A DNA stretch of 42,201 nt from an uncultured Eubacteriales bacterium (GTDB lineage: Bacteria; Bacillota; Clostridia; Christensenellales; Aristaeellaceae), in contig CACXBB010000024.1 in the NCBI GenBank assembly GCA_902765735.1, positions 1 to 42,201 on the forward strand. Reading direction: 5' to 3'. The notes beneath the pieces are model-generated. The model saw only the letters and a program-made list of their open reading frames with translations. It was not told where the DNA came from and searched no databases. Positions 1 through 42,201 of this stretch are shown piece by piece (position 1 is the first letter of the stretch; the number at the start of each line of letters is the position of its first letter). The position numbers were made by a program, and so were the translations under genes.

Positions 1-25
1 CCATTTCTATGAGCGGAGGCGGTGG
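1..25. repeat. 25-bp direct repeat, copy 1 (copy 2 at 134-158)
   Basis: The first 25 bases recur exactly at 134-158. In the second copy the last 12 bases are the acceptor end of tRNA-Ser, so the first copy carries a duplicate of the tRNA 3' end without the rest of the gene. This could be a duplicated tRNA tail left by an integration or duplication, or the end of a second, lost tRNA-Ser. The sequence left of base 1 is not available to decide. Confidence 0.6.
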
Positions 26-114
26 CATGGCGTCGCTTCGCGCCGCGGCTTCGCCGAACCCTGTTGACTTCGTCAAGTGGGTTCGTATATCCCACGCACC
101 CGCGCTCATAGAAA
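4..114. repeat. Small palindromic element with 12-bp terminal inverted repeats
   Basis: TTTCTATGAGCG at 4-15 is matched by its complement at 103-114. Between them lies a run of short hairpins, several closed by a TTC triloop (CGC-TTC-GCG, CGGC-TTC-GCCG, TTGAC-TTC-GTCAA), plus GTGGG/CCCAC. There is no credible coding frame. The build, triloop hairpins inside terminal inverted repeats, resembles the 130-bp element at 348-477. It looks like a non-autonomous repeat sitting just downstream of tRNA-Ser. Confidence 0.5.
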
Positions 115-136
115 AGCACCCCGCAAGGGGGTGCCA
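111..136 (-). terminator. Rho-independent terminator of tRNA-Ser
   Basis: On the minus strand a GC-rich stem (GCACCCC paired with GGGGTGC, 4-base loop) is followed by TTTTC. It begins about 13 bases after the tRNA discriminator base, the usual place for a tRNA terminator. Confidence 0.8.
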
Positions 137-146
137 TTTCTATGAG

Positions 147-232
147 CGGAGGCGGTGGGATTCGAACCCACGAGGGCTTTCACCCTACCTGATTTCGAGT
201 CAGGGCCGTTATGACCACTTCGATACACCTCC
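147..232 (-). tRNA. tRNA-Ser (anticodon CGA)
   Basis: The minus strand folds as an 86-base class II tRNA. The acceptor GGAGGTG pairs with CGCCTCC (one G-U). The anticodon stem CTGAC..AATCAG region presents CGA, the variable arm (GGGT..GCCC) is long as expected for serine, and the T-arm holds GGTTCGAATCC. CCA is not encoded, since the bases after the discriminator are CTC. It reads UCG serine codons. Confidence 0.95.
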
Positions 233-347
233 ACGGCCTTTTCATTATAATGGGAACGGCGCAAAAAGTCAAGCCCGGCCGCGGAAGTTAACCTATATTG
301 AGGGGCAGAGTGCGTTGCTTTTGCCTGTCAGGCAAGAACGGCAGAGG

Positions 348-477
348 GACGACCTCTTCCGTCATTTGCTTCGCAAATGCCACCTTCCCCTGAAGGGGAA
401 GGCAAATGGAAGCGTAGCCAAAAGCCTTCCCCTTCAGGGGAAGGTGGACCGCCGCAGGCGGGCCGGAAGAGGTCGTC
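348..477. repeat. 130-bp palindromic element, family A, copy 1
   Basis: A 14-bp perfect terminal inverted repeat (GACGACCTCTTCCG) bounds exactly 130 bases. Inside are a TTC-loop hairpin (CATTTGC/GCAAATG), a CCTTCCCC/GGGGAAGG hairpin, its inverted copy, and a GCA-loop hairpin (CCGCC/GGCGG). Copy 2 is at 16542-16671, also 130 bases, with both small stems changed on both sides so that pairing is kept. No coding frame is plausible. The right end supplies two bases of the stop codon of the broken protease gene (476-478). The region 233-347 before it holds nothing recognisable. Confidence 0.85.
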
Positions 478-1443
478 ACGCCGCGGCCTTTGCCGTGCCA
501 CTCTTGAGAAGCGCGTCGATGGCCGCGATGATCTCGGGGCTCTGATATTCCCTGCCGTCCGGCCCGTAGAGGATCGTCATCGCGAAGTTATCGGCCAGGG
601 TCTCCTCGGGATCGATGACATAATCCGTGTTCCTGCCGAACACGTCCCAGAAGTTCGCGGCGTCCTCGGCGGTGTACATCGTGCCGAGGTCATCGACGGG
701 CACCAGCCCGGTGACCCCGAGCTCGAAGAAGCTGTCCCCCGGCTGCTCGAAGGGCCTGCCGGTGGTGAAGATCACCGCGCAGTCCACCATCTCGCCGCCG
801 ATGTCAAAGGCCGCATGGGAATTGTGGCGCTCCACGTCCGGGTTACTGATGATCCGCTCCCGGATCTCCTGGGAGAAATCATAGTCCTCATCGACGACGG
901 TAAAGCCCAGTATGGCATACATCCGCGCGCGGAAATCGGGATGGCTGCGGGTCAGGCAGTGGAACAGCTCGTGGGCCATGATCTCGTCGAATAACGCCTG
1001 CGCGTCCGGGTCGCCGCTGAGGGCGTACTCCATGAGTATTTCGCCCAGATAGATCTGCGTGCCGTGGGTTTAGCCGCCCGCGTCGTTCTCCTCGGCCATG
1101 GTGGTCTTGACAAACACGATGCCGTCCGTCGCCGGCAGGGCGCAGCCCCGCTCGACGCAGAGCTGCTCGATGCGCGCCATCGCCCCATCGACGGCGGCCC
1201 GCTCCGCCTCGGAGTAGTCGCGGGTCTGGGCGGCGGCGAAGGTCTCCATCTCCCCGAGGGTCACATCCGTCTTTTGCAGGCGGAAGCGCAGGTCGTCCAG
1301 GGTGAGGTTTTCGTAGTATTCCCGGTTGGAGAGCAGCAGCTCCGCGCCCTCGCCGGCGTCGGCGAAGCGGTAGCCGAAGACCTCGCATGCGCGGAAGCGG
1401 CGAAAATCAGCAGGCACATCAGGACAATCATCAGCTTTTTCAT
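476..1443 (-). pseudogene. Decayed secreted zinc metalloprotease (frameshift plus in-frame TAA)
   Basis: The gene begins with a clear signal peptide (MKKLMIVLMCLLIFAASAHA) at 1443. Near 1388 the frame shifts: the rest reads on from CEVFGYRFADAGEGAELL in another frame. At 1070-1072 a TAA interrupts, and the same frame continues unbroken (THGTQIYLGEILMEYAL) to a TGA at 476. The downstream part holds HELFH, a gluzincin-type HExxH zinc site, and a later PEETLADNFA that could supply the third ligand. Total span is 968 bases, not a multiple of three. It would have been an exported metallopeptidase of about 320 residues; the substrate is unknown. Two independent lesions make a pseudogene more likely than recoding here. 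The terminal TGA takes two of its bases from the abutting repeat. Confidence 0.7.
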
Positions 1444-1517
1444 GGGTATACGCTCAGCGTCACTGTGTTGTCCTCATTATAGCAGACACGCCGCCGCGTG
1501 CCAAGCGTTTTTCGGGC

Positions 1518-1546
1518 TTGTCCGCGGTGTCCGGATGTGATAAAAT
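1518..1546 (+). promoter_or_regulatory. Sigma-A-type promoter for the 1582 gene
   Basis: TTGTCC at 1518-1523 and TAAAAT at 1541-1546 are separated by 17 bases. They sit 35 bases upstream of the ATG, with GGGGG as ribosome-binding site in between. Confidence 0.55.
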
Positions 1547-1581
1547 GACGGTGCGACATCAACGGTAGAGGGGGAACGCTC

Positions 1582-2202
1582 ATGGACGATTCCTTTGAGA
1601 GGTACACCGACCGGGTGACGCTGTGCGACGACGGCGTCTACCGCTGGTATTACGACATGGACATGTACAAAAACAAATCCATGCTCTGGATGCTTCTGCG
1701 GATCAACCTGTTCATCATGCTGGGCGCGAGCGTGGGCGGCGCGGTGCTCATCGGCCTCGTCAAACACGACTTCGGGGACCCCATGGTGCGGGGCATTCCC
1801 GTGGTCGGCCTGGCCCTGCTGGCCCTCATGTCGGTATTGTACGTGATCGGCTTCTACATCGCCGCCGCCGTCAAACGCGGCAACTACCGGCTGCACTTCG
1901 ACATGCGGGAGGACGGCCTCGAGCTGGTCTGGTCCCCCGGGGTCAAACAGACCTTCGACACCGGCAAAAAGGTCCTCACGCTGGCGGGCAACGCCCTCGG
2001 CTCCCGCCGGGTGAGGGGGCGCTACCGGCCCTCGCTGGACGAGGTGTCCAACCTCGCCTTCTCCTCGGTGTTCCGCCACAAGAGCTATCCCCAGTGGGAC
2101 ATGATCGACCTGTACGTGCCGGGGGGCAAGTTTCAGGTGTATGTTGCGAGGGAGGACTTTGAGCAGGTCGAGAGGTTTATCCTCGAGCGCATACGCGCTT
2201 AA
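1582..2202 (+). CDS. Putative membrane protein with two transmembrane segments
   Basis: 206 residues. Hydrophobic helices lie at about 35-60 and 73-95. They are followed by a soluble C-terminal half rich in beta-type sequence, with conserved-looking aromatic and basic residues (FRHKSYPQWD near 172). The layout (short cytoplasmic start, two helices, then a domain of about 110 residues) resembles YcxB-like proteins, but no diagnostic motif is visible and I give no function. ATG at 1582 follows an AGAGGGGG site. The gene converges with the sugar permease gene: their stop codons overlap on the palindrome TTAA at 2199-2202. It is expressed alone from its own promoter. Confidence 0.8.
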   Translation: MDDSFERYTDRVTLCDDGVYRWYYDMDMYKNKSMLWMLLRINLFIMLGASVGGAVLIGLVKHDFGDPMVRGIPVVGLALLALMSVLYVIGFYIAAAVKRGNYRLHFDMREDGLELVWSPGVKQTFDTGKKVLTLAGNALGSRRVRGRYRPSLDEVSNLAFSSVFRHKSYPQWDMIDLYVPGGKFQVYVAREDFEQVERFILERIRA

Positions 2203-3035
2203 CCCTTCACCGCCCCGGCGGTGAGGCCGCTCATGAACTGCTTCTGCATGCACAGGTAGAGCACCACGATCGGGAAGGACGCCAGGATCACGTTGGCGAA
2301 CACCAGGTTCCACTGGGAGGTATACGCGCCGATGGCGTTATAGATGCCGGTGGTGATGGTGCGGCCGGAGGTGGAGCCGAGGATATACATGGGGTTCAAA
2401 AAGTCGTTCCAGATCCACATGCCCATCAGTATGACGGCGGTGGCCGTGCAGGGCTTGAGCAGCGGGAAGATGATTTTGAAGAATATGCCGATGGTGCTGG
2501 CCCCGTCGATGTAGGCCGACTCGTCGAGGCTGACGGGGATGGAGTTGATGAAGCCGGTGTAGAGGAATATCGTGGTCGAGAAGTACGCGCCGCCGTAGAA
2601 CATCAGAAGGCCCGTGGGCTTGTACATCAGGTGCAGCATGCTGAGCGTCTTGATGCTGGGTACCAGCGTGACCACCGGCGGCACCATGATGCCGATGAGG
2701 GCGTAGGCGTACAGGAATTTGCAGATTTTGTTGTTCCTGCGGATGATGACGTAGGCCGCGCAGGAGGAGATGAGTATCAACAGCGCCACGGAGCTCACGG
2801 TGATCAGCAGGCTGGTGGCGTAGAGCGAGGCGATGTTGGAGGCATGGAACGCCTCGACGAAGTTGTCCAGCGTGGGCCGCGTCGGCAGCGCCAGCGGGGA
2901 CTTCAGGATGTCCCCGTAGGACTTGAAGGAGTTCGACACCGCGATGTACAGCGGGAACAGGTAGATCAGCGCGAAGAGCACCGCGAGGCAATTGCCGAGC
3001 CCCGTCCGGAGCAATCGATTCCTTTTAACGCTCAT
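2199..3035 (-). CDS. Carbohydrate ABC transporter permease, MalG type
   Basis: 278 residues with six predicted membrane helices, starting with a short cytoplasmic tail and LLRTGLGNCLAVLFALIYLF. The cytoplasmic EAA loop that docks the ATPase is visible as DESAYIDGASTIGIFFKIIF, followed by PLLKP. It is the second inner-membrane subunit of a sugar importer of the CUT1 class, working with the MalF-type subunit encoded just upstream (stop and start one base apart). No ATP-binding subunit is encoded nearby, which is usual for CUT1 systems that share one MsmX-type ATPase. The alpha-galactosidase in the neighbourhood suggests a galacto-oligosaccharide substrate; that is inference. Confidence 0.93.
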   Translation of the reverse strand: MSVKRNRLLRTGLGNCLAVLFALIYLFPLYIAVSNSFKSYGDILKSPLALPTRPTLDNFVEAFHASNIASLYATSLLITVSSVALLILISSCAAYVIIRRNNKICKFLYAYALIGIMVPPVVTLVPSIKTLSMLHLMYKPTGLLMFYGGAYFSTTIFLYTGFINSIPVSLDESAYIDGASTIGIFFKIIFPLLKPCTATAVILMGMWIWNDFLNPMYILGSTSGRTITTGIYNAIGAYTSQWNLVFANVILASFPIVVLYLCMQKQFMSGLTAGAVKG

Positions 3036-3036
3036 A

Positions 3037-3906
3037 TCAGTATTTCACCTCGCGTCGCTTCGTGATGCTGAGCTGTATCGCGGAAACGATGACGATCATC
3101 ACAAACAGCACCAGTATGATGGCGGAGGAGTAGCCCCGCCGGTTGTACTCGAAGGCCTTCTCCACGGACAAAAGCGTGATGGTCTGGGTGGCCCCGCCGG
3201 GACCGCCGCCGGTGATGACCTTCACGTGGTCGTACTGCTTGAGCCCGCCGGCCATGGAGAGTATGCTGTTGATGGTGATGCCGGGCATCATCAGCGGCAG
3301 CGTGATCTTGAAGAAGCGCTGCACGCCGCTGGCGCCGTCCACCTCGGCGGCCTCCATGAGCTCCGTGGGAATGGTGTTGAGGGTGGCCACGTAGATCACC
3401 AGGAACAGGCCCAGGCCGTTCCAGGCGATGATCACGGAGATCATCACGATGGTCCGCAGGGGCGTGGCGTAGAAGTCATACGGCGCGATGCCGAACACGC
3501 CCAGCACCGTGTTGATCACGCCGCCGTCGGTCTGCATGATGTAGGACCAGATGAAGGCCACGACCACGCTGCTCAAAACCGTGGGCACGAACACCGCGCT
3601 CTTGGCAAAGGCGCAGGCCCGGCTCTTGCGGTTCAACAGCACCGCCAGCAGCACGCCCAGCACGTTGTAGATCAGCACCGTGATCACCGTGATGATCAGG
3701 GTCACCTTCAGCGCGTTGTAGAAGTCGGCGTCCGCGAACAGCCGGAGGAAGTTCTTCAGCCCGATCATCTTGTAGTTCTTGCTGATGCCGTCCCAGTTGG
3801 TAAAGCTGTAAAAGAAACACATGCCCAGCGGGATGATCATGAAGATGGTGTAGATCAGATATCCCGGCGCCACCAGCAGGAAATCGTGCAGCTTGTTGTG
3901 CTTCAT
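3037..3906 (-). CDS. Carbohydrate ABC transporter permease, MalF type
   Basis: 289 residues, six membrane helices. It begins MKHNKLHDFLLVAPGYLIYT, typical of MalF/UgpA-like permeases of Firmicutes. The EAA loop is MEAAEVDGASGVQRFFKITL followed by PLMMP. It pairs with the downstream MalG-type subunit to form the membrane channel. It is separated from the upstream binding-protein gene by 75 bases that hold a strong hairpin (3932-3957), a common device for keeping binding protein in excess over permease. Confidence 0.93.
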   Translation of the reverse strand: MKHNKLHDFLLVAPGYLIYTIFMIIPLGMCFFYSFTNWDGISKNYKMIGLKNFLRLFADADFYNALKVTLIITVITVLIYNVLGVLLAVLLNRKSRACAFAKSAVFVPTVLSSVVVAFIWSYIMQTDGGVINTVLGVFGIAPYDFYATPLRTIVMISVIIAWNGLGLFLVIYVATLNTIPTELMEAAEVDGASGVQRFFKITLPLMMPGITINSILSMAGGLKQYDHVKVITGGGPGGATQTITLLSVEKAFEYNRRGYSSAIILVLFVMIVIVSAIQLSITKRREVKY

Positions 3907-3931
3907 CCGTCCCGTCCTCCCCTTAATGGAA

Positions 3932-3957
3932 GGGAGGGGTATCCGTCTACCCCTCCC
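3932..3957 (-). other. Intercistronic stem-loop between binding protein and permease genes
   Basis: A 10-bp perfect stem (GGGAGGGGTA/TACCCCTCCC) with a 6-base loop, in the transcript between the solute-binding protein stop and the MalF-type start. There is no T-run after it, so RNA stabilisation or partial termination is more likely than full termination. Confidence 0.6.
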
Positions 3958-3981
3958 GATGATTGGCCCCGCGACTGTGGC

Positions 3982-5238
3982 TTACGCCGCGTCGTCAATG
4001 GCCTCCCTGGCGATCTCCCACTCCTCGTCAAAGGCGTCCAGCTCGGAGGCGACGTCGGCGCCGATGGCGATGTTCTGGGTCATCTTGTTGGTGAAGTAAT
4101 CCTTCAGGCCGGGCAGGAAGGCGTCGTCGCCGGTCATGCTCTCGAAGCCCTCGACCTCGGTCATGGTGGCGATCTGCTCTTCCATGTTCTTGCGCAGCGG
4201 GATCATCTCATACTCGACGGTTTCCTTGGTGGTGCTGAACAGCTGCTCGGATTTCAGGAACTCGCCGTAGAGCTCCTTGTCGGTGAAGAAGAAGTGGATG
4301 AAGTCCTTGCAGACCTCGGGGTACTTGGTGTTGGCGCCGATGGACAGGCCCTCGTTGACGAACACGGAGACCACGTTGGCGTCGTCGTCGCCCGGGATCG
4401 GGAACCAGCCGACCTCAAAGTCCTGCTCGGCCTTGGCGACCTCGGCGTTGACCCAGGAGCCGATGGGCAGCATGGCGGCCTTGCCGGTGAAGAACTGCTC
4501 GAGCATCTGGGTGTAGGTGATGCCGGTGATGTTGGAGCCGCAGTACTTGGTGCAGATGGTCTGGTACTTCTCCATGGCCTTGACCAGGTCGGGGTTGTTG
4601 AACTTCACCTCGTCGGCGTTGCGCTTGGCGCCCCAGTGCGGGTCCTTGGCCAAGAGGTCGGTGCCGGCGAACATGTTGGCGAGCTGTCCCTGCGGCCAGC
4701 CGTCCTTGAGGCCCAGGGAGAAGGGCTGGATGTCGGCGGCGAGCAGCTTCTCACTGGCATCCACCAGCGCCTGCCAGGTCTGGGGCACCTCGATGCCGTT
4801 GGCGGCGAACATGTCCTTGTTGTAGAACACGCCGATGATCTGCTTCTTGTAGTTGGCCACGTACTGCTTGCCGTCGATCTTGCCCACGTTGGGGTCGGCC
4901 AGGTAGTCCAGGTCGCCCTCGTCAAAGGCCAGCAGCGCGCCGGAGGGCACGAAGTCGGCGGGGTTCTGCATGACCATGATATCCGGGAACTGATCCGTCG
5001 CCAGCAGAGTCTTCTCGTACTGCGGCAGGGTGACGTTGGAGGAGGGGTTGCCGATGATCTCCACCTTCACGTCCGGCTGAGCGGCCATGTAGCGGTCGGC
5101 GATGGACTGCCAGAACTCCAGCGGCAGCTGGGGCTGGATGTTGACGCAGAATACGATCTTGGTCTCCTCCGCGAACGCGGCGCAGGCCGTTCCACAAATC
5201 AGGAGCGCGCACAGGATCAGCGACAGGATCTTCTTCAT
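3982..5238 (-). CDS. Extracellular sugar-binding protein of an ABC importer
   Basis: 418 residues. Signal peptide MKKILSLILCALLICGTACA then AFA|EE; the mature part starts ETKIVFCVNIQPQLPLEFWQ, the first strand of family 1 solute-binding proteins. There is no canonical lipobox, so cleavage at AFA-EE is predicted and membrane anchoring is uncertain. It captures the sugar outside the cell and delivers it to the two permeases downstream. ATG at 5238 follows AAAGGAAG; a longer frame start upstream lacks a site. Promoter at 5293-5321. Substrate specificity cannot be read from sequence; the nearby alpha-galactosidase points to an alpha-galactoside. Confidence 0.92.
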   Translation of the reverse strand: MKKILSLILCALLICGTACAAFAEETKIVFCVNIQPQLPLEFWQSIADRYMAAQPDVKVEIIGNPSSNVTLPQYEKTLLATDQFPDIMVMQNPADFVPSGALLAFDEGDLDYLADPNVGKIDGKQYVANYKKQIIGVFYNKDMFAANGIEVPQTWQALVDASEKLLAADIQPFSLGLKDGWPQGQLANMFAGTDLLAKDPHWGAKRNADEVKFNNPDLVKAMEKYQTICTKYCGSNITGITYTQMLEQFFTGKAAMLPIGSWVNAEVAKAEQDFEVGWFPIPGDDDANVVSVFVNEGLSIGANTKYPEVCKDFIHFFFTDKELYGEFLKSEQLFSTTKETVEYEMIPLRKNMEEQIATMTEVEGFESMTGDDAFLPGLKDYFTNKMTQNIAIGADVASELDAFDEEWEIAREAIDDAA

Positions 5239-5292
5239 GATTGACTCTTCCTTTCCAATCTTAATACTTGGCGTTCTCCGCCTCACAATTCC

Positions 5293-5321
5293 ATTATATT
5301 TGAACCTGCCGAATTGTACAA
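5293..5321 (-). promoter_or_regulatory. Promoter and possible operator of the sugar importer operon
   Basis: On the minus strand TTGTAC (5316-5321) and TATAAT (5293-5298) are spaced by 17 bases. The 10-bp palindrome ATTGTACAAT (5313-5322) overlaps the -35 box. The neighbouring YesN-type regulator is the natural candidate to bind here, but that is inferred. Confidence 0.6.
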
Positions 5322-5352
5322 TGTGCAATATTCTTGATTGTGGTATAAATTA

Positions 5353-5701
5353 TTTAGGGGACGGGGAGGGAGTAGGGAGTAGGGGCTACGACCTCTTCCG
5401 TCACGCTTCGCGTGCCACCTTCCCCTGAAGGGGAAGGCATTGTAGGGGCGATACCCCCATCGCCCGGAGCCCCGTCGCCGTAGGGGCGCTTCCGCTCTTG
5501 CGCCTGCCCTCATCGCCCGGAGGAACCCATCCCCGTCGTAGGGGCGGCGATGCGCCGCCCGCCCAATCAGAATCCATGGTTCCTGTCGGGCGGGCGCCGC
5601 ATCGGAGCCCCTACGAAGGTCGTGGTATCCGGCGGACGCCATGAATGGCGTCCCTACGATGGGATTCATACCGACCCAACCCCTACTCCCTACTCCCTAA
5701 A
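5353..5701. repeat. Composite nested palindromic repeat
   Basis: The outer arms are an inverted repeat (AGGGAGTAGGGAGTAGGGG on the left; its complement on the right, ending CCCTAAA). Nested inside are the left half of the 130-bp family A element (5387-5438, with stem CACGC-TTC-GCGTG), then several GTAGGGGCG hairpins, and a GGACGCCA/TGGCGTCC hairpin as at 21149-21308 and 29768-29897. No gene is visible in the whole 464-base gap (5239-5702) beyond this and the importer promoter. The element ends one base from the stop codon of the regulator gene. Confidence 0.8.
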
Positions 5702-5702
5702 C

Positions 5703-7259
5703 TCAACTCCTCAGATCCGACGGCGTGATGCCCGTGACCTTTTTGAATATCTTGAGGAAATAGTGATAATCGGTAAAGCCCACCTGTTCGGCGACCTCAT
5801 AGACCTTGAGCGTGGGGTTATTCAAAAGCCGCCGGGCCTCGGCGATGCGCAGGGCGTTGACGTAGTCGGTGAAGGCGCTGCCGGTCTCCTTGTGGAACAC
5901 CTGTCCCAGGTAGGAGGTGTTGATGTGGCACTCCGCCGCCACCTGCTTGAGGGTCACGCCCTCCCGGTAGTGCTGGTTGATGTAGGCGATGGCGAACCCC
6001 ACCACCGAGGCGCTCCGGCCCAGCACGGATTCGTTCCGGCTGAACAGCTCGTCGCACAGCCGAAACAGCCACGCGCGCATGTCGGAGAACCGGCGCAGCG
6101 TGAAGAGCTGGGCGTAGTCGAAGTCCCGGGGCTCCCGGAAGGCGTTCATGCCGCCGTAGATCTCCCGGAAGCAGTCCGTCGTGCGCACGGCGATGTGCAT
6201 CAGCAGGTTGCACACCTGATTGACCGAGGGCGCGGCCTCGGCGGTCATGGCTGTCAGCTCATGATCCAGGTAGTCCTTGAGCCCCTTGGGATCCCCGCGG
6301 CGGATGAAGCCCTTGAGCTTCTCCATGTCGATGCGGTCGTAGGCGTGCACCGGCAGCGTGGCCTCCGGCACGCCGTCGTACCATATGACGCCGCTGTTTT
6401 TGAGGAACGCGCCGTACTCCAGGCTCTCCTTCGCGCTCTGGTAGGCCCGGGGGATGTCCTCCAGACGCTCCGCGGGCTGCCCGACGCCGATCATCAGCGT
6501 GGGCTCCCCCTCCCGGGCGGCGCGGGTGACCACCAGCTCCAGCGTGCGTTGCAGCTGGATGCGGTCGTCCGGCGAGCCGTCGCAGGCGGCCAACAGCGCC
6601 AGGTTCCCGTCCGCATCGATGAAGGGCATCAGCCTGTCCCCCGCGGCCCCGCCGGCCACGTCCCCCATCAGCGCCCGGAACAGCTTCTCCCGGCGGTCCG
6701 ACGGGATCTGCCGGCTCAGCGCGCACACGGCGCAGACGTAGCTCTCGGCGTAGAGCGAAAGCTTCAGAAACTCCGCCTTCTCCCGCAGCTCCTCGGGGCT
6801 GATGTTGCCGTTGACCAGGCGGCGCAGCGTGTTGGAGCGCAACAACTCGCTGCCCTGCCTTATCTGCAGGTCGATGACCGCCTCGCGCTCGATCTCTCCG
6901 ACGGCATTTTTGAGGTTGGAGATCAGTTCGTCGTTGTCGATGGGCTTGAGCAGGTAGTTGTCCACCCCCAGTTTGATGGCGGTCTTTAAGTAGCTGTAAT
7001 CGCTGTAGCCGCTGAGGATGGTGATCTTGACCTCATAGTTCAGCTTCCGGACCTCCTGGATCAGCTCCAGGCCGTCCATGCCGGGCATGCGGATGTCGGT
7101 GATCAGTATCTCCGGGCGGATGGCCCGCACCAGCCTTAAAGCCTCCACGCCGTCGGCGGCCTCCCCCGCCACCTCCAGGCCAAGGCTGTCCCACTCGATG
7201 GTCTCCCGAAGGCCCCTGCGGATCATGGGCTCGTCATCCACGATGATCACTCTGTACAT
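5703..7259 (-). CDS. YesN-like response regulator with AraC-type DNA-binding domain
   Basis: 518 residues. An N-terminal receiver domain (1-120) has acidic pocket D8-D9 and phospho-acceptor D55 in ITDIRMPGMDG. A long middle region (about 130-410) is typical of YesN proteins. The C-terminus (about 415-516) holds two helix-turn-helix motifs of the AraC family ending in TDYHYFLKIFKKVTGITPSD. It is phosphorylated by the YesM-like kinase encoded upstream, whose end overlaps this start by 26 bases, so the two are translationally coupled. It probably activates the sugar importer (start 5238) and perhaps the alpha-galactosidase. ATG at 7259. Confidence 0.93.
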   Translation of the reverse strand: MYRVIIVDDEPMIRRGLRETIEWDSLGLEVAGEAADGVEALRLVRAIRPEILITDIRMPGMDGLELIQEVRKLNYEVKITILSGYSDYSYLKTAIKLGVDNYLLKPIDNDELISNLKNAVGEIEREAVIDLQIRQGSELLRSNTLRRLVNGNISPEELREKAEFLKLSLYAESYVCAVCALSRQIPSDRREKLFRALMGDVAGGAAGDRLMPFIDADGNLALLAACDGSPDDRIQLQRTLELVVTRAAREGEPTLMIGVGQPAERLEDIPRAYQSAKESLEYGAFLKNSGVIWYDGVPEATLPVHAYDRIDMEKLKGFIRRGDPKGLKDYLDHELTAMTAEAAPSVNQVCNLLMHIAVRTTDCFREIYGGMNAFREPRDFDYAQLFTLRRFSDMRAWLFRLCDELFSRNESVLGRSASVVGFAIAYINQHYREGVTLKQVAAECHINTSYLGQVFHKETGSAFTDYVNALRIAEARRLLNNPTLKVYEVAEQVGFTDYHYFLKIFKKVTGITPSDLRS

Positions 7260-9081
7260 AGTGCTCCAGCTCCTCCTTTCTCCGGGCGGGCATCACGATG
7301 CGAATCACGGTCCGCACCCCGGGCTCGCTCTCGATCTTCAAGCCATAGGGCTCCCCGAACAGTATGCGCAGGCGCTGGTGCACGTTGCTCAAGCCGATGC
7401 TGGTCTGGTCCCCCGGCTCGGGCTCCGCCTCGGGCTGATCCAGCCGCACCTCGATGCGCCGGACGGTCTCCGCGTCCATGCCGCGGCCGTTGTCCGCCAC
7501 GGCGATCACCAGCGTCCCGTCGTCGCGCTCCTCGGCCCCGATGGTGATCACGCCGCCCTCCGAGACCCCCATCTGCCCGTGCTTGATGGCGTTCTCCACC
7601 AGCGGCTGGAGGATGAACCGGGGCACGCCCAGCGTCATCAGCCGCTGGGGCACGTCCATCACCACGTCGAAGGCGTCGGCGTATCGGATCTTCTCGAGCT
7701 CCACGAAGGCGGAGGCGTACTCGATCTCCTCGTGAAGCTCCACGAACATGCCCCGGGTCTTGATGTTCCATCGGAACAGGTTGCCCAGTATGTGGATCAT
7801 CTTCGCGGTCTCTGCGTCCTTGTTGATCAGGGCGTTGACGCGGATGGACTCCAGCGTGTTGAACAGGAAGTGGGGGTTGATCTGGGCCTGCAGGGCCTTC
7901 AATTCCGCGGTCTTTGATTTCAGCTGATAGACATACGCGGTCTGGATGTGCTTGTCCAGGCTGGTGATCATGTTGTTGAAGCTCTGCTCCAGGTAGCCGA
8001 TCTCGTCGTTGACCGCCACGGCGGGGTATTCGCTGAACTCGCCGTGCTCCAGCTTGCGCATCTTCCGCACCAGCAGCTCGATCCTGCGGGAGAAGAGCTG
8101 GGCGGACACCATGCTGATGACCATCGCCAGCGCGATGCACACCACCAGCACGCCGTAGAGGCTTCGGCGGATGGCGTCGGCCTCCCGGCGGATCACCTCG
8201 CGGCCGACGATGTTCAGGAATCGATAGCCGGTGCGCTCCGAGCGCTGCATGTTGACCACCCACGCCCGGTTGGACGCCGCAGCGTCCAGATCCTCGATGC
8301 CGAAGCGGGAGCCGTCGAAGGGCGTCCCGGCCGTCTCACCGGAGGAATCGAACAGCGTCATGCCGCCACCGTCCACCACGAACAGCGTGCCGTTCAGGCT
8401 GTCGGAATTCTGGTACGCCTCCTTGAAGTGGTCCGCCCACACGTTGACCACGATGTAGCCCAGCGGGCGGTTGAAGTGCACCGCGTTCTCGTCGAACAGG
8501 TAGATGCAGTAGGAGATCACCGCGTAGTCGTTGACGCTCGAGGCGTTGATGTACTCCGGGATGTGGTTGGGGATGATGCGGATCTTGTTGTCAACCGGGC
8601 CGCCCGGCAGGTCCCGGTCGCAGAAATCGTAGTCCAGCGAGGTGTCCCTGCCCAACACGCTGGAGAAGAAGAACACGTCCCGGTCGCCGTAGTCCACGAT
8701 GAATATGTCGGAGATGAAGGCGTTGTCGGCGCAGATATCCTGTAAATAGCTGGAGATCACGCCCCGCTTGGCCTTTCGGTCCAACGTCTCGAGCTTGCGG
8801 GGGTTTAAGTAGTCCACGATGCTGTAATTGTCGTAGTAGCTCAGCGGCATGTACAGCCGGGAGAAGATGCCCTGCACCGTCTTGTAGGTGCCGTCGCTGT
8901 ACGCCCGCACCTGCTGCACGATCTCCCGGTCCACCCGGGACTCCTTCTCCGTCAGCGTCCGCACCACCCGGGAGGTGGTGAACGCAAACACCAGGCCCAG
9001 CGCGATGATGATCACCACGCCGTAGGACAAAAGCATCTTGATGAAATACCGGCTCACAAAGCGGGGCCTTTGCCGGGACAT
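7234..9081 (-). CDS. YesM-like sensor histidine kinase
   Basis: 615 residues. Membrane helices at about 14-34 and 308-328 flank a large extracytoplasmic sensor of Cache type. A HAMP linker follows (about 325-380), then the His_kinase domain with H404 in QINPHFLFNTLESIR. The ATPase domain has an N-box at N497 (LVENAIKHG) and G-boxes DNGRGMD and SIGLSNVHQRL. It senses an external signal, probably sugar or liganded binding protein, and phosphorylates the YesN partner downstream. ATG at 9081 follows AAAGGAGG; the frame extends further upstream but only through repeat sequence. A palindromic repeat fills the gap to the alpha-galactosidase gene. Confidence 0.93.
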   Translation of the reverse strand: MSRQRPRFVSRYFIKMLLSYGVVIIIALGLVFAFTTSRVVRTLTEKESRVDREIVQQVRAYSDGTYKTVQGIFSRLYMPLSYYDNYSIVDYLNPRKLETLDRKAKRGVISSYLQDICADNAFISDIFIVDYGDRDVFFFSSVLGRDTSLDYDFCDRDLPGGPVDNKIRIIPNHIPEYINASSVNDYAVISYCIYLFDENAVHFNRPLGYIVVNVWADHFKEAYQNSDSLNGTLFVVDGGGMTLFDSSGETAGTPFDGSRFGIEDLDAAASNRAWVVNMQRSERTGYRFLNIVGREVIRREADAIRRSLYGVLVVCIALAMVISMVSAQLFSRRIELLVRKMRKLEHGEFSEYPAVAVNDEIGYLEQSFNNMITSLDKHIQTAYVYQLKSKTAELKALQAQINPHFLFNTLESIRVNALINKDAETAKMIHILGNLFRWNIKTRGMFVELHEEIEYASAFVELEKIRYADAFDVVMDVPQRLMTLGVPRFILQPLVENAIKHGQMGVSEGGVITIGAEERDDGTLVIAVADNGRGMDAETVRRIEVRLDQPEAEPEPGDQTSIGLSNVHQRLRILFGEPYGLKIESEPGVRTVIRIVMPARRKEELEHYVQSDHRG

Positions 9082-9096
9082 GGGAACGCCTCCTTT

Positions 9097-9259
9097 GAGA
9101 GTGGAAAGTGCAGAGTGGAGATAAAGAATGCCTGAGAGCGAAGCAATGTGGTTCCCTCTTATGAAACACATTTATTCGCGGGAACATAGTATTGTTATCC
9201 GTCATGTAATGTGCGCGGCTGACTATAACTCCACTCTCCACTCTTCACTCTCCACTCTC
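9097..9259. repeat. GAGAGTGG-bounded palindromic element, family B, copy 1
   Basis: The left arm begins GAGAGTGG and the right arm ends CCACTCTC. Each arm is a run of AGTGGAG-like units, so the two pair over about 25 bases. The core shares stretches with the element at 31677-31854 (AAGAATGCCTGAGA, CGCGG(G/A)AACAT, TGTGCGCGGCT). It lies between two co-directional genes in the same orientation as the other copy. Its last base completes the stop codon of the alpha-galactosidase gene. Confidence 0.8.
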
Positions 9260-11343
9260 TATTCCTTCTTGAGCATCACCGCAAACGCGCAATCCGCGGA
9301 GACCTTCGCCATGAGCGTGCCATCCTCGAAGCTGATGTCTCCGGGGTGCTCGGCGTAGATGCCGTCGATGGCATAGCGGCCCTCGACGGGGAGCGTCAGG
9401 CGCTCGGGCGCGCCGTCGAACACGTGGACCACGATGAGCTTTTGCCCGCCGTCAGGGGAGGTGCGCTCTACCGCCTGCCAGTCGGTGGGATGGCGGTAGC
9501 TCTTGATCTCCGGGCCGCGACGCACCGAGACGCCGTCCCTTATGACCCCCTCGGCCCGGCGGTAGAATGCGATGCCCGCATCGACCGCCGCCCACTGGGC
9601 GGGGCTGAGCGCCTCCACGTCGCCGGACAGGCACATCACCCCCAGGAAGGTGGCGGCGACGGACCACACCAGCCGCTGGATCGAATCCTCTCTGCGCAAC
9701 ACCGCCCAGATCAGGCTCTGCTCGGGCAGCATGACCCGGTGCAGGTTGGCCGCGACGATGGGCAGCTCCCGCACCTCGTGGGCGTCCGTGGCCGAGGCGA
9801 GCTGGCACAGCCCCAGGAACGAGGGCTCCAGCCGGTGCCCGCCGGAGGCGCAGTCCTCGATGATCAGCCCCGGCACCCGCCCACGCATCTCCCGGAAGAA
9901 ATCCTGCGAGGCGGCGACGGACTGCCGCAGTCCCTCGCCCAGGCTCTCGGCGCCGTCGCAGCCCACGCCGACGCACTCGTTGTAGTCGATCTTCACGTAT
10001 TCAAAGCCGTTCTCCGCCAGCGTGCCGATGACCTTTTTGCGCAGATAGTCCCGCACCCAGGGGTCGCGCATGTCCCAGAACCGCCGGAAGCCCGCGGTGA
10101 CCGGCGCGCCGAAGCGCTTGAGCTGGTGCGCCTCCTGGTGGAAGGCGTCGGCCTCCCGCCCGCAGATCTCCGCCTCGAACCACAGCCCCGGGCGCATACC
10201 GGCCTCCCGGATGGCTTTGGCCGCCGCGCCCAGGCCCCGGGGAAACTGTTCCGCGTTGACCCGCCAGTCCCCCATGTTCATCTCCCAGCTTTTTCCCGCC
10301 TGGGCGTACCAGCCGCAGTCGATGACGAAGCAGTCGATGTCCCTGTCTTTCAGCACCTCAACCATGGCCTCGACCCGCTGCTGGGTCGGGCAGCCCCAGG
10401 TGGCGCAGTATTCGTTGAACACCACCGGCAGGCGCTCCGGGCGGGGCAGTTCGCTCAGCGGGCGCTTCATCATGCCCGTCAGCCGGGCGCACAGCGCGTC
10501 CAGGCCGTCCGCGCAGGCGGTCAGGTGCGCCGCGGGCGTCTCAAAGACCTCCCCCGGGCGGACGGTCTTCGCCCAGTGGCCGAAGTCGTAGTCCGCCAGC
10601 CCGCCGGAGAGGCACAGGCCGTCGTCACGGCGGTAGACCTCGATCTGCCAGGAGGCCGGCGCGTGGAGCTGGACCCCCCAGAATACCCCGCTCTGACGAT
10701 CCTCCACGGCGGCGAAGGGGAACCACTTGCGCACCGGCATCGAGCCGACCTGCCCGAATTTCTCGCTGGCCGCGCCGTGCCGGGCCCAGGAGGGCTCCAG
10801 CTGGAGGTCCTCAATGGCCTCGCTGACCAGCCGCCCCTCGTTGCTCCACTTGCTGCGCAGCCGGTGCAGCTTAAGCGTCCCCGGGGCATCCCCCGGGGCG
10901 TAGGGCGTCAGCCCGAACAGGCTGAAGCCGGACAGCATCTCGAGCGTCACGGGCTCCGGGCTGCCGTTGATGAACGCCGACTGCGCCGCCACGCCCTTTT
11001 CCCCGCGGCGATGGGTCAGCCGGTGCTCGATCGACAGGCCCCCCGGCGCAGCGAGGGTGGTGACGATCGTCGTCACATCCCCCTCCCGGCGGACCGCCTG
11101 ATCCTGATACTTGAAGCGGAACGCGCTCTCGCCGTTTCGCAGGGTGTGGCCGTTGGCGAAGCCGAAGGGGAAGTCGTCGCCCCTCAGCCGTACCTGCACC
11201 AGCGTTTCCGGGGTCAGATGCTTGTCCGGCCAGGCCCCTTCCCGCCCCGCCGGGTCGATCCGCAGGCCGACGACGCCATCCGCCTCCCACAACCAGTAGC
11301 TCACGTACAGATCCCCGAAGGTTTCTCCATACAGTAGACGCAC
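9259..11343 (-). CDS. Alpha-galactosidase, GH36 type
   Basis: 694 residues, a usual length for GH36. An N-terminal beta-sandwich (about 1-290) precedes a TIM barrel. Family landmarks: GDWRVNAEQFPRGL (358-371), GLWFEAE (386-392), YVKIDYN with probable nucleophile D453, and EDCASGGHR (496-504). The following SATDAHE (517-523) matches the region that holds the acid/base aspartate. It removes terminal alpha-galactose from raffinose-type sugars or melibiose. No signal peptide, so it acts on imported sugar, fitting the importer downstream. GTG start at 11343 with GAGGAG nine bases before. The stop is TAG, formed at the junction with the repeat. Confidence 0.88.
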   Translation of the reverse strand: MRLLYGETFGDLYVSYWLWEADGVVGLRIDPAGREGAWPDKHLTPETLVQVRLRGDDFPFGFANGHTLRNGESAFRFKYQDQAVRREGDVTTIVTTLAAPGGLSIEHRLTHRRGEKGVAAQSAFINGSPEPVTLEMLSGFSLFGLTPYAPGDAPGTLKLHRLRSKWSNEGRLVSEAIEDLQLEPSWARHGAASEKFGQVGSMPVRKWFPFAAVEDRQSGVFWGVQLHAPASWQIEVYRRDDGLCLSGGLADYDFGHWAKTVRPGEVFETPAAHLTACADGLDALCARLTGMMKRPLSELPRPERLPVVFNEYCATWGCPTQQRVEAMVEVLKDRDIDCFVIDCGWYAQAGKSWEMNMGDWRVNAEQFPRGLGAAAKAIREAGMRPGLWFEAEICGREADAFHQEAHQLKRFGAPVTAGFRRFWDMRDPWVRDYLRKKVIGTLAENGFEYVKIDYNECVGVGCDGAESLGEGLRQSVAASQDFFREMRGRVPGLIIEDCASGGHRLEPSFLGLCQLASATDAHEVRELPIVAANLHRVMLPEQSLIWAVLRREDSIQRLVWSVAATFLGVMCLSGDVEALSPAQWAAVDAGIAFYRRAEGVIRDGVSVRRGPEIKSYRHPTDWQAVERTSPDGGQKLIVVHVFDGAPERLTLPVEGRYAIDGIYAEHPGDISFEDGTLMAKVSADCAFAVMLKKE

Positions 11344-11411
11344 GACGTATCACTCCTCTGTAACGTATTGATGGTTAATAATTGGGAATGGGAAGTTGTC
11401 GGGCTTCGCCC

Positions 11412-11522
11412 GAGAGTGGAGTGTGGAGTGTGGAGTGAATAGCTGCTTCCGCGCTTATACTATGGGTTTCTGCGTCAGCCGGTAACTTTAACTCCACACT
11501 CCACCCTCCACACTCCACACTC
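11412..11522. repeat. GAGTGTGGAG palindromic element, family B variant
   Basis: The arms GAGAGTGGAGTGTGGAGTG and its near complement ending CCACACTC enclose a core of about 65 bases unlike copies 9097 and 31677. Just left of it, GGGAAGTTGTCGGGCTTCGCCCGAGAGTG repeats in pieces at 31677 (GGGAAGTTATCGGGC...). It ends four bases from the stop codon of the histidine kinase gene at 11526. The gap 11344-11525 holds no gene. Confidence 0.7.
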
Positions 11523-11525
11523 AAA

Positions 11526-12824
11526 TCACGCCCCTTCCTCTATCGCCACAACCGTCTCCTCCGCCCTCGGCAGCACCACCCGTATGCGTGTGCCGAGGCC
11601 GGGGCGGCTGAGGACCTCGAACCAGCCGCCGTGGCGCTCCACGATCCAGCGGGCGATGGAGAGTCCCAGCCCCGTGCCGCCGCTCTGGCGCGCGCGGGCG
11701 GGGTCGGCGCGGAAGAACCGGTCGAAGATGTGGGGCACGTCGGCCTCATCGATGCCGATGCCGCCGTCCTGCACCTCGAGCCAGCAGTTTTCGTCCCCGC
11801 CGCCGCAGCTTAAGCGTATGATCCCGCCCTCCGGGGTGTAGCGCATGGCGTTGTCGATGAGCACCCGCGCCGCCTGCTTGATCAGCGCCGGGTCCGCCGT
11901 CACCGGGGCGGCGTCCATCCTGCCCTGCCGCCAGTCATGGGCGGCGTCGATCATGCGGTATTCCTCCAGCGTCTCGGTCATCATGTCCCTTAAGTCCATG
12001 GACTCCGGGTCCAGCTGCATGCGGCCGTTGTCGCCGCGGGCCAGGAACAAAAGCTGCTCCACCAGGGTCTTCATGTGCTCCGTCTCGCTCTTGATGGCGG
12101 CAATGGATTCCTCCAGCACCTGCGGGTCGTCCTTGCCCCAGCGGTCCAGCATGCCGGCGTAGCCCTGCAGCACCGCGATGGGGGTGCGCAGCTCGTGGGA
12201 GGCGTCGGACACGAACTGGGCCTGCTGCCGGTAGGCCGCGTGCATACGGGCGAGCAGGTTGTTGATGGCGTCCTCCAGGCCCTTCAGATCCTTGTCGCCG
12301 GTGGACAGCCTGTCGCCGATGTCGATGCGCTCAAGGGCGTCCTCCAGGTCGTGGAACTTGGCCTCGTCCACCCGGGGACGCGCCGCGGCGGCCTCCGAGA
12401 GCCGCTGGGCCGTCTCGGCCATCCTGTCCAGGGGCTTGAGCAGCCTGCGGGCGCTGCGGGCGCCGCCCAGGAACCCCAGCAGCCACAGCACACCCTCAAT
12501 GATCAGCAGCGGACGGCCGAACACCCAGGCCAGGTGCAGGAAGGGCTGAAGCGGCACCACGTGCGCGACGCCCTCCCAGGTGAAGGTGTAGCAGAGGGAC
12601 TTAACCCAGTCCAGGTTGCTCAGCCCCTCCTGTGCCGTGAACCCGCGGGCGATGCTCAATCCCTCGAACGCCCCGGTGACCTCCGTCTCCCGGACGTACA
12701 GATACGCCGCCGCGCAGGCGAGCAGCGCGGCGGCGTCCACCAGCAGCGTGACCCACAGCTTCTTCCACTGCCAGGCGCGATGGATGCGGCGCGCGATGGA
12801 GTTGAACCGTCGATTCGCATTCAT
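11526..12824 (-). CDS. Sensor histidine kinase (HisKA/HATPase) of an OmpR-type pair
   Basis: 432 residues. Helices at about 24-45 and 102-121 flank a short extracytoplasmic loop of about 55 residues. A HAMP-like linker precedes the dimerisation domain with H210 in SDASHELRTPIAVLQGY. ATPase landmarks are DNAMRYTPEGG, GIGIDEADVPHIFDRFF and GGTGLGLSIARWI. The small loop suggests it senses the membrane or envelope rather than a soluble ligand. It follows the regulator gene by four bases and is the last gene of a three-gene operon. Confidence 0.93.
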   Translation of the reverse strand: MNANRRFNSIARRIHRAWQWKKLWVTLLVDAAALLACAAAYLYVRETEVTGAFEGLSIARGFTAQEGLSNLDWVKSLCYTFTWEGVAHVVPLQPFLHLAWVFGRPLLIIEGVLWLLGFLGGARSARRLLKPLDRMAETAQRLSEAAAARPRVDEAKFHDLEDALERIDIGDRLSTGDKDLKGLEDAINNLLARMHAAYRQQAQFVSDASHELRTPIAVLQGYAGMLDRWGKDDPQVLEESIAAIKSETEHMKTLVEQLLFLARGDNGRMQLDPESMDLRDMMTETLEEYRMIDAAHDWRQGRMDAAPVTADPALIKQAARVLIDNAMRYTPEGGIIRLSCGGGDENCWLEVQDGGIGIDEADVPHIFDRFFRADPARARQSGGTGLGLSIARWIVERHGGWFEVLSRPGLGTRIRVVLPRAEETVVAIEEGA

Positions 12825-12828
12825 AGCC

Positions 12829-13503
12829 TTACTCTTTTCTCAGGACGTAGCCCACGCCCCGCACCGTATACAGCAGCTTCACGCCGTAGGCATCGTCGAG
12901 CTTTGAGCGCAGGTAGCGCATGTACACGTCCACGATGTTGGTCTCGCCCATGTAGTCGTAGCCCCACACCTGCTCCATCAGCGTGCTGCGGGCCATGACG
13001 ATGCCCTCGTTCTCCATCAGTATCTTGAGCAGCTCGAACTCCCGGTGGGTCAGCTCCACCGGATGGCCGTCGTAGTGGACCGTATGCCGGTCGGGGTCCA
13101 GAGAGAGCTTCCCCACCTCCAGCGCTTTGGACGCGCGGCGCTCGGTCTTGCGCAGGCGCACGCGGATGCGGGCCAGAAGCTCCTCGATCTCGAAGGGCTT
13201 GGTGATGTAGTCCTCCGCGCCCATGTCCAGGCCCGTGATCTTGTCCATCACCGTGTCCCGCGCGGTGAGCATGATGACCGGGGTGTCCACCGTCCGCCGG
13301 GCGCGCCTTAAAACCTCCAGCCCGTTTAAGCCGGGCAGCATGATGTCCAACAGCACCAGGTCGTACTCGCCGGACTCCATGCGCTCAAGCCCCGTGCGGC
13401 CGTCGGCGGCCTTGTCCACCGCGTAGCCCTCGTGCCTGAGCTCCAGCTCCACAAACCGTGCAATGCGCTCCTCGTCCTCCACGATCAGTATGCGGTCCGA
13501 CAT
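12829..13503 (-). CDS. OmpR-family response regulator
   Basis: 224 residues. Receiver domain 1-120 with acidic pair E9-D10, D53 in LLDIMLPG and K in TKPFEIEELL. A winged-helix domain (about 128-222) has EFELLKILMENEGIV, the VWGYD motif and VRGVGYVLRKE. It is phosphorylated by the kinase encoded immediately downstream and binds DNA as a dimer. ATG at 13503; it starts nine bases after the stop of the DUF4342 gene. The target may be its own operon, as is common for such pairs. Confidence 0.94.
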   Translation of the reverse strand: MSDRILIVEDEERIARFVELELRHEGYAVDKAADGRTGLERMESGEYDLVLLDIMLPGLNGLEVLRRARRTVDTPVIMLTARDTVMDKITGLDMGAEDYITKPFEIEELLARIRVRLRKTERRASKALEVGKLSLDPDRHTVHYDGHPVELTHREFELLKILMENEGIVMARSTLMEQVWGYDYMGETNIVDVYMRYLRSKLDDAYGVKLLYTVRGVGYVLRKE

Positions 13504-13512
13504 GGTTTACGT

Positions 13513-14022
13513 TCACTCCTCGTGTTTGATCTCATCGACCACCCGGTCGGCGGCCTCGGCGGCCTTGTCCATGGCCTTGTTGATGCTCTCGCGCCCCAGC
13601 TCCGCGCCGTTGAAGGCGTAGCGGAACCCGGCGAACAGCCCGATCACCAACAGCGGCACGCACACCCAGAAGGCGCACAGCAAGAGCACCACCAGTATGG
13701 TCACCGGCAGGTCCAGCACGACCTCGTCGGTATTCTTGCGCCGCACCTCGAAGCGGTTGCGGTTGCCGCAGGCGATGGCCTTGCGCAAGACCCTGCCGAT
13801 CTGCTTCAAGACGCCGCGGCCCTCACGCCGGGCGTCGGAGGCCGCCTCATCCCGTGCCTCCTGCCGGGTGGAGTAGGTCTGCTTCTCGCCGCCGTGCGCC
13901 TTTTCCAGCATCAGCGCCGCATCCAGCATGTCCCAGTCGCAGGCCTCCAGGGCTTCCTTGGCCTCCTCCATGGTCACGCCCATCTTCTCGCTCAGCTTTT
14001 CAGTCATTTCGTAATTCGTCAT
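13513..14022 (-). CDS. DUF4342 protein with UBA-like N-terminus
   Basis: 169 residues. Residues 1-45 (MTEKLSEKMGVTMEEAKEAL and on to AALMLEKA) form a three-helix UBA-like module of the kind at the end of EF-Ts and NAC. A basic middle follows (about 50-100, with GRVLRKAIACGNRNRFEVRR). A long hydrophobic segment (108-140) can form a membrane hairpin, and the tail is charged and amphipathic. The family's function is unknown. The gene leads an operon with a regulator and kinase, so it may be part of that stress circuit; this is inference. ATG at 14022 with TGAGGAGG. Promoter at 14070-14097. Confidence 0.85.
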   Translation of the reverse strand: MTNYEMTEKLSEKMGVTMEEAKEALEACDWDMLDAALMLEKAHGGEKQTYSTRQEARDEAASDARREGRGVLKQIGRVLRKAIACGNRNRFEVRRKNTDEVVLDLPVTILVVLLLCAFWVCVPLLVIGLFAGFRYAFNGAELGRESINKAMDKAAEAADRVVDEIKHEE

Positions 14023-14069
14023 GGTGAGAACCTCCTCAAATGATCCGTCGTTTTCCTGTTGACGGGATC

Positions 14070-14097
14070 ATTATATCGCCCCAACATGAAATGACAA
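14070..14097 (-). promoter_or_regulatory. Promoter of the DUF4342/two-component operon
   Basis: On the minus strand TTGTCA (14092-14097) and TATAAT (14070-14075) are separated by 16 bases. They lie 48 bases upstream of the DUF4342 ATG. Confidence 0.75.
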
Positions 14098-14137
14098 GAA
14101 AATCAGATTAGAGAAAGATTAGAAACCCGTGAGCTAC

Positions 14138-14509
14138 TTATTCTTTTACCGCGAAGAACTCGATCTCTACCAGGCCGTCCTTGGGCAGGCGCGCCACCTC
14201 CACGCAGGACCGGGCGGGCTTGCTGTCGCCGAAGAAATCCGCGTAGACGGCGTTGACCGCGCCGAAGTCGTTCATATCCTTGATGAACACGGTGGTCTTG
14301 ACGATGTCGGACTTGGTAAAGCCCGCCTCGTCCAGTATCGCCTGGATGTTCATAAGGGACTGCCGGGTCTGGGCCTGCACGCCCTCGGGCAGCGCGCCGG
14401 TCTCCGGGATCAGGCCGAGCTGGCCGGATGAAAACAGCATGTTTCCCGCCTTGATGGCCTGCACGTAGGGACCCACCGCCGCCGGCGCCTTGTTGGTATT
14501 GATGATCAT
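14138..14509 (-). CDS. ridA: RidA-family enamine/imine deaminase
   Basis: 123 residues, full length for RidA/YjgF. Landmarks: TNKAPAAVGPYVQAIKAGN at the start, FSSGQLG, and the C-terminal PARSCVEVARLPKDGLVEIE, where the arginine binds the substrate carboxylate. It hydrolyses reactive 2-aminoacrylate-type enamines released by PLP enzymes, in the cytoplasm as a trimer. A GTG at 14515 is possible but lies only two bases from GGGAGG; the ATG at 14509 has the right spacing. It follows msrA on the same strand, 24 bases away. Confidence 0.93.
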   Translation of the reverse strand: MIINTNKAPAAVGPYVQAIKAGNMLFSSGQLGLIPETGALPEGVQAQTRQSLMNIQAILDEAGFTKSDIVKTTVFIKDMNDFGAVNAVYADFFGDSKPARSCVEVARLPKDGLVEIEFFAVKE

Positions 14510-14533
14510 GTTCACAACCTCCCTGTAATGTCG

Positions 14534-15031
14534 TTATTGTTGCTTCAACCCGAACATGCTCTGCGGTATGTGGCAGTAGCCGCCGGGGTTCTTCTCAAGG
14601 TACTTCTGGTGGTATTCCTCGGCGCTGAAGAAGTTTTCAAGGGGCTTGCGCTCCACCGCCAGCTTCGCGCCGAGCTGTGTCTCCTGCTCCCGGCAGACCG
14701 CCTCGATCTCCCCGAGCTGCGCCGGGTCGTCGCAGTAGATGCCGGTGCGGTACTGTATGCCGGTGTCGTTGCCCTGCCGGTTGACCGACAGCGGGTCGAT
14801 GACCATGAAGTAGTACCCCAGCAGTTTTGTCAGGGAGATGACCTCCGGGTCGTATTCGACGCGCAGGGTCTCGGCGTGGCCGCTGTTCTGGCACACCTGT
14901 TGATAGGTGGGGGCCGCGTCCGGCCCGTTGGCGTAGCCCACCTCGGTGCTGACCACACCCTCAAACTGGTCGAAAAACCTCTGCATCCCCCAGAAGCAGC
15001 CCCCGGCCAGGTAGATCGTCCGGGTGTTCAT
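14534..15031 (-). CDS. msrA: Peptide methionine-S-sulfoxide reductase MsrA
   Basis: 165 residues. The catalytic motif GCFWGMQRFF (C12) is near the N-terminus, with substrate-binding residues in EVGYANG, YFMVIDP and QYRTGIY, and the usual GYCHIPQ near the end. It reduces the S-epimer of methionine sulfoxide in proteins and repairs oxidative damage. ATG at 15031 behind GGAGG with eight-base spacing. It lies 14 bases after the Nudix gene and before ridA, forming a small housekeeping/repair operon. No MsrB domain is fused. Confidence 0.96.
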   Translation of the reverse strand: MNTRTIYLAGGCFWGMQRFFDQFEGVVSTEVGYANGPDAAPTYQQVCQNSGHAETLRVEYDPEVISLTKLLGYYFMVIDPLSVNRQGNDTGIQYRTGIYCDDPAQLGEIEAVCREQETQLGAKLAVERKPLENFFSAEEYHQKYLEKNPGGYCHIPQSMFGLKQQ

Positions 15032-15045
15032 GGCGCATCCCTCCT

Positions 15046-15618
15046 TTATTGTTTCGCCGTGCCGTAGGCCCAGGCATAGCAGTACGCCTGGGTCCTGGCG
15101 GCAAAGGCCTCGGTCCTGAGCAGCTTGCGCATCTCTTCCCGGGTGTACCAGCCCGGCACGATCTCCTCGGCGTCGGAGGTGCTCTCCCGGAATGCCCCCG
15201 CGGCGACGCCGAACACGCAGATGTTGCGCTCGTTGGAGAAGCCGATGGCGCTGTAGCTGTTGTCCAGCACGTCGTCCACGCGCACAAGCTCGAGGCCGGT
15301 CTCCTCCCACAGCTCCCGGCGGGCGCTCTCCTCCGGGGTCTCGCCTTCGTCGATCAGCCCCGCGGGGAAGTTGTAGATCCACTGAGCCATGGCCATGCGG
15401 TACTCCCGGCTGACCAGTATGCGCTCGCCGGAGGGGTCCGTCAGGATCAGCACGACCGAATCCGGCTTTTTGTTCTGCAATGCCTCCAGCGTTCGGATGT
15501 CCCTGTTCCGGCTGATGATCTCGTAGGTCTTGGGACGGCCCGCCTCGGTGACGTAATCCACGTCGTACCGGGTGATGAACCTGCCCTCGTGGACCTTTCG
15601 GATGCCCTGATACTTCAT
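15046..15618 (-). CDS. Nudix hydrolase, ADP-ribose pyrophosphatase-like
   Basis: 190 residues. The Nudix box is complete: GLIDEGETPEESARRELWEE then TGLEL (G, E, REL, EE, G in the right spacing). The preceding REYRMAMAQWIYNFPAG is typical of ADP-ribose/sugar-nucleotide pyrophosphatases. It probably cleaves ADP-ribose or a related nucleoside diphosphate to monophosphates. ATG at 15618 after GGGAGG. It is the first gene of the Nudix-msrA-ridA group; the alpha/beta hydrolase is divergent. Confidence 0.92.
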   Translation of the reverse strand: MKYQGIRKVHEGRFITRYDVDYVTEAGRPKTYEIISRNRDIRTLEALQNKKPDSVVLILTDPSGERILVSREYRMAMAQWIYNFPAGLIDEGETPEESARRELWEETGLELVRVDDVLDNSYSAIGFSNERNICVFGVAAGAFRESTSDAEEIVPGWYTREEMRKLLRTEAFAARTQAYCYAWAYGTAKQ

Positions 15619-15654
15619 CGCTGTGACCTCCCGGGTTTAAAGTACACTTTACGG

Positions 15655-15683
15655 TTGCCCGTGGAACGAATGTATGGTAACAT
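15655..15683 (+). promoter_or_regulatory. Possible promoter of the alpha/beta hydrolase gene
   Basis: TTGCCC at 15655-15660 and TAACAT at 15678-15683 with a 17-base spacer, 40 bases before the ATG. The -10 is weak. Confidence 0.35.
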
Positions 15684-15723
15684 AGACACAGGCAAATTGA
15701 ACGCCGACGACGGAGGGATGACC

Positions 15724-16527
15724 ATGCTCTACAACGCGCGCAACGGACGCCTCGATCTGGCGGCCTTCCGGATGGATTACATCCGCTTCGGCACGGGTCC
15801 CAAGCCCCTCGTGCTGATTCCCGGCGTGGGCGACGGGCTCAGGACCGTGAAGGGCACGGCGCTGCCCTTCGCGCTTCTGTACTGGTCCCTCGCTAAGGAC
15901 TTCACGGTGTACGCCTTCAGCCGCCGGGTGGACCTGCCCGCGCACATGAGCACCCGGGAGATGGCGGCGGACCTGTTTAACGCCATGGAGGCGCTGGGCC
16001 TTACTGCGGCGGCGGTGGTGGGCGTGTCGCAGGGCGGCATGATCGCCCAGTGGCTGGCCATCGACCACCCGGAGGCGGTCGGCAGGCTGGTGCCGGTGGT
16101 GACGCTCAGCCGCCCCAACGACGCCATCCGGGAGGCCATCGCCGTCTGGTCGGACATGGCGCGGCGCGGGGACTACCGCGGCATCATGCTGGACACGGCG
16201 CGGCGCTCCTACTCCGAGAAGCGATTGAGGTCCGCCCTGCTGACGTACCGCCTGCTGTGCAATTTCGGCAGGCCGAAATCCTTCGACCGGTTCCTGACCC
16301 AGGCGGAAGCCTGCGTCACCCACGACGCCTGGGAGGATCTGCCCCGCATCGGCTGCCCCACGCTGGTGATCGGCGGCACGGAGGACAGGATCGTCACCGG
16401 CCAGGCGTCCCTGGACATGGCCGCACACATCCCCGGGTGCGAGCTCTTCATGTACGAAGGGCTCGGCCACGCCCTCTATGAGGAGGCGCCGGACTTCCAG
16501 CGGCGCATCGCGGAGTTTTGCGGGTAA
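15724..16527 (+). CDS. Alpha/beta hydrolase
   Basis: 267 residues with the alpha/beta-hydrolase order: strand LVLIPGVGDG (oxyanion region), nucleophile elbow GVSQGG with the catalytic serine, acid in GGTEDRIV, and histidine in GLGHALYEE. No signal peptide; cytoplasmic. The substrate is unknown: esterase or C-C hydrolase cannot be separated by sequence. The ATG at 15724 sits six bases after GGAGGG; earlier in-frame ATGs lack a site. It stands alone, divergent from the Nudix gene. A 130-bp palindromic element starts 14 bases after its stop. Confidence 0.88.
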   Translation: MLYNARNGRLDLAAFRMDYIRFGTGPKPLVLIPGVGDGLRTVKGTALPFALLYWSLAKDFTVYAFSRRVDLPAHMSTREMAADLFNAMEALGLTAAAVVGVSQGGMIAQWLAIDHPEAVGRLVPVVTLSRPNDAIREAIAVWSDMARRGDYRGIMLDTARRSYSEKRLRSALLTYRLLCNFGRPKSFDRFLTQAEACVTHDAWEDLPRIGCPTLVIGGTEDRIVTGQASLDMAAHIPGCELFMYEGLGHALYEEAPDFQRRIAEFCG

Positions 16528-16541
16528 ACGGGGTGCCGGGG

Positions 16542-16671
16542 GACGACCTCTTCCGTCATTTGCTTCGCAAATGCCACCTTCCCCTGAAGGGGAAGGCTTT
16601 TGGATGCGTTACCCTATGCCTTCCCCTTCAGGGGAAGGTGGCTGGCCGCAGGCCAGACGGAAGAGGTCGTC
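16542..16671. repeat. 130-bp palindromic element, family A, copy 2
   Basis: Same 14-bp terminal repeat, same length and order of hairpins as 348-477. The left triloop stem is identical, while the right GCA-loop stem reads CTGGCC-GCA-GGCCAG instead of CCGCC-GCA-GGCGG, changed on both arms. The unpaired centre differs (TTTTGGATGCGTTACCCTAT). It lies between convergent genes and could end transcription from both sides. Confidence 0.85.
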
Positions 16672-16692
16672 CCCCCTTCCGGTCCGGCCCCG

Positions 16693-17346
16693 TCATGCCC
16701 CCGCAGTAAAGGCTTCGATCTCCCTTTGCAGCAGGTCAAACACCTTCGCCACCAGATAGCCGTCCGCGACGGCGTGGTTCAGCCGCACGCTGACGGGCAT
16801 CATCAGCCGGTCGCCCTCCCGGCGGTAGCGGCCCCAGTTGACGATGGGCGCGAAGAACAGGTGCCCGTCGGGCAGCTCGATGTTCAGCGCGTCGTAGGAC
16901 AGCCAGGAGATGTAGGAGGAGTCGAACCAGTTGGGATGGTTCTGCGCGTCCAGGCCGTACTCCCGCGTCTGCTGGGCACGCTCAACGTCCCTCAGGGCGT
17001 TCGCGTAGAAGGTCTCATAGTCCGGGTCGTAGACCGTGTAGACCGGCGTGCAGGTCTCGGTGTCCTCGTGAAACACGTACTGGGTGGGGTGGATCACGTC
17101 GTAGCAGATCAGCTCGCCCGACTGCCAGAGGTAGCCCATCCGGTAATCCTCCCGGGAATTGAGCACCTTCGACAGTATATACAGAAAGTTGATGTAGAAC
17201 TTCGTGCCCGCGCGCCGGGAGTGCTCGACCAGCGCGGTCACGTCGATGCGCGCGGTCATGGAGGTGGAGCACCGGCAGTCCTCCGAAAAGTGCCTGAACA
17301 CGCCCTTCCGGTAGTAGGTTTCCACGTCGATGATCCTGTAATTCAT
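16693..17346 (-). CDS. CatA-like acetyltransferase
   Basis: 217 residues, the usual length of type A chloramphenicol acetyltransferases. The catalytic block is VSVRLNHAVADGYLVAKVF with H191 and D195, matching the His/Asp of CAT; the residue before the catalytic His is Asn rather than the usual His. SSYISWLSYDALNI matches the substrate-side strand. The cell's real acceptor is not evident, and many genomic relatives are not resistance enzymes. The start ATG overlaps the stop of the hybrid kinase by four bases (ATGA), so the two are coupled, an odd pairing of sensor and acetyltransferase. Confidence 0.85.
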   Translation of the reverse strand: MNYRIIDVETYYRKGVFRHFSEDCRCSTSMTARIDVTALVEHSRRAGTKFYINFLYILSKVLNSREDYRMGYLWQSGELICYDVIHPTQYVFHEDTETCTPVYTVYDPDYETFYANALRDVERAQQTREYGLDAQNHPNWFDSSYISWLSYDALNIELPDGHLFFAPIVNWGRYRREGDRLMMPVSVRLNHAVADGYLVAKVFDLLQREIEAFTAGA

Positions 17347-20300
17347 ATAAGCCTCCCCAGCGTCTCCTTGAGCTTATCGATGTCCACGGGCTTGGACAGG
17401 TGGGCGTTCATGCCCGCCTCGAGGCACTGTCGCACATCCTCCTCAAAGGCGTTGGCGGTCAGGGCGACGATCGGTATCGTCGCGGCGTCGGGCCGGGACA
17501 GCTTCCGGATCTCCCGGGCGGCGGTGAGGCCGTCCATGACGGGCATCCGCATGTCCATCAATATCGCGTCGAAGTGCCCCGCCGCGCTCTGTTCAAACAT
17601 CTCCACGGCCTTTTGCCCGTTCTCCGCCCATTCACAGGTCACGTCCTCCATCTCCAGAAGGTCCGTCAACACCTCGGCGTTGAGCGGCTGGTCCTCCGCG
17701 ATCAGCACGTGCCGGCCCTCGAAGGACGCGCCCGCCGGGACCTCCGCGGCCTGCGCCGGGGCCTCCGGTGGCGTATCGCCCGCGACCCGGCCCAGCGCCA
17801 CGGTCACGGTGAAGGTGGTGCCCAGCCCCTTTTCGCTCTCGACGCCGATCTCGCCGCCCATCATCTCCACGATGCTACGGGTGATGGCCATGCCCAGGCC
17901 GCTGCCGCCGTACTGGTTGGTGTTCGAGGTATCCTCCTGCGAGAACGCCTCGAACAGCCTGGGGATGAACTCCTTGTCCATGCCGATGCCGGTGTCCTCC
18001 ATGGTGAAGCGCAGCGCGGCCCGGCCGTCGGCGCGGTCGGTCTGCGCCACGGTGAGGGTGATCACCCCGGGGGCTTCGGTGAACTTGACGGAGTTGCCCA
18101 GTATGTTGATGAGCACCTGCTTGAGCTTCAGATCGTCGCCGACGAAGCACTCGTCCAGCGGCTCGACCCGGTTGCACACGAAGCGAAGCCCCTTGTCCTC
18201 GCACTGACCGCCGACGATGACGCAGATCTGCTCCATGAAGTCGCGGAAGGAGAAGCGGTCCTCCCGCAGGGTCATGCGGCCGGACTCGATGCGGCTCATG
18301 TCCAGTATATCGTTGATGAGGGACAGCAGGTGCCGTGCGCTCGAGCCGATCATCTCCAGCGCCTCACGGGTGCGCGGGGGCAGGTCCCCCTCCCGCAGGG
18401 CGATGCTGTCCAGCCCGATGATGGCGTTCATCGGCGTGCGGATCTCGTGGCTCATCTGGGACAGGAACTGGGATTTCGCCCGGTTGGCGCTGCGGGCTTC
18501 CTCCGCCGAGGCGATCAGCCGGCGGCTGGTCTGCGCCTGCCAGCGGATGAGCCGGTTGATCAGCGCCACGATGAACCCCAGGCAGGCCCCGAACAGCGCC
18601 AGCACCACCAGCGTCACGAGCACCACGCTGCCGTAGATGTTCCACCAGCGGTTGGCCACCACCACGGTGAAGCCGGAGCCGGTCCTGCGGCTTAAACACG
18701 CCGTGAGCCGGGAGGTGTAGTCCCGCATGGTGGTGACGCCCTGCCGGTGACATGCTTCCGCGTATTCGGTGTCCTCGATGCTGGTGGCGGTTGACTCGCC
18801 CATCTGGTAGGCAGCGTTCGGGTGGTTGATGATGACGCCGTCGGAGTCCACCAGGAAGGCGTAGCTGCGGCTGGTGTAGCTCTCGCCCAGCACGTTGATC
18901 AGCTTGTCGAGGAAGAAATCGACGCCGAATATGCCCAGGAACTCGCCCTACGGTCCGTAGACCACCCGCGAGAGGGTGACGCAGTAGTTGCCGCTCTGGG
19001 CGTCCAGGTAGGGCGCGGAGATGTTGAAGCCGTCGGCGGAGCGCTCGGTCTCCCGATACCAGGGGCGGGTCTCGGGCCGCTCGTCCTCGCCGGGCTCCCA
19101 GCCGTTGTTCATGATGACCGGGTGCTCGGCGTAGGGGTTGGCCATGTAGCACAGGGAGATGTCCGGGTAGCGGGCGCAAACGTCGTTGAGCCAGCGCACC
19201 GCCCCGTCGTAGTTGTCCAGGATCTCGGGCCGCGAGGAGATCACGTCCGTGAACATGTACAGGATGCTCTTTTGCTGGGTGAGCCACTCGCCCAGCTGGT
19301 TCTCATAGCTGTCGGCCTCCCGGTTCATGCGGGAGGTGCCCCAGTTGATCGATATGCCGACGCAGAACGCCAGCACGATCGCCAGGGAGACCACCATCGA
19401 CAGGATCACCCCGTTGCGCACCTTGCGGCTGGGGGCCTCCAGCGACTGGACCTCCCCCGCGTCCTCCCCCTCCGGCGCCCGGAGCGCCTCGGCGCAGGCG
19501 GCCATGTCGCCGACCAGCGCGGAGAGGTCCTCGCCCGCCTCCCGGACCTGCCCGATCAGCGCCGCCGGGGCCTCGCCCTCCCGGAAGAGCCGCGCGTCGC
19601 CCAGCCGCATCAGGCGGGCCGCAGAATCCCGCAGGCGGGCGGAGAAGTCGTCGATGCTGCGCCTGACCCCTGCGGCGGCGTCCTCCGCGTGACGGGCGCT
19701 TCGGTCGCCGAGCAGCCAGTACACCGCCACCACGGCCAGCATCAGCAGGTTGACGGACGCCAGTATGGCGATCTGCCGGTAGCTCTCGCCGTAGAGGGTG
19801 TCGGTGTTCACGTTGAGGATCAGATACCAGTTGTTGCTGGTCTCCGAGGAGAATATCACGCAGGGATGGCCGTCCAGCTCCACCCGGAAGCTGTCGTGGG
19901 CCTGGGAGGCGACCACGCGCCGGAGTATCTCCGCGTATTCCGGCAGCTTTTCGTCCGCCACCTCGCCCACCAGCGATATGTCCGTGTAGCCGGCGATCAG
20001 CCCGCCGGAGGTGACGATCATGGCGGTCTGGTCCCGGCCTCGGGTCATGCGGAGGATGGACTCCTGGGCCTTGGAGAAGTTCAGGTCCATGCCCACCACC
20101 GTCTCCCCGTCGGAGAGCAGCGTGGACACCGTAAAGCACATGTCGCCGGTGCTGGCGTCCACATAGGGCTCGGAGATGTACACCTCCCCCGGACAGTCCT
20201 GCGCGCCGATGTACCACACGCGCTCCTAGGCGTGGAAGTCCTTCGGTGCGTCGAAATCGGGGATGATGTGCCAGTCGCGCCCGGCGATGTACACGTTCAT

Positions 20301-20573
20301 GAAGTCGTCGTCGTAGAGATACTTGTCCCGCTGGGCGACGAAGTAGTCGGAGAGCGCCTCGCGGGACGCGCCGGACTCCATCAGCTGCTCGGCCCCGATG
20401 GCCACGCGGAGCACCTGGGTCTCCGCCTCGGTGATGGTGTCCTGCAGGTCGCTGCGGATGACGTCGAGCTGGGTGTTGCCGATCTCGTCGCTCTGGGCCC
20501 GGGAGAGGTTCAGTATCAGCGCGACGTTCATGGCGATGACCGCCAGCAGCGTCAGCGCCACCGCCAGGGTCAC
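17343..20573 (-). CDS. Hybrid sensor histidine kinase with tandem Cache domains and two in-frame TAG codons
   Basis: One frame of 1077 codons runs from GTG 20573 to TGA 17343, broken only by TAG at codons 116 (20226-20228) and 542 (18948-18950). Order: helix 2-22, Cache-like sensor (23-265), helix 266-288, cytoplasmic linker (289-387), helix 388-410, second Cache-like sensor, helix 649-672. Then HisKA with H709 (MSHEIRTPMNAI), HATPase (GSGLGMAI), and a receiver with D1007 (LMDMRMPVMDG). Both TAGs fall inside sensor domains, where the sequence on either side fits the family: FHA-TAG-ERVWYIGA and YGP-TAG-GEFLGIFGVD. Either TAG is read as an amino acid (Gln would fit) or this is a pseudogene with only 115 residues made. 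The start overlaps the upstream membrane gene (GTGA). Confidence 0.75.
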
Positions 20574-21109
20574 GCCGCCCCGGAAGCGGCGGTCCCCGTC
20601 GCGGGAGGACTCCCCCTGCGCCGCAAGCGCCGCGCCGCCGAACAGCGCGCGGCCTCAAAGAACAGGTCCACCCGAACGTGCCAGATTAAGCGGACCGCCA
20701 CGCCGACGGCCGCCACCGCCGCCATCGGCAAGAGCGCCGGGACGTCGCCCCCGCGGGCCTCCCCGGACCCCCTGCGGGTCAGAAGCGCGGCGGCGTACAG
20801 TATAAAGGCGACGAGCAGCCCGGTCTGAAGGATCAGGTCCGCCGCCTTAAGCCCGGACAGCACCCCCGCGCCCGCGCCGAAGGCCAGCGCCAGCCCCTCC
20901 GCGACGGCCGTCGCCGCGGAGAGCGCCAGTATGGCGGCCATGGCGGAGAAGAGGGCGCGCCCGTTCCCCCGCAGGGCCGACAGGCCCCGCCGCGGCGTGG
21001 AAGCGGGCCTCCGCCTCAGGCTGTAAACCAGGCAGAACACGGCCAGAAGGAGCGCCGCCAGGTTGAGGATGATCTCTGTCAGGGTGTGTTGCTCCTTCCG
21101 TATGCGCAT
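20570..21109 (-). CDS. Small four-helix membrane protein upstream of the hybrid kinase
   Basis: 179 residues with predicted helices at about 12-31, 53-76, 91-110 and 124-143. The last 28 residues (from ARCSAARRLRRR) are arginine/alanine-rich and look poorly constrained. Its TGA overlaps the kinase GTG (GTGA). However, the kinase frame is open back to 20654 and reads plausibly (LFGGAALAAQGESSRDGDRR), so a one-base frameshift near 20650 could hide a single longer protein. No function is recognisable. ATG at 21109 has no good ribosome-binding site; an AAGGAG lies just inside the frame. Confidence 0.55.
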   Translation of the reverse strand: MRIRKEQHTLTEIILNLAALLLAVFCLVYSLRRRPASTPRRGLSALRGNGRALFSAMAAILALSAATAVAEGLALAFGAGAGVLSGLKAADLILQTGLLVAFILYAAALLTRRGSGEARGGDVPALLPMAAVAAVGVAVRLIWHVRVDLFFEAARCSAARRLRRRGSPPATGTAASGAA

Positions 21110-21148
21110 GTGAGAGAGTGTGGAGTGTGGAGTTATAGAATGCCCCAC

Positions 21149-21308
21149 CGTAGGGACGCCATTCATGGCGTCCGCCGGACCGCACACCCCTCCGTAGGGA
21201 CGCCATTCATGGCGTCCGCCGGACCGCACGCCCCTCCGTAGGGACGCCATAATTGGCGTCCGCCGGACCACGCACCCCTTCGTAGGGACGCCATTCATGG
21301 CGTCCGCC
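21149..21308. repeat. Four tandem 44-bp hairpin repeats
   Basis: Units start at 21149, 21193, 21237 and 21281. Each has CGTAGGGACGCCATTCATGG then CGTCCGCCGGACC, with hairpin GGACGCCA/TGGCGTCC. Unit 3 has TAAT in place of TTCA in the loop while the stem is kept. Unit 4 is truncated. A half copy of the GTGTGGAG arm (21113-21134) precedes them. The array begins 40 bases upstream of the membrane gene and ends 11 bases from the GGDEF gene stop. Confidence 0.9.
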
Positions 21309-21319
21309 CGTTCATGACC

Positions 21320-23056
21320 TCAGCCTTCCTCCAACTCCATGGCGGTAACATAATACAGATCCCCGAAGGACTCGTGGCGCCTGAACCGCGCCTGTGCGAT
21401 CAGGTTTCTGACCCTGCCGGCCTTGGTGACGATGCGGAATCGGGTGACGATGAGCGCCGCCTCGTCGGCCCTACCCCGGTGCGCGTCCAGCACGCGGGCG
21501 CAGTCCTCGGGGTGGATGATGTTCTCAAGCCGGCCCAGCGAGAAACAGTTGAAGTCCTCCAGGTTGTCGCACTCGAACAGCCTGACGAGGTCCTCGTTCG
21601 CGTACAGTATGCCGGCGTCCTCCGCGCGGCAGATCATCCCGGCCCCCGGCAGACTCTTCAAGAGCTCCTTTTGCGTAAAGCCGAACTGCTCCCTCGACTG
21701 CTTGATCATGCCGGCGACGTAGCGCTGGCAGCCGTGCTTGCCGTTGAGCTTGACGTTGTAGAGGGCGCTGTCCACGTTCCGGGCCAGCTCCTCGCGGGTT
21801 TTGGCCTGGGCGGGATAGTCGGAGTAGCCCATGGAGATGGTGTAGGTGTAGGTCTTGCCCTGGGCGGTGGTGAAGGTCTGGTCCCGCTCGGAGGCGGCGT
21901 GGATCAGCGGCTCCGCCTGCTCCGCCGTCCTGCCGGGGATGAACACACCGAACTCGTCCCCGCCGGTGCGGGAGACCACGGCGGCGCCGTCGAACACCTC
22001 CACCAGGTTGCGCGCGAGGTTTTTGAGCGCCTCGTCGCCGATGTCGTGCCCGTACAGGTCGTTGATGATCTTGAAATCGTCGATGTCCAGAAAGACCTCC
22101 GTGGCCGTGCCGTCGGGGTTGGTCTTTAAGAACCTGTCGATCCGGTCCACCCGGCCCTTGCGGTTCAGAAGCCCGGTGAGGGGGTCGGTCTCCGCCATGA
22201 CGCTCAGCCGCTTGCGCTGGGAGAACATGATCATCAGCGCGGCGAAGGTCACCGTGAGCAGCACCACGAACAGCGCGCCGATGATGCTGGCGGCCAGGCT
22301 CTCCTTGCTGATCCTCCAGCCGCTCTTCGGGGCGACCTCCAGCTTCCAGGTGCATTCGCCCTTCCGGAACGTGGCCTACACGTATTGATCCAGCGCGTCC
22401 CGCGAGGCGGCGACCACCCGGTACTCGTCGCTGATCGGGGAGATGGTGGTGGACAGCATGTAGTCGTAGCCGAAGGATTCCAGCGATTCAAAGGTGTGCC
22501 TGAATATATCCGGCGCTTTGATGATGACGATGGTGAACCCCCAGAAGCTCCGGTTTCCCGAGAGATCCGTCAGAAACACCGGGTCCCGCACGGCGATGCC
22601 GGAGCCGCCCTGTTTGAGGTCGAAGGGCCCCTGCATGGTGACGGCGTCGTGCTCGATGCCGTAGGCGACCACGGGCCCGCGGGATGGGTCGTGGATCAGG
22701 TCGATCAGCCCGCCCTCGTTGCCCTCCATCGGGTAGATGTCCGTGACGACCCCGCCCGGCGCGATCTGTATGCTGCCGATGTAGTCCTCCATCAGGTTTT
22801 CGGCCACCGTCTGGAACCTCGGGATCTGCCCATGACCGCTGATGACGACCTCCTCCACCGCCTTGGCGATGGCGATGCCCTGCTCAAAGTCCCGCTCCAG
22901 CTCTCCCGTGTACACCTTGGCATTGAGCTCCGCCTGCGCGAGCGTGTGCGCGCTGTCCCGCTTGAAGGAATTGTCGGCCGATATCACAAATATCGCCGAC
23001 AGCAGTATGAACACGCCAATCGTGGCCAGTATGATGCGACGCCTCTCCGTACCCAT
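21320..23056 (-). CDS. Membrane GGDEF-PAS signalling protein with one in-frame TAG
   Basis: One frame of 579 codons, interrupted only by TAG at codon 227 (22376-22378). Helix 8-27, extracytoplasmic CHASE-like sensor (about 30-255), helix 256-278. The GGDEF domain (about 283-445) has an intact active site RTGGDEF (365-369) and DPLTGLLNR, so cyclic-di-GMP synthesis is expected. A PAS domain follows (about 463-578). No RxxD inhibitory site is visible. The TAG sits near the end of the sensor in LDQYV-TAG-ATFRKGECTWKLEV, where flanking sequence continues the domain. Promoter at 23153-23181. Either recoded or an amber pseudogene; see findings. Confidence 0.78.
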
Positions 23057-23152
23057 TTTCCTCTTACCCCGCTGCCTGCGGCGGCCCGGCGCAAAGTCCG
23101 TGGAACCCTCCGCCGCCTTGTGTGACGCTTTGTCACCCTGCTTCGTTTCATA

Positions 23153-23181
23153 AGTATATCACATCCGCCCCACCTTTACAA
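23153..23181 (-). promoter_or_regulatory. Promoter of the GGDEF gene
   Basis: Minus-strand TTGTAA (23176-23181) and TATACT (23153-23158) with a 17-base spacer. About 95 bases of leader follow, including the small hairpin GTGAC-AAAGC-GTCAC. Confidence 0.6.
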
Positions 23182-23255
23182 TAGAAATCGACCGGCCGCC
23201 CCCGCAATCCGCGCCGCGCCGCCCCGGAGGGTGTGTCAATTAACAATATGTTTTC

Positions 23256-23284
23256 TTGACAAGTCGGCCCGATCGGAATAAAAT
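23256..23284 (+). promoter_or_regulatory. Promoter of the ammonium transporter gene
   Basis: Consensus TTGACA (23256-23261) and TAAAAT (23279-23284) with 17 bases between. It diverges from the GGDEF promoter 75 bases away. Confidence 0.8.
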
Positions 23285-23302
23285 GTCCACATTCCAACAG
23301 GG

Positions 23303-23356
23303 CGCAAGGGTGTGCCGACGAGAGCGATCTCGCGCACACCCTTGCGTTTTGTTTTT
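23303..23356 (+). terminator. Leader terminator between promoter and amt
   Basis: A 12-bp perfect stem (CGCAAGGGTGTG/CACACCCTTGCG) encloses a smaller hairpin (CGAGA-GCGA-TCTCG). It is followed by TTTTGTTTTT. It lies between the strong promoter at 23256-23284 and the amt ribosome-binding site, so transcription must pass it. This suggests control by termination/antitermination, though no competing antiterminator is obvious in the short leader. Confidence 0.75.
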
Positions 23357-23381
23357 GGATCAACAAAGGAGGTCGATTGGT

Positions 23382-25076
23382 ATGCCATTTTCCGCTGTGA
23401 ACACCATCTGGGTGCTGCTGGGCGCGGCACTGGTATTCTTCATGCAGGCGGGCTTTGCGATGTGCGAGGCCGGCTTCACCCGGGCGAAGAACACGGGCAA
23501 CATCCTGATGAAGAACCTGATGGACTTCTGCATCGGCACGCCGCTGTACTGGCTGTTCGGCTTCGGCATCATGTTCGGCGCGGGCACGGCGGCCTTCGGC
23601 TGGATCGACCCCTTCATACTGAAGGACTACGCCCACATACTGCCCGCGGGCGTGCCGATCTGGGCCTACGCCATCTTCCAGACCGTCTTCTGCGCCACCT
23701 CGGCGACCATCGTGTCCGGCGCGATGGCCGAGCGCACGAAGTTCTCCGCCTACTGCGTGTACTCCGCGGCGATATCGCTGTTCATCTACCCGGTGTCCGG
23801 CCACTGGATCTGGGGCGGCGGCTGGCTGGCGGAAATGGGCTTTCACGACTTCGCCGGGTCCACGGCGGTCCACATGGTGGGCGGCGTGTGCGCGCTGATC
23901 GGCGCGAAGATGCTGGGGCCCCGCATCGGCAAGTACGGCAGGGACGGAAAGCCCCGGGCCATCCTCGGCCACAACCTGTCCATCGCGGCGCTGGGCGTGT
24001 TCATCCTCTGGTTCTGCTGGTTCGGCTTCAACGGCGCTTCCACCGTAGGCATGGACAGCGACGAACTGATCGCCAGCGCGTCCCTGGTGTTCTTCAACAC
24101 CAACCTCGCCGCCGCCGTGGCCACGCTGACCACCATGATCTTCACCTGGCTGCGCTACGGCAAGCCGGACGTGTCCATGACCTTCAACGCCTCCCTGGCG
24201 GGCCTGGTGGGCATCACGGCGGGCTGCGATGCCGTCAATCCCTTCGGCGCGGCCATCATCGGCCTGTGCTGCGGCATCGCGGTGGTGCTGTCGGTGGAGT
24301 TCTTTGACAAGGTCGTCAAAATCGACGATCCCGTGGGCGCCATCTCGGTGCACGGCGCGTGCGGCGCGCTGGGCACGCTGCTGACCGGCCTGTTCGCCAC
24401 CGGCATCTCCACGATGAAGGGCGTGTTCTATGGCGGCGGCTTTAAATTCTTCGGCGTGCAGCTGCTGGGCGTGGCGGCCACCATCGCCTGGACGGCGGTC
24501 GCCATCACCATCGTGTTCTCGATCATCAAGGCCACCATCGGCCTGCGGGCGGACGCCGCCGACGAGGTCATGGGCCTCGATCGCTCCGAGCACGGCCTGC
24601 ACACCGCCTATTCCGGCTTCACCATCATGGCTGACAGCATGCCGGAGGAAGAGGTCGTGGCGATCCCGGACGGGGAGTATGAAGCGCCCGTGCGCGTGGA
24701 GAAGGAGAAGGCCCCCGACGCGCCGGTCTACACCAACGTGCGCATCATCTGCCGCCCGGCCAGCCTGGAGCCCCTCAAGCGCAGCATGAACAAGATCGGC
24801 ATCACCGGCATGACCGTCACCAACGTCATGGGCTACGGCGCGCAGAAGGGCAAGCCCGAGTACTACCGCGGCACGCCCGTGGACGTCACGCTGCTGCCCA
24901 AGGTGCAGGTGGATATCGTGGTCAGCAAGGTGCCCGTGCGCATGGTGATCGAAACCGCCAAGCGCGTGCTGCATACCGGCCACATCGGCGACGGCAAGAT
25001 CTTCGTCACCGACGTGGAGAACGTGGTGCGCGTCCGCACCGGCGAGGAGGGCTACGACGCCTTGCAGTCGGAATGA
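23382..25076 (+). CDS. amt: Ammonium transporter fused to a C-terminal PII signalling domain
   Basis: 564 residues. Residues 1-385 are Amt: FQTVFCATSATIVSGAMAER, the pore histidines H164 (STAVHMVGG) and H324 (ISVHGACG). After a cytoplasmic linker (about 390-447), residues 449-561 are a complete PII (GlnB/GlnK) domain. It has a T-loop GYGAQKGKPEYYRG with Y495 at the position of the classic modified tyrosine, and a B-loop TGHIGDGKIFV. PII normally binds Amt as a separate trimer and blocks the pore; here one plug is tethered to each subunit. ATG at 23382 follows the near-perfect AAAGGAGGT. Expression is behind a leader terminator. No free glnK is seen next to it. Confidence 0.95.
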   Translation: MPFSAVNTIWVLLGAALVFFMQAGFAMCEAGFTRAKNTGNILMKNLMDFCIGTPLYWLFGFGIMFGAGTAAFGWIDPFILKDYAHILPAGVPIWAYAIFQTVFCATSATIVSGAMAERTKFSAYCVYSAAISLFIYPVSGHWIWGGGWLAEMGFHDFAGSTAVHMVGGVCALIGAKMLGPRIGKYGRDGKPRAILGHNLSIAALGVFILWFCWFGFNGASTVGMDSDELIASASLVFFNTNLAAAVATLTTMIFTWLRYGKPDVSMTFNASLAGLVGITAGCDAVNPFGAAIIGLCCGIAVVLSVEFFDKVVKIDDPVGAISVHGACGALGTLLTGLFATGISTMKGVFYGGGFKFFGVQLLGVAATIAWTAVAITIVFSIIKATIGLRADAADEVMGLDRSEHGLHTAYSGFTIMADSMPEEEVVAIPDGEYEAPVRVEKEKAPDAPVYTNVRIICRPASLEPLKRSMNKIGITGMTVTNVMGYGAQKGKPEYYRGTPVDVTLLPKVQVDIVVSKVPVRMVIETAKRVLHTGHIGDGKIFVTDVENVVRVRTGEEGYDALQSE

Positions 25077-25101
25077 GTGCAGGCATATTGAAATATACTC
25101 T

Positions 25102-25130
25102 ATACAAACGCCCCTTCATATGTTATAATA
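25102..25130 (+). promoter_or_regulatory. Extended -10 promoter of the cyclase-family gene
   Basis: TATAAT at 25125-25130 with TG one base before it (extended -10), and TATACA at 25102-25107, spacer 17. Confidence 0.65.
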
Positions 25131-25161
25131 GTGTAAATCGCAATTGAAGGAGGCACGCAAT

Positions 25162-25914
25162 ATGTACAAGCTCTGGAACGCACTGAATGATCTGAAGAAG
25201 TACCGGTGGGTCGAGCTGTCCCATTCCCTGAACAACACAAGCCCCTACTGGGCCGGGATCCCCGAGGGCTCCGTCGAGCTGGCGAAGACGGTGTTCGACT
25301 GGGGCAATCCCATGCTGGACTGCCTGATCCAGACGTTCAAGTTCCCGGGACAGTTCGGCACGCACATCGATTTCCCCGGCCACTTCGTGAAGGACGCGCC
25401 GCTGTCGGAGGCCTACGGCCTGGAGCACATGGCCTATCCGCTGTGCGTGATCGACATCACCGATAAGGTCGCCGCGGATCAACACTACGCCGTGACCGCC
25501 GACGACATCAGGGCCTACGAGGCCGAGTACGGCCCGATCCCGGACGGCGCCTTCGTCGCCCTGCGCACGGACTGGTCCAGGCGCTGGCCGGACATGGACG
25601 CCCTCTCCGGCATCGCGGCGGACGGGAGCGAGAACTTCCCCGGCTGGTCGCTGGACGCCCTCAGATACATCTACGAGACGCGCAACGCCGCCGCCAACGG
25701 CCACGAGGCGCTGGACACCGACGCCTCCGCCGAGGCCGCGAAGGCCGGCGATCTCGCCTGCGAGCGCTACGTGCTGGCCAAGGGCAAGCTGCAGATCGAG
25801 GTGCTGTGCAATCTGGACAAGGTCGCGCCCGCGGGGGCGGTGCTGTTCGCGGCGTGGCCAAGGATCGAGGGCGCCACGGGCCTGCCGGTGCGCGTCTGGG
25901 CAATCACCGAGTGA
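25162..25914 (+). CDS. Cyclase-family (kynurenine formamidase-like) metal-dependent hydrolase
   Basis: 250 residues. The family metal motif appears as QFGTHIDFPGHF (64-75); the first ligand, usually histidine (HxGTHxDxPxH), is Gln64 here, while H68, D70 and H74 remain. LRTDWSRRWPDMD and FPGWSLDALRY match the second half of the fold. Relatives hydrolyse N-formylkynurenine, isatin or cyclic amides; the Gln change makes the substrate uncertain. Cytoplasmic. ATG at 25162 has AAGGAGG eight bases before it. It is a single-gene unit with its own promoter and a strong terminator. Confidence 0.85.
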   Translation: MYKLWNALNDLKKYRWVELSHSLNNTSPYWAGIPEGSVELAKTVFDWGNPMLDCLIQTFKFPGQFGTHIDFPGHFVKDAPLSEAYGLEHMAYPLCVIDITDKVAADQHYAVTADDIRAYEAEYGPIPDGAFVALRTDWSRRWPDMDALSGIAADGSENFPGWSLDALRYIYETRNAAANGHEALDTDASAEAAKAGDLACERYVLAKGKLQIEVLCNLDKVAPAGAVLFAAWPRIEGATGLPVRVWAITE

Positions 25915-25928
25915 TACGGGAATCCATA

Positions 25929-25986
25929 AAAAAGGGGGCTGTGAAGCCTTGGAGCGCCTGCGCGCCCCGGCTTCACGGCCCCTTTC
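25929..25986 (+). terminator. Bidirectional terminator
   Basis: A long stem pairing AAAGGGGGC-GTGAAGCC with GGCTTCAC-GCCCCCTTT, flanked by A-run and T-run. It can end the cyclase-family gene on the plus strand and the flavoprotein gene (ends 26001) on the minus strand. Confidence 0.85.
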
Positions 25987-26000
25987 AATTGGTCGCTAAC

Positions 26001-27866
26001 TCAACGCTTCGCCAGCGCCGCGGCCTGCTCGCCGATCATGCGGCCGCCGTTGAAGGCGGAGCCGAGGGAGACGCCCTCGATCAGCGGGTAGGAGTTGTTG
26101 TAGAACTCTGCCACGTCGTTGCCGGCGGCAAACAGGCCGGTGATGACGGTGCCGTCCTCCTTGATGACCTGGAGGTTGGAGTTGACCAGCACGCCGCCGA
26201 TGGCGCCCAGGCTCATCGGGCGGGCCTTGACGGCGTAGTAGCCCTTCTCGCCGAGGTTCGTCAGGTACTTCGGATCCTTGCCCAACAGCTCGTCAAAGCC
26301 GTTCTCACAGCAGGCGTTGTAGTCGCGGATGGTGGCGGCGAGCATGTCGGCGTTGACGCCCATGGCTTCGGCCAGCTCCTCGGCGGTGTCGCCCTTGAAC
26401 ACGATGCCCTTTTCGCAGCCGTCCTCCAGCGCGTCCACGAAGCCGGTCCAGCCCTCGGTGATGGAGAACAGCGGCACGGTGGGCTCATAGCGCACCTCGG
26501 TGTCGATGCCGTACACCTGCGCGCCGCCCTCCTGCAGCTTTTCGGCCATCTCCTGGGAGATGATGGCGTAGTAGTATTCGCCCTGGTTGAAGGTGGAGTT
26601 GGAGGACAGAGCGGTGTCGTAGTTCAGGTCCTCCGGGCAGAAGCGGCTGCCGCGGGTGTTGACCCAGATGCAGTTGGGGATGTAGATGGCCTTGGCGATG
26701 TCGTCCATGCCGCTGCCGGTCTGGATACCGGAGAAGCTGGTCACGCCGTGCAGCTGCTGGATGGTCTTGCCCTTGCCGGCGCCGATGGCCTGGCTCATGC
26801 GCGCGCCGTCGCCGGTCTGGGTGCCGGTGGTGAAGGTTTCGAGGTGGAAGCCGACCTCCGCCTCCACCATGTCGGTGTTCGCCGCGAAGCCGCCGGTGCA
26901 CAGACACACGGAGGTGCAGTCGATGTCCAGGATGGTGCCGTCCGCTTGGCGGCAGAGCACGCCGGTGATGGCGTCGTTCTCGGCCTTCAGCTCATAGGCC
27001 GCGGTCTCGAGGTAGTACTCGCCGCCCGCCTTGGTGAAGGAGTCCAGCAGGGCCAGGTATTCGCCCATCTTGTTCTCCTGGTCCGCGTAGATGTGGTAGG
27101 TGGGGAAGCCGCCCTCGTGCGCGGCCTGCTCGTTGCCCATGAAGTTGAACTGCATGCCGTTCTCCTCCAGCCAGTCCACGGTGTGGCCGGAATCCTGGAA
27201 CAGGTTGTAGAACAGCGTGCCGTCGCACAGCCAGCAGTTGTAGTCCATCCAGTCGCGCCAGACCTCCTGGATCGTGAAGGTCCCGGCCACGCCGGCCTCC
27301 TGCTGGTCCTTGGAGTCGATGCCCATCGGGCCGCCGGCGATGATGGACACGCCGCCGATGTTCGCGGCCTTCTCCACGAGGATGGTCTTGGCGCCGTTCT
27401 GCTGGGATGAGAGCGCCGCCGCCATGCCGGCCGCGCCCGCGCCGCAGACCACGGTGTCGCAGGTCAGGTGGATGGTCTCGCCCTCGGCGGCCTCGGCAGC
27501 GGACGCCTCGAAGTCCGCCAGGTTGCCGCCCGCGGCCTCGATGGCCTGCTGAACGGCGGTCTCGATGGCGGTGGAGGTGACCGTCGCGCCTGTCACGGTG
27601 TCCACGTTGTAAGCGTTGTTGGCCACGATGGCGGCGGGGATGTCGATGAGCGCCTTGCCCGCCACGTCGGGGTTCTCCACCTGCTCGGTGACCACCACGG
27701 ACGTGATGACGCCCCCCTCAAAGGTGGTCTCGACCACCACGTCGCCGTGGTTGCCCTCGCCGGTGCCGGTGTAGGTGCCGTCGGCGACCTCCGCCATCGC
27801 CGCGCAGCCGAGCAGCATTGCCAGTGCGATGGCGAGGGCCAGAATCCTTCGGATCGTGTTACCCAT
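26001..27866 (-). CDS. FMN-binding, FAD-dependent fumarate-reductase-like lipoprotein
   Basis: 621 residues. The N-terminus has a lipobox (AMLLGC, Cys21), so it is likely anchored outside the membrane. Residues 26-110 are an FMN-binding domain with the flavinylation motif DTVTGATVTS (89-98), where ApbE would attach FMN, probably at Thr95. From about 138 comes an FAD-binding flavoprotein of the fumarate/urocanate reductase family (VVCGAGAAGMAAALSS, VEKAANIGGVS). It carries FARLY-type ending GLFAAGNDVAEFYNNSYPLI and SLGSAFNGGRMIG. It probably reduces an enone or fumarate-like acceptor outside the cell. ATG at 27866 with AAGGAGG. Confidence 0.9.
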   Translation of the reverse strand: MGNTIRRILALAIALAMLLGCAAMAEVADGTYTGTGEGNHGDVVVETTFEGGVITSVVVTEQVENPDVAGKALIDIPAAIVANNAYNVDTVTGATVTSTAIETAVQQAIEAAGGNLADFEASAAEAAEGETIHLTCDTVVCGAGAAGMAAALSSQQNGAKTILVEKAANIGGVSIIAGGPMGIDSKDQQEAGVAGTFTIQEVWRDWMDYNCWLCDGTLFYNLFQDSGHTVDWLEENGMQFNFMGNEQAAHEGGFPTYHIYADQENKMGEYLALLDSFTKAGGEYYLETAAYELKAENDAITGVLCRQADGTILDIDCTSVCLCTGGFAANTDMVEAEVGFHLETFTTGTQTGDGARMSQAIGAGKGKTIQQLHGVTSFSGIQTGSGMDDIAKAIYIPNCIWVNTRGSRFCPEDLNYDTALSSNSTFNQGEYYYAIISQEMAEKLQEGGAQVYGIDTEVRYEPTVPLFSITEGWTGFVDALEDGCEKGIVFKGDTAEELAEAMGVNADMLAATIRDYNACCENGFDELLGKDPKYLTNLGEKGYYAVKARPMSLGAIGGVLVNSNLQVIKEDGTVITGLFAAGNDVAEFYNNSYPLIEGVSLGSAFNGGRMIGEQAAALAKR

Positions 27867-27934
27867 GTTGAAATCCTCCTTCTTCCTTTTGTCTGTGATC
27901 CGTCCCGGAACCCGCGTTCCGGTCTCACAGCATC

Positions 27935-27963
27935 ATTATACAGGATAACGCGCGAAGCGTAAA
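27935..27963 (-). promoter_or_regulatory. Promoter of the flavoprotein gene
   Basis: Minus-strand TTTACG (27958-27963) and TATAAT (27935-27940), spacer 17, 69 bases before the ATG. Confidence 0.65.
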
Positions 27964-27977
27964 CCCTCCCGGGGGGA

Positions 27978-29648
27978 TCATTTCGCGGGCGCCTCCTCGA
28001 CGATGGTGATGCGGCCCTGGCCGAAGGGATCGGCGTATTCCTCGCCGACGTTGCCGCCCAGGGTCCCGGTGATGTAGTCGATCAGCACCTGGTTGTCCAG
28101 CTTCACGGACTGCTGGAGCATCTTGCAGCCGTCGAACTGGGTGTAGCCGTCGCCGTGACTGAGCAGCATGTAGTCGTGGGAGGCCAGCGTGTAGGTCTTT
28201 TCGAGGTCCAGCGGCTCGCCGCCCACCATCACGTTCTTCACGCGGTATTCGCCCTCGACGCCGATGAACATGCCGTGTTCGTCGCCGGTGCAGGTGCTCT
28301 CGATGTAGGGATGGATCTCATAGGTCAGCCCGGCCACCTGCAGGAAGCCGCCGCACTCGCTGGGCACGGAGCGGGCGCCCCACTCCAGCGCGTCCAGCAC
28401 CTGCTGGCCGGTAACCTCGACCACCGTCAGGGCGTTGCCGTAGGGATGGACCTTCAGGATGTCGTTCATGGTGATGTCGCCCTTGTCGATGGTCGCGCGG
28501 ATGCCGCCGCCGTTGACGAAGGCGATGTCCGCGCCGCTCTGGTCGAGGTAGGCGTCGGCGCACAAATCGCCCAGGTTGGTCTCGGCCCGGCGGACCATGC
28601 GGACGGGCGTGCCGTTTTCGTCCACGGCCTCCGGATCGCTGATGGTCAGGTCCACGTTGGTGTGCGCCACGACCTCGGCCAGCTTTTTGTCGAGCACGTC
28701 CTTCTGGGCGGCGATGTCGGCGGTCATTTCGTTCTCGATGCCCAGCAGGTCGGGCGCGGTGGTCTTGTTGTTCCACACGTTCACGCCCGCCTCCACGGAG
28801 CCGTCCTTGGCGCTGATGCGCACGTAGCCGATGCCGTTCATCTTGGTGCCGCAGGCCTGGCGGGGCACGACGTTGCCGTCCTTGTCCTTGACGTCGGCGT
28901 GCTCCATATCGTGGCTGTGGCCGTCGATGAAGGCGGAGATGCCGGAGGTGTGCTCGATGACGTCCGCGTAGGTCCACGGGATGCTCTCGGCCTCGTTGCC
29001 CAGGTGGCCCATCACGATCACGTACTGCGCGCCCTCGGCCCGGGCGTCGTCCACGGCCTTCTGCACGGCGTCGTACACGCTCTGGCCGTCCTCGTCCTGG
29101 AGGAAGCCGTAGATGTAGTTGCCGTTTTCATCCTGGAAGTAGTGGGGCGTCGAGGTCGTGAGGGTCTTGGGGGTGGTGACGCCCACGAAGCCCACCTTCA
29201 CGCCGTCGAATTCCTTGATGATGTAGGGGTCGAACACCAGCTCGTCATTCTTGGTGAAATTGCAGCTGATGTAGGGGAAATCGGCCATTTCCACCAGCTC
29301 GAAGAAGCGCTCCATGCCGTAGTCGAACTCGTGGTTGCCGGGGATGGCGATCTCGTAGCCCATCTGGTTCATCAGCACGATGTCCGCCTCGCCCTGGGTC
29401 ATGGTGCCCATGGGCTCGCCCTGCACGGAGTCGCCGTCGTCCACCAGGATCACGTGGTTGCCGGCGGCCTCGAGGGCATGCTTCGCGGCCCAGAGGCCCA
29501 CGTAGCTGAAGTTCTGGTCCACGCCGCAGTGGACGTCGCTTGTGAACAGTATCACCAGGTCCTTCTGCAGGCCCTCCGCCTCCTCGGCGAAGGCCGTGCC
29601 GACGAGCAGCACCGAGATCAGCAGCAGTATAGACAGGAATCTTTTCAT
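27978..29648 (-). CDS. Secreted 5'-nucleotidase/2',3'-cyclic phosphodiesterase (UshA type)
   Basis: 556 residues. Signal peptide MKRFLSILLLISVLLVGTAFA then EEAEG. The calcineurin-type metal site is complete: FTSDVHCG, DDGDSVQG, GNHEFDYG, VMGHLGNE, DGHSHDMEHAD. The C-terminal substrate domain has NLGDLCADAYL, NGGGIRATI and HPYGNAL. It releases phosphate and nucleosides from extracellular nucleotides. ATG at 29648 has AAAGGAG nine bases before; an upstream in-frame extension has no signal-peptide sense. The signal peptide is of type I without lipobox, so it may be released or cell-wall retained. Confidence 0.94.
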   Translation of the reverse strand: MKRFLSILLLISVLLVGTAFAEEAEGLQKDLVILFTSDVHCGVDQNFSYVGLWAAKHALEAAGNHVILVDDGDSVQGEPMGTMTQGEADIVLMNQMGYEIAIPGNHEFDYGMERFFELVEMADFPYISCNFTKNDELVFDPYIIKEFDGVKVGFVGVTTPKTLTTSTPHYFQDENGNYIYGFLQDEDGQSVYDAVQKAVDDARAEGAQYVIVMGHLGNEAESIPWTYADVIEHTSGISAFIDGHSHDMEHADVKDKDGNVVPRQACGTKMNGIGYVRISAKDGSVEAGVNVWNNKTTAPDLLGIENEMTADIAAQKDVLDKKLAEVVAHTNVDLTISDPEAVDENGTPVRMVRRAETNLGDLCADAYLDQSGADIAFVNGGGIRATIDKGDITMNDILKVHPYGNALTVVEVTGQQVLDALEWGARSVPSECGGFLQVAGLTYEIHPYIESTCTGDEHGMFIGVEGEYRVKNVMVGGEPLDLEKTYTLASHDYMLLSHGDGYTQFDGCKMLQQSVKLDNQVLIDYITGTLGGNVGEEYADPFGQGRITIVEEAPAK

Positions 29649-29767
29649 GGGGATAATCTCCTTTCCAAAAATATCACAGTCATGGGGCGCGTGAAACACT
29701 TCCGATATTATTATAATACATGCGGCGGGGCGTGGCAAGGGGGAGTTTTTCAACGGAAAGAATAAAA

Positions 29768-29897
29768 GGGGCTGTCTCAAAACGAATCAATGCCGGGCAA
29801 TTCTTCGTAGGGGCGGCATTTATGCCGCCCGCGGACGCCATGAATGGCGTCCCTACGGATGGATTGCACCGTATGATCGTCGTTTTGAGACAGCCCC
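29768..29897. repeat. Long inverted repeat with nested hairpins, terminator-like
   Basis: Perfect 18-bp arms (GGGGCTGTCTCAAAACGA at 29768-29785, complement at 29880-29897) enclose a GTAGGGGCGGCAT/ATGCCGCCC hairpin and a GGACGCCA/TGGCGTCC hairpin, modules also seen at 5353-5701 and 21149-21308. It ends 11 bases after the argS stop and is flanked by AAAA on the left, so it can act as the argS terminator. Confidence 0.85.
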
Positions 29898-29907
29898 TCC
29901 GGTCGGT

Positions 29908-31620
29908 TTACATCCTGGCGGGGGCCTCCACCCCGATCAGGTACAGCGCCAGCTTCAGCACCCGGCGCACGGCGTCGGTGAGCTGCAGCCGCGCGGCGCG
30001 GACGCCGGGGTCGTCCACCATGACCTTGTTTTCATAGTAGAACTTGTTGAACGCCTGGGCCAGGTCCACGCAGAAGCGTGTGACCATGGAGGGCTCGGAG
30101 CGGTTCACGGCGGATTTGCAGATGTCCGGGAACTGCTCGATCAGGCGCACCACGTCCTGGCTGAACGGGTCGGACAGGGCGGCGAAATCGGGCTTCGCGC
30201 CGCCGGTCTCCCCCGCCTTCCGGAGCACCGAGCAGGCCCGGGCGTGGGTGTACTGCACGTAGGGGCCGGTCTCGCCGTCGAAGTTGAGGGCGCGCTCCCA
30301 GGTGAAGTCGATGTCCTTGATGCGGTTGTTGTACAGGTCGAAGAACACCACCGCGCCGATGCCCACCTGCCGGGCGACCTCGTCCTTGTCCTCGAGGTCG
30401 GGGCTCTTCTCGTCGATGATGGCGCGGGCCTTTTCGATGGCCTGGGTCAGAAGCTCGTCCAGGTAGACCACGCGGCCCTCCCGGGTGGACAGGCTCTCGC
30501 CGCCGAAGGACACCATGCCGAAGGCCACGTGCTCGCAGTCCTTGTACCATTCATAGCCCATCAGCTCCAGCACCTTAAACAGTTGCCGGAAGTGCAGGTC
30601 CTGCTGGTAGGCCACCACGTAGAGGGACTTGTCGAAGTTGTAGGTGTCCTTGCGGTATTTGGCCGCCGCCAGGTCGCGGGTGATGTAGAGGGTCGCGCCG
30701 TCGGAGCGCAGTATCAGCGCCGGGGGCATGCCGTAGTCCTGGAGATCCACGATCTGCGCGCCTTTGTCCTCGATGAGCAGGCCCTTTTGCTTCAACTCGT
30801 CGATGACGGGCTGCATCTTATCGTTGTAGAAGCTCTCGCCCGCGTAGGAATCGAACTTCACGCCCAGCATGTCGTAGACGCGCTCGGCGTCCTTGAGGGT
30901 GACGGACTTGAACCAGTTGAAGATCTCCAGCGCCTCCGGGTCGCCGTCCTCGATCTTCTTGAACCACATGCGGCCCTCGTCGTCCAGGGCGGGGTTGTCC
31001 TTGGCCTCCTGGTTGAAGCGCACGTACAGTTTGACCATCTCGTCCACGCCGCCCGCGGCCACGGTGTCGTGGTCGCCCCAGCGCTTGTAGGCGGCGATCA
31101 TCTTGCCGAACTGGGTGCCCCAGTCGCCCAGATGGTTCACGCCCACCGCGTTCCAGCCGAAGAATCTGTGCAGCCGGTACAGGGCGTTGCCGATCATGGT
31201 GGTGGACAGGTGGCCGATGTGGAAGCGCTTGGCGATGTTGATGGAGGAGTAATCCAGCACCACGGTCTTCCCCGCGCCGGAGTCGTCCGCGCCGTAGCGG
31301 TCGCCCTCCTCGAGCACCCGGGTGATGACCTTCTCCGCGTAGGTAGCGCGGTCGATGAAGAAGTTCAGGTAGCCCTTCACCGCCTCGACCTTCGAGAGAA
31401 AGTCCGCGCGGATCGCCCCGGAGAGTTGGTCGGCGATCATCATCGGGCTCTTGCGCAAAAGCTTCGCCAGCTTGAAGCAGGGAAAGGCGTAGTCGCCCAT
31501 GGCGGTGTCCGGGGGAATCTCCAGCGCGGCGGCGATCTCCTCCGCGGTGATCGCCGCGCCGCCGAAGGCGGCGTCCAGCGCGCTGATGATCTCGTTGGCA
31601 ACGGCAGCTTTGAAATCCAT
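29908..31620 (-). CDS. argS: Arginyl-tRNA synthetase
   Basis: 570 residues, full length. The N-terminal Add-1 domain (about 1-90) precedes the class I catalytic core with the HIGH motif KRFHIGH (131-137). NHLGDWGTQFG follows, and FGGESLSTREG stands in for KMSKS as in most ArgRS. The C-terminal DALR domain ends LKLALYLIGVEAPARM. It charges tRNA-Arg in the cytoplasm. ATG at 31620 follows GCGAGG. An essential gene with no in-frame TAG, so it neither supports nor rules out recoding. A family B repeat lies upstream in its leader. Confidence 0.97.
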   Translation of the reverse strand: MDFKAAVANEIISALDAAFGGAAITAEEIAAALEIPPDTAMGDYAFPCFKLAKLLRKSPMMIADQLSGAIRADFLSKVEAVKGYLNFFIDRATYAEKVITRVLEEGDRYGADDSGAGKTVVLDYSSINIAKRFHIGHLSTTMIGNALYRLHRFFGWNAVGVNHLGDWGTQFGKMIAAYKRWGDHDTVAAGGVDEMVKLYVRFNQEAKDNPALDDEGRMWFKKIEDGDPEALEIFNWFKSVTLKDAERVYDMLGVKFDSYAGESFYNDKMQPVIDELKQKGLLIEDKGAQIVDLQDYGMPPALILRSDGATLYITRDLAAAKYRKDTYNFDKSLYVVAYQQDLHFRQLFKVLELMGYEWYKDCEHVAFGMVSFGGESLSTREGRVVYLDELLTQAIEKARAIIDEKSPDLEDKDEVARQVGIGAVVFFDLYNNRIKDIDFTWERALNFDGETGPYVQYTHARACSVLRKAGETGGAKPDFAALSDPFSQDVVRLIEQFPDICKSAVNRSEPSMVTRFCVDLAQAFNKFYYENKVMVDDPGVRAARLQLTDAVRRVLKLALYLIGVEAPARM

Positions 31621-31676
31621 ATGAAGTACCTCGCTGTGTTGTGATGGGGGGTATTGTTTCGTTGGCGGGATAAACG

Positions 31677-31854
31677 GGAAGTTATCGGGCTGCGCCCGAG
31701 AGTGAAGAGTGGAGATAAAGAATGCCTGAGAACGAAGCGACGTGATTTCCTGTCACGAAGCACCTCTATTCGCGGAAACATTGGTTGTTATTCCCGCAAT
31801 GCTATGTGCGCGGCTAACTATATCTCCACTCTCCACTCTTCACTCTCCACTCTC
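31677..31854. repeat. GAGAGTGG-bounded palindromic element, family B, copy 2
   Basis: The left end is GGGAAGTTATCGGGC-TGC-GCCCGAGAGTG; the right arm ends CCACTCTC. The inner arm AGTGAAGAGTGGAG pairs with CTCCACTCTTCACT. The core aligns with 9097-9259 over most of its length with scattered changes. Both copies lie 40-60 bases or less upstream of a minus-strand gene start in the same orientation, so they may carry leader or promoter functions. No gene is visible in 31621-31878. Confidence 0.8.
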
Positions 31855-31878
31855 ATACAAACTCCAATTTATCCCGCT

Positions 31879-33261
31879 TTACCTGCACTTCGCTAAAAAC
31901 GCGGCATAGGCTCTTGTCGCCTCGTACAGATCGGCCTTGCTGATGATCTCCCAGGGCGCGTGCATGGACAGCACGGCGACGCCGCTGTCGATGACCTCCA
32001 TGCCGTACAGGGCGCAGATATAGGCGATGGTGCCGCCGCCGCCCACGTCCACCTTGCCAAGCTCTGCGGTCTGAAAGTTGACCCCGGTGTCGTCCATCAC
32101 CCGGCGCAGGCGGCCGATGAACTCGGCGTTGGCGTCGTTGGAGCCGGACTTGCCCCGGGAGCCGGTGAACTTGTTGAAGCACACGCCGCGGCCGAGGTAG
32201 GCGGCGTTCTTCTTCTCGAAGCAGGACGCGAAGTTGGGGTCGTAGCCGGCGGACACGTCGCACGACAGCATCCGGCAGGCGGCCAACGCCCGGCGCAGCT
32301 TCAATTCGGAGTAATCCCCCGCCAGATTCATCAGCTCCGCCACCGCGTTTTCAAAGTAGCGGGCCTGCATGCCCGTGGCGCCCACGGAGCCGATCTCCTC
32401 CTTGTCGGACAGGAGGCACAGGCAGGTGTGCTCCGGCGCGCCCTCCAGGCCGAATATGGCCTCCAGCTGGGCGTAGGCGCACACACGGTCGTCGTGGCCG
32501 TAGCCGATGATCATGCTGCGGTCGAGGCCGAAATCGCGGGACCGGCCCGCCGGCACCACCTCGATCTCCGCGGAGAGGAAGTCCTCCTCCTCGATGTCGT
32601 ACTTTTCCTTCAATATGGCCAGTATCGCCGCCTTGACCGGCGCCTTTTCCTTTTCGTCAGCGTCCTTCTGCGGGCGGCCGCCCACGATGACGTTGAGCTG
32701 TTCGCCCTCGATCACCACGGAGGCCTTTTTGCCCATCTGCTCCGCCGCCAGGTGGATCAGCAGGTCCGACACGCCCACCACCGGGTCGTCGTCGTCCTCA
32801 CCGATGACGATGTCCACCAGCGCACCGTCCTTCTTCGCCACCACGCCGTGCAGCGCCAGGGGCAGCGTCACCCACTGGTATTTTTTGATGCCGCCGTAGT
32901 AGTGGGTGTCCAGGTAGGCCAGGTCGTCCTCCTCGTAGAGGGGGTTCTGCTTGACGTCCATGCGCGGGGAGTCGATGTGCGCCCCCACGATGTTCAAACC
33001 CTCCGTCATCGGGGCCTTCCCCACCACGAAGAGCATCAGCGCCTTGCCCATCCAGTCCATATACAGCCTGTCGCCCGGCCGGACCGAGGTCGCCCGGCGC
33101 ATGTCCTCAAAGCCCCGGGCCTTCGCCAGCTTAAGCGCTTCCCGCACGCACTCGCGCTCCGTCTTGCCCGCGTCCAGAAACGCCCGGTAGCGCTTCGACA
33201 GCGCCTCCAGCGCCGCGCAATCGGCGTCCCCGTAGATCTTCCATGCGTTCTTGCGTTCCAT
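31879..33261 (-). CDS. M18-family aminopeptidase (aspartyl aminopeptidase type)
   Basis: 460 residues. Two-metal site motifs in order: GAHIDSPRMDVK, GYGHDDRVCAYA, DKEEIGSVGATG and the final LSMHAPWE. These define M18 enzymes, which form dodecameric cytoplasmic tetrahedra and remove N-terminal acidic or neutral residues from peptides. ATG at 33261 has AAGGAGG five bases before it; the upstream in-frame GTG/ATG pair has none. It lies upstream of argS on the same strand but is separated by a repeat. Confidence 0.95.
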   Translation of the reverse strand: MERKNAWKIYGDADCAALEALSKRYRAFLDAGKTERECVREALKLAKARGFEDMRRATSVRPGDRLYMDWMGKALMLFVVGKAPMTEGLNIVGAHIDSPRMDVKQNPLYEEDDLAYLDTHYYGGIKKYQWVTLPLALHGVVAKKDGALVDIVIGEDDDDPVVGVSDLLIHLAAEQMGKKASVVIEGEQLNVIVGGRPQKDADEKEKAPVKAAILAILKEKYDIEEEDFLSAEIEVVPAGRSRDFGLDRSMIIGYGHDDRVCAYAQLEAIFGLEGAPEHTCLCLLSDKEEIGSVGATGMQARYFENAVAELMNLAGDYSELKLRRALAACRMLSCDVSAGYDPNFASCFEKKNAAYLGRGVCFNKFTGSRGKSGSNDANAEFIGRLRRVMDDTGVNFQTAELGKVDVGGGGTIAYICALYGMEVIDSGVAVLSMHAPWEIISKADLYEATRAYAAFLAKCR

Positions 33262-33393
33262 GTCGTCCTCCTTATTTGCCATCACAAATCTGAATTCCTT
33301 CCATTATCATACATCATCGGGGGATAAAACGGTGTGCCCGGATGTTAATTGTGTGAGAAATTTCGCGACAGGCCGGAAAATATTTCAAAATTG

Positions 33394-33423
33394 TTGGACT
33401 TTTTTACAAAAATGTGATACAAT
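33394..33423 (+). promoter_or_regulatory. Promoter of the SH3-domain protein gene
   Basis: TTGGAC (33394-33399) and TACAAT (33418-33423), spacer 18, 42 bases before the GTG start. Confidence 0.65.
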
Positions 33424-33465
33424 AAGGCATAAAGATGATGATTATCCTCGCGGGAGGCAACACCA

Positions 33466-34365
33466 GTGTCACATATATTCGGAAAAATACTCTGCCTCGT
33501 CACGATCATGATGCTGACGATCGGCAGTCTTGCCTATGGGGTGGACGTCAAGACCAATACGGCGACGAAGTTTTACAGCGCGCCGTCCACCTCGAGCGCC
33601 AGCGTGAAGCTGCCCAAGGGCACGGAACTGAACATGACCGACGCCTCGAAGGGCTGGGCCAAGGTGACGCTCAAGGGCGTGACGGGCTACGTGCCGGTGA
33701 AATACCTCGACAGCCAGTCCCGGGCGGCGGCCTACGTGAGCAAGGGCACCTATATCTACGCCCAGGCCTCCACCTCCTCCGAAAAAAAGAAGATCAAGGT
33801 CAACAGCAAGGTGTACGTAGTGGGCGTCAGCGGCGATTTCTGCCGGGTGGAGAACAAGTCCGGCTCCGCCAGGGGCTATATCCTCACAAGCTGCCTGTCT
33901 GCAAAGAAGGTCAAGGCGACCGCGGAGGCCGCTTCCTTCGGAAACGGCGCCTGGAAGTCCCGGGTGGTCCGGATGAACTGGAACGACGGCGGCAGCAGCG
34001 TGCTCAAGAAGGGCGAGCACGGCTATATCTACGATATCGACACCGGCATCGTGGTGCACATCAAGCGCATGGGCGGCTCCGGCCACGCCGACTGCGAGCC
34101 CGTGTCCCGGTCCGATACCGCCAAGCTGCTCAAGATCGCGGGCGGGACCTTCGACTGGGCCTGCCACGCCGTGATCCTCTACGCCGACGGCAAGTTCGTC
34201 GCCTGCTCCATCAACACCAAGCCCCACGGCGACCAGACGATCACAGGCAACGGCTATGACGGCCAGTTCTGCCTGCACATGGCCGGCAGCAAGACCCACG
34301 AGAGCAATTCCTCCAGCGCGGAGCACCAGAAGGCCGTCGATCGCGCCTATAAGTGGGCTCATTGA
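33466..34365 (+). CDS. Secreted double-SH3 protein with a conserved C-terminal domain of unknown function
   Basis: 299 residues. Signal peptide about 1-25 (MSHIFGKILCLVTIMMLTIG then SLAYG). Two bacterial SH3 repeats follow (about 28-83, with GWAKVTLKGVTGYVPVKYL, and 88-148), which usually bind cell-wall peptides. The C-terminal domain (about 158-295) carries YDIDTGIVVHIKRMGGSGHA then DCEP, DTAKLLKIAGGTFDW, NTKPHGDQTI, GQFCLHMAGSKTH and EHQKAV. These His/Asp-rich motifs recur in Firmicute wall proteins and suggest a metal or catalytic site; I know of no proven activity. GTG start at 33466 with GGGAGG eight bases before. Single-gene unit. Confidence 0.85.
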   Translation: MSHIFGKILCLVTIMMLTIGSLAYGVDVKTNTATKFYSAPSTSSASVKLPKGTELNMTDASKGWAKVTLKGVTGYVPVKYLDSQSRAAAYVSKGTYIYAQASTSSEKKKIKVNSKVYVVGVSGDFCRVENKSGSARGYILTSCLSAKKVKATAEAASFGNGAWKSRVVRMNWNDGGSSVLKKGEHGYIYDIDTGIVVHIKRMGGSGHADCEPVSRSDTAKLLKIAGGTFDWACHAVILYADGKFVACSINTKPHGDQTITGNGYDGQFCLHMAGSKTHESNSSSAEHQKAVDRAYKWAH

Positions 34366-34421
34366 CGATGTGATTGCAATGCTACGGGCGTGTAAAGTTC
34401 AATGATTTTCAAAAAAATCCC

Positions 34422-34449
34422 TTGACTTTCCCCCCGAAACGTGTATAAT
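34422..34449 (+). promoter_or_regulatory. Promoter of the tRNA operon
   Basis: TTGACT (34422-34427) and TATAAT (34444-34449) with a 16-base spacer. It is 72 bases before tRNA-Thr and fits a strong stable-RNA promoter. Confidence 0.85.
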
Positions 34450-34520
34450 ATATATCGTTGCCGACACAATGGGCGCTTGAAGCCAATGCTGAAAGGTGTT
34501 GCGGGTCGATCGGATGATAG

Positions 34521-34596
34521 GCTGGCGTAGCTCAATTGGCAGAGCAGCTGATTTGTAATCAGCAGGTTGCGGGTTCAAGTCCCATCGCCAGCTCCA
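34521..34596 (+). tRNA. tRNA-Thr (anticodon TGT)
   Basis: Acceptor GCTGGCG pairs with CGCCAGC. D-arm GCTC-AATTGGC-AGAGC, anticodon stem CTGAT/ATCAG with loop TTTGTAA (TGT), T-arm GGGTTCAAGTCCC. CCA is encoded at 34594-34596. Confidence 0.96.
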
Positions 34597-34629
34597 TTTA
34601 TCGACTGGTCGTTGACAACAGGGAATTGT

Positions 34630-34714
<85 letters not shown>

Positions 34715-34718
34715 TCTT

Positions 34719-34807
34719 GCGGGAATGGCGGAATTGGCAGACGCGCTAGATTCAGGTTCTAGTGATCATTACGATTCGTGCAGGTTCAAGTCCTGTTTCC
34801 CGCACCA
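34719..34807 (+). tRNA. tRNA-Leu (anticodon CAG), site of element insertion
   Basis: Acceptor GCGGGAA pairs with TTCCCGC. Anticodon stem CTAGA/TCTAG with loop TTCAGGT (CAG), long variable arm, T-arm GCAGGTTCAAGTCCTGT, encoded CCA to 34807. The gene is intact. Its 3' end faces an integrase gene 157 bases on, the classic layout for a tRNA attachment site. Confidence 0.96.
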
Positions 34808-34835
34808 AAGGGTTGCACAACAACCCTTTTCTTTG
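34808..34835 (+). terminator. Terminator of the tRNA operon
   Basis: AAGGGTTG-CACAA-CAACCCTT followed by TTCTTT, directly after the tRNA-Leu CCA. If the attachment core is the tRNA 3' end, this terminator may have been brought in by the element. Confidence 0.85.
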
Positions 34836-34964
34836 TACAAAACGCCCTAAAAACGGCTGTTTTTCAGTTAAAACAGCGTGATTTTGGACTGCTCTCACAC
34901 TCTTCATTTTAGCGCTTAACAAGGCTGGTTAACACAATCTTTCGATTTACGTCCAAACTGGCTG

Positions 34965-36332
34965 TCAAAACGCCGCGTTTCCGGCAAGGAAAGACTCCAT
35001 TTTTCGCATCGCATCCGGCAGCCGGCTCTCCTCTTTCTTCGCGTAGACCTTCAGTGTCATGTCCGGCGTGGAGTGCCCCATCAGCGCCTGCGTGGTCTTG
35101 ATGTCCACCCCCGATGCCACCATCATGGTTGCGAAGGTCGTTCGGAAATTGATGGCCGTCATTCCGTACAGCTCGATGTGAGACTTCAAGGAATCCCACA
35201 GTCTGCGGTATGTCACCTGGGAGACCGGCGATCCGTCCTCCTTGGAGATGACGTAGCCTTCCCGCTTCCTGCATCCCAACAAGATGTTGTAAAGCTGTTC
35301 GCACATCGGGAAGGGCCTGACGCTGAATTCGTTTTTCGTCTCCTTTGTCACAGCCTCGTTGACCGGATGCACGACAGCCTGTTTGATCTCGATGATGCGG
35401 GTCTCGAAGTTGATGTTCTCCCACATCAGGCCCAAGACCTCCTCGCGCCGCATGCTGGTATAGGCCAGCAGCGCGATCAGGCAGCGTTCCCTCGGATCTT
35501 CCAACTGTGGGATAGCCTTCTGAATGGAGGCAATCTGTTCCCTGGTCAGCGGGGTCGTGCCCTCCCCCGCCTTCGCGGGATTGTGGACGCGCTTGTCCTT
35601 TGCCGGGTTCTTGACGATGAGATCGTCGGAAACCGCGGAATCAAGCACTTCCTTCAGCATCGCCCAATCCGCTTTCACAGTCGCCTTCTTATACGTCTTA
35701 GCCCGGTAGGTCAGGAAATCCTGTACATCTGTCGGCGTGATGTCCTCGATGTACTTATCCCCGAACCATTTGAGCAACACGCTCTGTTTGGCATCCATGA
35801 ACACTTCATAGGTCGCTGCCTTGCCGGTTTTGAAAATCCGTCGCCACTGAACGATGTAATCGGAGAACTTCGTTTTCACCACGGGCGACTGCGTTACTTC
35901 CTCTTGCGCTTGCTTCTCATGGGGACCGTATTCAATCTCCTGGTCGATGAAATCCTTGATCCTTCCGGATTTCACCACGGCCTCAATCACCTTGTCAGCC
36001 AACTTCAATTCATCGGTAGCGCTCAGTCTCTTGATGATCTCATTGCCCTCTTCATCGTGTCCAATGACAACCCTGATTCGATGTTCCTTCGCCATAATAT
36101 CAAAGCTCCTCTCTGATATTTCAGGCAAGGAATCATTTTGAACGGTATTTGAACGGTTTTCAAGGTGCGAACCTGGGCTAAATCCCAATAGGTATTGTAC
36201 CATATCCTGCTGGCTTTTGCAAATGCCTGCCAGCTGTCGAATGCCCTCAGCAATATCGCCAAGCTGCGCCTCTACTGTAGCAGAAGCCCCCTGGTTCCTG
36301 GCTTCCTCCATCATAGTCATGCTGTTGTTCAT
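34965..36332 (-). CDS. Tyrosine-recombinase integrase
   Basis: 455 residues. A SAM-like N-terminal DNA-binding domain (about 155-255, FSDYIVQWRRIFKTGKAATY) and a catalytic domain with Arg in TSMRREEVLGLMW. R397 lies in INFRTTFATMM, H420 in LMGHSTPDMT, and nucleophile Y430 in KVYAKK. The first residue of the HxxR box, normally His, is Ile394. A further N-terminal extension of about 150 residues is unusual. It would recombine the element with the tRNA-Leu site. ATG at 36332 follows GGAGG; a transcription terminator lies directly before it. Confidence 0.92.
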   Translation of the reverse strand: MNNSMTMMEEARNQGASATVEAQLGDIAEGIRQLAGICKSQQDMVQYLLGFSPGSHLENRSNTVQNDSLPEISERSFDIMAKEHRIRVVIGHDEEGNEIIKRLSATDELKLADKVIEAVVKSGRIKDFIDQEIEYGPHEKQAQEEVTQSPVVKTKFSDYIVQWRRIFKTGKAATYEVFMDAKQSVLLKWFGDKYIEDITPTDVQDFLTYRAKTYKKATVKADWAMLKEVLDSAVSDDLIVKNPAKDKRVHNPAKAGEGTTPLTREQIASIQKAIPQLEDPRERCLIALLAYTSMRREEVLGLMWENINFETRIIEIKQAVVHPVNEAVTKETKNEFSVRPFPMCEQLYNILLGCRKREGYVISKEDGSPVSQVTYRRLWDSLKSHIELYGMTAINFRTTFATMMVASGVDIKTTQALMGHSTPDMTLKVYAKKEESRLPDAMRKMESFLAGNAAF

Positions 36333-36347
36333 AGTGACCTCCATATA

Positions 36348-36390
36348 TAAAAAAAAAACCGCCAGAGGCCGATGATGACACTCTGACGGC
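36348..36390 (-). terminator. Terminator just upstream of the integrase start
   Basis: On the minus strand CCGTCAGAG pairs with CTCTGGCGG (one G-U) and is followed by ten T. It ends 10 bases before the integrase GGAGG site. It ends the XRE-regulator transcript, so integrase needs read-through or its own cryptic start. Confidence 0.8.
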
Positions 36391-36400
36391 TTGAAAATCG

Positions 36401-36814
36401 TCAATCATTGATTTGCTTTTTCTGTTCCCAATGCAGTTTCCACTCCCTGAACGCTTCGGCGCTGATCTCACCTCTCGCCAGCAGTGACCGCTTGTTCCAA
36501 TATTGCGAAAGGAATTCAGAAAGCCGAGCGATCTCCCCATAGAACTCGGCATTATGCGCTTCATCCAGCCAAAGGAAGTATTCGATCAGCGCGTCAACAG
36601 GATTCTCAGGGGTTTGGGCCAGACGATCAGGGGCTACGTTGAGAATTGCAGCAAGGGAGCCTGCGCTCTCTTGGCTCAGGTTTCTGAAGCCCTGTTCCCA
36701 CTGCGCGATCCTGCATGAAGCGGCTTTTTCATCGAATCCCATCCTCATGCCCAATGCCTTCATGGTCATGGAACGCAGTTTTCTCAGATAATTCAGCCTC
36801 GTCCCCTGCTTCAC
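36401..36814 (-). CDS. XRE-family (Cro/CI-like) regulator
   Basis: 137 residues. The helix-turn-helix domain covers about 5-65 (LRKLRSMTMKALGMRMGFDE, then RIAQWEQGFRNLS, then LAAILNVAPDRL). The remainder (70-137) is helical with no known domain and is rich in Trp/Glu. It probably controls excision or transfer genes of the element. GTG start at 36814 overlaps the stop of the PAPS-reductase-like gene (GTGA), so it is coupled to a gene that is now broken. Confidence 0.8.
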   Translation of the reverse strand: MKQGTRLNYLRKLRSMTMKALGMRMGFDEKAASCRIAQWEQGFRNLSQESAGSLAAILNVAPDRLAQTPENPVDALIEYFLWLDEAHNAEFYGEIARLSEFLSQYWNKRSLLARGEISAEAFREWKLHWEQKKQIND

Positions 36815-37945
36815 GCCGTTTCACTCCTCTCTGTCACGCCGACTGCCGTTGTCAAAAGTGGCATCGTCACTTGCTCAGGATTCACCTTTCGCTCACATCC
36901 TGTCCACCATTGCATGACACCCTCGCCGCTCTGCCACAGGCGGCTGTGATTCAGCTTGCCGTCGCGCCGCCGGGCTTCCAGCATATCGTCAAAGGCGCTG
37001 ACGTACAGTTTGCGATACTGCGGCCAGCGTGCCAATTCGCGTCGTTGTGCGGCGTACCCACCCATCGGGCAGCCAACGCAGCCCAGGCGGGTACAACCGG
37101 TGTCGTAAAGCTCGCAATACGGGATGTTGTAGGTGTGAATGAACTCCCACACATCCTCGTCTGGCGGCGCGGCGCTTCAAATCTTCGATTTGAACCGTCC
37201 GCGTTTTTCGGCTCTGCCGAAAAATTGGAATCCCTCCGGGATTCCAACCTTCAGCGATGATCGGATTGAGCATCGTCTTGTGCGTCCGATAGCACATCTC
37301 CACGACGCGCCGGGTGGCAGCGTCGTCGTAATTCATAATGATGCCGCGGGCGCGGTTATTGTTGTACCGCGCCCCCTGCTGTTCAGCGACCTTTGCCGCC
37401 TTCCCGTTGAAAACCGTCACCATGCCCTGATTGCGTTTTCTACCCGTGCTCTCATTCCAGCGAACGCCGGTCACCACCACGCGGCCCTCTCCATGGGATT
37501 CTTTCAGCGCCTCACAACAATACCGCGCCAGACGGGTCGGCGGAAATTGCTTGTGGACGATCAGCTGCCGCATGGACAGCTTCGGAATGGTGAAGTGGAT
37601 GCACCGCTTTCCGGCGACGCTTTGGGCTGTCGCCGGAAAGAGCAGCCTGCTGCCGCCGTTGACGGCAAAGTATTTGAAAGACCCGTCGGGCAGGTCGTAG
37701 ATCACCGCCTCAAATTGACGGATCACGAAGCGGACCAGCTCCGGCGGGTCAACGGTGGTCATGTTGTAATGGATATCATAGCCCACCCCGGCCATGCGGA
37801 GGATGGCTTCCACCACGATGGAATCCTTGCCGCCGCGGTAGGCCAAGTAGTATTTATCAGGCGGTTCAAAGCTTCGCACCAGGTCAATGGCGCGCTGCAC
37901 TTTGTCCCGCTTCTCTCCAAAGAGATCATATACAATCAGGCTCAA
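36811..37945 (-). pseudogene. PAPS-reductase-family protein, disrupted by a triple-hairpin insert
   Basis: The N-terminal part (from TTG 37945, behind GGAGG) has the adenine-nucleotide loop YLAYRGGKDSIVVEAIL and reads to TMLNPII. Then about 95 bases are inserted (37161-37254), and the frame is lost. The rest of the protein reads in another frame: DEDVWEFIHTYNIPYCELYD, then the cysteine cluster CTRLGCVGCPMGG, ending TERSETA at 36811. The total of 1135 bases is not a multiple of three. Uninterrupted relatives are common in Firmicute integrative elements; the role is unproven. No dnd genes are next to it, so a DNA-phosphorothioation role is not supported. Confidence 0.75.
37161..37254. repeat. 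Insert of three consecutive perfect hairpins with triloops
   Basis: Three stems follow one another: 37176-37194 (TTCAAATC-TTC-GATTTGAA, 8 bp), 37204-37224 (TTTTTCGGC-TCT-GCCGAAAAA, 9 bp) and 37225-37247 (TTGGAATCCC-TCC-GGGATTCCAA, 10 bp). All loops are three bases. The tract interrupts a coding frame. Read in that frame it gives GWNPGGIPIFRQSRKTRTVQ without a stop. Its boundaries are estimated from where the protein sequence breaks. Confidence 0.85.
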
Positions 37946-37989
37946 TTCATCGCCTCCCCATTGTGAAGCCTTATAGCCTGTTTCCTTCG

Positions 37990-38733
37990 TCAGATGGCCG
38001 CTCGTTGCTGTTGATTCACAGCCCTGTCCCGCTGCGCTTTCAGAAGGTTCTTCTTCTCCTCCAGCTTTTCCCGGACGGTTGTGCGCGGCTGCCCACGTCC
38101 GTTGACGCGATCATGCAGCGCGGCGATGGCGGCGCGGTCATGCAGGTAGAGGTTAATCTGCGTTTCCCGCGGTGCGGTTTCCAACAGGCCGATGTAAAAC
38201 TCCACCAGCGTCCGGTCATTGTAGGCTTGTACAAAGCCTTGCGGGAATGGCGCGTCCGGATCTGTAGGCGCGTTTTGTTCCGCCCTCTCGGTGAGGATTC
38301 TGTAGTCGCCGTTCAGGTCGGACAGTGCCTTCCCGCGCCATTCACGAAATTCTTTCTGCAACTGTCGCATCTCCCATTCCTTTTTCTGTTCGGGCGTCAC
38401 CGGCTGTCCACGTCCGGGCCGCCCCTTCGGATCGTAGGGGATGTGGAAATCCTCCGCGATCTTCAGCGCCGCCTCCCGCTTACCGATCTGGAACAAGTTG
38501 GAAACAAAGTCTATGGCGTCGCCGCTGGCATGACAGCCGAAGCAGTAGTATCGTTCGTCCAGCTTCATGCTAGGGTGCGTATCGTCGTGAAACGGGCAAC
38601 AGGCCATGCCGTGGGCATTGACCTCAATGCCATACATCTCTGCGACCTGCCGCGCCGTGACACCGTGCTTCACCGCCGTAAACACGTCGGGCAAGTTGTG
38701 TTCCTGGTTGTTCTTCTGATTCAAGAAACCCAT
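37990..38733 (-). CDS. CHC2 zinc-finger (DnaG N-terminal-like) protein
   Basis: 247 residues. Zinc-ribbon motif: CPFHDDTHPSMKLDERYYCF then GCHASGDAIDFV (Cys-x2-His...Cys-x2-Cys), as in DnaG primases. No TOPRIM polymerase domain follows; the rest is a charged helical tail (REKLEEKKNLLKAQRDRAVN). In integrative elements such stand-alone CHC2 proteins probably help priming of transferred single-stranded DNA. ATG at 38733. The gene lies just upstream of the PAPS-like gene and 14 bases after the YodL gene. Confidence 0.88.
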   Translation of the reverse strand: MGFLNQKNNQEHNLPDVFTAVKHGVTARQVAEMYGIEVNAHGMACCPFHDDTHPSMKLDERYYCFGCHASGDAIDFVSNLFQIGKREAALKIAEDFHIPYDPKGRPGRGQPVTPEQKKEWEMRQLQKEFREWRGKALSDLNGDYRILTERAEQNAPTDPDAPFPQGFVQAYNDRTLVEFYIGLLETAPRETQINLYLHDRAAIAALHDRVNGRGQPRTTVREKLEEKKNLLKAQRDRAVNQQQRAAI

Positions 38734-38747
38734 TCTCAGCCTCCTCG

Positions 38748-39587
38748 CTATGTCTTTTCCCGCGTCCGCTGCTTATCCTTGCCGCCATGCACCTGGTTCA
38801 GTTTTTCCTGGAGCCGCTTGCGGACGGACGGGCGTTTCTTAGGATCGACCCAGACGGGCCGCTGGGGTTTGCGATTGTTGTTTACCCCGTCGATGTGGTT
38901 GTAGTTTTCCTCGCTGCCGACCTCGTGGCTGGCGTGACGGACGTATTCGCCATTCTCATAGAATTTCTGCCAAAGCTCCTTCGGGGGCCGCTCATGTTCC
39001 GTAGCCTGCTTCGGCAGCTCCGGGTGCAGAAACAGCCGCATCTGCTCCGCGGCTGTTTCATCGAAATCCTTTGTGATTGTGTCCGATATCACTTCTCCCT
39101 TGGAATCGAGGATCACACAAGGGATTTCACGCCCGTGTTCTTCATGCTCCAGCAGGAAGAAAAGGATGTTCTCATAGGTGATGTTGTCCACGACCCGCCA
39201 CAATCCCTTCTTGCCGGGGATGGCGTAGTGCTCCGTTTCCAGCGTCAGCGGATTGCCTGAGGCCGGGAGGCCGAAGAAGCCGTCCAGCATCACGAAGCCG
39301 TCCCCATCGACAAAGCAGCAGATCGTGCCGGTCTCGCGCCGCAGCACGATCACGTCGCTGGTGTTGATCTGCCGAAAGCAGCCCCGCTTGCGTTGCAACA
39401 TGGACAGTCGCTCCCGTACCGCCCGCACATCTTCATTTGGACGCAGCAGGTCATCGTAAGCCATATCGTAGTCAGCTTCGTTGGGGAAATACCGCTTGGA
39501 GGCGAGAACAGTGAAGGGCTGGAAGATGTATTCGCGCAACGCCTCGCCGTCCTTCATCTGATAGAGCTGGCAGCGTTCCTGAAGCAT
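38748..39587 (-). CDS. YodL/DUF4316-domain element protein
   Basis: 279 residues. The N-terminal half (CQLYQMKDGEALREYIFQPF to TSDVIVLRRETGTICCFVDG) matches the YodL pattern also seen in the next gene. The C-terminal half (from EENYNHIDGVNNNRKPQRP to KRPSVRKRLQEKL) looks like DUF4316. Both are domains of unknown function typical of Firmicute conjugative elements. The stop is TAG, followed four codons later by an in-frame TGA. It lies 19 bases after the 39607 gene's stop. Confidence 0.75.
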   Translation of the reverse strand: MLQERCQLYQMKDGEALREYIFQPFTVLASKRYFPNEADYDMAYDDLLRPNEDVRAVRERLSMLQRKRGCFRQINTSDVIVLRRETGTICCFVDGDGFVMLDGFFGLPASGNPLTLETEHYAIPGKKGLWRVVDNITYENILFFLLEHEEHGREIPCVILDSKGEVISDTITKDFDETAAEQMRLFLHPELPKQATEHERPPKELWQKFYENGEYVRHASHEVGSEENYNHIDGVNNNRKPQRPVWVDPKKRPSVRKRLQEKLNQVHGGKDKQRTREKT

Positions 39588-39606
39588 CGGTCATCGCCTC
39601 CCGACC

Positions 39607-40956
39607 TCACAGGCTCGGTTCGCTCTTGCGCTTGACGGGCTTCGACGGCTCCAGTCTGGGCTTTGATTCCTCGCGGGCAACCGACTTCTCTGCTGTACGC
39701 TCCTGGGGCGGCCTCTCCAATTCTTTCCGAAGGAGCGTGGTGTACAGATCGAGAATCGCGGGATGGCTCTCGACGGTATAGCTCCAATTCCGCAGGCTGC
39801 CGAAGCCGTCCCGGTCAATGGGGATGCTCATGGCCTGCGCCCACGCCTTGTTGCTCCGGGAAAACCGCCCGTCGTGTTCCTTCATCGTGATGGTGTTGCC
39901 CAGCACCCAGGACAGGCGCTCCGGGCCGAAAGCATCCAGCACCGTGAGGATGGCGTTGTCATTCAGATACTGGCCGTCGTAGTCCAGACGGATGGCCTTC
40001 TCGATGGCCTGCTTGCACTTGACGTTCTCCTGATAGGAGGCGCGGTACTCGTCGCGCTCTCCGGCTTCGCGGGCATAGTCGGCCGTGCGCCGGTAGACGG
40101 GCGGGTAGATCTTTTCGCCTTCTGCGGGCACCTCATGCTGCTGCTCCTGTTGGGTGAAAAAGTCCGGCAGTTGGGTAAACCCGAAGCTGTCAACGAACCA
40201 GGCCGTCTTGCCATGCTCGTCGTTTACGACGATGACATCGCTGACGGACAGCGAATGGCCCTTGAAGTCCTCCGGCCTCTCAACATTGAATTTGGTATAC
40301 AGGCTGTCCAGCGTCATACCCGGCTCCAGGGTGCCCTTGTACACAGCGTCGTAGCTTGCGATATTGGGTGTGACGCGCATCACCCGCAGCTCCTTCATGT
40401 TCATAAACATCTGATCCCTGCCGCCAGCGTTCAGCTGATAGATTTCGTATTCACGCACGGTCTGTCTCTCCTTTTCCTGCATAGCGTTGTAGAATTGTTC
40501 CGGGGTCATGGGAGGCTCGTCTGAGAGGAAACCCCAATCCTCGTCATAGAGATCGCGGGAAAACTCGCCCTCCATGAAAAGCGGCTCGGCGGTAAAGACT
40601 GTGCCGTAGCGGTTGACCGTGACTTGCATTTCCACCTTCAAAGGGATGCTGTCGTTATCCCCATGCCGCAGATCATAGCGAAAGAGCTTGTCCACGCCTT
40701 GCAGCGCGTCCACCTTGTCGGCGGGAAGATCGGTGAAAAGCGCTTCCTTGCCGAAGATTTTAAAGCGTTGTAGGGACACGGCTTTCAACGGGGTGATGTT
40801 CAGGATTTCGTTGTCTGTGCCGGTGACAAACGAAAACTCGATGCCGCCCGCTTTGTACAGTTCCATAAGCTTGTCCCTGGCCTCCTTCGGGGACTCCGCC
40901 TCAATGCTTGCCTCGCCTTGGCGGGATTCATAGATCAAAAAATCGTATCGGTTCAT
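39607..40956 (-). CDS. Element protein with YodL and DUF3849 domains
   Basis: 449 residues. N-terminal about 1-60 (YDFLIYESRQGEASIEAESP) is an LPD-like module. The middle (about 165-265) is a full YodL domain: YEIYQLNAGGRDQMFMN to HSLSVSDVIVVNDEHGKTAW. The C-terminus (about 285-410) is DUF3849: TADYAREAGERDEYRASYQE to LSWVLGNTITMKEHDGRF. These occur together in conjugative elements beside a giant helicase; biochemical role unknown. ATG at 40956 with AGGAG five bases before; a GTG six bases earlier is too close to the site. Confidence 0.82.
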   Translation of the reverse strand: MNRYDFLIYESRQGEASIEAESPKEARDKLMELYKAGGIEFSFVTGTDNEILNITPLKAVSLQRFKIFGKEALFTDLPADKVDALQGVDKLFRYDLRHGDNDSIPLKVEMQVTVNRYGTVFTAEPLFMEGEFSRDLYDEDWGFLSDEPPMTPEQFYNAMQEKERQTVREYEIYQLNAGGRDQMFMNMKELRVMRVTPNIASYDAVYKGTLEPGMTLDSLYTKFNVERPEDFKGHSLSVSDVIVVNDEHGKTAWFVDSFGFTQLPDFFTQQEQQHEVPAEGEKIYPPVYRRTADYAREAGERDEYRASYQENVKCKQAIEKAIRLDYDGQYLNDNAILTVLDAFGPERLSWVLGNTITMKEHDGRFSRSNKAWAQAMSIPIDRDGFGSLRNWSYTVESHPAILDLYTTLLRKELERPPQERTAEKSVAREESKPRLEPSKPVKRKSEPSL

Positions 40957-41016
40957 ATGCACTCCTATGGCAGTGAAGCCGGATGCTTCACACCAAGCTT
41001 CACTCTGGTCGTTGGG

Positions 41017-42201
41017 TTATATGGCCATCTGATAGCGTCGGGATTTCGCGGCGATTGGCTCGTTCTCGTCCTGTTCAGGCTCATCGGCTTCCACCACATC
41101 CTTTCGCTGTTCCTCTACTGCTCGGCCTTGGGATTCCTCGTCCACCGTCGCTTCTTCGTCGATCAGCGCTGCCTCCGAGCCGCGCTCATCCATGTTCAAA
41201 AGGGCGTTCAGCTCTGACAGCCGCGCCTCCTTTTGGATCAGCTCCTGTTCCTGCGGGAAGGGCTTGGCGACCTCCTCCTTCGCGGTCTCCAGCTGCTGCT
41301 CCAGCGTGGCCAGCTTGCGTTTCGCTTCCTCCAAGTTGTTTGTAAACCCTTCCAAGACATTATTGATGCGGGTGATGTTGCCGAAGGGATCAGCGCCCAG
41401 CTTGATCGTGTACTTGCCCTGTCCCCGCACGGACAGTTCAAAATTGTTGGTGAAGGTGTCGTAGCTGGCCGAGAGCCGGAAGCCGTGGTATTCGCCCACG
41501 GGCAGCTCCTGGCTGACACTCTTGGCAGCGGTACACGCCTTGATGAGCGCGTTGCCCGCGTCCTTCCTGTCCGTGTAGACCACGCCGGACACCTTCATCT
41601 CAAACTGTTCCTTGTCCAGCGCCAGCACCGGAGCCGCGGCCACTTTGTCCGCTTCCAGGTTGGCGATGCGCTGCCGGACAGAGGTGATCTGCGCCGGATA
41701 AGTCCGGGCGATGTCCGTTTCCAAACGATAGATCTGGCTGGTGTGGCTGGCGCGGAGCATCCGCAGCTTGGCTACCTGGATGTCCAAATCCATCTTTTCC
41801 TTGATGTAGGGGTTGCCCGTCGCCAGCGCCTTGATCTCCGCATAGGACAGGGCGGTATCGTCCACGTCCTCACAGGCGCGTACCGGGCTCTTGCTGGTCA
41901 TGATCTGGCTGATGAACTTCTGCTTGTTCTCCAATATCTGCCACATATAGGCATCGAAGGTGCCCTCCGTGACGTAGCGGAAGATCTGCACCTTCTCGTT
42001 CATGTTGCCCTGCCGGAGTATGCGACCCTCCTGCTGCTCCAGGTCGCTGGGCTTCCACGGCGCGTCCAGGTGATGAAGGGCAATCAGCCGATCCTGCATA
42101 TTGGTGCCCGCGCCAAGCTTCGCGGTGCTGCCCAGCAGGACGCGCACCTGGCCAGCACGGACCTTGGCGAACAGCTCTGCCTTCTGCGTCTCGGTGGTCG
42201 C
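41017..42201 (-). CDS. C-terminal part of a giant helicase/methylase protein (5' end beyond window)
   Basis: The frame is open to the right edge, 394 residues visible. It shows the last SF2/SNF2 helicase motifs: VRVLLGSTAKLGAGTNMQDR and LEQQEGRILRQGN (motif VI), followed by YVTEGTFDAYMWQILENKQK. A long coiled-coil tail (about 195-345) and an acidic end follow. This matches the end of the 2000-plus-residue DEAD/SNF2-N6-methylase proteins of Firmicute conjugative elements. The methylase and main helicase parts would lie outside the window. It is the first visible gene of the element operon, 60 bases before the YodL/DUF3849 gene. Confidence 0.85.
   Translation of the reverse strand, partial: ATTETQKAELFAKVRAGQVRVLLGSTAKLGAGTNMQDRLIALHHLDAPWKPSDLEQQEGRILRQGNMNEKVQIFRYVTEGTFDAYMWQILENKQKFISQIMTSKSPVRACEDVDDTALSYAEIKALATGNPYIKEKMDLDIQVAKLRMLRASHTSQIYRLETDIARTYPAQITSVRQRIANLEADKVAAAPVLALDKEQFEMKVSGVVYTDRKDAGNALIKACTAAKSVSQELPVGEYHGFRLSASYDTFTNNFELSVRGQGKYTIKLGADPFGNITRINNVLEGFTNNLEEAKRKLATLEQQLETAKEEVAKPFPQEQELIQKEARLSELNALLNMDERGSEAALIDEEATVDEESQGRAVEEQRKDVVEADEPEQDENEPIAAKSRRYQMAI

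Follow-up and report, generated by a model that had tools for sequence, protein, structure and literature searches.

Pseudogenization by nonsense mutation is a kind of change already known in bacteria, and the locus that we describe here resembles such pseudogenes in two ways: premature stops interrupt single genes that have sense codons in relatives, and one of the two genes, a kinase gene, is otherwise damaged in relatives of the genus. It differs from them in that there are three stops of the same kind with no frameshift, and selection is not yet visibly relaxed. In-frame stops in bacterial genes have also been collected by Belinky et al. 2021 (PMC7918605), and the main set of that study consists of stops common to orthologues of at least two species. 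Like those cases, our TAG-containing frames show dN/dS below 1, and what follows the TAGs is intact; unlike them, the stops are present in no orthologue that we compared. A third system is genetic code 15, in which TAG is translated as Gln and which occurs in crAss-like phages (PMC9523058). There too TAG lies within open frames, but here the genome is cellular, TAG is used as an ordinary stop, release factor 1 (RF1) is intact, no tRNA with a CTA anticodon was found, and the two genes are by their domains sensor genes and not phage genes.

Two sensor genes with in-frame TAG codons

The window, by which we mean the whole stretch of 42,201 nucleotides that was analysed, comes from the draft genome of an uncultured Eubacteriales bacterium (GCA_902765735.1, contig CACXBB010000024.1). 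The initial annotation had pointed to three TAG codons in two sensor genes, and we found all three on the minus strand, in the frames it gave (Table 1). It was also right that both frames lack any other stop until their terminal TGA and that the catalytic part is intact, as the catalytic domains were found downstream of the TAGs in both genes.

Table 1. Positions of the two sensor genes, their in-frame TAG codons and neighbouring features in the window.
Feature	Position	Strand	Description
Hybrid sensor histidine kinase frame	17343..20573	-	1077 codons including terminal TGA; two in-frame TAG
TAG1	20226..20228	-	Kinase codon 116 of 1077; first sensor domain
TAG2	18948..18950	-	Kinase codon 542 of 1077; second (dCache_1) sensor domain
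Putative kinase restart product	17343..18893	-	516 aa; GTG 18 codons past TAG2
CHASE-like sensor, GGDEF, PAS gene	21320..23056	-	579 codons including terminal TGA; one in-frame TAG
TAG3	22376..22378	-	GGDEF-gene codon 227 of 579; after CHASE match
Putative GGDEF-gene restart product	21320..22267	-	315 aa; GTG 36 codons past TAG3
ORF between kinase and GGDEF genes	20570..21298	-	Gene caller puts start at 21109

The kinase frame contains, in order, a Cache-type sensor, a second dCache, HisKA, HATPase_c and a receiver. TAG1 directly precedes the MCP-like_PDC_1 match, which begins only at profile position 58. TAG2 lies within dCache_1, and the piece upstream of it (profile 17-137) scores above the curated cut-off while the piece downstream (profile 140-192) reaches 23.5 bits, below the cut-off of 45. 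In the GGDEF protein the CHASE match covers residues 59-190 and TAG3 falls beyond it. For the ORF between the two genes, Pfam gave no match at E 0.001. Because the initial part of this ORF falls within an array of 44-nt repeats, the real gene within it is probably shorter.

TAG as a stop in this genome

According to the initial annotation, TAG is nearly absent as a terminal stop. This holds within the window, where TAG ends 2 of 32 called genes when the three internal TAGs are excluded, but not outside it, where TAG terminates 71 of 565 called genes (about 13%). Our gene caller uses its own codon-usage scoring and is prone to antisense and start errors, so we also counted a strict gene set; outside the window it comprises 163 genes, and 21 of them have TAG as their stop. 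Both counts sample approximately a quarter of the genome. The called plus-strand frames at 23397-25076 and 15049-16527 in the window may be errors of this type.

The coding signal ceases after TAG just as it does after TAA or TGA: in the strict genes the per-codon coding score past the stop was -0.26 for TAG, -0.27 for TAA and -0.30 for TGA. All ten TAG-ended proteins that we scanned carry Pfam domains, among them UvrA, Lon, UvrD and RNB. TAG is an ordinary stop in the parts of the genome examined.

We then looked for stops that are both preceded and followed by coding signal in a single frame, and there were 18 in the 732 kb scanned. Fifteen of these are outside the window, and each has a start codon 0-8 codons later, which is the pattern of neighbouring genes. 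After TAG1, TAG2 and TAG3 the next start codon is 2, 18 and 36 codons away, which sets TAG2 and TAG3 apart from ordinary gene ends but not TAG1. What marks TAG1 out is homology, because the matches of relatives run across it. Searching the called proteins against the same 732 kb with tblastn (self-matches included) gave 992 pieces, six of which hold a stop. Five of the six are matches of 28-30% identity in which the stop is close to the end (at most 20 residues away in four, about 30 in one), and the sixth, at window position 41215, lies antisense to a called gene. None of these paralogue pieces is a convincing broken frame.

Tests for recoding

RF1 is intact, scoring above its curated cut-off with the PVT and GGQ motifs present, and RF2 was found with SPF and GGQ. 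The genome is 96.7% complete, as a draft assembly of 73 contigs. ARAGORN assigned an anticodon to all 42 tRNA matches and none was CTA, in a set that is incomplete because it holds no Asn or Ile tRNA. For pyrrolysine, a search with the PylS model (TIGR02367) found nothing above the cut-off in the 14 genomes of the genus; the best score was 23.6 bits against 178.15.

We also scanned matches to four large protein families for stops. There were none within 106 ABC_tran matches (150 of 171 candidates scored), 31 HATPase_c matches or 57 BPD_transp_1 matches, and one within 49 GGDEF matches, which was a TGA. We rejected this TGA (C17) as a sign of recoding since it is the last codon of the match and the frame terminates there. 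A TAG in a kinase paralogue (C5) was rejected as well; the match starts with this codon, at a point where a segment with a run of N interrupts the gene. Among the kinase matches listed, at least three more in other genomes of the genus contain a stop, which is TAA in two of them and TGA in one.

Comparison with relatives

The aligned rows, 63 for TAG1, 68 for TAG2 and 3 for TAG3, have no stop at the position in question (four contigs are counted twice). In the species-genome collection, 52 of 64 loci have a stop-free single-piece match over at least 1000 kinase codons, and the GGDEF gene is open over its full length in both genus relatives examined (G005, 581 aa; G030, 582 aa). All three TAGs are thus premature relative to unbroken homologues, namely the collection loci for the kinase and the two genus relatives for the GGDEF gene.

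It had been suggested that Gln would fit at these positions. This is the case only at TAG2, where three of four genus relatives have Gln and one has Asp; opposite TAG1 we found Ala in all three genus relatives, and opposite TAG3 Ala (G005) and Glu (G030). The Ala codon opposite TAG1 and TAG3 is GCG, which a single base change cannot turn into TAG, so one has to assume intermediate changes at these two sites, with the reservation that the other relative at TAG3 has Glu.

In all six of the genus relatives with pieces examined (G003, G004, G005, G029, G030 and G032), the kinase gene has suffered a deletion or a frameshift. The damage to this double-sensor hybrid kinase takes differing forms across the six.

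Selection

The dN/dS of the kinase was 0.23 against G003, and that of the GGDEF gene was 0.17 against G005 and 0.26 against G030. Values below 1 would also be expected here of a recent pseudogene. We compared 785 kinase codons with the sister branch, using G029 as the outgroup, and counted 39 silent and 33 amino-acid-changing changes on the window's own branch and 44 and 35 on that of the sister, whose gene is itself internally deleted. Relaxed selection is not visible on the window's kinase branch by this count, for which the sister with its deletion is a poor standard, and the comparison could not tell whether function was lost recently or kept.

Recent nonsense mutations as the preferred explanation

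We believe, with a probability of roughly 0.87, that the kinase and GGDEF genes are ancestral single genes hit by three amber nonsense mutations, and that TAG is an ordinary stop here. Independent nonsense mutations were one of the options raised by the initial annotation, and this is the one that our results support, as the relatives compared lack these stops and TAG ordinarily is a stop. The mutations would have arisen in this lineage. RF1 would read each TAG in the usual manner, and translation would stop in or just past the sensor domains, leaving fragments of 115 and 226 residues with no catalytic domains. The signalling pair would thereby be switched off or, if the internal GTG starts are used, cut down to catalytic pieces that lack a sensor. 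Our data show the stops themselves, the ordinary use of TAG, the lack of these stops in the relatives compared and the lesions in relatives, while we infer the loss of function, its recency and the internal starts. The loss looks recent because the frames carry neither a frameshift nor a premature TAA or TGA, and amino-acid changes are not in excess on the branch; it fits with the damage to the kinase gene in the genus relatives examined.

Three TAGs out of three are to be expected, because codon usage makes TAG the product of 62-71% of single-step nonsense changes; from these values the probability of all three being TAG is 0.24-0.36. In a genome this rich in CAG and GAG, several TAGs with no TAA or TGA are therefore not a sign of recoding.

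Some observations do speak against nonsense mutations. Three clean nonsense changes with zero frameshifts over 1656 codons make for tidy decay, TAG1 and TAG3 need intermediate changes, and the window's branch has no visible relaxation. A CTA tRNA may also lie in unassembled sequence, given the missing Asn and Ile tRNAs.

Alternative explanations

Leaky amber readthrough. Here RF1 would be active and a near-cognate tRNA would decode a few UAGs, so that a little full-length sensor is made and TAG acts as dose control. The low dN/dS of both frames and their intact catalytic domains agree with this, and earlier work has described in-frame stops in bacterial genes whose dN/dS is below 1 and has interpreted them in this way (PMC7918605). 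However, no stop is shared with any relative compared, the full-length kinase would require two readthrough events per protein, a CTA tRNA was not found, and the low dN/dS would mostly date from before the mutations. We consider readthrough improbable, though least so for the GGDEF gene with its single TAG, and no result here favours it. A slightly narrower version, to which we give a slightly smaller chance, is that the GGDEF-gene TAG, and less likely both kinase TAGs, are leaky stops that, read through by an unmodified tRNA, keep the two paired sensors at a very low dose. If true, leaky stops would be a means of silencing a sensing operon reversibly without its loss.

Artefact. The TAGs could be minority or wrong consensus bases, due to misassembly or a mixture of strains. 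The assembly is fragmentary, and in-frame stops from database searches are expected to be artefacts in many cases (PMC7918605). Against this, three base errors that are all nonsense, with no indel, in two genes 0.7 kb apart would be an unlikely coincidence, and the few tblastn pieces with a stop are low-identity matches with the stop near the end or lie opposite a called gene. We doubt that the TAGs are artefacts.

Sense codons. That TAG is sense (Gln, as in code 15, or pyrrolysine) in the whole genome or in a subset of genes has in its favour the otherwise open frames, the few terminal TAGs in the window and the Gln opposite TAG2, but this reading, contradicted by the intact RF1, the tRNA and PylS searches, normal stop usage outside the window, residues other than Gln opposite TAG1 and TAG3, and the finding that TAG replaces no residue in 243 family matches, is one that we reject and to which we give next to no weight.

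Implications

With recoding set aside, a false lead for stop-codon reassignment in a bacterial genome is removed. Our best reading is that nonsense mutations have recently broken this sensor operon and that the operon is dispensable.

Stop codons in the two sensor frames

We consider it most likely that the three in-frame TAG codons are recent nonsense mutations in a dispensable pair of sensor genes. The hybrid sensor histidine kinase frame and the adjoining GGDEF frame lie where the initial annotation had placed them, and Pfam confirmed its statement that the catalytic domains are 3' of the stops. In the kinase, HisKA, HATPase_c and a receiver domain follow TAG2; this stop splits a dCache_1 domain, whose second piece is below the curated cut-off, and an MCP-like_PDC_1 match begins directly downstream of TAG1. 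The GGDEF gene has a CHASE match upstream of TAG3 and GGDEF and PAS_3 downstream.

Coordinates of the sensor genes, their in-frame stops and nearby features
Feature	Position	Strand	Details
Kinase frame	20573-17343	minus	terminal TGA at codon 1077
TAG1	20226-20228	minus	kinase codon 116
TAG2	18948-18950	minus	kinase codon 542
GGDEF frame	23056-21320	minus	terminal TGA at codon 579
TAG3	22376-22378	minus	GGDEF codon 227
Palindromic repeat, tandem copies	21142-21308		between kinase and GGDEF gene
Palindromic repeat, further copies	5634; 29833
Direct repeat, 142 nt	341-482; 16535-16676		87% identical, 16 kb apart
Gene adjoining kinase	16693-17346		CAT (chloramphenicol acetyltransferase) Pfam match, residues 1-207/217
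Kinase paralogue, stretch L191	G000 C5:48500-53500		N run at L191:2823-2857

The palindromic repeat (GGACGCCA, 2-6 bases, TGGCGTCC) resembles a REP element and has 52 copies in a 732 kb sample of the genome. The kinase paralogue is broken by the segment with the N run and resumes in another frame, likely because of an insertion or a bad join.

To judge whether these stops are unusual, we ran a gene calling based on codon usage over 732,202 bases (the window and 35 further stretches of the same genome, about a quarter of 2.92 Mb). Strong coding signal in one frame on both sides was found at 18 stops (8 TAA, 7 TAG, 3 TGA). All 15 of those outside the window have a start codon 0-8 codons away, as expected for adjoining genes. 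The next start is 2 codons from TAG1, so this stop does not stand out here; that it is internal is known from relatives, whose matches run across it. For TAG2 and TAG3 the distances are 18 and 36 codons, which makes them unusual within the sample. With the codons that this genome uses, TAG is the outcome of 62-71% of single-step nonsense changes, so three TAGs out of three are not unusual (probability 0.24-0.36 across the 16 pairings of codon table and mutation weighting tried).

State of both genes in relatives

A DNA search of 28 genus genomes, including the source, scored 10 candidates per genome, and further pieces in other genomes are possible. Among the matches listed, the TAG1 site holds Ala in G029, G030 and G005, and the TAG2 site holds Gln in G003 (93% identical DNA), G029 and G032 and Asp in G030. 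The TAG3 comparison within the genus rests on two relatives, with Ala in G005 and Glu in G030. The suggestion that Gln would fit thus held for TAG2 in three of four relatives but not for TAG1 or TAG3. In a wider set of 7 genus stretches and 64 species-genome collection loci (four contigs common to both), no stop codon was found at the TAG1 (0/63 rows), TAG2 (0/68) or TAG3 site (0/3), and two rows (L183 and L189) have one stop apiece elsewhere in the match. Residues vary (TAG1: Thr 17, Pro 8, Ala 7, others; TAG2: Asn 16, Lys 16, Thr 16, others) and Gln occurs in 5/63 and 6/68 rows, so it is not required at either site.

The kinase has a single stop-free match of at least 1000 codons in 52 of the 64 collection loci; the four genus contigs are among the other 12. 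The titles of the 64 records name Selenomonadaceae, Selenomonadales, Lachnospiraceae, Ruminococcus and other taxa, and many of the records are ruminant-derived. All six genus relatives with listed matches outside the core common to many paralogues carry a kinase lesion: an in-frame internal deletion (G003), a frameshift (G029), a frameshift with two deletions (G030), a large deletion that also alters the frame (G005), a large deletion (G004) and an in-frame deletion (G032), although the relatives are draft assemblies and paralogue joins could imitate some of these. Repeated loss at these loci (L119, L120, L121, L054, L122, L124, L125) is possible. Two relatives, G005 and G030, were examined for the GGDEF gene, and both have it as an open frame.

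For the kinase, dN/dS is 0.23 against G003; for the GGDEF gene it is 0.17 against G005 and 0.26 against G030. Over 785 kinase codons with G029 as outgroup, 39 silent and 33 amino-acid-changing differences fall on the branch of the source genome, against 44 silent and 35 amino-acid-changing ones on the sister branch. The source branch thus has no excess of changes, which fits recent loss; function kept at a low level would leave the same pattern. One full-length kinase would require two readthroughs.

TAG as a stop across the genome

TAG works as a stop in the source genome. Outside the window, 565 called genes end in TGA (334), TAA (160) or TAG (71), and 25 more run off stretch ends. With the window included, TAG ends 76 of 600; five are from the window, three being the internal TAGs. 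Terminal TAG had been described as nearly absent, which is true inside the window (2/32) but not outside it, and its scarcity is a local feature. In a strict set of 163 genes outside the window (TGA 89, TAA 53, TAG 21), the coding score past the stop is negative to a similar degree whether a gene ends in TGA, TAA or TAG. We scanned 10 of the 21 strict TAG-ended proteins (nine of the top ten by score, plus number eleven). Every one of them has Pfam domains, among which are UvrA, Lon, UvrD and RNB. Across the whole genome there are no stops inside matches to ABC_tran (0/106; 150/171 candidates scored), HATPase_c (0/31) or BPD_transp_1 (0/57), and one inside GGDEF matches (1/49), a TGA terminating its own frame.

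The prfA check proposed earlier gave an RF1 match above the curated cut-off that keeps PVT and GGQ, and RF2 keeps SPF and GGQ. None of 42 tRNA matches, each overlapping an ARAGORN call, has a CTA anticodon. Asn and Ile tRNAs are also missing from the 42, and assembly completeness is 96.7%; the tRNA set is therefore incomplete and this negative is strong, not absolute. In 14 genus genomes no PylS match exceeded the cut-off.

Interpretation

The nearest published account that we found is of in-frame stops by Belinky et al. 2021 (PMC7918605). It describes stops shared by orthologues with dN/dS < 1 that tend to last only briefly, suggests widespread readthrough, and assumes functional recoding to be absent in the vast majority of these events. 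In some yeasts, stop codons that seem to have a meaning are put down to pseudogenes, whose in-frame stops are non-random, by Shulgina and Eddy 2021 (PMC8629427). The catalytic pieces here could start at GTG codons, 18 codons past TAG2 and 36 past TAG3. Three recent nonsense mutations, in a sensor pair that the organism can dispense with, remain the most likely reading.
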